This document shows, piece by piece, positions 1-64,000 of a DNA stretch of 64,000 bases (position 1 is its first letter; the number at the start of each line of letters is the position of its first letter). The notes below the pieces were generated by a model. It did not search any database, had not been told where the DNA came from, and worked only from the letters and a program-made list of their open reading frames with translations. The stretch is from NCBI GenBank assembly GCA_954871525.1, contig OX940862.1, positions 10,994,501 through 11,058,500 on the forward strand, in the 5' to 3' direction. The position numbers and the translations under genes are program-made. The stretch comes from Parietaria judaica (lineage: Eukaryota > Streptophyta > Magnoliopsida > Rosales > Urticaceae).

Positions 1-85
1 GGGGTCGCCCTCCTCCGGGATGAGGCGCCGCATCAGCGGTGGCCGGTTCGGGACGTACATAGAAGATATAGTTCCACTTGTATGA
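1..85. other. GC-rich window edge, possibly coding
   Basis: The first 60 bases are markedly GC-rich compared with the AT-rich sequence that follows. On the plus strand one frame is open from base 2 to a TGA at 83-85 (27 residues). On the minus strand a frame opens with ATG at base 60 and runs off the window edge with high third-position GC. I recognise neither peptide. It may be the end or the beginning of a neighbouring gene cut by the window; strand and identity are undecided. Confidence 0.2.
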
Positions 86-360
86 TAAGGCATATGCTTT
101 TTTACATTTCATTTGAACTCAAGACCTTCGAGGTGACAGTAACAACAATAGAAAACTCTGAAGCAGAATTTGATGGACGATTTTTTATTATTAATCAAGT
201 ATATGGAGCTTGTATTGAGAAGCCCAATCTGAGAAACAATGGAATCAAACAAAGAATGAACGAATCAATCGTATACCTCAACCTCTGAAAAGGGAAGCCT
301 CTCTCTCTCTCATCTCTAAACAACAATTTTCCTACCATTTGTGGACCAACTTCTCTCTTT

Positions 361-760
361 TCATGGATCAAAACTGAACCCTTTTATCATGTATCGGAGC
401 CGACGCGCTTTCCGAAGCCCGTCCAAGCCCCCCACCATGTTGTCTCCCTCCTCCATCAGATCCTCGAGCTCGTCGCAGACCTAAAACCGAATTTGATTTG
501 ATGAATCGTACCAGAGAGAGAGAGAATGTGCGCAAAAAAGTTAGGGTTTGGAGACGAACGAGGTCTTCGTTGATGACGTAACAGTCGAGCTCGTCATCCC
601 AGCCATCGTGGAGGCTCTTCTCCTTGACCAGGTCGCGGATGTTGACGTGGCGGGGGTCGGCGTTCTCCGTCAGGGCCGTGGCCGTGGTAGTCTTGCCCGT
701 CCCCAGAGTTCCGGTGATGAGGATGTTGGGCTTGGTTCTCGCGGTGCGTCCTTCCGCCAT
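361..760 (-). pseudogene. Adenylate kinase 6-like (AK6/hCINAP type), 3'-truncated copy
   Basis: Exon 1 (560-760) encodes 67 residues matching the nuclear adenylate kinase 6 family, P-loop enzymes acting in ribosome maturation: a P-loop, the family segment [21 protein letters not shown], and a GT donor after it. Exon 2 (361-480, AG acceptor at 481-482) continues in frame as [16 protein letters not shown]. Homology then stops and the frame ends at TGA (361-363), giving about 106 residues against roughly 175 in the family. The conserved segment expected next (core DYHGCDFFPERWFD) is not found between base 1 and 420. The P-loop reads GTLGTGKT where I remember GTPGTGKT as usual. I infer a truncated, probably non-functional copy. 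Alternatively exon 2 ends at the ATG|GTGGGG donor and later exons lie beyond the left edge. Confidence 0.7.
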
Positions 761-793
761 TGTTGTTGGCTTTGCGAAGCTTCTCTGGTCTGA

Positions 794-1592
794 TGTGTGA
801 GTCTAGGGTTTCGAGAAGAAGAGTCGAGCGTGAAGGAGACGATGAAGACGAGGGTATATTTGTACATAAAAGGCCAAATGAGTACATTTTTAATTTTATC
901 AAACTTTTGAGTATTTTTTAAAATAGTATAGCTCTAATTGAGTATTTTGCTAATAAGCCCTTAAATATATTATAAACTAACATATACGCCCTTTATCCTA
1001 TCTATGTTTGAAAAAATAAATAATTTTGTCGGCAAAAGCATAATATAGTAAATAAAATTTGGTCTGATAATAAGAAAGCTCAAAAGAGCATTTACATACA
1101 AGACAGAGAAATGTTGAAGTGTTGAAACAAAATTACAATCATATCAAAACGTTAATATAATAAACATTTATAAGTTTACAAAAAGCGTTTACAACTTTAC
1201 AGAGCTGTAATGCTCAAACGTTAAAAAATGTCATTGAAGATGGTTGAACGTTTTTATGAAACTCTGCAATTCAAGGTTCTTCTTCTTCTCTCACTCAAAA
1301 ACACATAATCTCATTCTCTTCTTTACATATCGCAACAATGGAAAAGTATTTTCGTCACAAACCTTTTTGTTTAACACATAATTCAAAAATAGGAAAAAAT
1401 AATCGATCGGCATTTGATGATAATAATCATAATAATCAATACCCGAAATGTTAAAAATGAGGACAATTTTCTTGAAAAAATTATAAGTTTGTGCTTCTTC
1501 TTTATTCAATTGACTTAACTCTATATAATGAGTATATATCATATACTAGATTAATTAACTGTATGGCCTCTCAGTATTTCTATACAATATGA

Positions 1593-1636
<44 letters not shown>

Positions 1637-2444
1637 GTACATATATAGATATGATATTATAAGTAGTCATAAATTCTCAAGTATACATATTGGTTTGGAA
1701 TTTGGACTTCAGAGAAAAAGCATAACAATAATATCATTAAAATGAGGCCACAAAACAGGACCAACAGTGTACTAAATAATAATATTATGATTAAAAGTAT
1801 ACGAATTTGAAGTAATAAACCTTCAGAAAAGGACCAACACCAACCATGAGAGTGAGACCCATGAACATATTCGTACTGCGTAGTACTTCTTCTGCTCTCT
1901 CTCTCTCTCTGATGAAAACAGTTGGTAATAATGCGGAGTGAAAGTAGCTAGTGAAGTGGGGAAATATTAATGGAGGAAAGGGGACGATGCATGCATGCAT
2001 GGAGCCCAAAAGATGCGAAATATATACACATCGCGTGGCCATATACATGCAGTCTTGTCATTCTCATCTCATGCTCATATATATGTACAATATTATTCTA
2101 TATATGATACTGATTTTTAATGCTAATTTTACGAAAATGGTATCACTAATCAACTAATATTATTCATGAACTATTTTTTATTTTCTCTCATAGGTGTAGC
2201 TTCTCTAGAATTTTCAATAATTCAAGAGAGTTATTAATTATGACTAATGGAATCACTTTCATAGAACCATTTGGTTCCACATATTGTATAATTTCAGCAA
2301 TTATTTTGCAAGTTAATCATGTGTATACATATAATAAATATAACGCTAAATGAATTTATTAAAAGAATTTACTAGTATATTAGATAAATTAAACTTTTGA
2401 CCAGTTCCGATTTGAGATCAACATGTTAAATTAATACTCGATAA
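794..2444. other. Intergenic, AT-rich
   Basis: No supported gene. It holds a hexanucleotide microsatellite of TACATA/ATACAT type at about 1590-1640 and a (TC)n tract near 1897-1910. Small open frames here lack family resemblance. Confidence 0.6.
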
Positions 2445-2452
2445 CATGATAA

Positions 2453-2629
2453 CAGTGGCGGAACCAGGATTCGGAGACCGGGGGGGTTCAATTTTTTTTT
2501 TCCATTAAAATTTAATTTTGGAGGTGGTTTATGTAAATAAGTTTATAGTATTTTGGTCCTATTAGTGTAATTTTCAAAACTTTGGGAGTGGTTTCAACCA
2601 CACCAACCCATAACGTACCTCCGCCAGTG
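2453..2629. mobile_element. Short hAT-type MITE, 177 bp
   Basis: The ends are CAGTGGCGGAACC on the left and CCTCCGCCAGTG on the right, imperfect inverted repeats of the CAGTGGCGGA type common in plant hAT elements. An 8-bp duplication CATGATAA flanks it exactly (2445-2452 and 2630-2637). There is no coding capacity, so it is non-autonomous. Confidence 0.85.
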
Positions 2630-2637
2630 CATGATAA

Positions 2638-5455
2638 GAACTTGTACTATGACCATGATAAAAAAAATAGAAACAAAAATTAATAGTAGATTAATATATT
2701 TAATAAATCATGCTTAAAGCTCACAATTATGGGAACTTTTCCTCTCCTTTATATGTGTTTTGTTGAAACCCTAATGAAGGGTATCTCATCAAAATTTCCA
2801 ATTAATTAGTAATTTGCGCTAATCATTAATGAGGTTGATTATTTTTTGGACTTAGTCCATAAAACTCAACAAGAAAAATGGAACTAATTACAAACCAAAT
2901 TTACACGTTTCTAGAGGTACATAGAATATATATATATATATATATGATTAATTAGAAATGTCCATAAGCATATAGACAAGGACATTGGGATGAGTAAGGA
3001 AACAGCGTATGATGTGTAGTGTTAGGTAATGTGTCCAACTTTCCTACATGATCTCCAATATGGGATTTGTCCCCTATTCTATTTGTTTAGGCCTTTTTGT
3101 TTTTCTCACTTGATTCAATCTTCATATATTTTCCTCTTTTATTACGAGCCTTTCATTTTTTTTTTAGGGATTTACGAGCCTTTCATTACCAAAGCAGATA
3201 TCGTTGAAAATATTTTACCGGCACTTTTGGGAAAGGTACGGCCGGAAAAAATTATGAATCGGACTTGTCGGTGACGATTCTTAATTTAGATCGGCACATA
3301 GTTATTGGTGCATTTGCCGCTGCTCTTGCTCGTTTTGCTGGCAAATCATAATTTACTGATGACTTCTTACGGGCGAAGTTGGCGGGTGCAAAACCGCACC
3401 GGCAACTGTTTTACTACTATATAATTAAACAATCCATTACAAATATGCCCCTTTCAAAAATAATGATTGATATTCGTTACAAGAGATTAAAAAACAATAC
3501 TGAACGCACAAAATAGTGGACGTGAAAACTTTGGTCGTGAAAAATAAAATTAATACTCGTTTAGAATAAAATAAAATAATTTTGGACGTGAAAACTTTTG
3601 TTTCTCTATAAAATTCTATCAATTTATTGTTAGAATATTCTCGCTAGTACCACAAATGATAAAAAAAATAATCTAAAATTGACATGTGTAATAAGATCTA
3701 ATGGCACGTCTAACATTTTGTTAAATCGATTAGAAAAAATAAGAAAATTTCAATTAGTAGCAAAATGGTGGACGTAAAAACTTTGGTCTTGAAAAATATA
3801 ATAAAATTAATACTGCTACAAAAATAAATATTAGCTATTTATGCCATCAACCCAAATTTATATTGCAAATATAAACTTCCACCCTAACTAAGAATATTAT
3901 ATTTACATGTATATATATATATATATATATATTAATATTACACAATTAAGAGCTCTATATTTTACGTAAACTATGTTTTGTCTACCACATGATCATGCAT
4001 TAGAACGTAGCGTGTCTCAGAAAATTGCTTTGCTTTTTCTAACTTGGAAACAAAACCACGTCGTTTTGCTATTGTTTTTGTTTCTTCTCATTATTATCAT
4101 CGGAATCCTAAGTTATTGATAGTGTTTGGGACGCGAGAAAATGAAAAAGAAAGTGTTAATAATGGGGTCCATAAATTTTGCATGTTTCTGCGAGAGCGTT
4201 TGCTGATATATATTTCTGCTTGGAAATGGTATATCATAACGTGACATTTCTAGTTAAATATATAATTTTATGTGCCAATAATTTCAGTAGTGACTTTTTA
4301 TTTCATTTTCATATTTCCGTTTCAAGCAGAGAATGATGAAAATAAAAATAAAGTGTGGCTTGGTTTTTAGTGAAAAGCTACACATGCTCTTGTTTTATTA
4401 GCCATTCAACTTGGAAAATATACATAGGGGAAGGAATATTGTTTACTTGTTTGTATTGATATATGCATTTTGGTAATTTATATATTTTATAACACTTTAA
4501 AAAAATATTTGTTTCATATATTTATTTGATAATTAAAAATTAAAAAAAAAACTTACATTGAAGTGAATTTATAATTATTTTGATGTACATATTCTAATAT
4601 ATTAACAATTTTATACTACAATTATTCTTTAATAGACAAGACTCGAGTCAAATGAGAAAGTATGCCAAATAGTATACAATTAGTAATCGATTAATAAAAG
4701 CAAAATATATTTGTGGCTCACAATTACACTATTTCTTATTTTTCTTGTGAATTATTTTTTTTTCCCATAAAGAAAGATATATGGATCTAATGCCATAACT
4801 TTGGGTGCAATTTTAATGGTTATAGTCTGATATAGAATTAAGTACACAACGTATTATTTAGTTGAAAATTCATAGCAATATGTTGTCCCATGTGCTAAAA
4901 GTGATTATGAAATTTTACTAATCGATTGCTTAATTGTTAATTCCTATTCATTAATCCTTCCCTTAAACTAGAAGATACTAATTTAATGTTGTGAATAAGA
5001 GGAGAATTTGGTAAAATGGCACGTGCTTAATTGCATGGTTTTTGCACTTGAATAGTCCCTTAACTTTCAATGAGCCACAATTTGACCATCAAAAGTCTTT
5101 TTCCTACACTCCCTCCTTGAATAGTAAAACATTTTATATGTTCAATGTAATCTCCGGCCAAACCAGTCTCCAAAAACGACCGTGTTGTCTCCGTTGTTTT
5201 CGTTATATGTTTGATTCAGTCGCGGTTCAATGTTTTTCAAGAATCGGAGGAGAACGTAGCAATATAGCTTACTGATATTAATCAGCTAGATTTCTCGAGA
5301 CGAAATACGGTTAATAACAAACTTCCATTAACACCATAATTTCAAGAACTAGCGTGAGCAAACTAAGTTTCAAAAATAATAAGTTGGTGTGAGAAAAATG
5401 TGCACGACAACGATTGCTTCATTTTTTAAGCACGAAATGGTTCACGTAACCGCTA
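2638..5455. other. Intergenic, AT-rich, no supported gene
   Basis: AT-rich sequence with (TA)n microsatellites near 2927-2945 and 3908-3932. I see no gene, RNA or bounded transposon. Its right part is the 3' flank of the DUF1997 gene. Confidence 0.55.
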
Positions 5456-7190
5456 TTAAATCTCACCGGTTCCTAAAGGCTGCCTTGAGGTATCCCCAGA
5501 CGCCCAGGCCTTGTAGTCCTTCACAAGCTGCAAAATAATAATATCAGTTCAACTTATTTTTAATTTGAGTTGCCCGAAATAGCGACATCAAAAAACCAAG
5601 GACTGCATTATAATTGTAGGCAAATAAAATTTAATCCACCAACCTGCGACATAAAGCGCGGAAGCATGAGCTTCAAGATCTGTTCAAGGACTTGAGAGCC
5701 AGTTGATTCAACGGCTTGCACGGGAATTGGCCGAAACGCAAAAGGAATTTCAATGCTGACCTGAATTTTATCAAATGCGTAGCAAGTTATCAAAAGCACG
5801 TAAAAATTCTGTTGTGAGTTGCAACATGTCGGAATCTGGGAATCAAATTTCTGATATTTCATTAATGACGAAAAAAGGCTTAAAATACAATGACTTATTA
5901 ACACATATTGTTACATAAAATAAAAAGAACTACCTCAATCACGGCCTCTGACGTGAGCGATTGCTCTGACAAGTCTCTTCCATGGCTATCGCACGATATT
6001 TTGTTCTCCATAAAAGCTGCATGCCCACACCAAATCAATGTCAAAGCATTCCTGAAAAAGTAATAAACCAAATGACTACTAAAAATACTTGAAAACACAT
6101 ATTCTTCTTCCGCGCAAAAGAAATTCTCTTTAAGAAACAGCCATTTTCAGCTATTTTAAAACTCATCGATTTCATTCATCGTGTCATTGATGATTGAACT
6201 GATTTACTATATTCAGTCTCTGTTCTACAACTCATGCCCAAGACCGGCTTTCAAGGGATATATTACGTGTACAAACATCGGGAAACTATCTCATAACGCT
6301 GTAAAGTTCTCATCGATCTAACATCAAGATTGTCGGAAATAAATGACGTCGTACATGGTCGAGAAACTATTGTGTTCATTATGATTGCCTAGTTTGTGTT
6401 TATGCCACAATGTTGTGCAAATCTCACGACGATTTTAAGTAACCGGATCATTATTTCTGCGTGTATACGTTGGACCGGTTTCATATGATCTTCGAGATTG
6501 GTCATCTCTCCGCAATTTACAAAGACTACTCACACGCTACATGATCAAAAACAGCCATTGACATAGTATTCTACAAACCTTACCGTCAAACTTGTCGTTC
6601 TGCGCAACCACAATCGGCGAGCCTTCAAGCTGTTACAACATCCAAATCAAGAACTCCATTATTATGCTATAACAATGGCGATCAGCTATCAACAAACGAA
6701 TCAACAATGGCTTCAGAGAGAGGGAAAAGGCGAAAACCTTGCACGACAAGAGCTTGATGCAGCATCCTCTAGGCTGTTCTTCAACCCTGACAAGCAAGAC
6801 TGGGCAAACCTCGAAGGCGAAGAACTTGAATCTGTAAACATAGCACCTGAAAGTGCTCTCGTCGACTCTCTCGATCCTCTCCGCGTCCAGCACCGAGTAC
6901 TGACTCGCCGGCAAGCTCATGTACTCACCTGCAAAACCTCCGATTCAGCCCCAAATCCATGGAATCGAGCTCGAATTTCACATCCGGACATTACTTAGAG
7001 GCCGATCGAGCTGCAGAACCGGCACGGACTCCTTTCGCCGCGCCGAGAATCGAGCTCTCGGACTGTCCAGGCTCGCCGAGACGCGAAGCGAAGAAGAAGA
7101 AGAAGACCTAGGGTTTCCGTACCGGCACGAAATCGGAAGCGAGCTCAGCGAGGACGAAGAAGACGAAGCGGCGATGAGCTTCGATGCCAT
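5456..7190 (-). CDS. DUF1997 family protein, probably plastid-targeted
   Basis: Six exons on the minus strand: 6995-7190, 6738-6928, 6584-6629, 5934-6016, 5644-5760, 5456-5527. They join with GT-AG sites into a 234-residue protein. The first 60 or so residues are Ser/Arg-rich with no acidic run (MASKLIAASSSSSSL...), typical of a chloroplast transit peptide. The body carries the DUF1997 signature: YMSLPASQYSVLDAERIER, then FRCYVYRFKFFAFEVCP and EEQPRGCCIKLLSCK in exon 2. The tail includes ESTGSQVLEQILKLMLPRF and ends in GTGEI. The family is shared by plants and cyanobacteria and has no settled biochemical role. I remember Arabidopsis At5g04440 as the matching locus, next to the BTR1 homologue, as here. 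All junctions keep frame, so the gene looks intact. Confidence 0.9.
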
Positions 7191-8570
7191 CTTCGATGGA
7201 GTTTATTGCATTGAAGTTCAGGAGAGGGACGAAATTGAAAGAATATTAACAGAGCGGGGTGGTTTTGTCAAGTTCGGAAAGTTGAGTTTGGTCGGAGAGA
7301 GAGAAAGAAGGGATTGGAATTGGAAGGTGGTACTTGAGAGACTGTGAGAGAACTCAGCTCTAGCTGACGAGCTGCACGCGCACAATAGATTCATGCAGTT
7401 TTCTTTTGCTAACCTGCGCGGGGAAGATATAGTGCTTCAGATTGTCGTTTTCTTTAGCTATAATATACATAAAAAATGATGTCGTTTCCTTTTGCTTGCA
7501 TATCTGTAAAAATGATTTCCTTTACTTTAGCTAGCTTATAAAAAAATATTGTCGTTTTTTTTAAAAGAGAATTGGGCTTTTCACTATAATGGAGATTACC
7601 AAAAAAAGAAAAACTTGTTGTTTGAGAGTTGGAAATGTGAATTATGATGTTTTCTTTTGCTAGTTTTTATAAAATAATAACATTCACTATAGCCGGGCTG
7701 GAAATTATGTCGTTTATTTTGCTAAAAACGAATACAAAAATAAAATATAAAAAAATGATGTCGATTTTCCAAGAGAATTGGCTTCTAATTATAATGAAGA
7801 TTACCACTTAATGGGCCCGTATACTGCAATTGGGCCGTCTGCTTAAGAAAGGAAAGGGTATTATTAGAATTTGGAACCAAAGTTAATTTTATACCATTAA
7901 AAAAATAAACCTATATATATTTATATTTTCATGGCTAGTGAAATGAAAGTAGACTATTATTATTATACCATTCCCACGTGGTTGTTTATTGACCAATCCC
8001 TATTTAGTAATTTAAAATTCTAGATCCAATTTGATGCCTTACTTATAAATAATCAATAAAATACCCAGCTTGTATTTTCTATCACCCAAAAATTAGGCGT
8101 TAAAATAAATAAATAAGTAAATGCTTGGCTGGCCTTGCGATCCAAGTCGTGTGAGAAAATGACCAAACCATTATAATATATATTTTTCAGTCAATTATTA
8201 ATAAATCATTTGTACTATAATTCTATGAAGAAAAATCGTGTCGTTTGCATTAAAATCCGTACGACAAAGGACGTGGAAGAAAGTGGAGGGCAATAGCTTG
8301 GCGCGTGGGACGGTGAACATGCAAATCCAGCGTAACTTGTGACTTGTGTACGTGTTCACATACTTGTACGACGTATATCAAGGACGTGTCGTTTTTTATC
8401 ACTTAATATATCTAGATTATTATTTATTATTATTATTATTATTATTAAATAAAGAGATATTTACACATCTAAGTATTTAATTTTACAAAGTGTGGCGTAT
8501 TCTCAATCTTTTCTTCGGCGATAATAATCTTATAAGTTGTAAATAGTGTTAAAGTTCAATACATCGGTTA
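7191..8570. other. Intergenic between two divergent genes, left part
   Basis: Upstream region of the DUF1997 gene (transcribed leftward) and, further right, of BTR1. It contains a (TTA)n microsatellite near 8416-8446. I see no gene. Confidence 0.5.
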
Positions 8571-8578
8571 CCCGAAAT

Positions 8579-8773
8579 ATTTTTTTTGAATGTGGTGGCA
8601 CTATCGCTAAATTTACAATACATTCTCGCATTACTAGATATATTCAATGTAAGAACATGTAATATTATTGACAAAGTTTATATATGTAAAGAGGGCACTC
8701 ATTTGAATTTTATAGGGTTTAAACCCGTGACATCTTGAATAAAGGTGCAGTGGAGTTACCACTAGGCCAGACT
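8579..8773 (-). repeat. tRNA-derived SINE, copy 1
   Basis: Read on the minus strand it starts with an A-box-like TGGCCTAGTGGTA (8757-8769), has a decayed B-box region (GGTTTAAAC) about 35 bases on, and ends in an A-rich tail (T-run at 8579-8587 on plus). The body is homologous over its whole length to the copy at 48,828-49,033. Direct repeats starting GGTTAC lie on both sides and may be its target duplication. The B box is more damaged than in copy 2. Confidence 0.7.
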
Positions 8774-9611
8774 TAATTGGTTACGAAAAAGGTATGTTTA
8801 AGATTACGATAGAACTTCTTAATTATTCAAAATATATATTTTTTATTAAACCAGACACGTAGTCGTTAGCACAACATAGACGGAATTGAACTTTGACGCT
8901 ATTTGTAACTTTTATATACTATTGTGCTAATATATATATTTTTAACCAAGTAGGCAAGTATATTAACTATTACTTGGTATCAAATTAATATGATATGCCA
9001 CAAATATAGGTACATTTTTCATTATTTTGTCTAAAAATATTGTTTCTTCCTTGTGAAACACATATTAATACTCCATCAAAAGTAGGCCTAATTTGTTTCC
9101 AAAATATGTCTAGCTTATGCATATGTGTATAAACTATAAACGACATTAATTATTAATCAATGCAAGTATAAGTATTAGATTAGATTAGTCCTTTTGATGA
9201 TGTGTTCGATCAACAGCCAGATTTACAGAGCTCCGTAGGGTTGACCGCAGGCAATCATTTCCCCTCAAGTACCAAAAGAAATAGCGATTCTCGCGGCAGA
9301 GAGTTCCACACGCACGCCCACGCGCGCACGTGCCACGCGCTTGGAAATATGGATGGGGATAGATAGGCAACAGAAAATCAAACCTCTCTCTCTCTCTACC
9401 TCTCTCTTCTCTCTCTCTCTCTTCGCTCGCCAGTTCGTTCTCTGTAAGCTAAATCTGAAGCTCAAATCTCTTCGTAATTCGTGTTGCAGGAATTCCTCTA
9501 ATGGCGTTTGCTTCTGTATATTGTCTGTGATTTTCGTACGCAAATGGTGTTTTTATGGTTCGTTTCGTGAGTTTTTTTTTTCATTGTTTGTGTAGAAAGA
9601 GGAGTTGAGGA
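8774..9611. promoter_or_regulatory. BTR1 upstream region and leader
   Basis: AT-rich upstream DNA followed by a pyrimidine-rich (TC)n stretch at about 9384-9425, typical of plant 5' leaders. The GTAAG...GCAG pair at about 9446-9490 is too close to be a normal intron. No TATA box stands out. Confidence 0.35.
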
Positions 9612-12600
9612 ATGGAGTCGACGGAATCATCCTACGTGTCTTCGCCGGAGGCGCCGAGGAAGCGGTCGCCGCCGCCGCCGTCGTCGCAGCCGAAGTCGCC
9701 GAACGAGTCAGGTATCCGATCTGTTCATTTTCCTTCTGTGAAACTTTGATTTGTATCGCTTTCGCTCTCTTTTTGTCGAGGATTTGTGTGTGGTTTGGGT
9801 GATTTTGGTTACGGGTTGTGTTTTCTGATCGCTGGATTGGAATTGAAGGACGGTGTTTCGCTTGTTTGTAATGTTGTTGATGTTTTGTGCGAGTCTGAAA
9901 CCCTAGGCATAGCCATTTCAAGGATGCATTTGGGGTTTTTCTTTGGTCGATGGCTTGTGTTCATCTTTGATAAATTCATGAGATGATAAGACGGAGATAT
10001 TTTCTGTATTGGAGCTTCTTCATGAGATTTAGAATTTTACGGCATCGATTCGAGACATGGATCGATCTGCTGCATTTTGCGCAATGATTAGATATTAGGA
10101 TGGTCCGTACGGCCTGTTCTGTTTTGGGGAATTTTTCTGCGTAATCGTATTTTCTTCCTTTTGTTAAATATTTTGAAATGTAAGCTTGATACTGATTTGT
10201 GTTTCAATTTCTTATTCGTCACGGTCAAGATCCATCCATTAGATCTTTATGAGGATATTAAATTTATCTTCAAAATAGATATGTTTTTATAGGGTTATAT
10301 TCTGATATTTAACTTCAAAATTCCGAATGCACTCATACCATCAATTAACTACGAAGTGTAACTACACATAATAACATCTTTATTGAAATGCCCGTCAAGA
10401 TATGATGGATCTTGATTCATTCGACATGGATCTGTGTAAAAATAGAGTAATGGAATGACTCTATTATACTTGTTGATTACTTTATTTCATAATACCATGT
10501 CTTATATGTATATAGAGTACAACCTAGCTCAGAGGATATCTAGCATTAATGTGGACCTTCTAGAATATCTAGGAAAAATCCTATTACGATGATTAAACAT
10601 TTAAAATTAAACCTACGCGTCGTCTACAATTTGTTATAAGGTGTTCTTTTTTTTTTTGGTTGCAGACTCTGTGGAGCGGCCCACATACATGAAGTTTCTT
10701 GTATCAAATGCTGCGGCTGGCTCTGTTATTGGAAAGGGTGGAGCAACCATCACCGATTTCCAAACACAATCCGGAGCACGTATTCAGTTGTCACGTAATC
10801 TTGAATTTTTCCCCGGTACAACTGATCGGATCATCATGATATCTGGCGGAATAAATGAAATCATCAAGGCGATGGATCTTGTGCTTGACAAATTGCTGAG
10901 TGAGGTATATTTTTAATAAAGGGGTTCTATAACTAATGGTACTTTGGAGATGCGTTGGTGTTTCTTATGCTTTTTTGCCTTTTTCTTAGCTTCAAACTGA
11001 AGAGGAGAATGAAGCTAATCCACGGTCAAAAGTGAGACTAATTGTACCAAATAGTTCTTGTGGAGGCATTATTGGGAAGGGTGGATCCACCATTAAGTAA
11101 GTCCTCGATCTCTATTTTTAATACAAATGATCTATCTAAACTTCTTATATCCTTCCACCCTTTCCAATTTGGGATCTTCTTATTACCCCTCCAATAAAAT
11201 CAGAAACGCTTTGTCACTAAAAATTTAGGTTTGCTTTGGATCAGGTCATTTATCGAAGAGTCACAAGCGGGCATCAAGATATCTCCCCAGGATAACAATT
11301 ATCACGGTTTAAGCGACAGGCTTGTTACCGTGACAGGAACCCTAGAGGAGCAGATGCGAGCAATTGACTTGATTCTCTCGAAGTTGGTTGAAGATCCTCA
11401 TTATTCCCAGTCTATCAATGCCCCTTTTTCATACCCAGGTTTGTCTCTTCAAATGATTTTGGGTTGGCTATGCTCGTTAAGTTCTGGCATGTCTTGCACT
11501 TCTCAAAATGCATCGACAAATTATGATTTTATGAGCTTCGTATTGGAAAATGATTATAGATTTGATTATGAGTGATGGAAAATGTGGATTGAGGCTGCGA
11601 TCGTACTAATTAACACAGTTTAAAACATGTTACATGAATAGGCATAAGGCATATAAGCTTCGAACATCAAATAAAACTATTTCCCTGTGGTGTAAGCTGT
11701 TTAGTTTTGTAGAAGTCAAATATTGTTACTTATAAATTGTTGCACATGGCTGGCGAGTAGAAAATGATATCATGCTGGTGATACACATAATTTTTCCGCT
11801 TTTTTGCACAGACTATATCTCACTAAAATGTGATATTTTGGTTCCATAAATTTTAATGAACTTTACTGCCATTTTCTTATCGGGCTTTTACTTGGTGATA
11901 TAGACATTTAATTTTTTTGTTTTGTCTCAGCAGCTTACAATTCAAACTATCCAGCAAACTACGGACCACCAAACGGTGGTGGAGGGAAGTTTGTGAACAA
12001 TAAGGTTTGTATTCTTCAACAATTGCTAAGTTGATCACTTTTTTTCAGTGAATTTTATTCGTCTAGAAAATGGGTAAAATAATTTTCCCTCATATATGCT
12101 ATTATGTTTTGAACAGACGTTGAACCTCTAAAGTCTGAACTTGTTGATAACACTAAGCTCTCCTTTGGGAAAAACCGAGCATGGAATGGACATGTTCGTA
12201 GTTTAAACAGTTTAGGTGGTGTGTAGCTGAGTTTCATAAATAAATTTTGCCGCCAATGAATCAAAACTCTGATCTGTTTCCAGCTAGGATAACACATAAA
12301 TAGAAGAAGCATACTTAATTTTGTTATATGATAATGGAGATAACGGAGTGTCGTAATACATTGATTTATTTACAGGAGGAGCGGAGTAACTCAATGACCA
12401 TTGGCGTTGCAGATGGCCACATCGGATTCGTTGTGGGCCGTGGTGGACGCAATATCATGGAGATTAGTCAGGTTTGTAGAATAATTGGTAACTATATTCA
12501 ATGGCTTGATATATATAGATAAAATATATTTATAATTTTAAAAATTTATTATTTGTGCAGGCAAGCGGAGCCAGGATAAAGATATCAGATAGAGGCGATT

Positions 12601-13008
12601 TCTTGACCGGAACCAATGATAGGTATGTTTTAGCGTTGACCTCTTATCATACTCTTTTGATTTGCACAAATTCACCCGAATCTGGTCCGGTAGTGCCCAA
12701 ATACCTCTGTTCTCAAATTTTTATTTTTGTGTATGATGTCGATTCCGATGGAATTGAATAGAAATTAGCGGAGAGGGGTAAGTAAATGCACACCGAAAAA
12801 TGAGATACCACTGCCTGACCAGATCTGAATGCATCTGCAATTAGCTCGATACTTTCTCGTTTCTCCATCGGCTGGGTTCCAAAACATTTCCAATTGTTTT
12901 TTCAGGAAAGTGACGATTACGGGATCGCAGAGGGCAATCCAAGCGGCGGAGTCGATGATAATGCAGAAAGTGAATTACGCCGCCGATAGGATCGCCGAGG
13001 AAGAGTGA
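9612..13008 (+). CDS. BTR1: BTR1-type RNA-binding protein with three KH domains
   Basis: Eight exons: 9612-9711, 10666-10904, 10990-11096, 11245-11438, 11931-12004, 12376-12471, 12561-12622, 12906-13008; 324 residues. A short proline/serine-rich N-terminus ([20 protein letters not shown]) is followed by KH1 (about 37-105, loop GKGG), KH2 (about 120-190, GKGG) and KH3 (about 245-315, GRGG). The glycine loops that contact single-stranded RNA are all intact. The product matches the plant NOVA-like BTR1 family, known as a host RNA-binding protein that binds tobamovirus RNA and restricts it. Normal targets are presumably cellular RNAs. ATG at 9612 is chosen because it opens the family N-terminus. 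Exon 5 begins at a CAGCAG double acceptor, so isoforms differing by one alanine are possible. Confidence 0.95.
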
Positions 13009-14718
13009 TTCTTGACTATTTGCAATTAATTCATTTTGGGAATCTCGTGCTGGACACGTTTGCAACATTTTATACGCTTTGGGTCGTTTTAGTCCGTCCA
13101 CTTTATTTTCTCAGATGAAGATAACGGGGGCGATTTCTTCTCGGCGAACGAGGAGCGATCTTATAGAGTTTGTATGAGGTCAGAAACTTTGTTATTTTTA
13201 TTAGAAAGGGGAGTTGTTAGATGACCAAATAGAATGATTTTAGCTTCATTTATTTATTTATAAAGTTGTAACTTTTTTTTGTCTGTTCCGTTGAGTTTTA
13301 CATTTTGACTTCTGAGGATGCTAAAGGAACAAACTTTAGTGATTATTTACTTGGATTTTGATGCTCTTTCTTATTTACATTATTGGTAATTAGTTTTTTT
13401 AATCTTAATATTATAAAGAGTGTCGTATGATTTATCCATCTAATAATTTGTATAGGTTGTTTCTATATGGTTAAATTTTAATCGAAGATTAAAATGTCTG
13501 TTTATGTCGTTTTTGGGTGTACTATTATCATGTCGTCTTATTAAAACGACATATGTGTGACTGAAAACTGATTATTAAAACGACAGAAAATCACAAAACA
13601 AGCTAAGACTCGTCATATTTTCCATGAAAATATATTTTTAATTGAAATATTAAAATTTATATATCAAAGTACGGTTTTAAAACCCCGAAAAGCTGTCGGC
13701 AAGCATGCTTTTAGAGAGTTACGGTTCGTTATAAACTTTTGTAGTTTTTGCATGTGGAATCAATATATGGATTCTTACAATCTCACCCTCTCTCTTTAAC
13801 AATAAGATTGTATTTAATTGTTATAAAAATTATAATTGCAACCTTATATTTATAATAAGTTACTAGTGTGACTTATTTTTATATAAATATTTGATCTATA
13901 AATATGATGCCTTATTAATAAGTAAGTGAGCTAGCCTTTTAATTTAAAAGGGGCACCAAGTAAATTTTTTTTAAAAATGAAATAACTTAAGCGGCGAGAA
14001 AAAAATTCGATGAAATAAATATCAAAGAACTAGAATTTGCAAAGTTAAGCCATCATTCATTATCGAGACGGAGGACTGAGAGCCCAAGATGCTTTCCGAG
14101 TTATTGAGACGGCGAATAAAACAACTGAAACTATTTGAGAGGAACGGAATAAAATTGCAGATTAGAGAGAGAGAGAGGAATGACATTAGAGTAGATTTAA
14201 AGAAAATAAAAGTGAAAGTTGATGTCTTCGTGGGTTAAGATGTGAGACACTTAGGGCAGACGGTTGGTTATACGAGAGATTTATATGATAGATTGAAAGA
14301 GCGAGTAGGAGAGGAGAGAAGATTAATAGTAAAAAAAAGCATGATTAATATTTTAATTTTTCAAATAAATAATATAAATATATAATTAAATACCATATAA
14401 TTTCTTATTCTTCATTGGACCGAGAGAGAGCACATGTCATTTACGGGTCATTCCTCTTTACGTCCCTTCAGTTATTATGAGTGTTGTTTTATGGTGATAA
14501 ATAAGTCATTTTGAATTTATATAAAAACATTATCGAAATACGCAACTTTTTTTGTCGGTAAACACATTGGTATGCGACATGCCCATAAAATTTCATCGGT
14601 AAGCCTGGCACGCGGCTTGTTTTTTTGTTTTTTTTTTCCGGCTTTTTTAATCAATAAAACCCTGTTATCTATCGGAATGCCCGTAAATAAAAGTTGCGGT
14701 TTCTCCTCGGTACCGGTA
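13009..14718. other. Intergenic, AT-rich
   Basis: 3' flank of BTR1, then AT-rich DNA without a supported gene. Around 14,540-14,720 there is moderately GC-rich sequence with TCGGTAAGC-like words that looks like transposon remains, but I could not place ends. Confidence 0.45.
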
Positions 14719-14728
14719 CTTGAAACCA

Positions 14729-15727
14729 AGGTTTAAAATGCCGCTTGCCGATGTCGTTATGTATTTTTGTTTTACGGATATATCGCTTGCCGATGGGTAT
14801 GTCGATGGGCAAAAGGAAAAAAAAAAGGGCATGCCGCATACCGCTGGGGCATACCGCTGGGGCATACCGCATGCCGATGGGGTTTTCGACGGATATTTTG
14901 TAAAAAATATTTGAGTATTTAAGCATGATATTTATATAGGTTCAAAACTACATATTTAATAAATACAAGATATAATTGTATATAACAAAACACATTTGTA
15001 ACTTAAATATGTAGGTGAAATGTATAATGTAAAGTCACATTATTAGTTGAAGTGTATAATATTAAGTCAAATTATTATGTGAAGTGAATATGTTAAGTGT
15101 GTTATAATAAGTGAATATGCATGTATATTGTGTATGTATGTTAACAAATTTATTATTAGTTGAAGAATATAATATTAAATGAATATCTATATATATATAT
15201 ATATATATATATATTAAGTGTATATGTATGTTAAGTGTATAATATTATTTGAAGTGTATAATATTAAGTTAATTTATTAGGTGAAGTGTATGTTAAGTGT
15301 GAATGTGTGATATTAGTTGAATAACAAAAGTCCCACATTGATAGATGATAAGAGTTTGGTGATGTTTATATACCAAGTATTAGGGGACAAGGGCTTGGGC
15401 CCTTAGGGTCATAGGATTTTGTGGATGGGGGAGGACTCACACAAATATTCTACCACATGCGTGCGCCGCCGCTGTTCGACTGGCCGAGCCGAGGTGGGGT
15501 GGAGTCTTGGGCAAGTATAAATATTTTTGCAAAAGTTTAAGTTGTATTTTTGCCGAAATCTACCAAGAGTTTAATTTTTGCGAAATTCCAATAAAAAAAT
15601 AAAAAACGATATTCCATCCACGTGCCCATGCGAAATTTAGTAAAACGATAGCAAAACAAAAAAATGCCGTTTCGGTGTTTCTCAGAAAACAAAAATCGCC
15701 GCAAATTTCGCGACATTTGATACCCTG
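14729..15727. mobile_element. MULE-like DNA transposon, non-autonomous, 999 bp
   Basis: A 10-bp direct repeat CTTGAAACCA flanks it exactly (14,719-14,728 and 15,728-15,737). The ends are imperfect inverted repeats: GGTTTAAAATGCCGC on the left against GGTATCAAATGTCGC read inward from the right, 12 of 15 matching. The duplication length fits Mutator-like elements. The left 100 bases resemble the smaller element at 22,449-22,623. Inside are tandem copies of GCATACCGCTGGG (about 14,836-14,870) and a (TA)n tract near 15,186-15,214. No transposase frame is present. Confidence 0.7.
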
Positions 15728-15737
15728 CTTGAAACCA

Positions 15738-16860
15738 TAATCAAACTATAACAGAATATGATCAATATATATGCTGCATATAAACACAATTTTCAGTCTA
15801 TTTATCTATCTATCAATCAATCTATTTATTTATTTATTTATTATTTTTTTACGGGACATTCTCCCACTATTGTATAGACTATATAGACTATAATCGTAGG
15901 GTGCATTTCTAGGTGGGAAGAGATCATGAAGTAGCATTGAATTGTTTAATGATTACTGTTTATTTGATCGGTATAAAAAAAATTATTTGATCCTATCTCC
16001 TATGCTATATTTAGCATAAAAACTAGATGATGTGAAAATAAAAATATATTCTCTGAAAAACTAGCTCCGTGTGGCTGGGGTAACTTATCACTTCCTAAAA
16101 GGTAAACCATTATACATGTCCCATTCCACCTCATATAATTTCATGCCCTTTTTACTAAATTGACTATATTGTAGAATTCTCTTGTAGTGGACCAATTGTA
16201 TTCATCAATATCATCATATCAATACATGCTAACTTTACCAAGGGTCAAATGCTATATTACAAAGTATTAAATGCTCGTAAATTATAAACCGACCGCAAGT
16301 TAAATTTATAAGTATACCGCAAACCACTGGTGGAGGTACTATTGCATGAGCATACGCAAGTGAAGCCCCTCAATTGCTAATAAATAAATAAATAAATATT
16401 TGTGTATAATATGAAAGCTTTTTCTAGTGCTTCATTTCAACCGAGAAATTAGCTCCGTCACTGCCGCACACACAAGTGTATCAGTGGAGTTTTCGAAAGA
16501 TTTTTACAACCAATAAATAGACCGTAAATATTTTTGTCATAATAATTAATAGTATTTAATAACATTAGTGAGATATATAATTTTTTATAGCTAAATTTAA
16601 TTAAAAAATATAAATTTTTATAATTTATATAAAGTTTTTATGCGATTTTCGTTTTGAAGGATTTTATGTGATTTACTTGCAGTTTATTTGCGGTTCAATT
16701 TGTTTCTTTAATTTTAAGTATCACGTCGTACGCAGTAACTAATTGTGGGTTTCATTTCACAGTGTAAATAATATAATTGATAGTTGAATTGTAATTTATA
16801 TTCGTACAGAACTAGAGATATATATAAAATTTCATAACAGATATATTCGAAGAGATATTA
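15738..16860. other. Intergenic, AT-rich
   Basis: Short-word repeats (TCTA/TTTA) at 15,795-15,845 and AT-rich sequence; nothing else supported. Confidence 0.5.
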
Positions 16861-16869
16861 TATATAAAA

Positions 16870-17271
16870 GGGTAAACTGCGGCTAATGTACTCAATGCTT
16901 AATCTTTGCGAATGATGTACCTAATGTTTATTTTTGGTGGCTAATGTACCCAATGTTTAATCTGTTAGATATTTTCATGTTTTCCGTTAGTTGACCGTTA
17001 GAGAGTTATCCACCTCTACATGTATACTTTTTGTATTTTTGACATAACTCACTCAAATTTTTATGCATAAAATTTGGACAAAAAATGAGTGAGTTATGTC
17101 AAAAATACAAAAAATGCGCATATAGAGGTGGATAACTCTCTAACGGTCAACTAACGGAAAACACGAAAATATCTAAGAGATCAAACATTAAGTACATTAG
17201 TCACTAAAAATAAATATTGAGTACATAATTCGCAGAAGATCAAACATTGAGTACATTAACCGTAGTTTACC
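16870..17271. mobile_element. Foldback MITE, Mutator-like, 402 bp
   Basis: The whole element is one long hairpin: two arms of about 190 bases are inverted copies of each other, starting GGGTAAACTGCGG on the left and ending CCGTAGTTTACC on the right and meeting near 17,075. A 9-bp duplication TATATAAAA flanks it exactly (16,861-16,869 and 17,272-17,280), the length expected for Mutator-like elements. No coding capacity. Confidence 0.9.
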
Positions 17272-17530
17272 TATATAAAACAAAACATGTGATACTCTGC
17301 AAATATATAAACTCGCTATTTATGAATTTAATAAAGAGTAGAAGAGTAACAATTTTCTGGAATACCAGAACACAACCATTCACGTACACATCGAACATGC
17401 ATGCAAGTGACATCACCACCATGCATATATAACACGATGGTGAATTAGTCACCGCAACTTATTGCTAGGTTGAATCATATATATATATATGCCCTTGTAC
17501 ATCATAATTTTCACTTTTTAATATTCTTAT

Positions 17531-18124
17531 TTAAGGAGAATAATAATCACCATTTCCGGATCCATACCCCTCCCCGTAACCCGACCCGCTGCCATAACCC
17601 GACCCATTTCTGCCCCCACCACCACCTCCTCCTCCTCCTCCGCCGCCACCGCCTCCTCCACCACCGCCACCTCGACTGCCTCCACTTCCATATCCGCTAC
17701 CGCTCCCATATCCCGATCCATACCCCGACCCATTTCCCCCGGATCCTCCTCCGCCACCACCTCCTCTACCACCACCGCCACCTCCCCCACCCCCGTCGTT
17801 CCCAGCTCCTGACCCGTAACCAGACCCGGACCCACTTCCATAACCCGAACCATAACCATTAATTCCGCCTCCTCCTCCACCTCCACCTCCACCGCCACCA
17901 CCACCTCCTCCTCCTCCTCCCCCTCCCCCTCCCCCTCCACTTCTTCCTCCCCCGCTACCGTACCCGGAGCCGCTGCCAGAACCGTAGCCCGAGCCTGAAC
18001 CGGCTCCGAGGGAGTTACCGCCTCGTCCGCCTCTAGTGGCCTTCAAAGACCTAGCGGCGAAGGATAGGTCAAGAAGAAGCAAAACCAAGAATGAAACAGC
18101 AGTCACCTTCACAATACTTGTCAT
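17531..18124 (-). CDS. Secreted glycine-rich protein
   Basis: A single exon encodes 197 residues. Residues 1-23 form a clear signal peptide (MTSIVKVTAVSFLVLLLLDL, cleavage likely after SFA). The rest is almost entirely glycine with Ser and Tyr: blocks of YGSGSGSGYGSG alternate with pure polyglycine runs, ending GNGDYYSP. This is the composition of plant cell-wall glycine-rich proteins (class I type), structural proteins in vascular and protective tissues. No cysteine-rich tail or RNA-binding domain is visible, which argues against the GRP classes with those modules. ATG at 18,122-18,124 precedes the signal peptide directly. A TATA box lies about 120 bases upstream. The gene sits alone in a transposon-rich gap. 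Exact repeat number may vary through slippage. Confidence 0.85.
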   Translation of the reverse strand: MTSIVKVTAVSFLVLLLLDLSFAARSLKATRGGRGGNSLGAGSGSGYGSGSGSGYGSGGGRSGGGGGGGGGGGGGGGGGGGGGGGGGINGYGSGYGSGSGSGYGSGAGNDGGGGGGGGGRGGGGGGGSGGNGSGYGSGYGSGSGYGSGGSRGGGGGGGGGGGGGGGGGGGGRNGSGYGSGSGYGEGYGSGNGDYYSP

Positions 18125-18240
18125 TTCTTAATGACTTGGTTGTGATGAATATAAGTGTGTGTAACGGAAGATAAGTATGCGAATATGATCCAATGATGTA
18201 TTCTTATTCTTGATGTGGGAGATGTTGTGTTTTTGAGGTC

Positions 18241-18250
18241 TCTATTTATA
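18241..18250 (-). promoter_or_regulatory. TATA box of the glycine-rich protein gene
   Basis: On the minus strand the sequence reads CTATAAATAG, a near-ideal plant TATA box, about 120 bases upstream of the start codon at 18,124. That leaves room for a leader of roughly 90 bases. Confidence 0.7.
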
Positions 18251-20027
18251 GGCAACTCGGATATACATTAAAAGAATAAAAATACTATATTTATTTATTT
18301 CAAGTGTATTTTCACACTTTATTTGAGCTATTTCACTCTAATTCAACGTGAATTAATAAAGACATATATAAATATCAATTATATTTAATTGTATTGTAGC
18401 GTAACTTTTTTTTTTCTTCTTCTTTCTATGGATGTCTTTCAATATCCAAATTCCATTCCCTAAAAAAATAATCCAAAACTCAGTTACACTAATAAAGAAA
18501 AATAGAGAAAATAACGAACGATTTGAAACTTCAGTTGTGATTTTTTTTTTTTTAAATTATGTCACGATAAAAATTAATTAAATACTTATATATTTATTAA
18601 CCTTAATTCTGTTTCTGACTCTGTTTCTAATAAAAAGATGTTGATCATGAACGAGGGTTCTAATTCAATTCACAAATAATTTGGAATAAGTGACATATAT
18701 ATAGATAAATAAATTGATCATGCATCAAATACATTTAGAGCATATATAGTATAGTGCGTTGAGTCGTTGAAGGAAGTTTTAGAATGATCTACACATGCTA
18801 AATAAAATAGAAAGAATTATATATATTGTTAATTAGAAAACGACATGTGTATGGTTAGTGGTGAGCATAGTGCGTTGACGGTGGTGCTACTATTATTATT
18901 ATTCATGGGTGTTCATCACTAATGATGTGATTCTTCAATTCCATTTATCTTATATAAAAAATATGTAGCACTTTGCATTTAAATGATTTTTCTTAATGTA
19001 GTACCGTTTGTTTACGTTTAAAAAAAAAGATTTTATGTTTTTGTTTAGTCAATTTTAATAAAATATTTAATATTTTTTTACTATTAAATTTTTATTAAAA
19101 AAATAATATATCTGTTTAAAGTGAAACTCATCATCTTTATTTATCTACATTTTATGATTTTTTTTTTAATGTTTACATTTATTGATATCGTTTTCTTTCT
19201 CTATCTAGCTAGTTTCAAGAATATGAAACATAAAATCTAACCAAACCTCTTTTGAAAATATATTTTCAAATGATTTATAAAATTAAAAATTAATATAAAA
19301 ACAAAATAAAAATACAAAAACTCAAACGAACGCTACTATATAATATCATTTTTTTTATGTGAGTTTATATATTAGAATACTTGAGGGTTAGGGTATTCTT
19401 CTGTTATATTCATGTGAGATGATATATTATTAAATGGTCTAAAATTATACATTCTTCATATATATTGATGTATTATATATATATACTGTACCAAGATTCT
19501 GCCAGTGACATGTTTTCACATATATGCTTGAAAGTTGAAAGTTAAATTTTTTTTAATATCTAATAATACGAACGGTTTCATATTTTCCATGCCACAAATA
19601 GATTATAATTTCCTCTCTTTGTGGCTATAGGAATAGGAGTATAGCATCTTTGAACTCCACTAAGCCATGAAAAGCTAAAATGTCTAATCTTGAGGAAGAG
19701 TTTTGGACTCTATAAATTATTAAATACAATACGTAGTGGAAAAATTTTGTTTATCCACTTATTATCAGAGACAGATAGATTTTTTTTCTTCGATTGTGTT
19801 GAAGAGCAACCGATCGTTTTTCCCTTAGTCGTCGTGGATCCCGAGCTGACGGTAGAAGAATTCTGAACCAATAATCAGTATTTCATAATATCTTAATAGT
19901 TAATAAGAAATGTATATAGCTAATGGTTTTACTTTTAACCAATCATATGACGATCACATATTAATTGATGAATGTTGCATCATGTTCATCCACTCCCATA
20001 CTTTTTGACCCAAGTTAGGACCTTTTA
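18251..20027. other. Intergenic, AT-rich
   Basis: Distal upstream DNA of the glycine-rich protein gene. Short T- and A-runs, no gene and no bounded element seen. Confidence 0.5.
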
Positions 20028-20035
20028 CCTAATAT

Positions 20036-20273
20036 TAGAGCAGAATCTGCCGACGTTGCGATGGGTCGCGACGAAGTCATCGGAAATTGTGAACCCCGGC
20101 GTCGCGACGGGTCGTGGTTCCGAGAGTCGCGATCGTCGCGACGTTGAGCGAGCGAGAGAGAGAGACACAGACTGAGAGAGAGAGAGGGACGTCGCCACGG
20201 CTCGAACTCATCGCGTCGCATCGCGATCTCCAGCCTTCCCGTCGCGACGTCCTCGTCGGCTGTTTCAGCTCTA
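20036..20273. mobile_element. hAT MITE, 238 bp, TAGAGC family
   Basis: The ends TAGAGCAGAATCTGCCGACG and its imperfect inverse on the right (17 of 20 matching) are flanked by a perfect 8-bp duplication CCTAATAT (20,028-20,035 and 20,274-20,281). The interior is GC-rich with repeated GTCGCGACG words, for example at 20,066-20,075, 20,100-20,108 and 20,241-20,250. The terminal hexamer and these words are shared with the larger element at 58,066-59,468, so it is probably mobilised by the same transposase. Confidence 0.9.
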
Positions 20274-20281
20274 CCTAATAT

Positions 20282-21225
20282 GTATTCATTATCACCTATT
20301 TAGTTAATATCTTTTAAATCATTAGTCAATTACTTCATAAGCAAAATGTACAAATAATTAGTGATGTGACTGATGTCGAATTCTATTCTTGGTGCACAGG
20401 AAAGAGTTATATCCTCATTGATTACTATATCTTGATACATGTTCATTATAATTTAATTAATTAAGTATATAAGTAAGTATTTGCATTTTGGGCTTAACCA
20501 TAAATCTTTAAGTGATCCAAGTCCACTTAATTTAAGTCACATTTCATGATTTAATTATAATCGATCTTTAATTAATTAACTATAGGAGTTGCATATTTGA
20601 ACTCCACTAAATAATGAGAAAGCATCTTATTCAATAGCTAAAATGGTGGAATTAGTTGCCTATTCTTGAGGTACAGTTTTGTTCTCTATAAATATAGCAC
20701 TTATTCATCCACTTATCATCAGATAGAGAGATTTTTTCTTGAGTGTTATGTTGCATAGTTACAAGTCGTATTTTTCTCTTAGTCGTCGTGGATTCATAGT
20801 CAACGATTTTTCTCGAGAAGAAGTCTGAAGAAGTTTGCGCTTCAACCGTCGTCAGTTGTGTTACGCGTGTTCCCATTTATCGACGCTCGTAGGAGGTCGT
20901 CTTACCTGCTTGCTGAGCCGCAGTGTCGACCTCTTAATTAACCAGTTACAAGTCTACATAGATAGCTCGCTGGTAACATTGTCTATAAAGTGTGTTTCAA
21001 TTTTTTGTGTGATAGACAAATTGATCGTGTAACTTTCAACTTATATATATCCTTGTTAATTAATTTGGATGAGGACCCCGCGAAAATCGATTTATATCAA
21101 ATTACATTAACAATACATTATTTGTGTCATTTTACTTTTGCATATGTTTTACTTCATCGTTATATTCTGTAGAACCGTAGAACATACGCAGTAACAAATT
21201 TCATATGAATCTGTGGTTTACAAGT
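20282..21225. other. Intergenic
   Basis: Contains a partial internal repeat: the stretch around 20,580-20,800 (GAACTCCACTAA, TCTATAAAT, TCATCAGA, CTTAGTCGTCGTGGAT) resembles 19,650-19,850. It looks like two copies of an unplaced repeat. No gene supported. Confidence 0.45.
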
Positions 21226-21234
21226 GTTACCAAG

Positions 21235-22623
21235 CAAGGTAGGGGTGCAAATAATACCCGGAAACCGGGTAATTACCCGGAACCGAATCTGTATCCGGAT
21301 TTAAAAACCGGAACCGGAACCGTATCCGAATTCCGGTTCCGGGTACCCGTATCCGGATTCAAAACCGGCTCCGGGTACCGGGTAGTAACATTGAAATAAC
21401 CGGGTACCCGGTACCCGGTTTATTACCCTGTTTTTTTTATAATAAAATTAATTTACGTTTTAGGGTTAGTTTTAGGGCTCGACATCTCATTCTCCTCGCA
21501 TCTCGCTCCCGCCTCCCTCGCATCTCGCCGACGCTGCCTTCCCCGACTTCAAGTTCTCGCCCTACCTTGACCTTCTCTCCCTTAACCCTTTTTTCTCGTA
21601 CTTCTCCAATACATGAATCATAAATTTCTGGGTTGCTCTTAGGCGGAGCGCGAGAGGCTGAAGAGGGATTCGTTGTCTCCTTCGCCGGACCGGTCTGCAA
21701 CAAGGACTATCTTCTCTCAGTTCTCGACACAACGGTGCGTGTTTTCTCGATTCTCTATCTTTTCAAGTTCTTATCTTTCAGTACTTCATGGCAAAAATTA
21801 TAAGTGTTTTGGGGTTTAAACAAGAACAGAATAAATTATGCCCTGAGTTTATTAAAAGTTCTTCTTGAAAGTGCAAAAATCCATTTCAGAGTGCTTCGTA
21901 TTGAAAAAAAAGGTTCTTGAATTAGTCGTTTGTTGCTTAAACAGATATGAATTTGATACTTGTGTTCTTGTCTCTATAATGATCCATTTCAAAGTGCTTT
22001 GTACTGTGTAGTGTTGCTATTTTATTTTTAAGGTAAACAAGGATCTGGCTAGACTTAAATGTAATGTTGTTATTTTATTTTTCAGGTAAATAAGGATCAA
22101 GCCGAAATGGGGAATTTCTCGATTCAAAGCAATGAAGAAGACGACTCGGATTTTTTTTTATGGACTATTTTTTATGGCATTTCGGATTGTTTTTTCTTTT
22201 CTTTTTTAAGTTGAATGTATGTTTTTATCCAGTTTTTTTATGCAGTTTTTATCCAGATTTTTAAGCAAAACCGGGTACCGGGTAAAATCCGGGTACCGGT
22301 ACCGGGTACCAAAATATAGATACCCGGATTTCCGGGTACCCGGATTTCGGGTACCGGTTCCGGGTATCAATTTTTGGATACCCGGATTCCGGTACCGGGT
22401 ACCTCGAAAAAACCGGGTACCCTACCCGGTTGCACCCCTAAAGCAAGGTATTTAATTTCTCGAATATCCATCGACATGCACATCAAAAAAAAAAATCGAG
22501 GATATGCGAAACGATATATCCATCGACATATCCATCGATTTACCTATGAGATACCAATCAACAAGCGATATATCTATAAATGAAAAATGCAAAACGAAAT
22601 CGACAAGCGGTATTTAAAACCTC
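21235..22623. mobile_element. Small MULE-like element, interrupted by a hAT element
   Basis: Its own sequence is only 21,235-21,239 plus 22,449-22,623; the rest is a later hAT insertion. A perfect 9-bp duplication GTTACCAAG flanks the pair (21,226-21,234 and 22,624-22,632). Its right end read inward (GAGGTTTTAAATACCGCTTG) resembles the left end of the element at 14,729 (GGTTTAAAATGCCGCTTG), so both belong to one family. Confidence 0.75.
21240..22440. mobile_element. hAT element, non-autonomous, 1201 bp, TAGGGGTGCAA family
   Basis: Perfect inverted ends TAGGGGTGCAA / TTGCACCCCTA with a perfect 8-bp duplication AAGCAAGG (21,232-21,239 and 22,441-22,448). Both subterminal zones (21,255-21,420 and 22,260-22,435) are packed with CCGGGTACC/CCGGAACCG words, probably transposase-binding sites. 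The middle is different in composition and includes a short tandem duplication of a GTAAA(C/T)AAGGATC segment near 22,032 and 22,086. No transposase frame is present. Confidence 0.9.
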
Positions 22624-22632
22624 GTTACCAAG

Positions 22633-25383
22633 TATCCATGCATTTTTCTTAAAAAAAAAAAAAAAAGTATCCATGCATTTCAATGACAAGTATTTATCTG
22701 CAATCATAACTATATACATATTCTGAACCTTTAAATACGCTAAGCAATTTTGTTCTTTCTCTCCCTCTTTATTTCGTGCTATAATTTACAAATGTCATAA
22801 AAGCGAAAAGACTAAGACAAGACACCAACATAAATTATATAAAACTTCTTACTTTATTACATCGATCAATTTTGATTCTCAGTTCTCAGCCATGTGTACA
22901 CTTGACCACACCATTATGTTATTATTATATGTACACTACACACTTAGACTTGACCTCACCAATATTATATGTAAATGTGTAGTCTAGGAGCCCTAAAGAG
23001 CTACAAGTATGATTTAAGCACAATGATGATAATGATTTCTGGAAGACTCTAAACTCCACTAACTATATATATATATATATATATGTATATCACTCACCAT
23101 TCACCAAACCCCAAAAGTGTATCGTCGAGATTGATAGTGGAGAGAGTTGAGGTTTCTTGGAGCGTACGTCAATAGTGTAAAAATGGGATAGGCCATGGGT
23201 TTGCAGAGATTAGCTTGCATGCACTTCGCTTTGCGCATGCTTTCTTTGACTTTTCCTGCATCCATTTCTTCTTTTTTTGATCGAATTTTATTCATTTATA
23301 TTCATACAATTGTATCATGTGATTATCTAACTTTGCTCTCGATTTTATTATTTTATTAGACAATAACTCGTTTAATTAACTATGTCACTCATAAATTACT
23401 AAGTTACGTATCGTACGTGATTTTTCTTCAACGTGAGATCGTATAATCCCCACGTTATTATATAATGTGATAATATTGAGATAAGTATATATATATGATG
23501 TGCGTGTTACTAAGTGCCATGTGTAGTAGTATATTTGGTTTTATGATTTTTTCCATTAAAATAGAATGATCGGATTATGTTGATAGTGAAAACACCATTT
23601 TACAATAACACGTGGAAATTTTTACTTTATTATTTATTTGAAGTGTTTAGGTGATTATCGGCTCGGAAATTTAGCTCGGTGTGAATATAATCGAGTAAGA
23701 GCGGCATGTGAAACGGCACAAATATATTTTTTAAACAATTCATCCTGAATTTGCTATCTATTACGTATTCTTGCTATTGATATTTAAGTATAATCGAGCA
23801 GATTAATACAATACAAAAATTGAATCTTGTTATGGATGTAATTTCGTATGCATTTTGTTGCTCTTTTGTCTTTATTCATACATTCTTCTAATTCTTGCCT
23901 TGTAAATTGCTTGATGAGTCAGGTTCATTGGGCTTTTGTTTAGAGTGTAAGCGTTAAGAACTAAACGACTTTTCATTTATATTTATTTATAAACGATAAA
24001 ATTGTACACGAACAAATTGTAATATTTGAATTTCGAAAATGAATTGCAGCAAAACACAAGTTGTAGGTTTAAATGGTATAATTGGGCTTTTATGTAATAT
24101 AAACAACTTTTGGGCCTTTTTTCATGTATGTTCAGCTTTGGGCTTTTATTCCTTCAATTTTTGGGTCTAATCAAGCTAGCGTATTTGAATATAATTCATT
24201 CAAATTTAACTTATAAACGACTCTTTTTAAGTTTTACCATAGGATAAAGATTTTTGTTGGGGGGAATTTTTCGGAATTAACAAAAATTAATTTTGGTCCA
24301 AAAAGTTCCCCGGATGCCCGTATATAAAAATTGAAAAGTCCAAAAAAATACAAAAATATTTTTTACTATCAAAATAAAAATTAAATAATAAAACGCACCG
24401 TCCGCATCCCTTAACGGGGGCCCGGATCGAGCCTATGCCCTTGGATCCTAAAATAATAATAATTTTTCACGCCAAGGTCCCTGGACCCTCCTATAAATAC
24501 AACCTCATTTGTATCAAACGGTAACTCGTTCAAATGCTCTATACAGTTATAAAACTTTGTACTCTCTATTATATATATATATATCGATTTAAATGCCCGA
24601 CGAAAATTGGAGCGAAGGAGCTAGCTAGAGAGAAGGCATCGGAGGAATCCCCGATTCTCTAGAGAGCCAGCTAAAATTAAGGCACCCAATGAAGGTCCTA
24701 TTGTCGACTGACTCCTGTCTCCTCTATTAGCTCTCAGCCTGTCCAGAAATGCTCAGGTTCGCATTTCTTAATTCCAACTTTGAACTATGTGATGACATGA
24801 TCCCAGTAAAATGAGTTCGTAGGTAGCCTCGCTATAAGTGACGTGGTGCGGCATCATATATCATCAAACATCTTGAGAGATCGAAAATTCAAATTCCAAG
24901 CGTTGACCTGCCCTATGGAGGTCCCAAATCCATATCTCGAGTCCGATCCGATCGCCTAGGCGAAGGTTCTGGGACTTTGCGGTAACGAGTCGGAGGGCCC
25001 CATTTTGGTCTGTCTTGTTAGCGATCTACAAGATTTCAGAATCAAGCCTCTAGCCAAGAAAAGTCAACAAAACGATGGACTTGGACCAACATCAAAACTT
25101 CGGTTGCTACATTGTTTTTTTTTTTTTTTTTTTTTTGCATCTAACACTTTTCAATTCAAATTAAAATAAATTTATATTACATGAATTGTAACGTTTTTTT
25201 ATATATAAAAATAAATAAGATAAGTGTGCGTCTAGCAACTCAACATCATTCGGATACATATAAACAAAACAGAACCCAAAGCTTAAAATGACATATCGTT
25301 TTCATTTGTACGACAACAACACCATGAGAAATGTAGTTAAAAAAAGGTGTATGACCAAAGCAAAACGACATGTACAACATGCT
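22633..25383. other. Intergenic with possible LTR remnant
   Basis: AT-rich DNA without a supported gene. From about 24,257 (TGTTGGGGGGAAT) to about 25,110 the sequence resembles one LTR: TG start, a CCTATAAATAC box near 24,491 and a GC-richer downstream half. I found no matching right end or duplication, so this part is only a suspicion. A long T-run lies at about 25,115-25,136. Confidence 0.35.
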
Positions 25384-25391
25384 ATCGAGGT

Positions 25392-26039
25392 CAGGGACGG
25401 CACCAGGAACAATATTAAGGGGTGACGAAAAAAAAGACATAAGATACTACAATTAATAGTTAATTATATATCAAAGAATATGATTACATCAAAATACATT
25501 TTTAGTTATCGGGTCAAATTCTATATTCTTTAATCGTAAACCCGAGTCACATTGTAGTTTGTCGATGTCAACATCAACATCAACTTAGACTCTTCGTAAT
25601 TTTAAAAAATGATTGTCTTTAATTTTCGACAAATTCATTGACATATCAACATTTTTTTTAAAATGCAATAATATTAATTTAATATTTACATTCTATAGTT
25701 AATATAATTACATCTAATTAAATCAATTTTTAAATCAATTTAATAAAAAAATATACAATTTATTATCTATCCATATCAATTTCTATATATATAGATATAT
25801 ATACATATATAGATAAACTAATAAAAGTTATTGTCTAATCACTCTAAATCTAATCAAGTAATATACATGCATATTTTGACAATTGTGAAATTATCTGCCG
25901 TTCTCTTATACTATGTATTGACATCACACACTTACATTAATAATTTGATTATTGTTTTTTAATAAAAATAATTTGAAACATAAAAAAAAAATATCTTCTA
26001 AGAAGTTGGGGTTGACATCACTACATCATTCCGTCCCTG
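25392..26039. mobile_element. hAT MITE, 648 bp, CAGGGACGG family
   Basis: Perfect inverted ends CAGGGACGG / CCGTCCCTG, flanked by a perfect 8-bp duplication ATCGAGGT (25,384-25,391 and 26,040-26,047). The interior is AT-rich and non-coding. Confidence 0.9.
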
Positions 26040-26047
26040 ATCGAGGT

Positions 26048-26313
26048 GTTAACATGAAAGAATCAATAATAAACGAAAGTATCAATAACGTAACTTCGTA
26101 CGATTAGTACTTGATAAATTAAAAAAAATTAGATTAAATAATGTCTTTGTACAATCTCGATTCTCAGTAATATTATTGAATTATTTTGTAATAAATTAAT
26201 AACTTTAATATTTATATTTGTTCCGAAATTTCACTGTATTTATATTATCAAATTAAATTCTATGATGAGTGATTTTTTTTTTAATATAAAATCATATTTA
26301 TCATCTATTCATT
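26048..26313. other. Short AT-rich spacer between two transposons
   Basis: Separates the hAT MITE from the next Mutator-like MITE; no feature seen. Confidence 0.5.
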
Positions 26314-26322
26314 AAATTATAA

Positions 26323-26792
26323 GGGTTAATTGCAGCAATAATCCACAACCTTTGATCAACATGGGTTTTAGGTCCTCAACCTTTCAAAGTGTGGGCTAAA
26401 ATACACAACCTTTGTTGACTGTAAAATCCGTTGGTCCTTCCGTTAGGAATTGTAAATTCTACAGATGTGGCATCGTTAAACTGCCAAATTGTAATTATTT
26501 ATTTATTTAATTTAAAACGGACTCTAATAAAAATTATTTATTTAATTTAAGTGTTAATCTATTTTTGACTCATAATTAAAATCTGATTTAATTTATTCTT
26601 ATTAATTAGGTTATGTAATTAATATTACAAATTAGCAGTACATTTGACAGTTTAACAATGCCCATCAGCAGAATTTAACATTCTTAACAGAAGGACCAAC
26701 GAAATTAACAGTCAACAAACGTCGTGTAATTTTGCTCACATTTTAAAAAGTTGGGGCCTAAAATTCCGTTGACGAAAAGTCGCAATTAACCC
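26323..26792. mobile_element. Mutator-like MITE, 470 bp
   Basis: It begins GGGTTAATTGCAGC and ends CGCAATTAACCC. The inverted similarity extends inward for well over 100 bases at lower identity. A perfect 9-bp duplication AAATTATAA flanks it (26,314-26,322 and 26,793-26,801). It lies about 340 bases upstream of the kelch gene start codon and is non-coding. Confidence 0.9.
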
Positions 26793-26801
26793 AAATTATA
26801 A

Positions 26802-27134
26802 TGTAGAATATACTATTAGATCCCTTCCTACCAAAGCCTCTCTTACTCAACGGTCAAACCGACTTCTTCGAGATCTCGAGAGTCAGTCAGATCGACGGTG
26901 GATATCCACTCTCCTCCGGTTTCAGTCTCTCACCGCCGTCCGATCACCACTCTCACTGTCCTCCAGATCCAACGCCATTTCTCTGAGCTCCGATCTCAAC
27001 GCTCATTGGGGAAGATCTCCATCGACCAATCGTGAGTTCTTCACTTCGATTTTCGATTCGCATTGTTCCTCGCGATTGCGACAATGGCGAAGTCTTGTCC
27101 TTGAATTTTCGATCTTGTCGAAGCAGAAATCGCC
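26802..27134 (+). promoter_or_regulatory. Upstream region and leader of the kelch gene
   Basis: Pyrimidine-rich, CTC/TCC-rich leader-like sequence from about 26,880, ending at the start codon 27,135. No TATA box stands out, as is common for broadly expressed plant genes. The Mutator-like MITE sits immediately upstream. Confidence 0.4.
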
Positions 27135-30010
27135 ATGGGAGCAGACGAGATCAAGCGCGAAGTTGACCTCAGCAATTGGCGATCGGAGCTTGGGTTTGAC
27201 CGGTGGCTTGGTCTTCCCGTGTCCGGTCCACGCCCATCGGCTCGCTACAAGGTGATTTGCGAGAATCTGAATTGTAGTTCGAATCGACATGCACAATCTG
27301 TTGTATTTTGAGAATTCATGGTTTTGCGGTACAGCATTCGGCGGCCATCCATGGCGAGAAGCTTTACATCGCCGGTGGGAGTCGGAACGGGCGTTACCTG
27401 TCGGATGTTCAGGTACTGGATTCGGTTTCGCTTTCGAGCGTTTCGGAATGTAGTGTAATCTGTGCCATTGATAAGGCTGTGATCTCTGCAGGTGTTTGAC
27501 TTCGGGAATTTGGAATGGTCTAGCGTGAAGCTCAAGCCAAATGCTGATGATCTTCAAGATGGTACTCTTCCGCCCATCTCCGGGCACAATATGGTGTGAA
27601 TTCGAGCGTTCGATCGCCTTATGTTTTTTTCCGATTTGCTTTGTGCATAGCTGGTTATGAAGTATTGAGCTTTTTGTCAGATAAAATGGGGAAACAGGCT
27701 TCTTCTCCTTGGTGGGCATTCGAGGAACTTGTCCGATGAAGTCATAGGTTTGTCACTGAGATTTTTTGTTGCTGCATTTCAAACCGTTTTGTTTTGAATT
27801 TTAGCAGTGTGTCAATTTGAATCTGATATATGTGAATGTCTTGTAGTTTGGTTCATTGATTTGGAGACACAAATTTGCGGCATCGTTGCGACCTCGGGAA
27901 AAGTTCCGGTAACTGACCGACTTTGTTCATGATTAACATTGCTTGTTTATGCTGGTTTCGTTTCTTTACACATAATGTTTCAGGTCGCTCGTGGAGGACA
28001 ATCAACTACGCTGGTTGGTTCTAAGCTTATTATGTTTGGTGGCGAAGATCGGAGCAGGAGGTTGTTGAATGACGTCAATGTCCTTGATCTCGAGACGATG
28101 AACTGGGATGTGGTGGAAACAACGTAAGTTCCTTGAACACTATTAATCAAGAATATTTGCGTTTTTGGGAAGAGTACTGGATCACTTTCTTGTGTAATGA
28201 TAGGCAGACATCTCCAGCTCCTCGATTCGACCATTCAGCTGCACTACATAATGAACGTTATCTTTTGATTTTTGGCGGTTGCTCTCACGCCAATTTCTTC
28301 AATGATCTTTATCTGCTCGATTTGCAGTCGGTAAGCCTCATTTTTTCATGATATTTTCTTTTCTTTTTGTTCCCCTGTATGGCTGTATCGCTTCTTAAAG
28401 TAGACTCTGTTTTACTCGTACGAATTAGTCTGGATAATTTAAATTTGAGTGCTCTCCGTGTCGACATTCCGTGTTGCAGATGGAATGGTCCCAACCCCAA
28501 GTTCTAGGGGACTTGGTGAATCCGAGGGCAGGTCATGCCGGTATGACTATTGGTGAAAATTGGTATATAGTTGGCGGTGGAGACAATCGTAATGGTAGGT
28601 ACAATAGTTATAGATTATTCTGTTTCATCTTCTACTTTATATGATCTGAAATTGCGGTTTGTACAGGCTGTCCAGAAACTCTGGTCCTCGATATGTCTAA
28701 ACTCGTCTGGTCAGCGTTGACAAGCGTGAAGCCACGGGATCCTCTCGCTAGTGAGGTGACAAATTTTCGCGTTCTTATTATCACCTTTTGTATATATCTT
28801 GATGTTTCTGGAATTATGTTAACTTTATTTTAATATCGATTTGACAAAAAAATTGTAGTAAGTTAATTTATAATTTTTTATTGTTATTTGATGTGCAAAT
28901 TGAATTATGAAAACAGGGTGTCAGCATCTGCTCGGTGCTAATCCAAGGAGAGCAGCATCTGGTTGCCTTCGGTGGCTACAACGGGAAATACAGCAACGAG
29001 GTAATGCACTTAAACCACGAATCCTTCTACAAATTCAAGTGATAAATTCGATTTATATGCTGATTATTACTTGTATAATTAATTTGCTTTACTTTTTGCT
29101 AGGTCTTTGTTTTGAGGCCGAAACCGGCGGACTCGTCAGGTCCAAAGATCTTGCAGTCGCCGGCTGCAGCTGCAGCCGCAGCGTCTGTGACTGCCGCGTA
29201 TGCGTTTAGCCACTCCCAGAAGACGGGTCCCACATCAAATCTCAATGGACTCGAACAGTCTCTCTCTGAAAAGGACGTTTCTCTCGAGATCGACGCGATA
29301 AAAGAAGCGAAAAGCGCGTTGGAGGCATCACTTGCACGAGTTGCAGCTGAAAACGCAACACTGAAAGCGGCCATTGAAGACCGCAATACTTCTCGGACCG
29401 AGTTGGGGAAGGTATTATGCATTCGCTATAAATCTCTTCCGAAATGAACCATTTTCCCTATTTCCCAGTCCAAACGTATGGATATATTTTTCTATTACAC
29501 GTAGCCGGAAATCACGAGTCGTATGCTTCCGGAAATTTATTAATATATCATATTGGTTATGTTGTTTTAGGAACTCCATTCCGTACAGGGGCAACTGATA
29601 GCCGAAAGATCCCGATGCTTCAAATTGGAGGTAGCTATTTTCTTTCTTAACCGATTAATCTCTTTCGTTGTGTATCTAATACGACCCGGATGGTTTTTAT
29701 TTTATTTTATTTTATTTATTTCTATAAATTTTGATTTTTCTTACACAAAGATGCACAGAATGATCGTCCGTGACAAGTTGATCAAACTTTTTTCCGGAAT
29801 CTTTTAACTTTTGCTACCGATATATGAACATTGTAGGCGCAAATCGCGGAACTGCAAAAGATGCTGGAATCTATGCACTCCATAGAGGAAGAAGTTGAGG
29901 CGCTTCGGACCCAGAAATCCGCATTGGAAGAAGATTTGGACCTCGGTTCGGCTCCTCAGAGGCAAGGCTCGGGTGGCGTTTGGCGATGGATCGGCGGGGC
30001 CAATGCCTAA
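27135..30010 (+). CDS. Kelch-repeat protein with C-terminal coiled coil (ACBP4/5-related, no ACB domain)
   Basis: Thirteen exons: 27135-27251, 27335-27412, 27492-27593, 27681-27747, 27847-27908, 27984-28123, 28204-28330, 28480-28594, 28667-28755, 28917-29000, 29103-29411, 29571-29630, 29837-30010; 507 residues, all GT-AG. About six kelch blades span residues 35-335 (KLYIAGGSRNGRYLSDVQVFD, LLLLGGHSRNLSDEV, KLIMFGGEDRSRRLLNDVNVL, LLIFGGCSHANFFNDLYLLD, GENWYIVGGGDN, LVAFGGYNGKYSNEVFVL), predicted to form a beta-propeller for protein binding. An alanine-rich linker follows, then a coiled coil (about 395-480), ending in an RQGSGGVWRWIGG tail. It resembles the kelch part of plant acyl-CoA-binding proteins 4/5 but starts directly before the propeller, so lipid binding is not expected. 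I remember At5g04420 as its counterpart. Confidence 0.92.
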
Positions 30011-31060
30011 ACACGAATTAGGCACAAGCGTCGAGCGATTGTTTAATATCTCGATCTCTCAACAGCGCGAAATGTAATATTGGAAACACGGGTTCCGGTG
30101 AGGCGGATTTCCGAGGGGAGTAAATCGAGTAAGCGGCTATTTTTCATTATGTGTGTCACTCAAAAGAAGTAGAAAAACATAACTATATTATATTCTATTG
30201 GGAAATTCCATTACTTATTATATTGCATTTTGATTGGCTTTGGACAAACATTTTCTATTTGTTGTATGATTATTATATTTAAAGATAAATATCAAGGTAT
30301 TATGTTGAACAATTATTTTCTGATTTAAAGAGTCAATAAATTCAATTATTGGAAAAAATAATAGATCAATTTTTTTACCATTACTTACATATACTACATA
30401 TTAAAGAGTTGTGTAAAGACTAAAATACAAACCAAAATAAGTGATATAATAGTTTTACAAAATATGTGATTAAAGAGTTGTGTCGAAAATCATTAGAAAA
30501 ACTCACAAAATGCTAAAAAACACTTAAAGTTTTAAAAAAATGCCTATAGTTTCATAAAACTAATTTATACCCACTAATATTTTTATTTTGACCATATTAC
30601 CCTTAATATTAGTTATTAATATTAATTTTCGTTTAATTATTATTAATTATATATATTAATTTCGAAATTATGTTTCCTAAAATTGTGATTGACAATTTCT
30701 TTAATTACCCTATTATGTATTTATTTAATAATGAAAAAAAAATTAAAAATTTATAAAGGGGGTTTTGTGAGCTTTGTCACTAGAGATAAACCCTGACACA
30801 ACTTTCCCATGGAAAAAGCTTCGACCTTCTCCTTCTTCCAAATCGCTTCTTCCAGTTTCGTCGCAATTTAAAGGTAAGAACTCCATTGTTGTTCTCTTCA
30901 AGCTCTTCACTATAAAGTTATTGCTGATTCTAGATATAGAGACCAAGCTTTTGGCTTCTTCGACAAAACCTTACGATGTTTTTCGTCTTCTCACCATTAC
31001 TCTTCTTCCTCTCGTGCAAAACCCCCAAACTTTCCGTGAAACCCCATTTCATTTTCGTAA
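30011..31060. other. Intergenic, with a remnant of 4CL 3' flank
   Basis: 3' flank of the kelch gene. About 30,395-30,480 is homologous to 44,445-44,515, just past the 4CL-like gene. It therefore belongs to the same decayed duplicate as 32,080-32,310, split by an AT-rich insertion of about 1.5 kb. Confidence 0.5.
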
Positions 31061-31063
31061 AGA

Positions 31064-31625
31064 GATTTACTACTATGAATTCGTAACTTAAACTACAATT
31101 ACATTTTCAGTAATTTAATTTTATAAATTTGTAACTTAAACTACAATTACATGTATAATTATTTACTGCTATGAATTCGTAACTTAAATTACAGTTACAT
31201 GTATAGTGATTTAATTTTATAAATTCGTAACTTAAATTACAATTACTATACAGTTATAAATTCGTAACCTATAACTTACTTTTATAAATTCGTAGTTCAA
31301 ATTACGAATACAGACATAGTCATTTACTATTACAAATTCTTAACTTAAATTACAATTACATGTATATTGATTTACTTTTATAATTTTGTAACTTAAATTA
31401 CAATTACTATACATTATAAATTCGTAACCTATAACTTACTATTATAAATTCGTAGATTAAATTACGAATACAGACATAGTCATTTACTAATACAAATTCG
31501 TAACTTAAATTACAATTACATGTATATTAATTTACTTTTATAATTTTGTAACATAAATTACAATTATTATTTGTAACTTAACTTCAAATAACACTATAAG
31601 TAATTCGTACCTTAAATTACAAATT
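31064..31625. repeat. AT-rich tandem repeat block
   Basis: About ten degenerate units of roughly 45-55 bases built on ATTCGTAACTTAAATTACAA and TTACATGTATA words. A higher-order period of 160 bases is visible: the word CAGACATAGTCATTTACTA recurs at 31,311 and 31,471. It lies inside the insertion that splits the decayed 4CL copy. Confidence 0.75.
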
Positions 31626-32079
31626 AATATATACATCTTATAAGTATCTTACTAACATCAAATACAAGTTTAAAACATAAATCGTTAAAGTGATTTAATT
31701 TTTTTAATTTTCCAAATAAAATCATTTGAATTTTGAATACTGATTAATAGGAAGAATTTTAAATCGTTATTATATTTACCTATATTTAAGGAAAGAGTTG
31801 TGTTTTATTTTAATTAATTCAAATAATTATTTGATCTGTATACAATTAATTCAAATATACACACGTTAAACAATAAATAGGAAACCTATATTTAAGGAAA
31901 TAAATTTATTTTGTTATAAATTAATTAGATTATTTTTTTTTTTGTTATTTAACTTACTCACACGTATAAAAAAGGAAGGGCATATTTGTCTATATTGCAA
32001 TTAATAGGTAGTTTTAATTACCAAAAATAAGTTTGAACATTTTTTTGAAACATTGAGTCACAAATGGGCATTTTTTCAT

Positions 32080-32310
32080 TTACCCAAAATTATTTGTGCT
32101 ATGTATGTATACTAAAATTTTGGACCAGTTTTTTGCTTGATTTGGAAGATGACCTTCCTCAGATTATTCCGGCAGTTGACCTCGTAATGGCGTTGACAAA
32201 TGCGACTCCTTATTTTCTTGTAAGGAGCCACCTGAAATACATATTTATTTATTATCAGATATTAGTTCCATTTCAAGGGAAAATTAAATTAAAAGAAAAC
32301 GTTATCTAGC
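32080..32310 (-). pseudogene. Decayed copy of the last exon of the 4CL-like gene
   Basis: This segment is homologous to 44,580-44,790, which holds the terminal exon, acceptor and part of the last intron of the 4CL-like gene 12 kb away. The acceptor (CAG|GTGGCTCC) and the start VAPYKKIR are still readable, but a small deletion shifts the frame straight afterwards and the peroxisomal C-terminus is lost. No other 4CL exons were found nearby, so it is a partial duplicate. Confidence 0.75.
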
Positions 32311-32816
32311 TTTTATAATTACACTCTCCTTATTTTCCTGGGCAATCAAAGTGCTGGCGCGTATTGGTTCACCGGATCGTGGTGGGCGAGCAGCCGAGCA
32401 GCTCCATGAAACGGGTAAGTACAATGGAATACGGTCTCCGACGTTCATGTACATGGCATAATTTAAAAATGCTTGCACCATAACATCCGATTCTACTAGC
32501 GCAGAAAATTTTGTATTCGATTCCTGATTTTGTCCCCGTTCCAGCCATATGCTAGCTAAAAACTGATAATTTTACATTTTAGACCAAGAAATGGAATGTC
32601 CTCGGGAACCGTGTCCCGGGAAAGAGCCTTAAATCTCTGTCATGATTCCTGGCTTTAAAAATTATCTCTTTTCTATATGATTTTACCAAGTATACTTGGA
32701 TAGTTGGATTTATCCAATCAAATTAGAGTATGAATCTTACCAAATATTTGCTATTTAAAAACAGAGTGGAAAATCTATTTGATACATCTATCAGAACTCT
32801 TAAATGTATTGGGGAC

Positions 32817-32851
<35 letters not shown>

Positions 32852-33289
32852 AAAAACTATTACTTTTGATTCAAGTGAATTTCCATATGAAGCATTTTTT
32901 TCTTCTAAAAAACACGATTTTTCATATTCAAATCAAATTTCTATTACCATCCTTTGTTGTTCCTAAACAAAAAACAGTCAACAAATTTGGACCAAAATGC
33001 CCATCCATGGCACTCTTTCAATAAATAAGGAATCCAGTACATATAGAAATGTTCTTCACCTAATTCATTCAAATTTGGATAAATATAGTAGTGTTTATCA
33101 CACTGATCCTATTGAATTTCGCAATCGTTTAAAAATACAGAATTCATGATCGAAACTTATAACAATTCTAATAATTCTGAATTCACAACTGAAAATTTAT
33201 TCTACCTTTTGTCATCCTAATACTACTGAAACAAGAAACTTACAATCCATAATTTGTTGTTGTGTCACATCATCCCACAAACAAGCTCA
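32311..33289. other. Intergenic
   Basis: GC-richer sequence near 32,340-32,480 has a short open stretch (GSPDRGGRAAEQLHET) that I cannot assign. A (TA)n tract lies at 32,820-32,849. The right part is the 3' flank of the RNF113-like gene. Confidence 0.4.
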
Positions 33290-34424
33290 TCACTGGTTCG
33301 CTTTTTCTTCAGCCGTCCTCTTGCGAATTTCATGAGCCGTGTTGAATATCCCGAGCGTAGGCGCGTTGCAAACAAAGCACTTCTTTTTCTTCGAGTGATG
33401 CTGCAAAGGAATATATAAACACGTCAAACAACGAACAGAAGAACACTAAAGCGCTTGTGTAACAATGCTAAAATCGCGCAATATTGACCTTTAAGGCGCA
33501 ATGCTCGCAGAAGAAGTGTTTGCATTTGGTGACAACAGGGTCCACAAAAGGCTGACGACAGATGAAACAAGCAAAGGGCAGCCCCTCGTCATCTTCGTCG
33601 TCGCCCGATTCTCCACTCCCACTATCGCCCTCGGCTCCCAGAGCCAATTTGCGCTTTCTAATCTTCTCAGCCTCGTCCCAGTCCCTCTCTAACTGCCACC
33701 CTGACTTGTAATCGCCGCGATCGTGCATGAACTTGCACGAGTCTCCGTAGCCACAGTAGCCCGTCTGTTTGTAGTCCGTGCATATGTCGGGCTGGTAATC
33801 GAATCTAGCCGTGGCTCTTATATGGGCCGAGGCACGCAATGGCCCGTGAGAGCCTCCGGCCTTCTCACTGGCAACGGTATGCTCTCTCCGGAACCCAGCC
33901 TTGTGATCGGTGTAGCCGTGGATGCCTTTGTAGAGCTTCTCGTCACCCCCGCCCGGCTTTTTCCCCTTCAGAGCGGCTTTGGCTTGCTTCAGAACCCTCT
34001 CGCGGATTGCCCGTGCATCTCTAGAGAAGTCGGTCTCAGTTTCAAGCGTAGCGGTCGCTCTGCTGTCGTTTTGGACTTGAATTTCCCTCGAGGATTCGAA
34101 CTGGAAAACGGTGTCAGGTGTTTCATTCGATTCGGCGGTTCTGGTGTTTTTGGAAGACGCGGTCGAGAAAGAGAGCTTGTTGTCGGGTTTCGGGGTCTTT
34201 TTCTTGGTGTGGAACGAGGTATTCAAGTCTTCGTCGTCGTCGTCTTCGTCAACAACTGCTCGTTTCCTGATATTTTTGTTCTTCAATGGCTTCCGAAAGA
34301 AGTTGCAGACTGAAAATTCAGACGATGGCGAAAAATCAGTGACGGAAACATAAATCAAAACAAAAACAAAAACAAGAAAATGTGTACCTTGTTCAGTGTC
34401 AGGTTTATCATCGGAATCTGCCAT
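33290..34424 (-). CDS. RNF113/CWC24-type zinc-finger splicing factor (CCCH + RING)
   Basis: Exons on minus: 34388-34424, 33489-34309, 33290-33400; 322 residues. Domains in order: an acidic, low-complexity N-terminal third; a CCCH zinc finger at about 190-209 ([20 protein letters not shown]); a charged linker; and a RING finger at about 260-300 ([25 protein letters not shown]), all zinc ligands present. This is the architecture of human RNF113A and yeast Cwc24, spliceosome-associated proteins also implicated in ubiquitin signalling. The start codon lies only five bases from the boundary of a 9-kb hAT-type insertion whose 8-bp duplication CATGTAGG includes the ATG. The native leader and promoter are thus displaced to beyond 43,413. 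The frame stays open upstream into the transposon end, which carries a splice acceptor at 34,469-34,470, so its present leader is probably transposon-derived. Confidence 0.92.
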
Positions 34425-34429
34425 GTAGG

Positions 34430-35190
34430 CAGGCCCGGCCAAAGCACTAGGCAGCTTGGGGCAACGCCCTAGTGAGAAATAAAACAAGTCAGTTCCATTC
34501 TACAACTCACGAAAACTATAAAACCGAGCGAATGTAACGACATACACCATCATAGAAACACCCCTAAAGCAGAGCATGCATCACTACGATATCCTAACAC
34601 GCATCACCATGCTTGAAACTTAAACTGGAACACTTCCAATCCAAAGAGAGCAAAATCTCAGACCTTTGGACTTGTCCACGAACAAGACTTCTTCCGTCGG
34701 GACGGCAGAGAGAGAGCCGCCGGAGAGAGCGTCGTCGTCGATGTCTTCGGTGCTGATATTGGCCCGCCACGCCTTCTTTCCCAAACCCTAATTCGAGCTT
34801 GCAGATGTCTGTCAGTTAATCTGTTTCAATGGAGTGTTAAGATACGATAAGCCAGGCCCGGCCCAACCACTGGGTTGCCCCAAGGCCTCTTACTGAGGAA
34901 TAATTGAACAATTCGTATTTTAGGCCCATATAAAAAAAAAAAAAACTCACTAAAGAATATCTACAAGTTCTGAAAAGTGGGCCCTCTCTCATATTTCATT
35001 AGTTAACTTCTCTTGTTCTGATATATTATACAATTTTTTAATTTAATATTCCTTATTCAGTTCCATAGCTTAAAAAAAAATTTAAAACATAAACATTATC
35101 TTTTCGATTTTACATTAGATAATTTACTTATTCATAGAAAATTTATTTTCATTTTTCTATAGTAAATATTCTCTTTGTTATATATATATA
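34430..35190 (-). repeat. Left-end block A: two hAT left ends flanking a NOP53 exon-1 remnant
   Basis: Left ends start at 34,430 and 34,853 (CAGGCCCGGCC...). Between them, on minus, lies a damaged first exon of a NOP53-type gene (34,664-34,786). The segment KKAWRANISTEDID and the end VPTEEVLFVDKSK are readable, but the start codon region is deleted. A donor AAAG|GTCTGAG follows, and an acceptor CTCACTAG|GGCG sits in the left end at 34,468. The block points toward the RNF113-like gene. Confidence 0.75.
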
Positions 35191-35276
35191 TATGATAAGC
35201 TAAACAATGCAAATAAAATATTAATTATCAACCGAAAACGTGTTTCGTGTATTAATGATTTTCTTATAATTAAAGG

Positions 35277-38200
35277 GAACAAGAGCGGTACAAAAATTCA
35301 ACAAATAGTTACAATTGGCGGCGTCCACCGATTGAGGAGGTAAACAATAACGCAAGTTTTTTTTAAAAAAAATTATAGATGTTTATACTATTTGATTTTA
35401 TTATTTAATGACGTTTTTTTTTTTCTCAAATATTTTACAGGCTTTGGCGAAATTGATTACGCAATTTCACAAAGTCCACTCCAGGCAGTGTATAGACGAG
35501 GCCGAACTAGCTGACCATATCGCGGGTTTGACCTTAAGTCTAGCCTCTTGCCTATTTAGGTATTCAAGAATCATCATATTCAGTGTTGATTAATATTAGG
35601 GTTTAGAATTTCCGAAACCGTGTATAATTGCACATTTGGGCTGATCGATACTGAATTTTTTTCCCTTCAATTTGCAGGAAGAAGTTATCACGTTTATCTG
35701 TAAATGCGAACGGCTCTCTTGTTCCGAAGGATTGTACTGACAAGAATTTGATCAAAAATAACTTGTGGTGAGTTTTATATAGTGACATGAGTTTGAAATA
35801 AATTTCGTCTATTTTCAAAGGTCGTAAATTTTTTGGTACTGGGTATACGAGTTCAGGTTAAAAGTTTTGGTCGCGATACCGAAGGTTCAGCCACGATTTG
35901 CAGTTGCAATATGAAAGAAGTACCCGACCATGAAATTGTTGGATCGATATTAAAGTTTTTAATATAAATAATGAACGTAACGAGTTACGGCGGAATTTCA
36001 AAATTTCTTTTTAATATGAAAACAGATTTTCGACATATTAAAATAACCATAACGTTAAAACGATTATCATACATGCAAAATAAATTTATTACGTAAACAA
36101 TGATGGGATAAAATTCCGGAAAATCATATAACAGTTATAGGATTAAGAAGACTTACAAATCCGGAATTTATTCACGGTTTTCGTCGTCGATCTTCGCGAG
36201 TCGTCCCTCCGTCTTCAATCAAACAACCACGATGGATTCGATGCTATGACTTTCGGATATTTTTGAGATGAAGAGTGTGGGCTCTTTATGAACAAAGAGA
36301 TAAGAATGAAGAACTTTTTCCTCAATCTTTCTCTTAAAATTTGCGCATATATTTAGAGAGCAAAACCCAAAAAAAACTTATTCTCTCTGACTTTTGGTAA
36401 ACAACGCACAGTCGCACAAAAAAGAGTATTCCTTTTTGCTATCTAATAGCAACTATATATAGGAGTAGGTTAGGGTTTTATTTTAAAACTAAAATCCCTA
36501 TTTTCTCTCCTATCTTTTAAATCTGATTCATCTTTCTAGCTTTAAATATATATATCAATATATATATATATATATATATATATATCAATGCTACAAATCG
36601 TTGGATTTGGTAAAGACCAAGTCCATTGACCAAATCTCCCCTTTATTATTATGCACATATTGATTTGGCAAAAATATCTAAAGATTAATTTTCCCTTTTT
36701 TTATTTATTTATTAAATTCGCATAAATGTGTAATTATCAATATAATTATACAACTTATGATATTTAATAAAGGTGATTAAAATAAAATAACTATTTATTT
36801 ATTTTATCATGAGAAAATAATTACCATAGTATAAATCGCAATTTATACATAAGAGAAAATTATCAAACCAATGTTGTACTTAAAAATATTTCAATTCAAT
36901 AATTGAACTTAAAGTGAGATTTCAATAAATCAACTTTACATATTTTTAATACTTATTATGTTCATCAAAATCTCGTCCGAAAGTCTAACATTGAGACCTC
37001 ATGGACCCACATGAACGAAGCTTTAGAATAAAGTCCGGACACAAAAGTTCACAAACTTTTCCCGAACTTTTAATTCTTAATATTGGTCGATTCCACTAAA
37101 GGACCAATACTGACAATCTATAAGTTCATATGCGTTCTTATTTCCGTTTGATGTGATACAAATATTCTTCACACGGTCCACGGTGTATTTACGATGTTAC
37201 CCTTTGTGTGTATCATTAAGTAAGAGGAATGTAAAATTACCGTTTTACCCCTTAGTTATCATTTCATCAACTCCTTTGTTGTTTGTGAATGAGAAAAACA
37301 TAAAGTGAGATGTCACAACATGTCACATGTTTAATCCAGAGAATATATTATTCAATGAGTACCAGGCCCGGTTTGTTCATTCACACTTCAAAGAACAAAG
37401 CATGATGTGATACTAATGTCGTAGCATTCTTATAACACAAATTTCATATCTATGAATCACATAATTCAACGAGACAGTATTATGACACCAACCGTCGGGT
37501 CTTTGATCCATCATTTGGATCTTGCCCATTAACTAGTCAAGTGTCACAAAGTGTCACAAGAAATTATGTACCCACTTCAGGATTTAGGTAATTACGAAAA
37601 TACCCCTCGTTTGTGATTTTGAAGCTTCGAGTAATGAAACGGTTTTGCCTCGAACTTCAAAGTGTCACAGGTCTAGTTCAATGTCTTCATTAAGACATCA
37701 AGAATAAACTCCAGAGTCACAACTCTCAATATCACAAGATCCGATATCAGTAGTTTATTCGAACAATCATTAATCGGATTCGATTGCCCCATCGGATCCT
37801 AAGATTGCGAACTGTTTATTTTAAACTTATCAAGAAGAGGTCTCTTGTTAAGTCTGTACTTAAGTCTTCTTTCGTTGATGATAGTTTCAGGGCGTAGACA
37901 TATATGCATAAACACAAACTTAAATAAATAAGAATGAATACTTAATCTTTATTTAATTCTCAGCAAAAGAACATAATCGTATTATTACATCGAGTACTTT
38001 ATTAATAAACTTAATTATTTACTAAAAGGTCCTTCATGTCTCCTTTGTGGGCATAAATCCCAACAGAAATCGCTTCTGAAAGTGTACTTGGACCCGACGA
38101 AATCGGTAAGGATCCGAAAAGAAGACCATGTTTCGGTTGAACTCAGGTTTCAGTGATTCTGAAGGATTGATTATGAAAAAACTAGTTTATATAGCGATTC

Positions 38201-38444
38201 TTTGGGTTTAGTCGGAAACGTGAGGTTTGTTTAAACTGAATTATGTTTTTATTCTTCTGAAAAGGTTCATGAAAAGGAATTTCTACTGAAAGACTTGAAA
38301 ATCGAAGGGCTGGTCGGAGAGGACCGTAGGCTCGGCGAGGTTTGCTCGAAGAGGTTGTACAGAATTCTGATGGCGAAAAGCGGATCCATCAAAACCGACG
38401 ATGTCGAGAATGGAGCTGACTTCTTCCAAGGTCAACCATCATGA
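35277..38444 (+). pseudogene. EME1: EME1-type crossover junction endonuclease, 5'-truncated and broken
   Basis: Exons: 35277-35339, 35441-35559, 35678-35767, 35857-35936 continuing at 38071-38105, and 38265-38444. They encode the C-terminal half of EME1, the partner of MUS81 that cuts recombination intermediates. Recognisable pieces are RYKNSTNSYNWRRPPIEE, HSRQCIDEAELADHIAGLT, KKLSRLSVNANGSLVPKD, LVAIPKVQPRFAVAI, KKYPTMKSLLKVYLDPTKS and RLGEVCSKRLYRILMAKSG, ending at the family C-terminus. The 5' exons are missing, replaced by hAT sequence. A TGA stands at 35,912-35,914 where a Trp codon is expected (before KKYPTMK). Exon 4 is split by a solo LTR with a 5-bp duplication. I see no way it can make a full nuclease. 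It was probably carried here inside the hAT unit. Confidence 0.9.
35937..38065. mobile_element. Solo LTR, 2129 bp
   Basis: Begins TGTTGG and ends CCCAACA, flanked by a perfect 5-bp duplication GAAAT (35,932-35,936 and 38,066-38,070). There are no gag/pol frames and no second LTR, so it is a solo LTR left by LTR-LTR recombination. It lies within an exon of the EME1 pseudogene. Removing it together with one duplication copy restores the exon junction ATG AAA TCG CTT, which dates the insertion after the gene segment existed. Confidence 0.9.
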
Positions 38445-39973
38445 ACCGATTCATGATCGTCACTCTTGAACTAAGAGCTATGAACTATGTAAAGCCATTT
38501 CAAATTCATGTTATATCGGCTTATTTGGTGGATCTTCCTTGTCAAGGAATAAGAGCTATTCTTCTATACACACACACACACATATATATATATAATACAT
38601 AAATAGCTCACAATAAATACAGTATGGGTTTGTAATCTTAATGTAAACGCACACGAATAGTACCGTTAACCGTATAACCTCCGTAAATCCATATTCTAAT
38701 AACGTCAAGATCATATTAGAGAATTTTATGATACTCGAAACTATTTATTTACTTAGTATTAAATTAATAGTATTCTCTAAAATTACAACTGGCAAAATAT
38801 AATTCAGTCGAGATTGTTAACTTTTATCTGAGTATTAATTTAACGATATTCTAGTATGATTCTCTTTTAGATTAAAGAATTAAGAAACGATTTGTCATTC
38901 CCCGTATATATAACAAATGGGTCTATATATTTCCCAATTTTAATGTTCTTATATCGGAAATATCGGTTTCAATTCGGGATTATACCAATTTTTACTATGA
39001 TTGAAAAATCGTTCCTCAAAAAAGTTAACTGGCCCCGGTTTCTCATCTTTTAAATAGAAATTGTAAGAAATGCCCATTATGTATCAAAAGTTTAAGAAAA
39101 ATGCTCATACGTGAGAGTAAAAATTACACACAATGGACATTTTTGTTAAACCTTTGACACAAAATGAACATTTTTTAAAATAACTCTATTTTAAAACCGG
39201 AGCCGGTAATCGGGAATTGGTAAAATACCCAGGGAGATTTCTCCAAGGTGCGTTATTAGAAGGGAATCACTACCGCTTTCAAAAAAAAAAAAAAAAAAGG
39301 GAATCAGTTTCACTACCATTCTGAGATTCCCCAGAAAATCTCGTCACTTAATTTTTAGTTTCTCCGGCTATGTTAAATATTTTCAGGCTTTCTGAATCCG
39401 GATCCAATTGCTGCTGCGTAAAAGTTGCTTTTTTTTACCGGGACGAGAACAAGATTGGGGTAAAGCTTAAGTTTTTACCGCTAGTCGACGGTGGTATTGA
39501 ATGGGGATTAGAAATCTGAAAACAGAATCGAAATTTTAAAGATTTTCATATTATTGAGGTAGAAAGAAACGACTTCATTGCTTGTTAATGTTTTATAATC
39601 GTACGGATATACCGATTTTTACGTGTATATATCCACAGTAATAAGGTATAAAGAATTATTTTAATGCTTCGGAAATATATATAGATATATACAACATCAT
39701 CAAAATATGAATGTGAAGCCAAGGAACAAAATTGGATCGCATCGTAATGATAAGCATTCATGTCTGTGAGTGATAATAATAAGCTTGTAGATTACAGAGG
39801 TAAAGGGCTCATAAAACTCAAAAACACTACAAACTCTGATCATCATTTTAACTTTTTCCCTTCATCATCAACCTAGCCAAGTACAAAAATTACCAAGCTT
39901 TAATTAGTAAAAAAAAGAAAAAAAGGTAAAACAAGCCACGGGGGGTTAAACTAAAACGTTGCTTACCGGCTCT
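38445..39973. other. 3' flanks of EME1 remnant and RRM gene
   Basis: Between two convergent gene segments inside the hAT unit. There is a (CA)n(TA)n microsatellite at 38,569-38,594 and an A-run near 39,281-39,298. No gene. Confidence 0.5.
39058..39186. repeat. Small inverted-repeat (foldback) element
   Basis: AAATGCCCATTATGTATCAA with GTTTAAGAAAAATG on the left is mirrored on the right by an inverted copy ending CAAAATGAACATTTTTT. The arms are about 45 bases with several mismatches. Flanking TTTTAAATA / TTTTAAAATA are similar but not identical, so ends and class remain open. Confidence 0.5.
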
Positions 39974-41500
39974 TTACTCGAATCTAATCTTCTTTGGAGC
40001 AGAACAAACGTTGCCAACCTGAAGAACCACGGGAAAAAAACAATAATTAGAAAATGGTATACTATAAGAAGAAACTATGTATAACTTTCTTACGATCTCT
40101 GGGCATTCGTATTCGATTCCGGCAGCAGCTATTCTCTTCCGGCGGGCCTCGTCTTTCTTCATGATTTTCTCCACCATTTTCTGGTGTTCATCCAATGTTC
40201 TTTCCTGGACATTTTAGTCATAGCTTGTCAAGACGTGTTCCGTAAACAAAAACAATAAATACCAAAAATTATCATTTTACGAATAGTTTACCTTGTCGTG
40301 ATTCTTTCGCTGAATTTGTAGTCTGTCGAATGGCCTGAACCGAAAATTGGAAACTTTCCACCTGTGGATAAGACGGTCAGAGATATAGTAGCAACAAAAT
40401 TGAATCTGGTGCATAATGTTTAAACTTAAAACACAATTCCGACATAATATAGTCGATCACTTACAGTCTAGGATGAATACGGTCGGAAGGGACGAGGTGG
40501 ACTTGCAATAGGTGCTCAAATAGCAAATAGTTATGCATCGTCTCCGCTACAATTTTTGCTACCTGAACAACAAAATAATATGCCCATTAAGAAAACGTAA
40601 CATAGCCAAAGACAGCAAGATAATGTACACGAAAAAGGGAGAAGATTCTAACCCCGGGATCAACGAATTCGATGAAGCCATAATGTTTCGACCTTCCCGT
40701 CTGTTTAACATGAGAAAATGTAGAAAGAAAATAATAATTAGCATCAAGAAATTGAGAGTTGGGAATTACTTGAGACAAACATGGAACTTGGGTACAATCA
40801 TAAAGGCTATGATATCGCATAAATAAAGCATGCATTATTTTAGCATTTCTAATTTGCTAAATGGAAACGCTATTCGGCATCGAGAACCTGGTTTCCGGTT
40901 TAATTGAACATGGGCGTTCGATTTGATCGAAAAAGAAGCCGATACGATAAGCAAAGTATTAAACTAAAATCTAATTGCATAAAGCCAGACCTTTTTATTC
41001 CTTGCAATTCTCAATCTCTTGGTTGCCCCAAATTGTAGGAAAAAGCCTGAAAATCACACAGAGAAATCCAAAATAATCAATAAACAATTCAACAAAAAGC
41101 ATGTTGCTAACGAGAAATCAAATTTACAGAAACCGAAAATCCCACCTTCCATCTCCTTCTCGTAGAATCCATGAGGAATTCGACCAACGTAGACAACTTT
41201 AGAACCTTCCTCCAATGCAGGCCCGGCCCAAGCACTGGGCCAACGCCCTAGTGAGAAATAAAACAAGTCAGTTCCATTCGTAACGACATACATCATAGAA
41301 TCTTCTTCGAATTAAACTGGAACAGTTCCAATCCAAAGAGAGCAAAATCTCAGACCTTTGGACTTGTCGACGAGCAAGACTTCTTCGGTCGGGACGGCAG
41401 AGAGAGCGTCTTTGGTCGACTTCTCGTCAATGTCTTCGGTGCTGATATTGGCCCGCCACGCCTTCTTCCCCTTTCGCGAGGTCTTCGCCTTCTTTCCCAT
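39974..41500 (-). CDS. Chimeric gene: NOP53 first exon + hAT-derived exon + NIFK-type RRM protein
   Basis: Exons on minus: 41356-41500, 41146-41247, 40991-41046, 40653-40700, 40465-40562, 40292-40361, 40094-40204, 39974-40018. They give 225 codons, open throughout, all GT-AG. Residues 1-48 (MGKKAKTSRKGKKAWRANIS...) are the NOP53 ribosome-biogenesis factor N-terminus. About 14 residues (GRWPSAWAGPA) come from the hAT left end at 41,218. From LEEGSKVVYVGRIPHGFYEKEMEG onward it is the NIFK/MKI67-interacting RRM protein: RNP motifs VVYVGRIP and SKHYGFIEF, then HEHQ-type tail ERTLDEHQKMVEKIMKKDEA and IEYECPEI. NIFK proteins act in nucleolar pre-rRNA processing. Its native N-terminus, about 50 residues, is missing. 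NOP53 lacks its EDFF stretch here. Both parents are nucleolar, so the fusion could be functional; expression is untested. Confidence 0.7.
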
Positions 41501-41985
41501 CTATTCTCCTCACTGCTCAAACCCTAATTCGAGCTTGCAGATGTCTGTCAGTTAATCTGTTTCAATGGGCAACAATGGAGTGTTAAGTTACGATAACCCA
41601 GGCCCGGCCCAACCACTGGGCACTTAGTGAGAAATAATTGGACAATTAGGCCTTGCGACATCGTATTTTAGGCCCATATAAAAAAAAAAAAGACTCACTA
41701 AAGAATATCTACAAATTCTGAAAAGTGGGCCCTCTCTCATATTTTATTGCTTAATTTCTCTTGTTCTGCTATATTATACAATTTTTTAATTTAATATTCC
41801 TTATTCAGTTCCGTACCTTAATTCTCTTATTCCCTACATTATTAGTGAAGAGTTTAAAAACAAAATTTAAAACATAAACACTATCTTTTCGGTTTTACAT
41901 TATATAATTTACTTATTCATAGAAAATTTATTTCATTTTTCTATAGTAAATATTCTCTTTGTTATGTATATATATATATATATAT
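41218..41985 (-). repeat. Left-end block B: two hAT left ends flanking an intact NOP53 exon 1
   Basis: Left ends start at 41,218 and 41,599. NOP53 exon 1 with its ATG and about 100 bases of leader lies between them. The leader contains AAACCCTAA on plus, a telo-box-like motif common in ribosome-biogenesis promoters. Further upstream (41,665-41,680 and 41,727-41,735) are TGGGCC motifs of the site II type on the minus strand. A splice acceptor CTCACTAG|GGCG at 41,247 faces outward into the RRM gene. Confidence 0.75.
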
Positions 41986-43413
41986 AAATATATATATAAA
42001 CAATTAAAATTATTCTCTTATAGTGTACACGAGGTATATAACCCGCGCGTAACGGTTTTTTTTTTCTTAGCAAAGAGAAATTTTGATAGTTTAATATTTT
42101 TTTATGCGTATGGTATTAAAGCTATTTGATTTTTATTTTATGTTGTTATTCAATCTTTTTTAAGTTTAACTACATGTATATGTAATTAGACACAAAGAGT
42201 AGTATACGTAATCAAGTATCATTTCTTAAAGAAATACATTATTTACATCTGGTAAAAGATTATTACAATATTCCTTTCGAAAAAGAAGTCTGTATGATTT
42301 AGATCAAATAAAAGAATTTTACATTATCGATTTTAAAAAAAAAGTATTTCTCATAAATATATATACAAATATATACATACACATGCATTATTCTATTAAT
42401 AAGACTTGGGCATATATTTAAAAAGTGTTATACTTTGTTTGGTTGACTTCTGTTGCTGCAAAATTAAATTCATATAGCTCTTATAAGTATCACTGATTAA
42501 TCAAATTATATATGTTTGTAAACAATTTAATGCAGTATTGTATGTAATAGTATACTTAAAAAAAAGATTGTCAAATGAGATTGTCAAACAGTATACTAGC
42601 AAATGTGCTATGCACATCCGTTCTTTTGCGCCTATTTAATAAGTAACAACAATGAATAATAATCATTGTTTATGTTGTTTTATTTATTTTCTACTACTTT
42701 ATATACTCAAGTGAGATTATCAAACAATATATGAAACAAATATATTTCATATCGTTGTTTATATCGTTGAGATTATCAGTTAATAGAATAGTAAGAGGAA
42801 ATTGATAACTAAAATGTTTATATTTCATTGAGTGATTTTATCAAACAGTATAGTTTCATCAATTCCAAAATTAAAAAATAATACACTTTGTCATATTTTC
42901 ATCTCATTAACCACAACAAAATAGTGTAAAAGTCAATTAATCTCAAACACTAACAATTCAAGCAAAGAATACGAAATGAATAATCTCACATAACCATCAA
43001 CACAGAGGAAGAGATAGAAACCAAAAAAAAAAAAAAAATCGCTTGAAAGCTTTAAGGATAAGATCAACAAATAGATTGAGAAACAAAGACCTATGTACCT
43101 CCGCCGGTGGAGATTCAAGTGTGCGTCTTGAACTGATAATCTGAGTTTTTTTTTTTCAGTTAACCTCAACGTACATCGTCGATCGAAGTTCGGCGAGAAA
43201 GAGAGTGTGTGAGAGGTGAAGAAAATAGTCGAGACAAGCAAAGAAAAAAGTATATGAAATGCAAAGAGTAGTCTATTAATGTGTTGTATAAGTTTTGTTA
43301 TATCGTATAGCTCCTGCAATACTGTAATCCAATAGCTCCTGCAATATGACTCTCAAAAAAAGTCTCATATTAATGATTCGCCCAAGGCCCCGAAAAGGGT
43401 TGGGCCGGCCCTG
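41986..43413. other. Right part of the hAT unit, non-coding
   Basis: AT-rich interior without transposase. (TA)n tracts lie at 41,965-41,998, with weak open frames only. It ends in the terminal inverted repeat GGGCCGGCCCTG at 43,402-43,413. Confidence 0.6.
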
Positions 43414-44585
43414 CATGTAGGGATTCACAATTTGAGCTCAAACAGGCACGGACTCCTGAACCCTAGATAAGTAACGAGCATGAATTATATGATAGGATTT
43501 TCAGTCGGAAGCTAAAGAAAAGCAAATCGCCATTAAGGAGCTCGAGTATTCCTGAGCTTGCAGCTTCTGGCGAAGGAAGATCAGCTCCGTCGCGGTGAGT
43601 GGGACGAGAAGACAAATCTAGGGTTTCCTTTTCGCGCAATTCATTTCAATTCTCCACGTGGAAAGATATCTGCCGTCGGATTGGGCGACTATTTGACCGA
43701 CCAAAGATCTAAAAATTGTGAAAAACCGGCGGTTCATTCACCTGCCTTGATAAATACGAAGGACACCGCCGCCGACATTATTAAGAAGAAACGCACTACG
43801 GTATAAAACGGTTAATTGCCCGTTTCAGATGTGAATCATCGGTGAAAGATCGGTTAACTCGATTTTAGTTGTATGATAAGACGCTTTTGAATAAAAAAAT
43901 AATATATATCATGTCAATGAAGTGTGCAATCTCGAGTTTATAAATAAAAAAAACTCTGAGGTTAATGAATTGATGTTCATTGGTTAAGTGTATGAAGTCC
44001 ATAGTCTTCGGGATAAATGTGGAAAGAAAATATTTTACATTAAAATATATATTAAACCTCGAAGAGAATTAAAAACAAAACCAAATCAATAATAAACTCA
44101 ACCAAATCAACCACCAACTCAGACCTAAAAATTGTCCTAAAGCACGACCAAAAAGTGTTTTAAACGAATAAAAATTCCAAAACTAAACTTTAACCCATAA
44201 TTTGTGTATATATAAGAAGAAAAAAAGTCTCTGAAATTGAATTCAACCCTAAAATAAATATTCCTCAATCAAATCATGCCTTAAAAAATCCCTAAAATCA
44301 AACATAACATAAGCTCAAAATCAACGAAACCATAAATCTGCCCTAAATCAACTACATTGTAACCTAAATCAACAATAAAATACACAATTTATGACCACAT
44401 ATAAAGAGAAAAATTAACATATTAAAGAAAAAGAAAAAAACATATTGAAGAGTTACATAAAGACTAAAATACAAAGAAAAAGATGTGATATGATCGTTTT
44501 ACAAAATAAGAAGCTAGATAGAGACAAAAGTACAAAACCCGAAGAATGTCGCCGATTATTTATCCTACGAATAAATAAATGTATA
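43414..44585. other. Original RNF113 upstream region, then 4CL 3' flank
   Basis: The right TSD copy CATGTAGG (43,414-43,421) joins to what was the native leader of the RNF113-like gene before insertion. 43,422-43,620 is GC-richer, with AAACCCTAG on the minus strand near 43,615-43,625, consistent with a displaced promoter. An open frame at 43,558-43,806 (82 residues) is unassigned and may be a leader-overlapping chance ORF. The rest is AT-rich. Confidence 0.4.
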
Positions 44586-45321
44586 TTATAATTTTGCGGC
44601 AGTCTTTTGCTTTGTTTGCAAGATGAGGTCCTTCCTCAAGATTTTTCCGGCAGTTGACCTCGGAATGGCGTTGACAAATGCCACTCTTCTTATTTTCTTA
44701 TAAGGAGCCACCTGAAATACGTATTTGTTTATTTTTTAATCAGAAATTAATTCCATTTAAAGAGAAAATTAAATTAAAAAAAGAAATTGTTGCTTACAGT
44801 AATCTAGTTATTATAACTAAGATATACATATCAAATCTGCAACAATCATTAGACGTATAGCTATACTACTACAGCTATGTGTATATTGATTACGGGTGAA
44901 CTAGATTTTTGTACATTACTGGGTTATTTGTGCATTCTAGAGATCTTGGATCATCGATGTCCGCCTTCATTTTTTGAGGCGATCGGGCCTCGGAACGAAG
45001 GTAATATACATAACTTATGGATAATCGCGAGTTATTGTTGTGCGATCGAATCAGTAGATTGTTTTGAGTGAATGAGAAAAACTATACACAAGTTATATCA
45101 ATGTATATATACCTGTCTAGAAACGAATTTAATGACTTGTTGGTGAGTGAGTTTCGCCCCAGAAACCCTGACAACATAAGCCATCGGAATCTCTCCCGTT
45201 TCGTCGTCTTCAACCCTACCACACATAATTTCAATTTTCACTTCAATGGCTTTATAATATTTTATATACATATTTTTCTACCATAATATTATTAAGAATT
45301 AATGGGAATATCTGTCAATTA

Positions 45322-45355
<34 letters not shown>

Positions 45356-47895
45356 TACGCACGGTACGACTGCTGTGTCGAGAATATCTGGGTGTCCGAG
45401 AAGTATAGCCTCCAATTCTGCCGGAGCAACCTAAAAATAATAGTGAAAAAAGAATGAGACATATATATTAATCAAAGTAAATAATTATAATAGGGTTAAT
45501 TGTGATAAATATACATAAGTTATTCTAAAATTAGACGGCATAGTTGTAAGTTTTTTTTCTTCTTCAGAGATAAATGTAAGAGTTTACTTTACAAGGATTT
45601 TTTGTATTTTTTTTTTACATATTGGGTACTTTTAAGCCACAGTGAAGTTGAACTAGGGTATGTGCATTATTCATACCGTGATAAAGTGAAATTTGAGTAC
45701 ATTTACGATTTATCAATAAATAAAAAACTTGAGTCCCAGAGTACAACTTGAATACATTTGCCATCACATTGATCCTAATAATAATATGCTGTATCATATT
45801 ACTTATTTGAGAAATAATCTAATAAGTATACAAAGCACTGAATAGATACAAGAAGTATACATATTACATATATATATATACCTGATATCCATTGTGCTTG
45901 ATGAGCTCCTTAATCCGATCAACGACATAGAGGAACCCTTCATCGTCAAAACGACAAAGATCCCCAGTTCTCAGCCACCCGCCGTCGGCAATAGTCTCGG
46001 CCGTGGCTTCTCGGTTCCCGAGATACTCTTTCATGATCGTGGGGCTCCTCAGCCACAATTCTCCTTCCTTGTTAGGTGAGAGCGGTTTTCCGGTTTCCAC
46101 GTCAACTATTTTTGCACTGAATCCCGGGACCAAGATCCCGCATGAAGCCGGCCGAGCCTTCCCATCTTCGCTGGAGATGATGAGTGTCGCTGCGCCGGAG
46201 CTTTCGGTCAAGCCATAGCCGGGTCTCATCTCTATCCATGGAAATCTATTGGTATGTACTTAATGAGAAATACGTAAGATCGCCACGAATATATTAAAAT
46301 TAAACTATAATTAGGAGATAATAAAAATAGGAATGACAAATTAGTTATTAATGTGTCATGTTAAGTAAATATTTGGATATTTAGTGGCATATTCCTCATA
46401 AATTTACGTTTTCGATTTATTTTGTCTCAAAGTTTCTTTATTAATGTTTTCCGGCCGTTATTTGACACATTAATTAGACAAAGAATTATATTCATTTTAA
46501 CATTATTTTTTTGTGTTAATCTATCAACAATCTATGTATTACATCAATTTGACTTCCAAAAATTAAAATTTTATCAATATGATCTTCATAAAATAGTTTA
46601 GATTAGATAAATATTTATTTGGATTTACGCTACGTACAAAGATTTAAACATTCCTAATTAAACACTAAAATGTAGCCCTAAACACATTAGTAGAACTCTT
46701 TATACATTAACACGGTTAGAGAATTTATTTTTTATTATAACGATTATAAATATACGGAGTAATAATAAGTTAGTCGTGTACCAGTTATAATTAATTGAGA
46801 TATATTTAATTAAAGTTGTTAAATTATTGAGTATTAATTTAAAAAATCATTAGATAATCACCTTTGCGTGAACTCGTCCATAACATCTTTGCTCAGCGGC
46901 GCAGCCCCAGAGCCCATCCTCCTCACCCCCTTCCACTCGGCTCCGCCGCCTCTCGCCGCACGCTTCACCATCGCTAGAATCACCGGCGGCACAGCCGGAA
47001 TATTCGTCACCGCGTAAGCCTCCACTGCCGCCAACATCGCTCCAAGCTCGAACCGTCGCATCACCACCGTCGTTATCGTCCCGCCGCAGAACAACCCCAG
47101 CCCGAAGAACACCAGCCCGTACACGTGGAACATCGGGATGAAGCATAGGAACACGTCGTTCCCTGATCCAGTGGCGTCCACGCTCCACCGGAGGAGTGTC
47201 ACTACTGACACCAAGTTGGCGTGAGTCAGCACCACACCCTTGCTCGCTCCGGTGGTCCCCGATGAGTAGAGGATTGCCGCGGTGTCCGCCGGAGCCGGGC
47301 TCTCCCTGGCGTCCGGCTTATTGAAAGGTTTGCAGCTGGAGATTAGCTCCTCGACGGAAAGGTGCCCGGAAGTAGGGTTAGCTTCAGTGACGATGATCGG
47401 GATGCGGGCGATCAACACTTTTTGAAGCTCTTCCGGGTCGGAGACAACTAGTTTCGGGGCCGAGTCGGAAAGCTGCTTGGCAATCTCGGAGGCGGTGTTG
47501 AGCGGGTTAGCTGTGGTGAGGACGGCCCCGACATAGAGCACGGCGAGGCAGATCACAGGGTAGAGGACAGAGTTGGGCGCGAGCACAAAGACGACATCAC
47601 CATTTTGGATGCCGAGCGTATCTCGCAGACCGGCAGCGAGGGAAAAGACGGAGCGCTGGACCTCCGCATAGGTCACACGCCGCCCCGTGGACGCATCAAC
47701 GAGAGCAACGCGCGACTCCGCTTGGTGCGGGGGCGGGAACTGCGAGAGGACGAAGCCGGCCACATCGACCGGAGTGTTAGGCTTTGGGCCGGGTAGAGTT
47801 TCGTAAGCCGAGCAGTAAATTCCGGTGCTCTCGTCAAATGTGCTGGTCACGACCGGTAGGTGCTGATCGCCGGCGTATTTTCCCGGGGACGCCAT
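44586..47895 (-). CDS. 4-coumarate:CoA ligase-like acyl-activating enzyme, peroxisomal type
   Basis: Exons on minus: 46862-47895, 45882-46245, 45363-45430, 45113-45215, 44586-44711; 564 residues, GT-AG throughout. It is an ANL-superfamily adenylate-forming enzyme that activates a carboxylic acid to acyl-AMP and then acyl-CoA. Motifs: the AMP-binding P-loop [12 protein letters not shown] (about 210-221), [18 protein letters not shown] (about 345-362), [26 protein letters not shown] in two runs (about 433-460), and the catalytic-lysine region [12 protein letters not shown] near the end. The last three residues, AKL, form a type 1 peroxisomal targeting signal, placing it with OPCL1/4CLL enzymes that act on jasmonate precursors or fatty and cinnamic acids rather than with cytosolic lignin 4CLs. 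The substrate cannot be read from sequence. A decayed copy of the last exon lies at 32.1 kb. Confidence 0.92.
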
Positions 47896-48827
47896 GGAAG
47901 CCGGAGTCCGTGATTGCTGGGCGGACCCTGTGAATGATAATTTCTCAGTTTAGTTTGTTAGGACTAATTAAGAGTGATTAACAAAGTTGCAGTGTAAGAT
48001 TAGAAGACTAATCATAAGATTAATGAGATAATTTACGATTAATATAGAGAATATCTCTAATTCTCTTCGGTAAGTACGTCAAGCTTGGGAGATTCGGTAT
48101 CAAAATTAAATAAGAACGTCTGATAAATGCCATTATATATATATATTAATTATATTTGGTGCTTAGTTTTCGCGCCGGCTAGACTATATCAACCGGTGGT
48201 TAGTTAATACTGAAATAATTATAATAATAACATTAATTATGATGCAGACATTAATGACACAATCTAATTATTGTTTAAGAATAATTTGTCGAATTAAGAT
48301 AATAAATTAGGAAGGAAGAGACACAAATCAACTTAAAAATAAATATGTTGTATTTGCCGTCCTAACTATATGATGATTTAATGATGTAAATATTATTTTT
48401 TCTTATATTTTTATGACCAGGAAAATATAAATATGATATTTGAGATTGAAAGTAGAATAATTCGTCATGTTCTGTAGAAAGTTTTCTGTTATTGTTACTA
48501 GAAATATTGGACGAACCACAATATTTGGAGGAGATCACATGTATAGAAAAACTATCATCTAATAATATTGTTTCTATATGTATAGCTTTAATTGCCGGGT
48601 TGAAAATTTTGGTAAAAATTTCAAACCCGAATCTCGATTCGACATGATCGATTCCCGACCCGATTTCAACCCAAACCCAAACTCTAGCTCGAGCTTTAGT
48701 TTAAAAAAAAGAAAAGAAAAAGCAAATCGAGTCTAAAAAACCCGATCCCAGCACGATTTCTGATATAAGTATTAAGTACAACATATTTCCTTTTTACTTG
48801 ATTTCTTACAATTTTACCCTTTGAAAT
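47896..48827. other. Upstream region of the 4CL-like gene
   Basis: AT-rich. No clear TATA box at the expected place. From about 48,590, degenerate CCCGA/AACCC words suggest an old transposon remnant into which the SINE at 48,828 was inserted. Confidence 0.4.
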
Positions 48828-49033
48828 TATATTTTTATTTTTTTTCCCGAATGGGGTGGCATTGTCGGCCAATGTTACAATGCACTCTCGCATGACTTAA
48901 ATATACTCAGTGTAAGAACAAGTGGCACAAATGACCAAGTTTATATATACAGGAGACACTCATTTGAGTCTCATAAGGGTTTGAACCCATGACCTCTTGG
49001 ATAGAGGAGTAGTGGAGTTACCACTAGACCAAA
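48828..49033 (-). repeat. tRNA-derived SINE, copy 2
   Basis: On minus: A box TGGTCTAGTGGTA (49,019-49,031), B box GGGTTCAAACCC (48,977-48,988), then a body of about 130 bases ending in an A-rich tail (T-run at 48,828-48,846 on plus). The internal promoter boxes are intact and match RNA polymerase III consensus. It is homologous along its length to 8,579-8,773. Confidence 0.85.
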
Positions 49034-50789
49034 CAAGGTTGATTTTTTAATTTTTTTTATTGAAAGTTCAAATTATTATAATTTGAAAAATCAGTGCAGA
49101 AAGTTACTTTTTCATTTAATATTTCAATTTCTTCGGCCCAATCCCGACCAAATTCCTGACCGAGAGTGAGGCAAGGCCCCAGTTTTGAAAACCTAAATAA
49201 AACGAGGAGCCGAGCCGAAAAAGGCCGGAACCGGTCCCATCCCAGCCTTAGCTAACTCAGGCGTTTGTTTCCATTATATACAGTCTGCATCTCTGTAATA
49301 TCTAGGGGAAATTAGCACGAGTTCAACATTCAAAATTGTATTTGACTTGTTTTTTAAGAGCTGATTTTCTACTATGAAAACGCCCCTTGGAGACTCTGAA
49401 CGTTTATATATATATGTACTCAAAATCTCATGCGGCTTTTAGGTTGAGCATTTATATTCATACGAAAAAAATATCAAACAAACAAACAAACTAGACAGTA
49501 GTGATCTTCAAAAAGATATATAATATATCCAAAATTGATGTAAAAATAATCGTGGGGTGTAGGATAAAATAGGGATATTTGCGCCAAAAATAACATGTTA
49601 CAAGATATTACTTGTATTTATTTTTTGCATAAATTTGAATTTTGAAAGATCTAGTTTGGTGTAAGTAATTAAGTTGTTTTCTTTAGTTTCTTACTGCGAA
49701 ATTTCATGTGGCGACATATGATCATTTGTCCATGCTTTTGTTACTATGACCATATTATCGTCTATTTTGACCACGCCGCAACATGCATGACTTACTTGTA
49801 GTACTTTAATTTTTGTATTATATATCATGTTCTGGCTATTATGCGAGAACATAAAATTCGTTGCTAACTTTTTGAAGTTCTTGTAGCTTGTACGTACTCA
49901 AAAGGGTAGAGCTTATATGTGATCAAAGGAGACAAAAACGGAGACAAGTTATACGTTCTTACTTGGAGCGTTCCTCGAGGAAGTTGACAGAAAAGATTAA
50001 TCACTATGCTAAAAAAAATTATAACTATGGAAAGTTGTACCACCGCTAAGTCTTTTTTGTTGTAAAATATGAGTATTTTTACCGTAAATGTCCCAATAAA
50101 ATACAAAAGAAACATTATTGCGATAAGAGACAATGACCAAATTAAATGGGATAGGGACTTTCTTGGAATATTCGAGTACAAATTGAGATGCAAAATCAGG
50201 TAATATTAGCTCGTATTATTGCATATTGTGATATTGATAGGGTTTTGTATCTCACTGAACTATCATATATAATATATAATATATATAGACCACACATTAT
50301 TATATACATATAAATATTGTCAAAGTGTTGGATTTTGGCTGTTCGAACTTGGAATAATAATAATAAGCTTTTAATGGAAGGTTAATTAATATCCGTCCAC
50401 AGATTTACATTTAAACCGTTGTAAGAACTAAGAATTAGCGGAAAATAAAAGAACGCGTTTAAATAATACTAGTCAATTCTCTTACGTAAACCAATGCTTT
50501 GAATAATTATGTATTTTCATGTCATGAATATATTCCATTTGTTTATTAAAAAAAGTACGTTCGTTTTTTAAATTTTTTATGTAAAAATAATGATGACTAA
50601 TAAAAAAAAAAGGAACTATTGCTTTGCAGTAATGTAATATGATAGAACTTTTTTATTATTATTGTAATTAAATAATAAAAATGATTTACTAATCAGTCTG
50701 TAACGTAACACAAACACTGATCCGTACTGTTTTAGATGATCTTGTGTAATGTGTAGTGTTCCTTCAGTAGAGAGAGGATGAGATTCCAG
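49034..50789. other. Intergenic upstream of NADP-MDH
   Basis: 49,130-49,255 has GC-richer degenerate transposon-like words (CCGAGCCG, GGCCGGAACCGG). The rest is AT-rich, with a palindromic TATATAATATATAATATATATA stretch near 50,266-50,288 region. No gene. Confidence 0.4.
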
Positions 50790-50801
50790 TGACACGTGTC
50801 A
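50790..50801. promoter_or_regulatory. G-box palindrome upstream of NADP-MDH
   Basis: TGACACGTGTCA is a perfect 12-base palindrome with a CACGTG core, 176 bases upstream of the NADP-MDH start codon. This core is bound by bZIP and bHLH factors, including light-signalling ones, fitting a photosynthetic gene. Function is inferred from the motif only. Confidence 0.6.
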
Positions 50802-50976
50802 CCTGCATGGCCTCATGATCATCCTTCTTCTTCTTCTTCGTCTTCCTCAAACAAACCAGTCTTTTTCTTCTTCGCATCTCCATATCTAAACCCCTGTTTT
50901 CTTCTCACAGTCAACTCTCTCTCTCAATCTGTATATATATACATACAGATACAGAGTATATCAGAGTGCTCTCAAC

Positions 50977-53475
<2,499 letters not shown>

Positions 53476-54391
53476 CCCTAAACACGTGATTCCGTCTCAG
53501 CAGTTCAAGTGACCAAATGAGAAATAGAGCAAATTTTGCCAGTGGATCATCATCTTGGTTTGTGTAGAATTATAAAGTGACGAACATGAAAAGGAAATGT
53601 GAAAGCCATTTTCCAGAATTTATTAGATTATCGTGTAAGATTTTGGTCCTCTATTTTATTTCTACATGAATAGTTTTGTTTTATTGATTTTCAAACTATT
53701 GCTTGTCTTCACTCTTCAATGATATTCCATATTATTTGTTACCTATTTATATTATTGTGAAAGTATGAATCCCTGAAAAGCCCCTCTATCTTAGACATAG
53801 AAACAATATGGTAAAACTTAAAACTAGAGGTGAAAATTTTAGCCCGAGGTTCGATCCCCATTCCGCTTCGTCCCGAAAAATTTGAGTTTTTATGTGAAGC
53901 CTAAACGGGGCAAAGTAAATCCGGTTCAGTTTTAAAATTACCTAATGTTCTTAAAACAAATTTTACTTTGAACCCGATAACTCTAGATGAGACTGAAAAA
54001 GTGCCAAAAGCCCGGTACCGGGTTTCACCTTAGTTAAAAATGTGTACCAAAGCCGTTGAAGGAAAAGAAACACAGCAAACACAAATTAAATGTCTAGAAT
54101 ACGTTTAAATGTCTATCCAAATTCTAGTTATAAAAGCAACTAATAATAATAAAAAAATAAGAATATAAAGAGCTTTAGAACTTAACAGTATTTTTTTTTG
54201 TTCTAATAAAAGATAAGATGTATATGAATAAGCTTACAATGAGCTAATGTAAGGTATAAATAAGACTCCTCTCCACTACAAAAACAACACACCACAAACA
54301 CCAGAATCAGTTCAGTTATTAGTGCCAATAAAACTGCTTATTGATTCACTACACAATGTTTCCCAAGAAATCACCGGTCCGGTCTGACAGA
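53476..54391. other. Convergent 3' flanks of NADP-MDH and NAC gene 1
   Basis: No gene. 53,825-54,020 has CCCGAGG, CCCGATA and CCCGGTACCGGG words of old hAT-like character, but no ends or duplication were found. Confidence 0.45.
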
Positions 54392-57224
54392 CTAGCTGTC
54401 GAAACACGACTTGGTGTATATGAAGCTACCGACTTTGAAACTGAGAGACATGATGAGAACCCAGATGAACATGAACATGAACCACCCTTTCGCCACCACA
54501 CTGCCCGTTTTGCTGCTGCCCTCTGTGTCGGCTTCCGGGAGGCCGTAGTAGGAGAGGACGAGATCAACGTTTCCGTTCTTGCCGAAGGTCCAGTCAGTCT
54601 CATTGCCGTATCGGTTCAGGTTTCTGATGGTGATCATGCCAGCTGTCACGTGAACGGAGCTGGAAGAGGCTTGCGAGGCGGAGTTCAGGCGGAGCAGTGC
54701 TTCCTTTGACGGGAACTCCAACGCAATCGCCGGAGGAGCAGGAATACTTCCTAACATTTGGTTAGCGTGTTTGACCAATGGGCTCTTGAAATCTGCAGAA
54801 CGCAACAACGGGGACTTGGTGAGCTTTATTTAGAACATAGGGGTAAACCCAGTAATATGTTACGCTTTTTCAAACATCTTCAACACAGAGTTAGGTTTCC
54901 AATTTTTTAGATTTACAATCCTGTTATATAAAAATATTTTTCCGAGAACATAAAGGAAAACCTAATAATAAGTTTCACCAAAAAAACAGAAGGAAAAAAA
55001 AAAGGTAACAGAACTGGTAATTGGTTTCCCGTGTAACTCACTAAACTGGTAGGGTAAAATAATTATTTGTTTTCAACGAATTACTTAATGTATTAAACAC
55101 AATATACCTGAATCCAAGAGTGTGAGATCAGCATTCTGGTTTAAGGAAGAAGCTGAATTGTTGATGTCGTGCGCTTCAACCACTTGCTGGGTTCCAATGG
55201 GTACAGCTAACTCGGCTTCACCGCTTGCAAACTATATAATAAGGAATGTTGAATAAGAAAAACTAATAAATAAGAATTAAATTTGAATAAAAATGAAATT
55301 TTAGGTGACAAGGAAAATGAGCAACAAAACCCATACGTTTTCTGCATTTTGTGTCTCGGGAAACTCAATGTTGCCATCCTCAGCTTCGAAGTAAGTAAGA
55401 TACTGATCGAGAAGGTCGAAATCTGTACTATCCTGGTCAATGGGCTTCGAGAGATCATTAGTCTCCAAATATAATCCATCGCCAAACGAAGCACCATCAA
55501 AAGCATCAAGGAACTGTTCGCCAACTTCATTGCTTGACTGAACAAAGTACTCCTCTTTCACTGGCTGAGGATCCATCACGTTTAATGGTGACTCAAAGAG
55601 TGTCTGTCCATTACCAAGATCCGAAGCTTCACCACCAATCACGGGTTTCAGATCAGCTTCCGAAAATTCTTCAGAAGGTTCAACATAGTTGCTTGTTTCA
55701 CCGCGGTAGAAATTTATTGGAATGGGCTGCTCAGGTTCGGTAAAGTTTCCAAACTGGTCCACATAGATGCCACCATTATCCACGTTATAGAAGTCTGAAG
55801 GAACAGCTCCTTCTGCTGGAATGGCTGTACCAAAACCCTGAAGCAAAATAGAGATATTTAGATTTTTTCGAAAGAAACCTACGCCTAGAAATAATAAAAG
55901 GAAAATACTATGCAAAGAGGCATGATATTACAAGTTTAGCATAAGAGATACCCAAGTACTCAAGGCAACTTATTATGCCGAAAATGCATCACCCGAGTAC
56001 TTAATGCATACATATGGACTAGCCAAGGCAAAATATTAAAGAGTTCGCAGTCACTTCATATTTGTACAAATCGTCTTTTTAATCAACTCTCAAGGTTTCA
56101 CTCTGTCTTCATATATGTGCCATGTCCTAATCAAATGCCTAGTGGCATGATCAAACCCACATTTATCCTCCTAAATCAATGTGCATGGCACCATAACTTC
56201 CAACATCCATCCCTCTTAGCTAAAGTTCCGAGCTTCATAATATCGCACTCATCATATTCCATCCCAAATTTCTAACCGAATCAAGCCTAAACAATCACAA
56301 ATATCTAACTGAATGGACACCAAGAACAAATGGAAAACAAAAAGCGGCAAGAAATTTCTAAAGTCGATATGTTAAATCCAAAATGGGAAAATTCGTACGA
56401 ACCTGTTCAAACTCATTCCCGTCAGTAAATGCTCCATCCTCGACTAGACCTTCACCATAGGGCAGCTCTTCACCGGGCACGATAGCCATCACATTATCCT
56501 CCCACTCCTCCTCGATAAAAGGGGCTCCATACTGCTCGCCATTCTTTGGCCCGGTGCCACTCTTCTGGAATATCCTACAAAGCACATAGGAATCCTACTC
56601 CCAAGAAAAACACAAACAAAGAAGCAATGGACTTATCAATAAACTTTAATTTACAAGCTGAAATTCCAAAAGTAGCAACTATAAAATATCCTAACCTGTG
56701 CAACTCCCGCCTTCACCAGCTCCTCGTCCTCGAGGCGGTACTCGTGCATAACCCAGTTGCTCCGAGCGCCCTTCGGTGCCCGCCCACTGTGGTAAACGAG
56801 CGTCTTCTTCATCCCGACGGTCAGCGCGCCTTTGCGGATTGGGCGGTCCTTCCCGGTCGTCTTCCAGTACCCCTGCTCAGTCGCCCGGTTGGTCCTCGAG
56901 CCATTTCCGTACTTCTTGTCCAAGCCACTGAAGAAGTACCACTCCAAGTCCCCAGTCTTTAGCTTCGACTTCTCTAAACCCCCAAAAAGCGGATACATGG
57001 ACCCAAATCAAAAACAACAAATGGCGAGAATCAAAACAAGAAACAGGAAAGAGGCGATAATTTGTACCAGGAAGCTCCCACGGCTCGCACTTGTAGATAT
57101 CGACGACGGTGATGGGGTCGACAAGAAGAGGCTTTTCGCAGACCTTGCGCTTCAGATAGTAGCGAACCAGCTCCTCATCGGTCGGGTGGAATCGGAATCC
57201 CGGAGCGAGCGAGTTACGGCCCAT
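54392..57224 (-). CDS. NAC078-like: Membrane-anchored NAC transcription factor (NTL type)
   Basis: Exons on minus: 57068-57224, 56696-56973, 56403-56594, 55337-55837, 55108-55231, 54392-54792; 550 residues. The NAC domain occupies about 5-155 with all five subdomains: [86 protein letters not shown] and [12 protein letters not shown] long acidic region follows ([17 protein letters not shown]...), likely the activation domain. The C-terminus has a hydrophobic helix (about 520-538, [16 protein letters not shown]) with a short basic/polar tail. This is the plan of NAC proteins held in membranes and released by proteolysis under stress. Position beside the kelch/BTR1 block suggests the At5g04410 (NAC078) lineage. 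The leader has (GA)n and telo-box repeats. Confidence 0.94.
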
Positions 57225-58057
57225 CGGAATCCAAGATCAGCGAATCGAGGTCAAACGAAATCGGAAAGAGAAAGGGGGAGAAAGAATCCAGAATCTTCGA
57301 TTCGAGCTCGGTCAACTGGTTGACTGGTGGATTGGAGATGTGCAGAGAGGAAGGAATTGAAGAATTTGAATTGGGGGTTAGGGTTAGGGTTTATCTTGCT
57401 CGCAATTGCAGAAGACGAGAGAGAGAGAGAGAGATCAGAGAGAAGCCATTGAGAGAGAGAGAAAGTGTGATTCGAGCCAAAACCCGCGAGGCTTTTGTTG
57501 GGTGCTGCTTGCATTGCAGAAATGCCCCCGGTAATTTCAGTAAGTATAAAATGGTGACGAATTTTAAAAGCCTTTCCAATTTTATCCCTTGAACTTAGAA
57601 GTGACAATCTGGCCTGTGTCCGGACGCGAGACATTAAGTTATTCACGAGTTTGTTCGACACAAAATATAAATAGTGGTTAAAAACGAAACGAATACATGA
57701 ATGCAATGGGTACGGTTAAAGAATAAAATATGTTTCGGGAGCGGTTCTTTATAATCTATACGATGGTAGTAAAAAATAATTAACACTTCACAAGATATGG
57801 ATTTTAAATGGGTCAAAATAATCAAATTGAAGAGTTTAAATGAAGAATTGGCAGATGGGGGTGCGAAATGAAAGTTATTTAATAACTTAGGGGTAAAAGT
57901 GTAACTCTAGCTTGAGCTGAAGTCGCTTGGCAGGATCGCAAGAATGTAGCGAGGTAGTTTACTCTCACATGTCGGTGATCTAGTGAGAAATACGTTGCCA
58001 CGTGGCAGCTAACGAGGAGTTTTCCTGGCTCCTTAGCACTTACACAATTACACTATC
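57225..58057 (-). promoter_or_regulatory. Upstream region and leader of NAC gene 1
   Basis: On the minus strand the leader zone carries (CT)n at 57,417-57,435 and a telo-box cluster AAACCCTAACCCTAACCCC (57,372-57,391). TATA-less architecture is likely. Beyond 57,540 the sequence is AT-rich without features until the hAT insertion. Confidence 0.5.
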
Positions 58058-58065
58058 CAGTCAAT

Positions 58066-59468
58066 TAGAGCTGCACATTTCCACCGCGACACGCACCCGC
58101 GACGAGTCGCGACGCCTTCCTGGAGTTTGCGACGTTCGCGACGCGTCGCGACGTGAGGCAAAAGTCGCGACTCCTGAGGCTCGATCCGCGCACTTGATCC
58201 GACGGCCACGATCTCGCCACGTCAGCGATCCGATGGGTGTGAATTTTTGTGTTTGTTTTGGGCGTAAATCCCTAAATTTTTACCCGAATTTCAAGGAATG
58301 GTTGAAAAATTCAAAAGTTATTGGGATCCACCCCCTTTTTCGTATTGCTTCGGTTCTATATTAGACCCTCGTATTATGTTTACGTTCGGTCCGTTAATGT
58401 TAGCAATCGGGCAAAACATAGGGGTGGACTACTCTGATTACATTAAGGTTGTTAATGAAGCTTTTTATGAATTGTACAGGGAATACGACCGGCGGTTCCC
58501 ACAGTTCAACGTCGAGGCGGAGCGGAGGACAGTGATGGAAAGCCCAACCAAGTCCGCTTTAGAGTTTAGCCGGAGACTCAAGCAAAGATTGGATCGTGGG
58601 GAAGCATCGGGATCCGGTACGCCACCGGCACGGACGGACGACACGGACGGCGCACCAGACGAAGTGAAGCGGTACTACGGCCTTCGGATCGACGATCAAT
58701 CAACTGAGTTCGATGTCATCAGGTGGTGGAAGAATGAACGGGAAAGATTCCCGATATTGGCAAGAATGGCGAGGGACATCCTGTCCATCCCCATTTCAAG
58801 CGTTGCATCGGAGAGCGCATTCAGTACAGCTCAGAACATCATCGACGATCGGAGGTCGTCAATAACCAACACACACCTCGAGCAAGCCGTGGTGTTGAAC
58901 GATTGGATGTTCCGCAACCCCGTAATTGGCCAACGTTCCGAACCAACCGAGCTTGAGCTTATGACTGAAAGGTTCCTGGTTCCCGGAGTGATGCAAAGTT
59001 AGCGCCAATAATGATGTGCTCTTTCCTCTCTTGGTTTTTAGTCCCTAAGGAGGGTTTTACAAGAGAGGTTTTAGTGAGGCATCTTGTAATGTTTACACTG
59101 AATATTACAGCTTTCTTCCACCTTATTGTAATATTCACAATGAATAATACAACTCTTTTTTTTAATATCTCGTTTTGTTATATTTATTTATTTGTTATTA
59201 AATATTTAAAAATAATATTATTTAACAAATTTACATTTTTAACATTTAAATTCGGTTAAAAACTAACAATTAATAAAGTTAAACATCAGAACCAAATATA
59301 CAACTTTTGCCGCAACCCAAAAAACCTCGCTGCCTCTCTCTTTCCCTCAATTCGCGACCAACTCGCGACGCGCCGCGACCGCACACGCCACGACGCGTCG
59401 CGACGTGTCAACTCGCGGTTTTGGCGACCGAGTCGCGACGTGCCGCGAGAACGCAATGTGCAGCTCTA
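58066..59468. mobile_element. hAT transposon, internally deleted, 1403 bp, TAGAGC family
   Basis: Perfect 14-base inverted ends TAGAGCTGCACATT / AATGTGCAGCTCTA, flanked by a perfect 8-bp duplication CAGTCAAT (58,058-58,065 and 59,469-59,476). Both subterminal zones (58,084-58,180 and 59,350-59,455) are packed with TCGCGACG words, probable transposase-binding sites. It encloses a C-terminal transposase fragment. The missing 5' half shows it is a deletion derivative. Clean ends and duplication suggest a fairly recent insertion between the two NAC genes. Confidence 0.95.
58298..59002 (+). pseudogene. hAT transposase, C-terminal part only
   Basis: 234 residues are open from the first ATG. They begin in the late RNase-H-like region (VEKFKSYWDPPP, SILDPRIMF) and include the hAT dimerisation domain near the C-terminus (DVIRWWKNERERFPILARMA, DILSIPISSVASESAFSTA, RSSITNTHLEQAVVLNDW). 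The BED zinc finger and most catalytic acidic residues expected upstream are absent; a stop lies in frame at 58,265-58,267. The protein could at most dimerise, not cut DNA. Confidence 0.9.
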
Positions 59469-59476
59469 CAGTCAAT

Positions 59477-60222
59477 ACAAGAATAGGAATGTACATATAA
59501 TTAATACGAGCTACACATAAACATAAAGAGAAATAGATAATGTTAATAAAAATATAAATATGTTTTGGTATATATATAATTCTAATATTGTAATTATAAT
59601 TTATAAAAATACGAAATTTAAGTAGCTCCGTCGTTTTAACTTTGGTACGTGACTAGAATTTGAGTGCCGATAAAATGCAAATTTGGTCGACTTTCGCCGC
59701 GAATGCTAAATTTTGAGAATATGCCGGTACCATATGGCAAATTTCTCTTTTAACAACTAACAAGATAGTTGTTTGTAGTGTGAGTAGAGCAATTGGTGTA
59801 CAGTTTGTATAATCTTGTATTGATACCTCTCGGCATTGCATCGGACGGCAATGGATCCGCCCGGGCATAACCATGTGCGTGCAATAACTCGTAATCAAGA
59901 CGATCTAGGCAATACAGAAGACAAAATGCACGAAGTGACCTTGCTTGAAGCAATCTGAAAAGGCCGTTACGTTGGACCCGAGAACTTGTATCGGAAACTC
60001 CAACTCCAGAAAAGATTTCCCCGACTTTATAGACACCGAATAACATTCTATTAAATGACATTATGGTCTTACGCTACATAAGTTCTCGGAAAATAAAGAT
60101 TAATAACATCCCGCATTATCCAGGGTTTAACAACAGCCGATTGACTCATAAACACGAAACGGTAATCTCATACTCGATTACAAAGCTCATAAGGAGCTTA
60201 ACACGGTCTACAAAGCGGCAGA
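59477..60222. other. 3' flank of NAC gene 2
   Basis: AT-rich to moderately GC sequence; no gene or bounded element seen. Confidence 0.5.
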
Positions 60223-62861
60223 TCACGGCTTCCCTTTCACCTCGTGTAGCTCCTTGGTGAGGACATCGATTCGGGACTGAAGAATGTTGATCATCGCTTG
60301 AGCGCTCATCATTTCGAATTTCAACGTGTCCCGTTCAATCGAAACCTGGTGAATCTCGCCCTGAAGATCTTGTATAAACTTCACACAGCTTGGAGGCAGA
60401 GCCGAGGCCGTATCGAGCTCCGGGGGTACTGGCGTAACTTCCTTGGCCTCAATCGTCTCCAAGAGAGAATACTCCACCAGAGCCGAGAGAAAATTTCTCG
60501 TCGTCGGCGGTTTCGCCGATGTCATCGTCGACATCGTCGTCGCCGCCGTGGTTATGGAGGAGCTGCGATCCTGCGTGGTCGAGTTCTCTGAAGCATTGCA
60601 GTTGGTTGAGGTGGTGTCATTGTGGCGCCTCCGTTTGTAGATCAGAAGTGGTGATGACAAACGATCACCGCTTTGAGGTATATTCTGCCGATCTTCGATC
60701 TTTTCCTCGCGATTGACGACACACGGCACACGATAATCATCGCGTCGCTCGACCTTGCACAATGATAAATTTTTTGAATCGTCTCGGGGGAGATGATTCT
60801 CTGTCGAATCAGGAGCGGTCTTTTTATTGGTGGGTTCGGTTTCCTGAAGTAGAAATAAGAACCGTGTCAGTTACACTAATATGTTTCTGTTAGCTAATTG
60901 GCTATAATATTCGTTTATTGAAAACCTAAGATATGTTTAATGATTCATTCTCAAACAAACCTACTGCCAATTTGCTATAAGTCTGTTGATTTATTCACGT
61001 TGCATAAAACGAAAAAATAAGCACGAACAAACCTGATTAAAAGCATTTTCTTCCCCGCATTTCTCACGGCAATCTCTTTCAACGCAAGTGCTGTTCTTGT
61101 TTCCAATTGAATACGAACACTGACTCTTCGATACAAGGGCTAAATTGTCCATACCAGGCACGACAACGGAACAGTCATCTTCGTCCCATTCTTCTTCAAT
61201 AAAAGGTGCATATCGTTGCCCACTTGGTGGGCCTATATTGCTCTTGTGAAATATCCTACACAGCACAAACGCGTCCTTCTCGATCCACAAGGAAATGAAC
61301 CCGGAAATAAGATTATAAAATATATAAATAACCAATAAACAATACTCAATCTATGGTCAGCTGATTCGAATAAAAAAAAATCGATACCCAAAAAATAAGA
61401 TACGTAATAGATAACCGATCAAATAATGGACTTAACTTCGGCTACCCGGAACAAAAACAAACTCAACTATCACTTATCCTTGACAAGCAAGCTACACAAT
61501 GAAAATCAATAAATATCACACCCAACACTTAGTTAAAATCAAGTGACTACAACCCAGCAATCTAGAGAAGCTACTCTCCCTTTATCAGCAAGCAACGGTA
61601 CAAACCCTAAAGTACAAGCAACCGAAAGCTTACAACGTTCTCAGAAAATCCATCACGATAACACAGTAAAACCTTCTCTACCCACAAGAAAAAACATACC
61701 CTCCTCACTCATGTCACGACGCTCAATAAACTCGAGAATGCCTTTCGATATCAAGAAAATAGCAGAGACAATCAAAATCTTTCATGGAGAATTCCGCTTC
61801 CATTGCCGAGCCTCTAATGAGCTCGTTGCTGAACCCAAATATGGCTATGAATAATCAAAATCTTTCATGGAGAATTCTGTTTGCATTGCCGAGACTCTGA
61901 ATGAGCTCGTCGCTGGACCCAAATAAGGCTATGACACCGTGGGCAAGAGGATGAATACGCGACCAGAGAATGAGATGTGCGGTGATAGAATCTTCGGATC
62001 GTTAGCCAAAACGCCGTCCTTTTCTTTAACACTTTTTTTTTACATTTCAGATACGTTGCTCAACTTGCGCCTCGGAGGTTCATCAAACCTTGGTTAAATC
62101 CAAGTGACCAACCCCAGCAATCCAGAACAGTAACTCTGCCTTTACCAGCAAGCAACAGTACAAACCCTAAACTACAAGCAAGCGAAAAACTAACTACATT
62201 CTCAGGTTATCTTCCCGAAATCGATAAATCAGTTCGAAAAAGCCCCAAAAATATGCATCAAGTCTCGGGCTTTACCTGCGCTGCGCCGACACCGGCTTTC
62301 TCCAACTCCTCATCAACGATCCTGTACTCGTGCATAACCCAGTTGGTGCGCTTCCCGTCGGGAGCTCGCCCGCTGTGGAAGACGAGTGTCTTCTTCAATC
62401 CGACCGTGCGCGAGTTGTGCCGAACCGGACGGTCATTCCCGGTCGCTTTCCAGTACCCCTGGTTCGTGGCCCGGTTCATCCTCGCCCCATTCCCGTACTT
62501 CCTGTCCAAGGCACTGAAGAAGTAGAACTCCTGGTCTCTACTCTTCAAGCTCGACTTACCTGCAACAACGATTTCCCACACTCAGAAACCCCCAAATGCA
62601 AAGGACTCTAGGGTTTTTCGGGCTCGAACCTGAGAGATCCCAAGGCTCGCACTTGTAGACATCGACCTCGGTAATCGCGTTGAATCGGAACGATTTGCCG
62701 CAGACCTTGCGCTTGAGGTAGTAGATGACGAGCTCCTCGTCGGTGGGGTGGAAGCGGAAGCCGGGCGCGAGGGCGGTCGGCGCGGTGGTCGGCGCCGGCG
62801 AGGAGACGGAGAGGGACATCGGCGGCGGCGAGAGGCGCGAGGAGGAGGCTTCGCGTCCCAT
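60223..62861 (-). CDS. NAC050/052-like: NAC transcription factor with C-terminal coiled coil (NAC050/052 type)
   Basis: Exons on minus: 62630-62861, 62276-62559, 61033-61278, 60223-60843; 460 residues. A Ser/Pro/Thr-rich head of about 30 residues precedes the NAC domain (31-185): [86 protein letters not shown] and [11 protein letters not shown]. There is no membrane helix. The C-terminus instead has [18 protein letters not shown] and a leucine/heptad coiled coil ([40 protein letters not shown]). This arrangement matches Arabidopsis NAC050/NAC052, which recruit the H3K4 demethylase JMJ14 to repress targets. It lies 3 kb upstream of NAC gene 1 in the same orientation. The divergent tails show the pair is old, not a recent tandem copy. 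Confidence 0.93.
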
Positions 62862-64000
62862 GGGGGGGCTAGGGTTTGGAGAGGGGGAGATTTAGGGCTT
62901 TGATTGGGGAGGAAGGAAGAGGAAGGTACCTTCAATGGCAAGAAACCCTCGTTGGACACAAACTCCCCCAAAATGAAAATGAAAATGAAAAATCCAACAA
63001 ACCAATTTTCCCAAAGTTTTTTTCTTTTTCAATACTTTTTCTCTCTTATCTCGGATTCTCTTTTTTTTTTTATTATTATTTCAAAATCTTATAATATACA
63101 TAGATGTTATATTATTGATGGCATAAGTACTCTGATTTTGACTCAAAACGGTAACAATTCCTAAAGTAGATAAATTTGATGCAACATATATCTTTTCGTC
63201 TTTTATTTCATATAAAGATTTGGTCAAATGCCACTTGGCGTCAAGTTGATTGAAACATGTGTTGTTTTAGTTTTGTCTTACGTCAATCATAACACGTGGC
63301 ATTTGATACACGTCCGTAAAAAAAAAAAACAAATAAAAAAAAACAAACAGTGAACCGAGATATACGTCGCCTCAGTTTTGTCGACTTTGAGTATCGTCCT
63401 TGTTTTTCGTTTTAAACTTATATTGTCTTGATCGGACAAATATTCTGTACTTACGCCACTAATTACCCATATAGAAAATTCATTTTATATATAATACAAA
63501 TTTATATATTATAAATTTTGTGTATGACAGGCGAAAACGACAGTGCATAAAAGGAGTGAGCTTGTTTTGGTGAGATGAAAAAAAAATGTTGACTTTTTTC
63601 TTTGTTTGAAATATTTGTTGATCATAGGTTAAATGACACGTGGAAAATATATCATTTTGTTTGGGTGATTAGGGTAAAATAAAAGAAAAAAAAGTGTGCA
63701 TTTAATGGTTAGGGTGTAAATGCTCGAAAATCCAAGAAGAAGAAGAAGGTAAGGAAAGTTAATGCAAGTATTTTGGTTCAAACAAAAATTACAAAGATTT
63801 TATTTATTTATTTTTATGTTTTAGAATATAGAGTATATGTATGTATAATAATAAAGTGAAAATCAAAGATAGAGACAATAACAGATAACACGCGAAACAG
63901 TGTTCGTTTGAGTTTTGCATTTTTATTTTGGTGTTTGCGTTTATAAATTTTTAAAAATTATTTTACTTACATGTGTGTGAAAACGTGTTTGGTAATAAGA
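62862..64000. other. Upstream region of NAC gene 2 and intergenic
   Basis: 62,862-62,960 is GC-richer leader-like DNA. Beyond about 63,000 it is AT-rich with A-runs (63,319-63,344) and no supported gene up to the window end. Two ACACGTGGCA/GACACGTGGAA words (63,292 and 63,632) are possible ABRE/G-box-like sites. Confidence 0.4.

Follow-up and report, generated by a model that had tools for sequence, protein, structure and literature searches.

Most of what is known about exon shuffling by DNA transposons comes from isolated examples. In rice, Pack-MULEs have amplified gene fragments, some of which occur in chimeric transcripts, with a bias toward the 5ʹ ends of genes, and engineered promoter/exon gene-trap vectors carry a promoter, a first exon, and a splice donor that trap a downstream gene. 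Two described systems are close to the locus reported here. Pack-TYPE elements, including Pack-hAT, are non-autonomous elements with terminal inverted repeats (TIRs) and captured gene pieces, and the available part of their description covers exon shuffling, a hAT example giving a new splice donor, and capture via remobilised neighbouring insertions (PMC8903248). In Brassicaceae, according to the accessible part of a second study, MITEs spread E2F sites, that is, a DNA transposon disperses a regulatory motif beside genes (PMC13317346). Among the literature matches listed, neither a NOP53-hAT nor a hAT-borne first-exon cassette like the present one was found, which is a weak negative.

The locus lies in a window (the whole stretch of DNA analysed, 64,000 nt) that is part of contig C4 of a 538.7-Mb plant genome. 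Judging from the sequence, a hAT-type transposon has probably turned into a first-exon cassette that is mobile and amounts to a gene-trap vector of natural origin.

The chimeric gene and its composite carrier

The chimeric gene is located on the minus strand and runs from NOP53 exon 1 through a transposon end into a NIFK-like RRM body. Its coding sequence of 675 nt is spread over eight exons (41500-41356, 41247-41146, 41046-40991, 40700-40653, 40562-40465, 40361-40292, 40204-40094, and 40018-39974) and encodes 224 residues plus a stop, with no internal stops and with GT-AG borders at all seven introns. A sequence-only reading had predicted 225 codons without a stop and six further introns after the transposon junction, both of which were borne out, and its junctions 41356/41247 and 41146/41046 were exact; its three-part layout of the gene, its reasoning on the frame, and its attribution to a transposon were right as well. 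As it had stated, NOP53 exon 1 (41356-41500, 48 codons plus 1 nt) ends in phase 1 at the donor AAAG|GT. The chimeric intron (41248-41355) is a shortened NOP53 intron 1 with a branch-like CTGAC, and its CACTAG acceptor sits at the transposon join. There follow 30 nt of transposon right terminus (41218-41247), coding GRWPSAWAGP, and then the NIFK-like body (39974-41217), which comprises the remainder of exon 2 and exons 3-8 to the stop, begins ...ALEEGSKVVYVGRIPHG, and finishes ...KKIRFE. Two details of the earlier reading needed correction. The transposon end that it called the left end is, by TIR and TSD (8-bp duplication) anatomy, the right end of the element, the left end lying at 43413; and the transposon contributes about 10 residues instead of about 14, because ALEE is native to NIFK, as our own reading of the tandem loci described below indicates, where the upstream part ends ...VGKPLE and the TSD is CATTGGAG.

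The NIFK-like body carries an RRM_1 domain (Pfam, E=5.9e-11) and could be aligned along native NIFK proteins in a homologue comparison. The closest named relatives are Rosales proteins, with 76% identity to Morus for NIFK, and with 77% identity to Trema, Ulmus, and Cannabis for the MFAP1 gene considered below. Lysine-rich stretches can serve as nucleolar signals, and the lysine-rich N-terminus MGKKAKTSRKGKK of the chimera would stand where NIFK had the lysine-rich MGAKAKKSLKKKM. Two other readings were discarded: as a source of the protein, native NIFK exon 1 spliced directly to the transposon acceptor would be in the wrong phase by our own reading, and a simple NIFK retrocopy was ruled out by the presence of introns.

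The chimeric gene is carried within a composite hAT element of 8984 bp (34430-43413, minus strand), which was delimited by a TIR scan and its flanks. The composite has the left end CAGGGCCGGCCC at 43413 and a right end finishing in GGCCGGGCCTG at 34430, and is flanked on both sides by the perfect 8-bp TSD CCTACATG (left copy 43414-43421, right copy 34422-34429, minus strand). The original hAT, termed TE1, is carried along at 41599-43413 with its own right end at 41599. It is followed by the fossil TSD of the insertion at the NOP53 locus (41591-41598, reading GGTTATCG in the window), which opens the NOP53 5ʹ region (41501-41598) with its telo-box at 41519-41527. Site II TGGGCC motifs were found at 41606-41611, within the TE1 end, and further upstream in TE1 at 41671-41676 and 41726-41731. 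At the other side of the composite, the NIFK 3ʹ flank meets a second cassette at a TA repeat near 35190. This second cassette (34430-34875, minus strand) consists of a TE1 end (34853-34875), NOP53 exon 1 without the ATG, the intron, and a right end. The right TSD copy includes the start codon (34424-34422) of a CCCH-RING gene (33290-34424, minus strand), presumably RNF113/CWC24-like, with zf-CCCH and zf-C3HC4 above the Pfam cut-off, whose 5ʹ end received the element. The second cassette, with its ATG deleted, lies directly before this start and possibly now serves as the promoter and 5ʹUTR of that gene. Elsewhere in the window, we observed a minus-strand AMP-binding gene at 45880-47950, which we take to be 4CL-like, and an apparent fragment of its last exon at 32140-32260, 14 kb off and adjoining the RNF113-like gene.

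Three tandem NIFK genes at C4 10.73-10.754 Mb (L036, L037, and L038) have a simple element in exon 2, with the perfect TSD CATTGGAG, one insertion event, and the native exon 1 upstream. The same chimeric coding sequence is open at these three other C4 loci, so that all 224 codons are open in four, and the window copy differs from the others by one third-position change in 675 nt, the protein being identical. We infer that the NIFK insertion first occurred at the tandem loci, and that a composite using outer ends later relocated the NIFK body over about 280 kb. The composite in the window, bounded on the left by the end belonging to the NIFK copy and on the right by that of the second cassette, would have carried the NOP53-NIFK chimera to the RNF113-like start codon. 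Each tandem gene is preceded by three repeats of a stretch that contains the NIFK 5ʹ region and the beginning of exon 1.

Origin and spread of the NOP53 cassette

hAT elements have short TIRs starting with CA(G)GG. The ends of the present element, CAGGGCCGGCCC and GGGCCGGGCCTG, are inverted at 11 of 12 nt, and hAT-type terminal repeats and 8-bp TSDs were both found; reading of the ORFs of the element revealed no recognisable transposase. The native NOP53 gene at C4:6410721, a match to the Nop53 family, has a 1615-bp hAT copy just upstream (L040:2993-4607) with GCTTATCG on both sides as its TSD, while the same site is empty in a second NOP53 gene on C1 (L043). The source was fixed by this empty site together with the fossil TSD GCTTATCG inside the copies, which was present at the source and in 19 of the 26 loci compared (native gene and twins included). 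This shows that the hAT landed on C4, about 90 bp 5ʹ of the start codon of NOP53. About 20 kb from the native gene, at 6.43 Mb, there is a local NOP53 copy (L041) with a stop in exon 1, which runs into an unrelated gene.

A typical cassette consists of the TE1 right end, the fossil GCTTATCG, the NOP53 promoter, exon 1, most of intron 1, and a second right terminus that starts at a shared TTATTT and reads CTCACTAG|G. As the native NOP53 intron ends in TTATTTTTATTAG|ATC, the captured stretch ends a few bases short of the native acceptor, and a new acceptor comes from the terminus. At the acceptor, CTAG is kept in 40 of the 49 loci and L081 has CAATAG, while TE1 ends have CACTAAG or variants. The AG was lost in L042 and L088 and is absent from L056, and L009, L017, L020, L022, and L026 are without the cassette terminus in its usual form. 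The linker length was a multiple of three in 37/40. The telo-box was retained in 23 of the 27 rows compared (native gene and near-twins included); the pairing of telo-box and site II is typical of plant ribosome-biogenesis promoters, as stated in the available part of PMC3022908. The TE1 end was not found beside L014, L025, L061, L063, and L064. At L014 and L025, the NOP53 cassette and the right end remain although TE1 is gone, which resembles an excision of the inner element by which the cassette would have been left immobile. The cassettes from L007 to L088 show few substitutions and many different combinations drawn from a small number of short deletions, as would be expected from slippage in every copying cycle or from recombination among copies.

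The element has gained a promoter, an ATG exon, a splice donor, a branch-like site, and a border AG acceptor. This may have happened when DNA copying continued from the element into NOP53, across the promoter, exon 1, and intron 1, and the template then switched at the shared TTATTT back to a copy of the right end of the element. Alternatively, two neighbouring hAT insertions flanking NOP53 exon 1 could have been remobilised together, a mechanism described for Pack-TYPE elements in the accessible text of PMC8903248. The composite in the window fits this route, with outer ends used, inner ends kept, and the TSD CCTACATG. However, no more than about 30-51 nt of the second element follow the acceptor in the cassette, the join is at the shared TTATTT, no second left end was seen, and no second hAT was seen in NOP53 intron 1 at L040. 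We consider joint remobilisation possible but doubtful, and prefer copying with a template switch.

A search of the genome with a 31-nt right-end pattern (≤3 mismatches) gave 117 sites, 67 forward and 50 reverse, compared to 0 for the backward control. By our own reading, the cassette is present at 49 loci; these represent 48 distinct insertions, as L019 and L028 have a common right flank. In this count, twins were merged (L011/L012, L028/L029, L065/L068, and the four NIFK copies); both native NOP53 genes were excluded, as was the local NOP53 copy (L005/L041). We additionally sampled 24 of 27 perfect right-end sites outside the earlier set (C10:36384285, C20:24703044, and C21:6738947 were left out), of which 15 had the cassette (two being twins) and nine did not. 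Most loci with both flanks readable have 8-bp duplications, and the TSD is perfect at L039, the NOP53 source L040, L042, L022, and L081, the last being the TSD-positive locus of a four-locus set in which the left end lay outside the other three pieces. In a 12-locus set, six TSDs were perfect and three more had one mismatch; the flanks of L007 showed no TSD match, and no left end was found for L014 and L019. Host gene sequence (the NOP53 promoter, exon 1, and intron) thus lies between element ends, and the cassette has been mobilised as a unit to new sites with TSDs, as in Pack-TYPE elements. The element evidently spread to at least 48 distinct sites.

These copies change the picture of the chimera. 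The sequence-only reading had proposed a single fusion event; the chimera itself stands, but the exon from NOP53 and the acceptor from the transposon travel together as a single cassette. The single-event picture was too small, because the cassette precedes many other genes and the NIFK copy in the window is the cargo of a composite.

Genes and reading frames at the insertion sites

Transcripts would start in the NOP53 promoter, and exon 1 would be spliced to the transposon acceptor (AAAG|GT to CACTAG|G) and so into the host gene. For an insertion in coding sequence, the fusion would replace the host promoter and N-terminus; for an insertion before the ATG, it would replace the 5ʹUTR, and loss of the NOP53 ATG would leave the native start in use.

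When the sense ORFs of 43 of the 49 cassette loci were scanned, 24 gave a Pfam match above the cut-off to a gene just downstream in the same direction. The families were PPR (two), Nkap_C, ribosomal L11, L18p and L12, L30, GEX2, LSM, ANAPC11, TPT transporter, BCCIP, KIN17, GTP cyclohydrolase I, PNO1-type KH, MA3, NIP7 (at the twin L029), RRM (NIFK), CCCH/RING, DEAD, Brix, S1, MFAP1, and Med18. By our own reading, the downstream genes presumably include RRP43-, UTP18-, FCF2-, BUD31-, PRP22-, and HAS1-like ones. An apparent enrichment for ribosome-related genes was noted among them. The antisense ORFs of 20 of 23 loci gave no Pfam matches. At L020:1871-2917, the ORF of the TPT-family transporter starts with MELT, coded by NOP53 intron sequence. 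For the nine right ends without the cassette, sense ORFs were scanned in seven, with two matches (Iso_dh and a BED finger). The small sample of 24 extra sites does not establish that cassette copies lie nearer to genes than non-cassette copies: Pfam matches downstream were alike for the two (3/15 vs 2/9, p=1), while by our own reading of genes at the same sites the counts were 9/15 and 1/9 (p=0.03; 9/14 distinct, p=0.03).

Nine insertions were placed within coding sequence, five of them well supported. Every one of the nine has an ATG with an open phase-1 exon and keeps the frame of the gene. At NIFK, NKAP, L023, and L081, the native codons upstream of the insertion can still be read, and counting the TSD a single time brings back the frame (by eye for NIFK), and MFAP1 homologues show that MSVTAGVS is missing; the placement of the GTP cyclohydrolase, DEAD-box, RRP43-like, and L077 insertions in coding sequence comes from the downstream side only. 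Among the insertions at or before the start codon, with the gene identified via Pfam or our own reading, only 5/24 have an ATG, an open exon, and the frame. Fisher's test of coding against start or upstream insertions gave p=5e-5 with nine coding cases, 0.006 with four, and 0.002 with five, although the frame test is partly circular because some coding cases were recognised by their open fusion frame. The insertion in the PPR gene at L007 is a counter-example, being out of frame. Over all cassettes, 23 of 49 are without a recognisable ATG and eight have an in-frame stop. On the cassette tree, which is weakly resolved, the labels for ATG loss and for insertion in coding sequence are scattered, and ATG loss as a single sub-lineage was unsupported.

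It might be asked whether the three parts (transposon end, NOP53 fragment, and NIFK gene) simply came to abut in frame by chance, since any one in-frame junction is a one-in-three event. This is vanishingly improbable, being refuted by the cassette at 49 loci, the fossil TSD, the empty sites, and the nine in-frame fusions within coding sequence. The view that the agreement at the transposon boundary goes beyond chance, expressed from the sequence earlier, is further upheld by a 23-nt right-end pattern (≤3 mismatches), which occurs four times in the window and never in 100 shuffles.

A more serious alternative is that the cassettes are ordinary Pack-TYPE debris, in which a dead NOP53 fragment makes no fusion protein and the open frames are left-over host exons, the insertion sites reflecting accessible chromatin at housekeeping-gene 5ʹ ends, which hAT elements may favour. 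The loss of the ATG in 23 loci, the eight in-frame stops, and the similar Pfam-match rates in the 24-site sample are in its favour, as is the NKAP paralogue on C1, which is intact with an empty site, so that the NKAP chimera need not be essential. What speaks against debris is that nine of nine coding insertions are in frame with a usable ATG against 5/24 elsewhere; these insertions sever the native promoter and N-terminus, and the bodies have nevertheless stayed open, with an ORF of 462 aa for NKAP and, for MFAP1, one still open after 366 aa where the piece ends. Together with the divergence data below, this makes debris an improbable account, and we continue with the gene-trapping cassette.

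Divergence, selection and comparison with known systems

We compared the window copy with L036. The coding sequence differed at 1/675 positions, the introns at 4/852, and the 200 nt before exon 1 at 0/200, while the rest of the element differed at 36/1324 and the 3ʹ flank at 39/2606. The exons of the chimera are thus less diverged than all flanks (75/4130, with the 0/200 included; p=1.9e-4), and so are its introns (p=0.002), with no difference between exons and introns (p=0.39). The single change in the 675 nt of the NIFK chimera argues against debris. Either selection or gene conversion could account for the conserved block, and conversion could explain it because the introns are conserved too. 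Were the block identical through conversion among the C4 copies, the chimera might be a recently silenced by-product. This is consistent with introns and upstream 200 nt as conserved as the exons, and with the near identity of L036 and L037 (two mismatches and one gap column over 5.5 kb). Against it, about 280 kb separate the window copy from the tandem array, the 224 codons are open in four loci, and, as the rest of the window element has diverged, conversion would have to stop near the edges of the gene. We regard conversion without selection as rather unlikely.

Other measures gave a mixed picture of selection on the chimera. The NIFK body departs at 8/82 columns that are invariant among native proteins, compared to 0 to 7 for single natives in the same test. 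Across copies, NOP53 exon 1 has 20 nonsynonymous and 6 synonymous distinct changes, an N/S of 3.33 against 3.05 under neutrality, and substitution densities are 0.033 in the promoter, 0.026 in the exon, and 0.023 in the intron. NOP53 exon 1 thus looks as if it were neutral and without amino-acid constraint across copies, which speaks for the debris explanation. Distinct exon indels were multiples of three in 11/18 cases versus 30/100 in non-coding sequence (p=0.015), or in 12/16 after merging a split event and dropping a 5ʹUTR insertion (p=0.001), for which the repeat structure of the exon may be a partial cause. Between the NKAP chimera and the intact C1 paralogue, dN was 0.025 and dS 0.095 by NG86, and 0.028 and 0.074 by YN00; this divergence is possibly mostly older than the insertion.

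More tentatively, and with somewhat less than even confidence, we suggest that one hAT gene-trapped dozens of genes by swapping in the NOP53 promoter and first exon, making working fusions where it landed in coding sequence and often shedding the ATG in 5ʹUTRs, and so bringing genes for splicing, the ribosome, and housekeeping under a single ribosome-biogenesis promoter of the telo-box/site II type. As one captured exon was tried before many genes in one genome, the rules of fusion survival (frame, start codon, and compatible promoter) can be read from replicates. If transcripts exist, this would directly exemplify how a transposon can connect many genes to a single growth-related promoter, with the N-termini of conserved proteins such as NIFK, NKAP, and MFAP1 changed.

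Compared to rice Pack-MULEs, the cassette differs in its hAT superfamily with an 8-bp TSD, its single donor gene, and its self-contained splice unit. In the part of the Pack-TYPE account available, exon contributions are single cases (PMC8903248), whereas here one captured promoter, first exon, and donor, with an acceptor at the border, stands before many genes, with the frame kept at coding sites. Unlike the Brassicaceae MITEs, as described in the accessible part of PMC13317346, the cassette moves a telo-box promoter region and an ATG exon with an intron instead of a single binding site. In contrast to engineered gene-trap vectors, it is natural, and its acceptor lies on the transposon border, so that it could work in exons and 5ʹUTRs. 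By its anatomy, the cassette reads as a Pack-TYPE hAT variant that would behave like a gene-trap vector.
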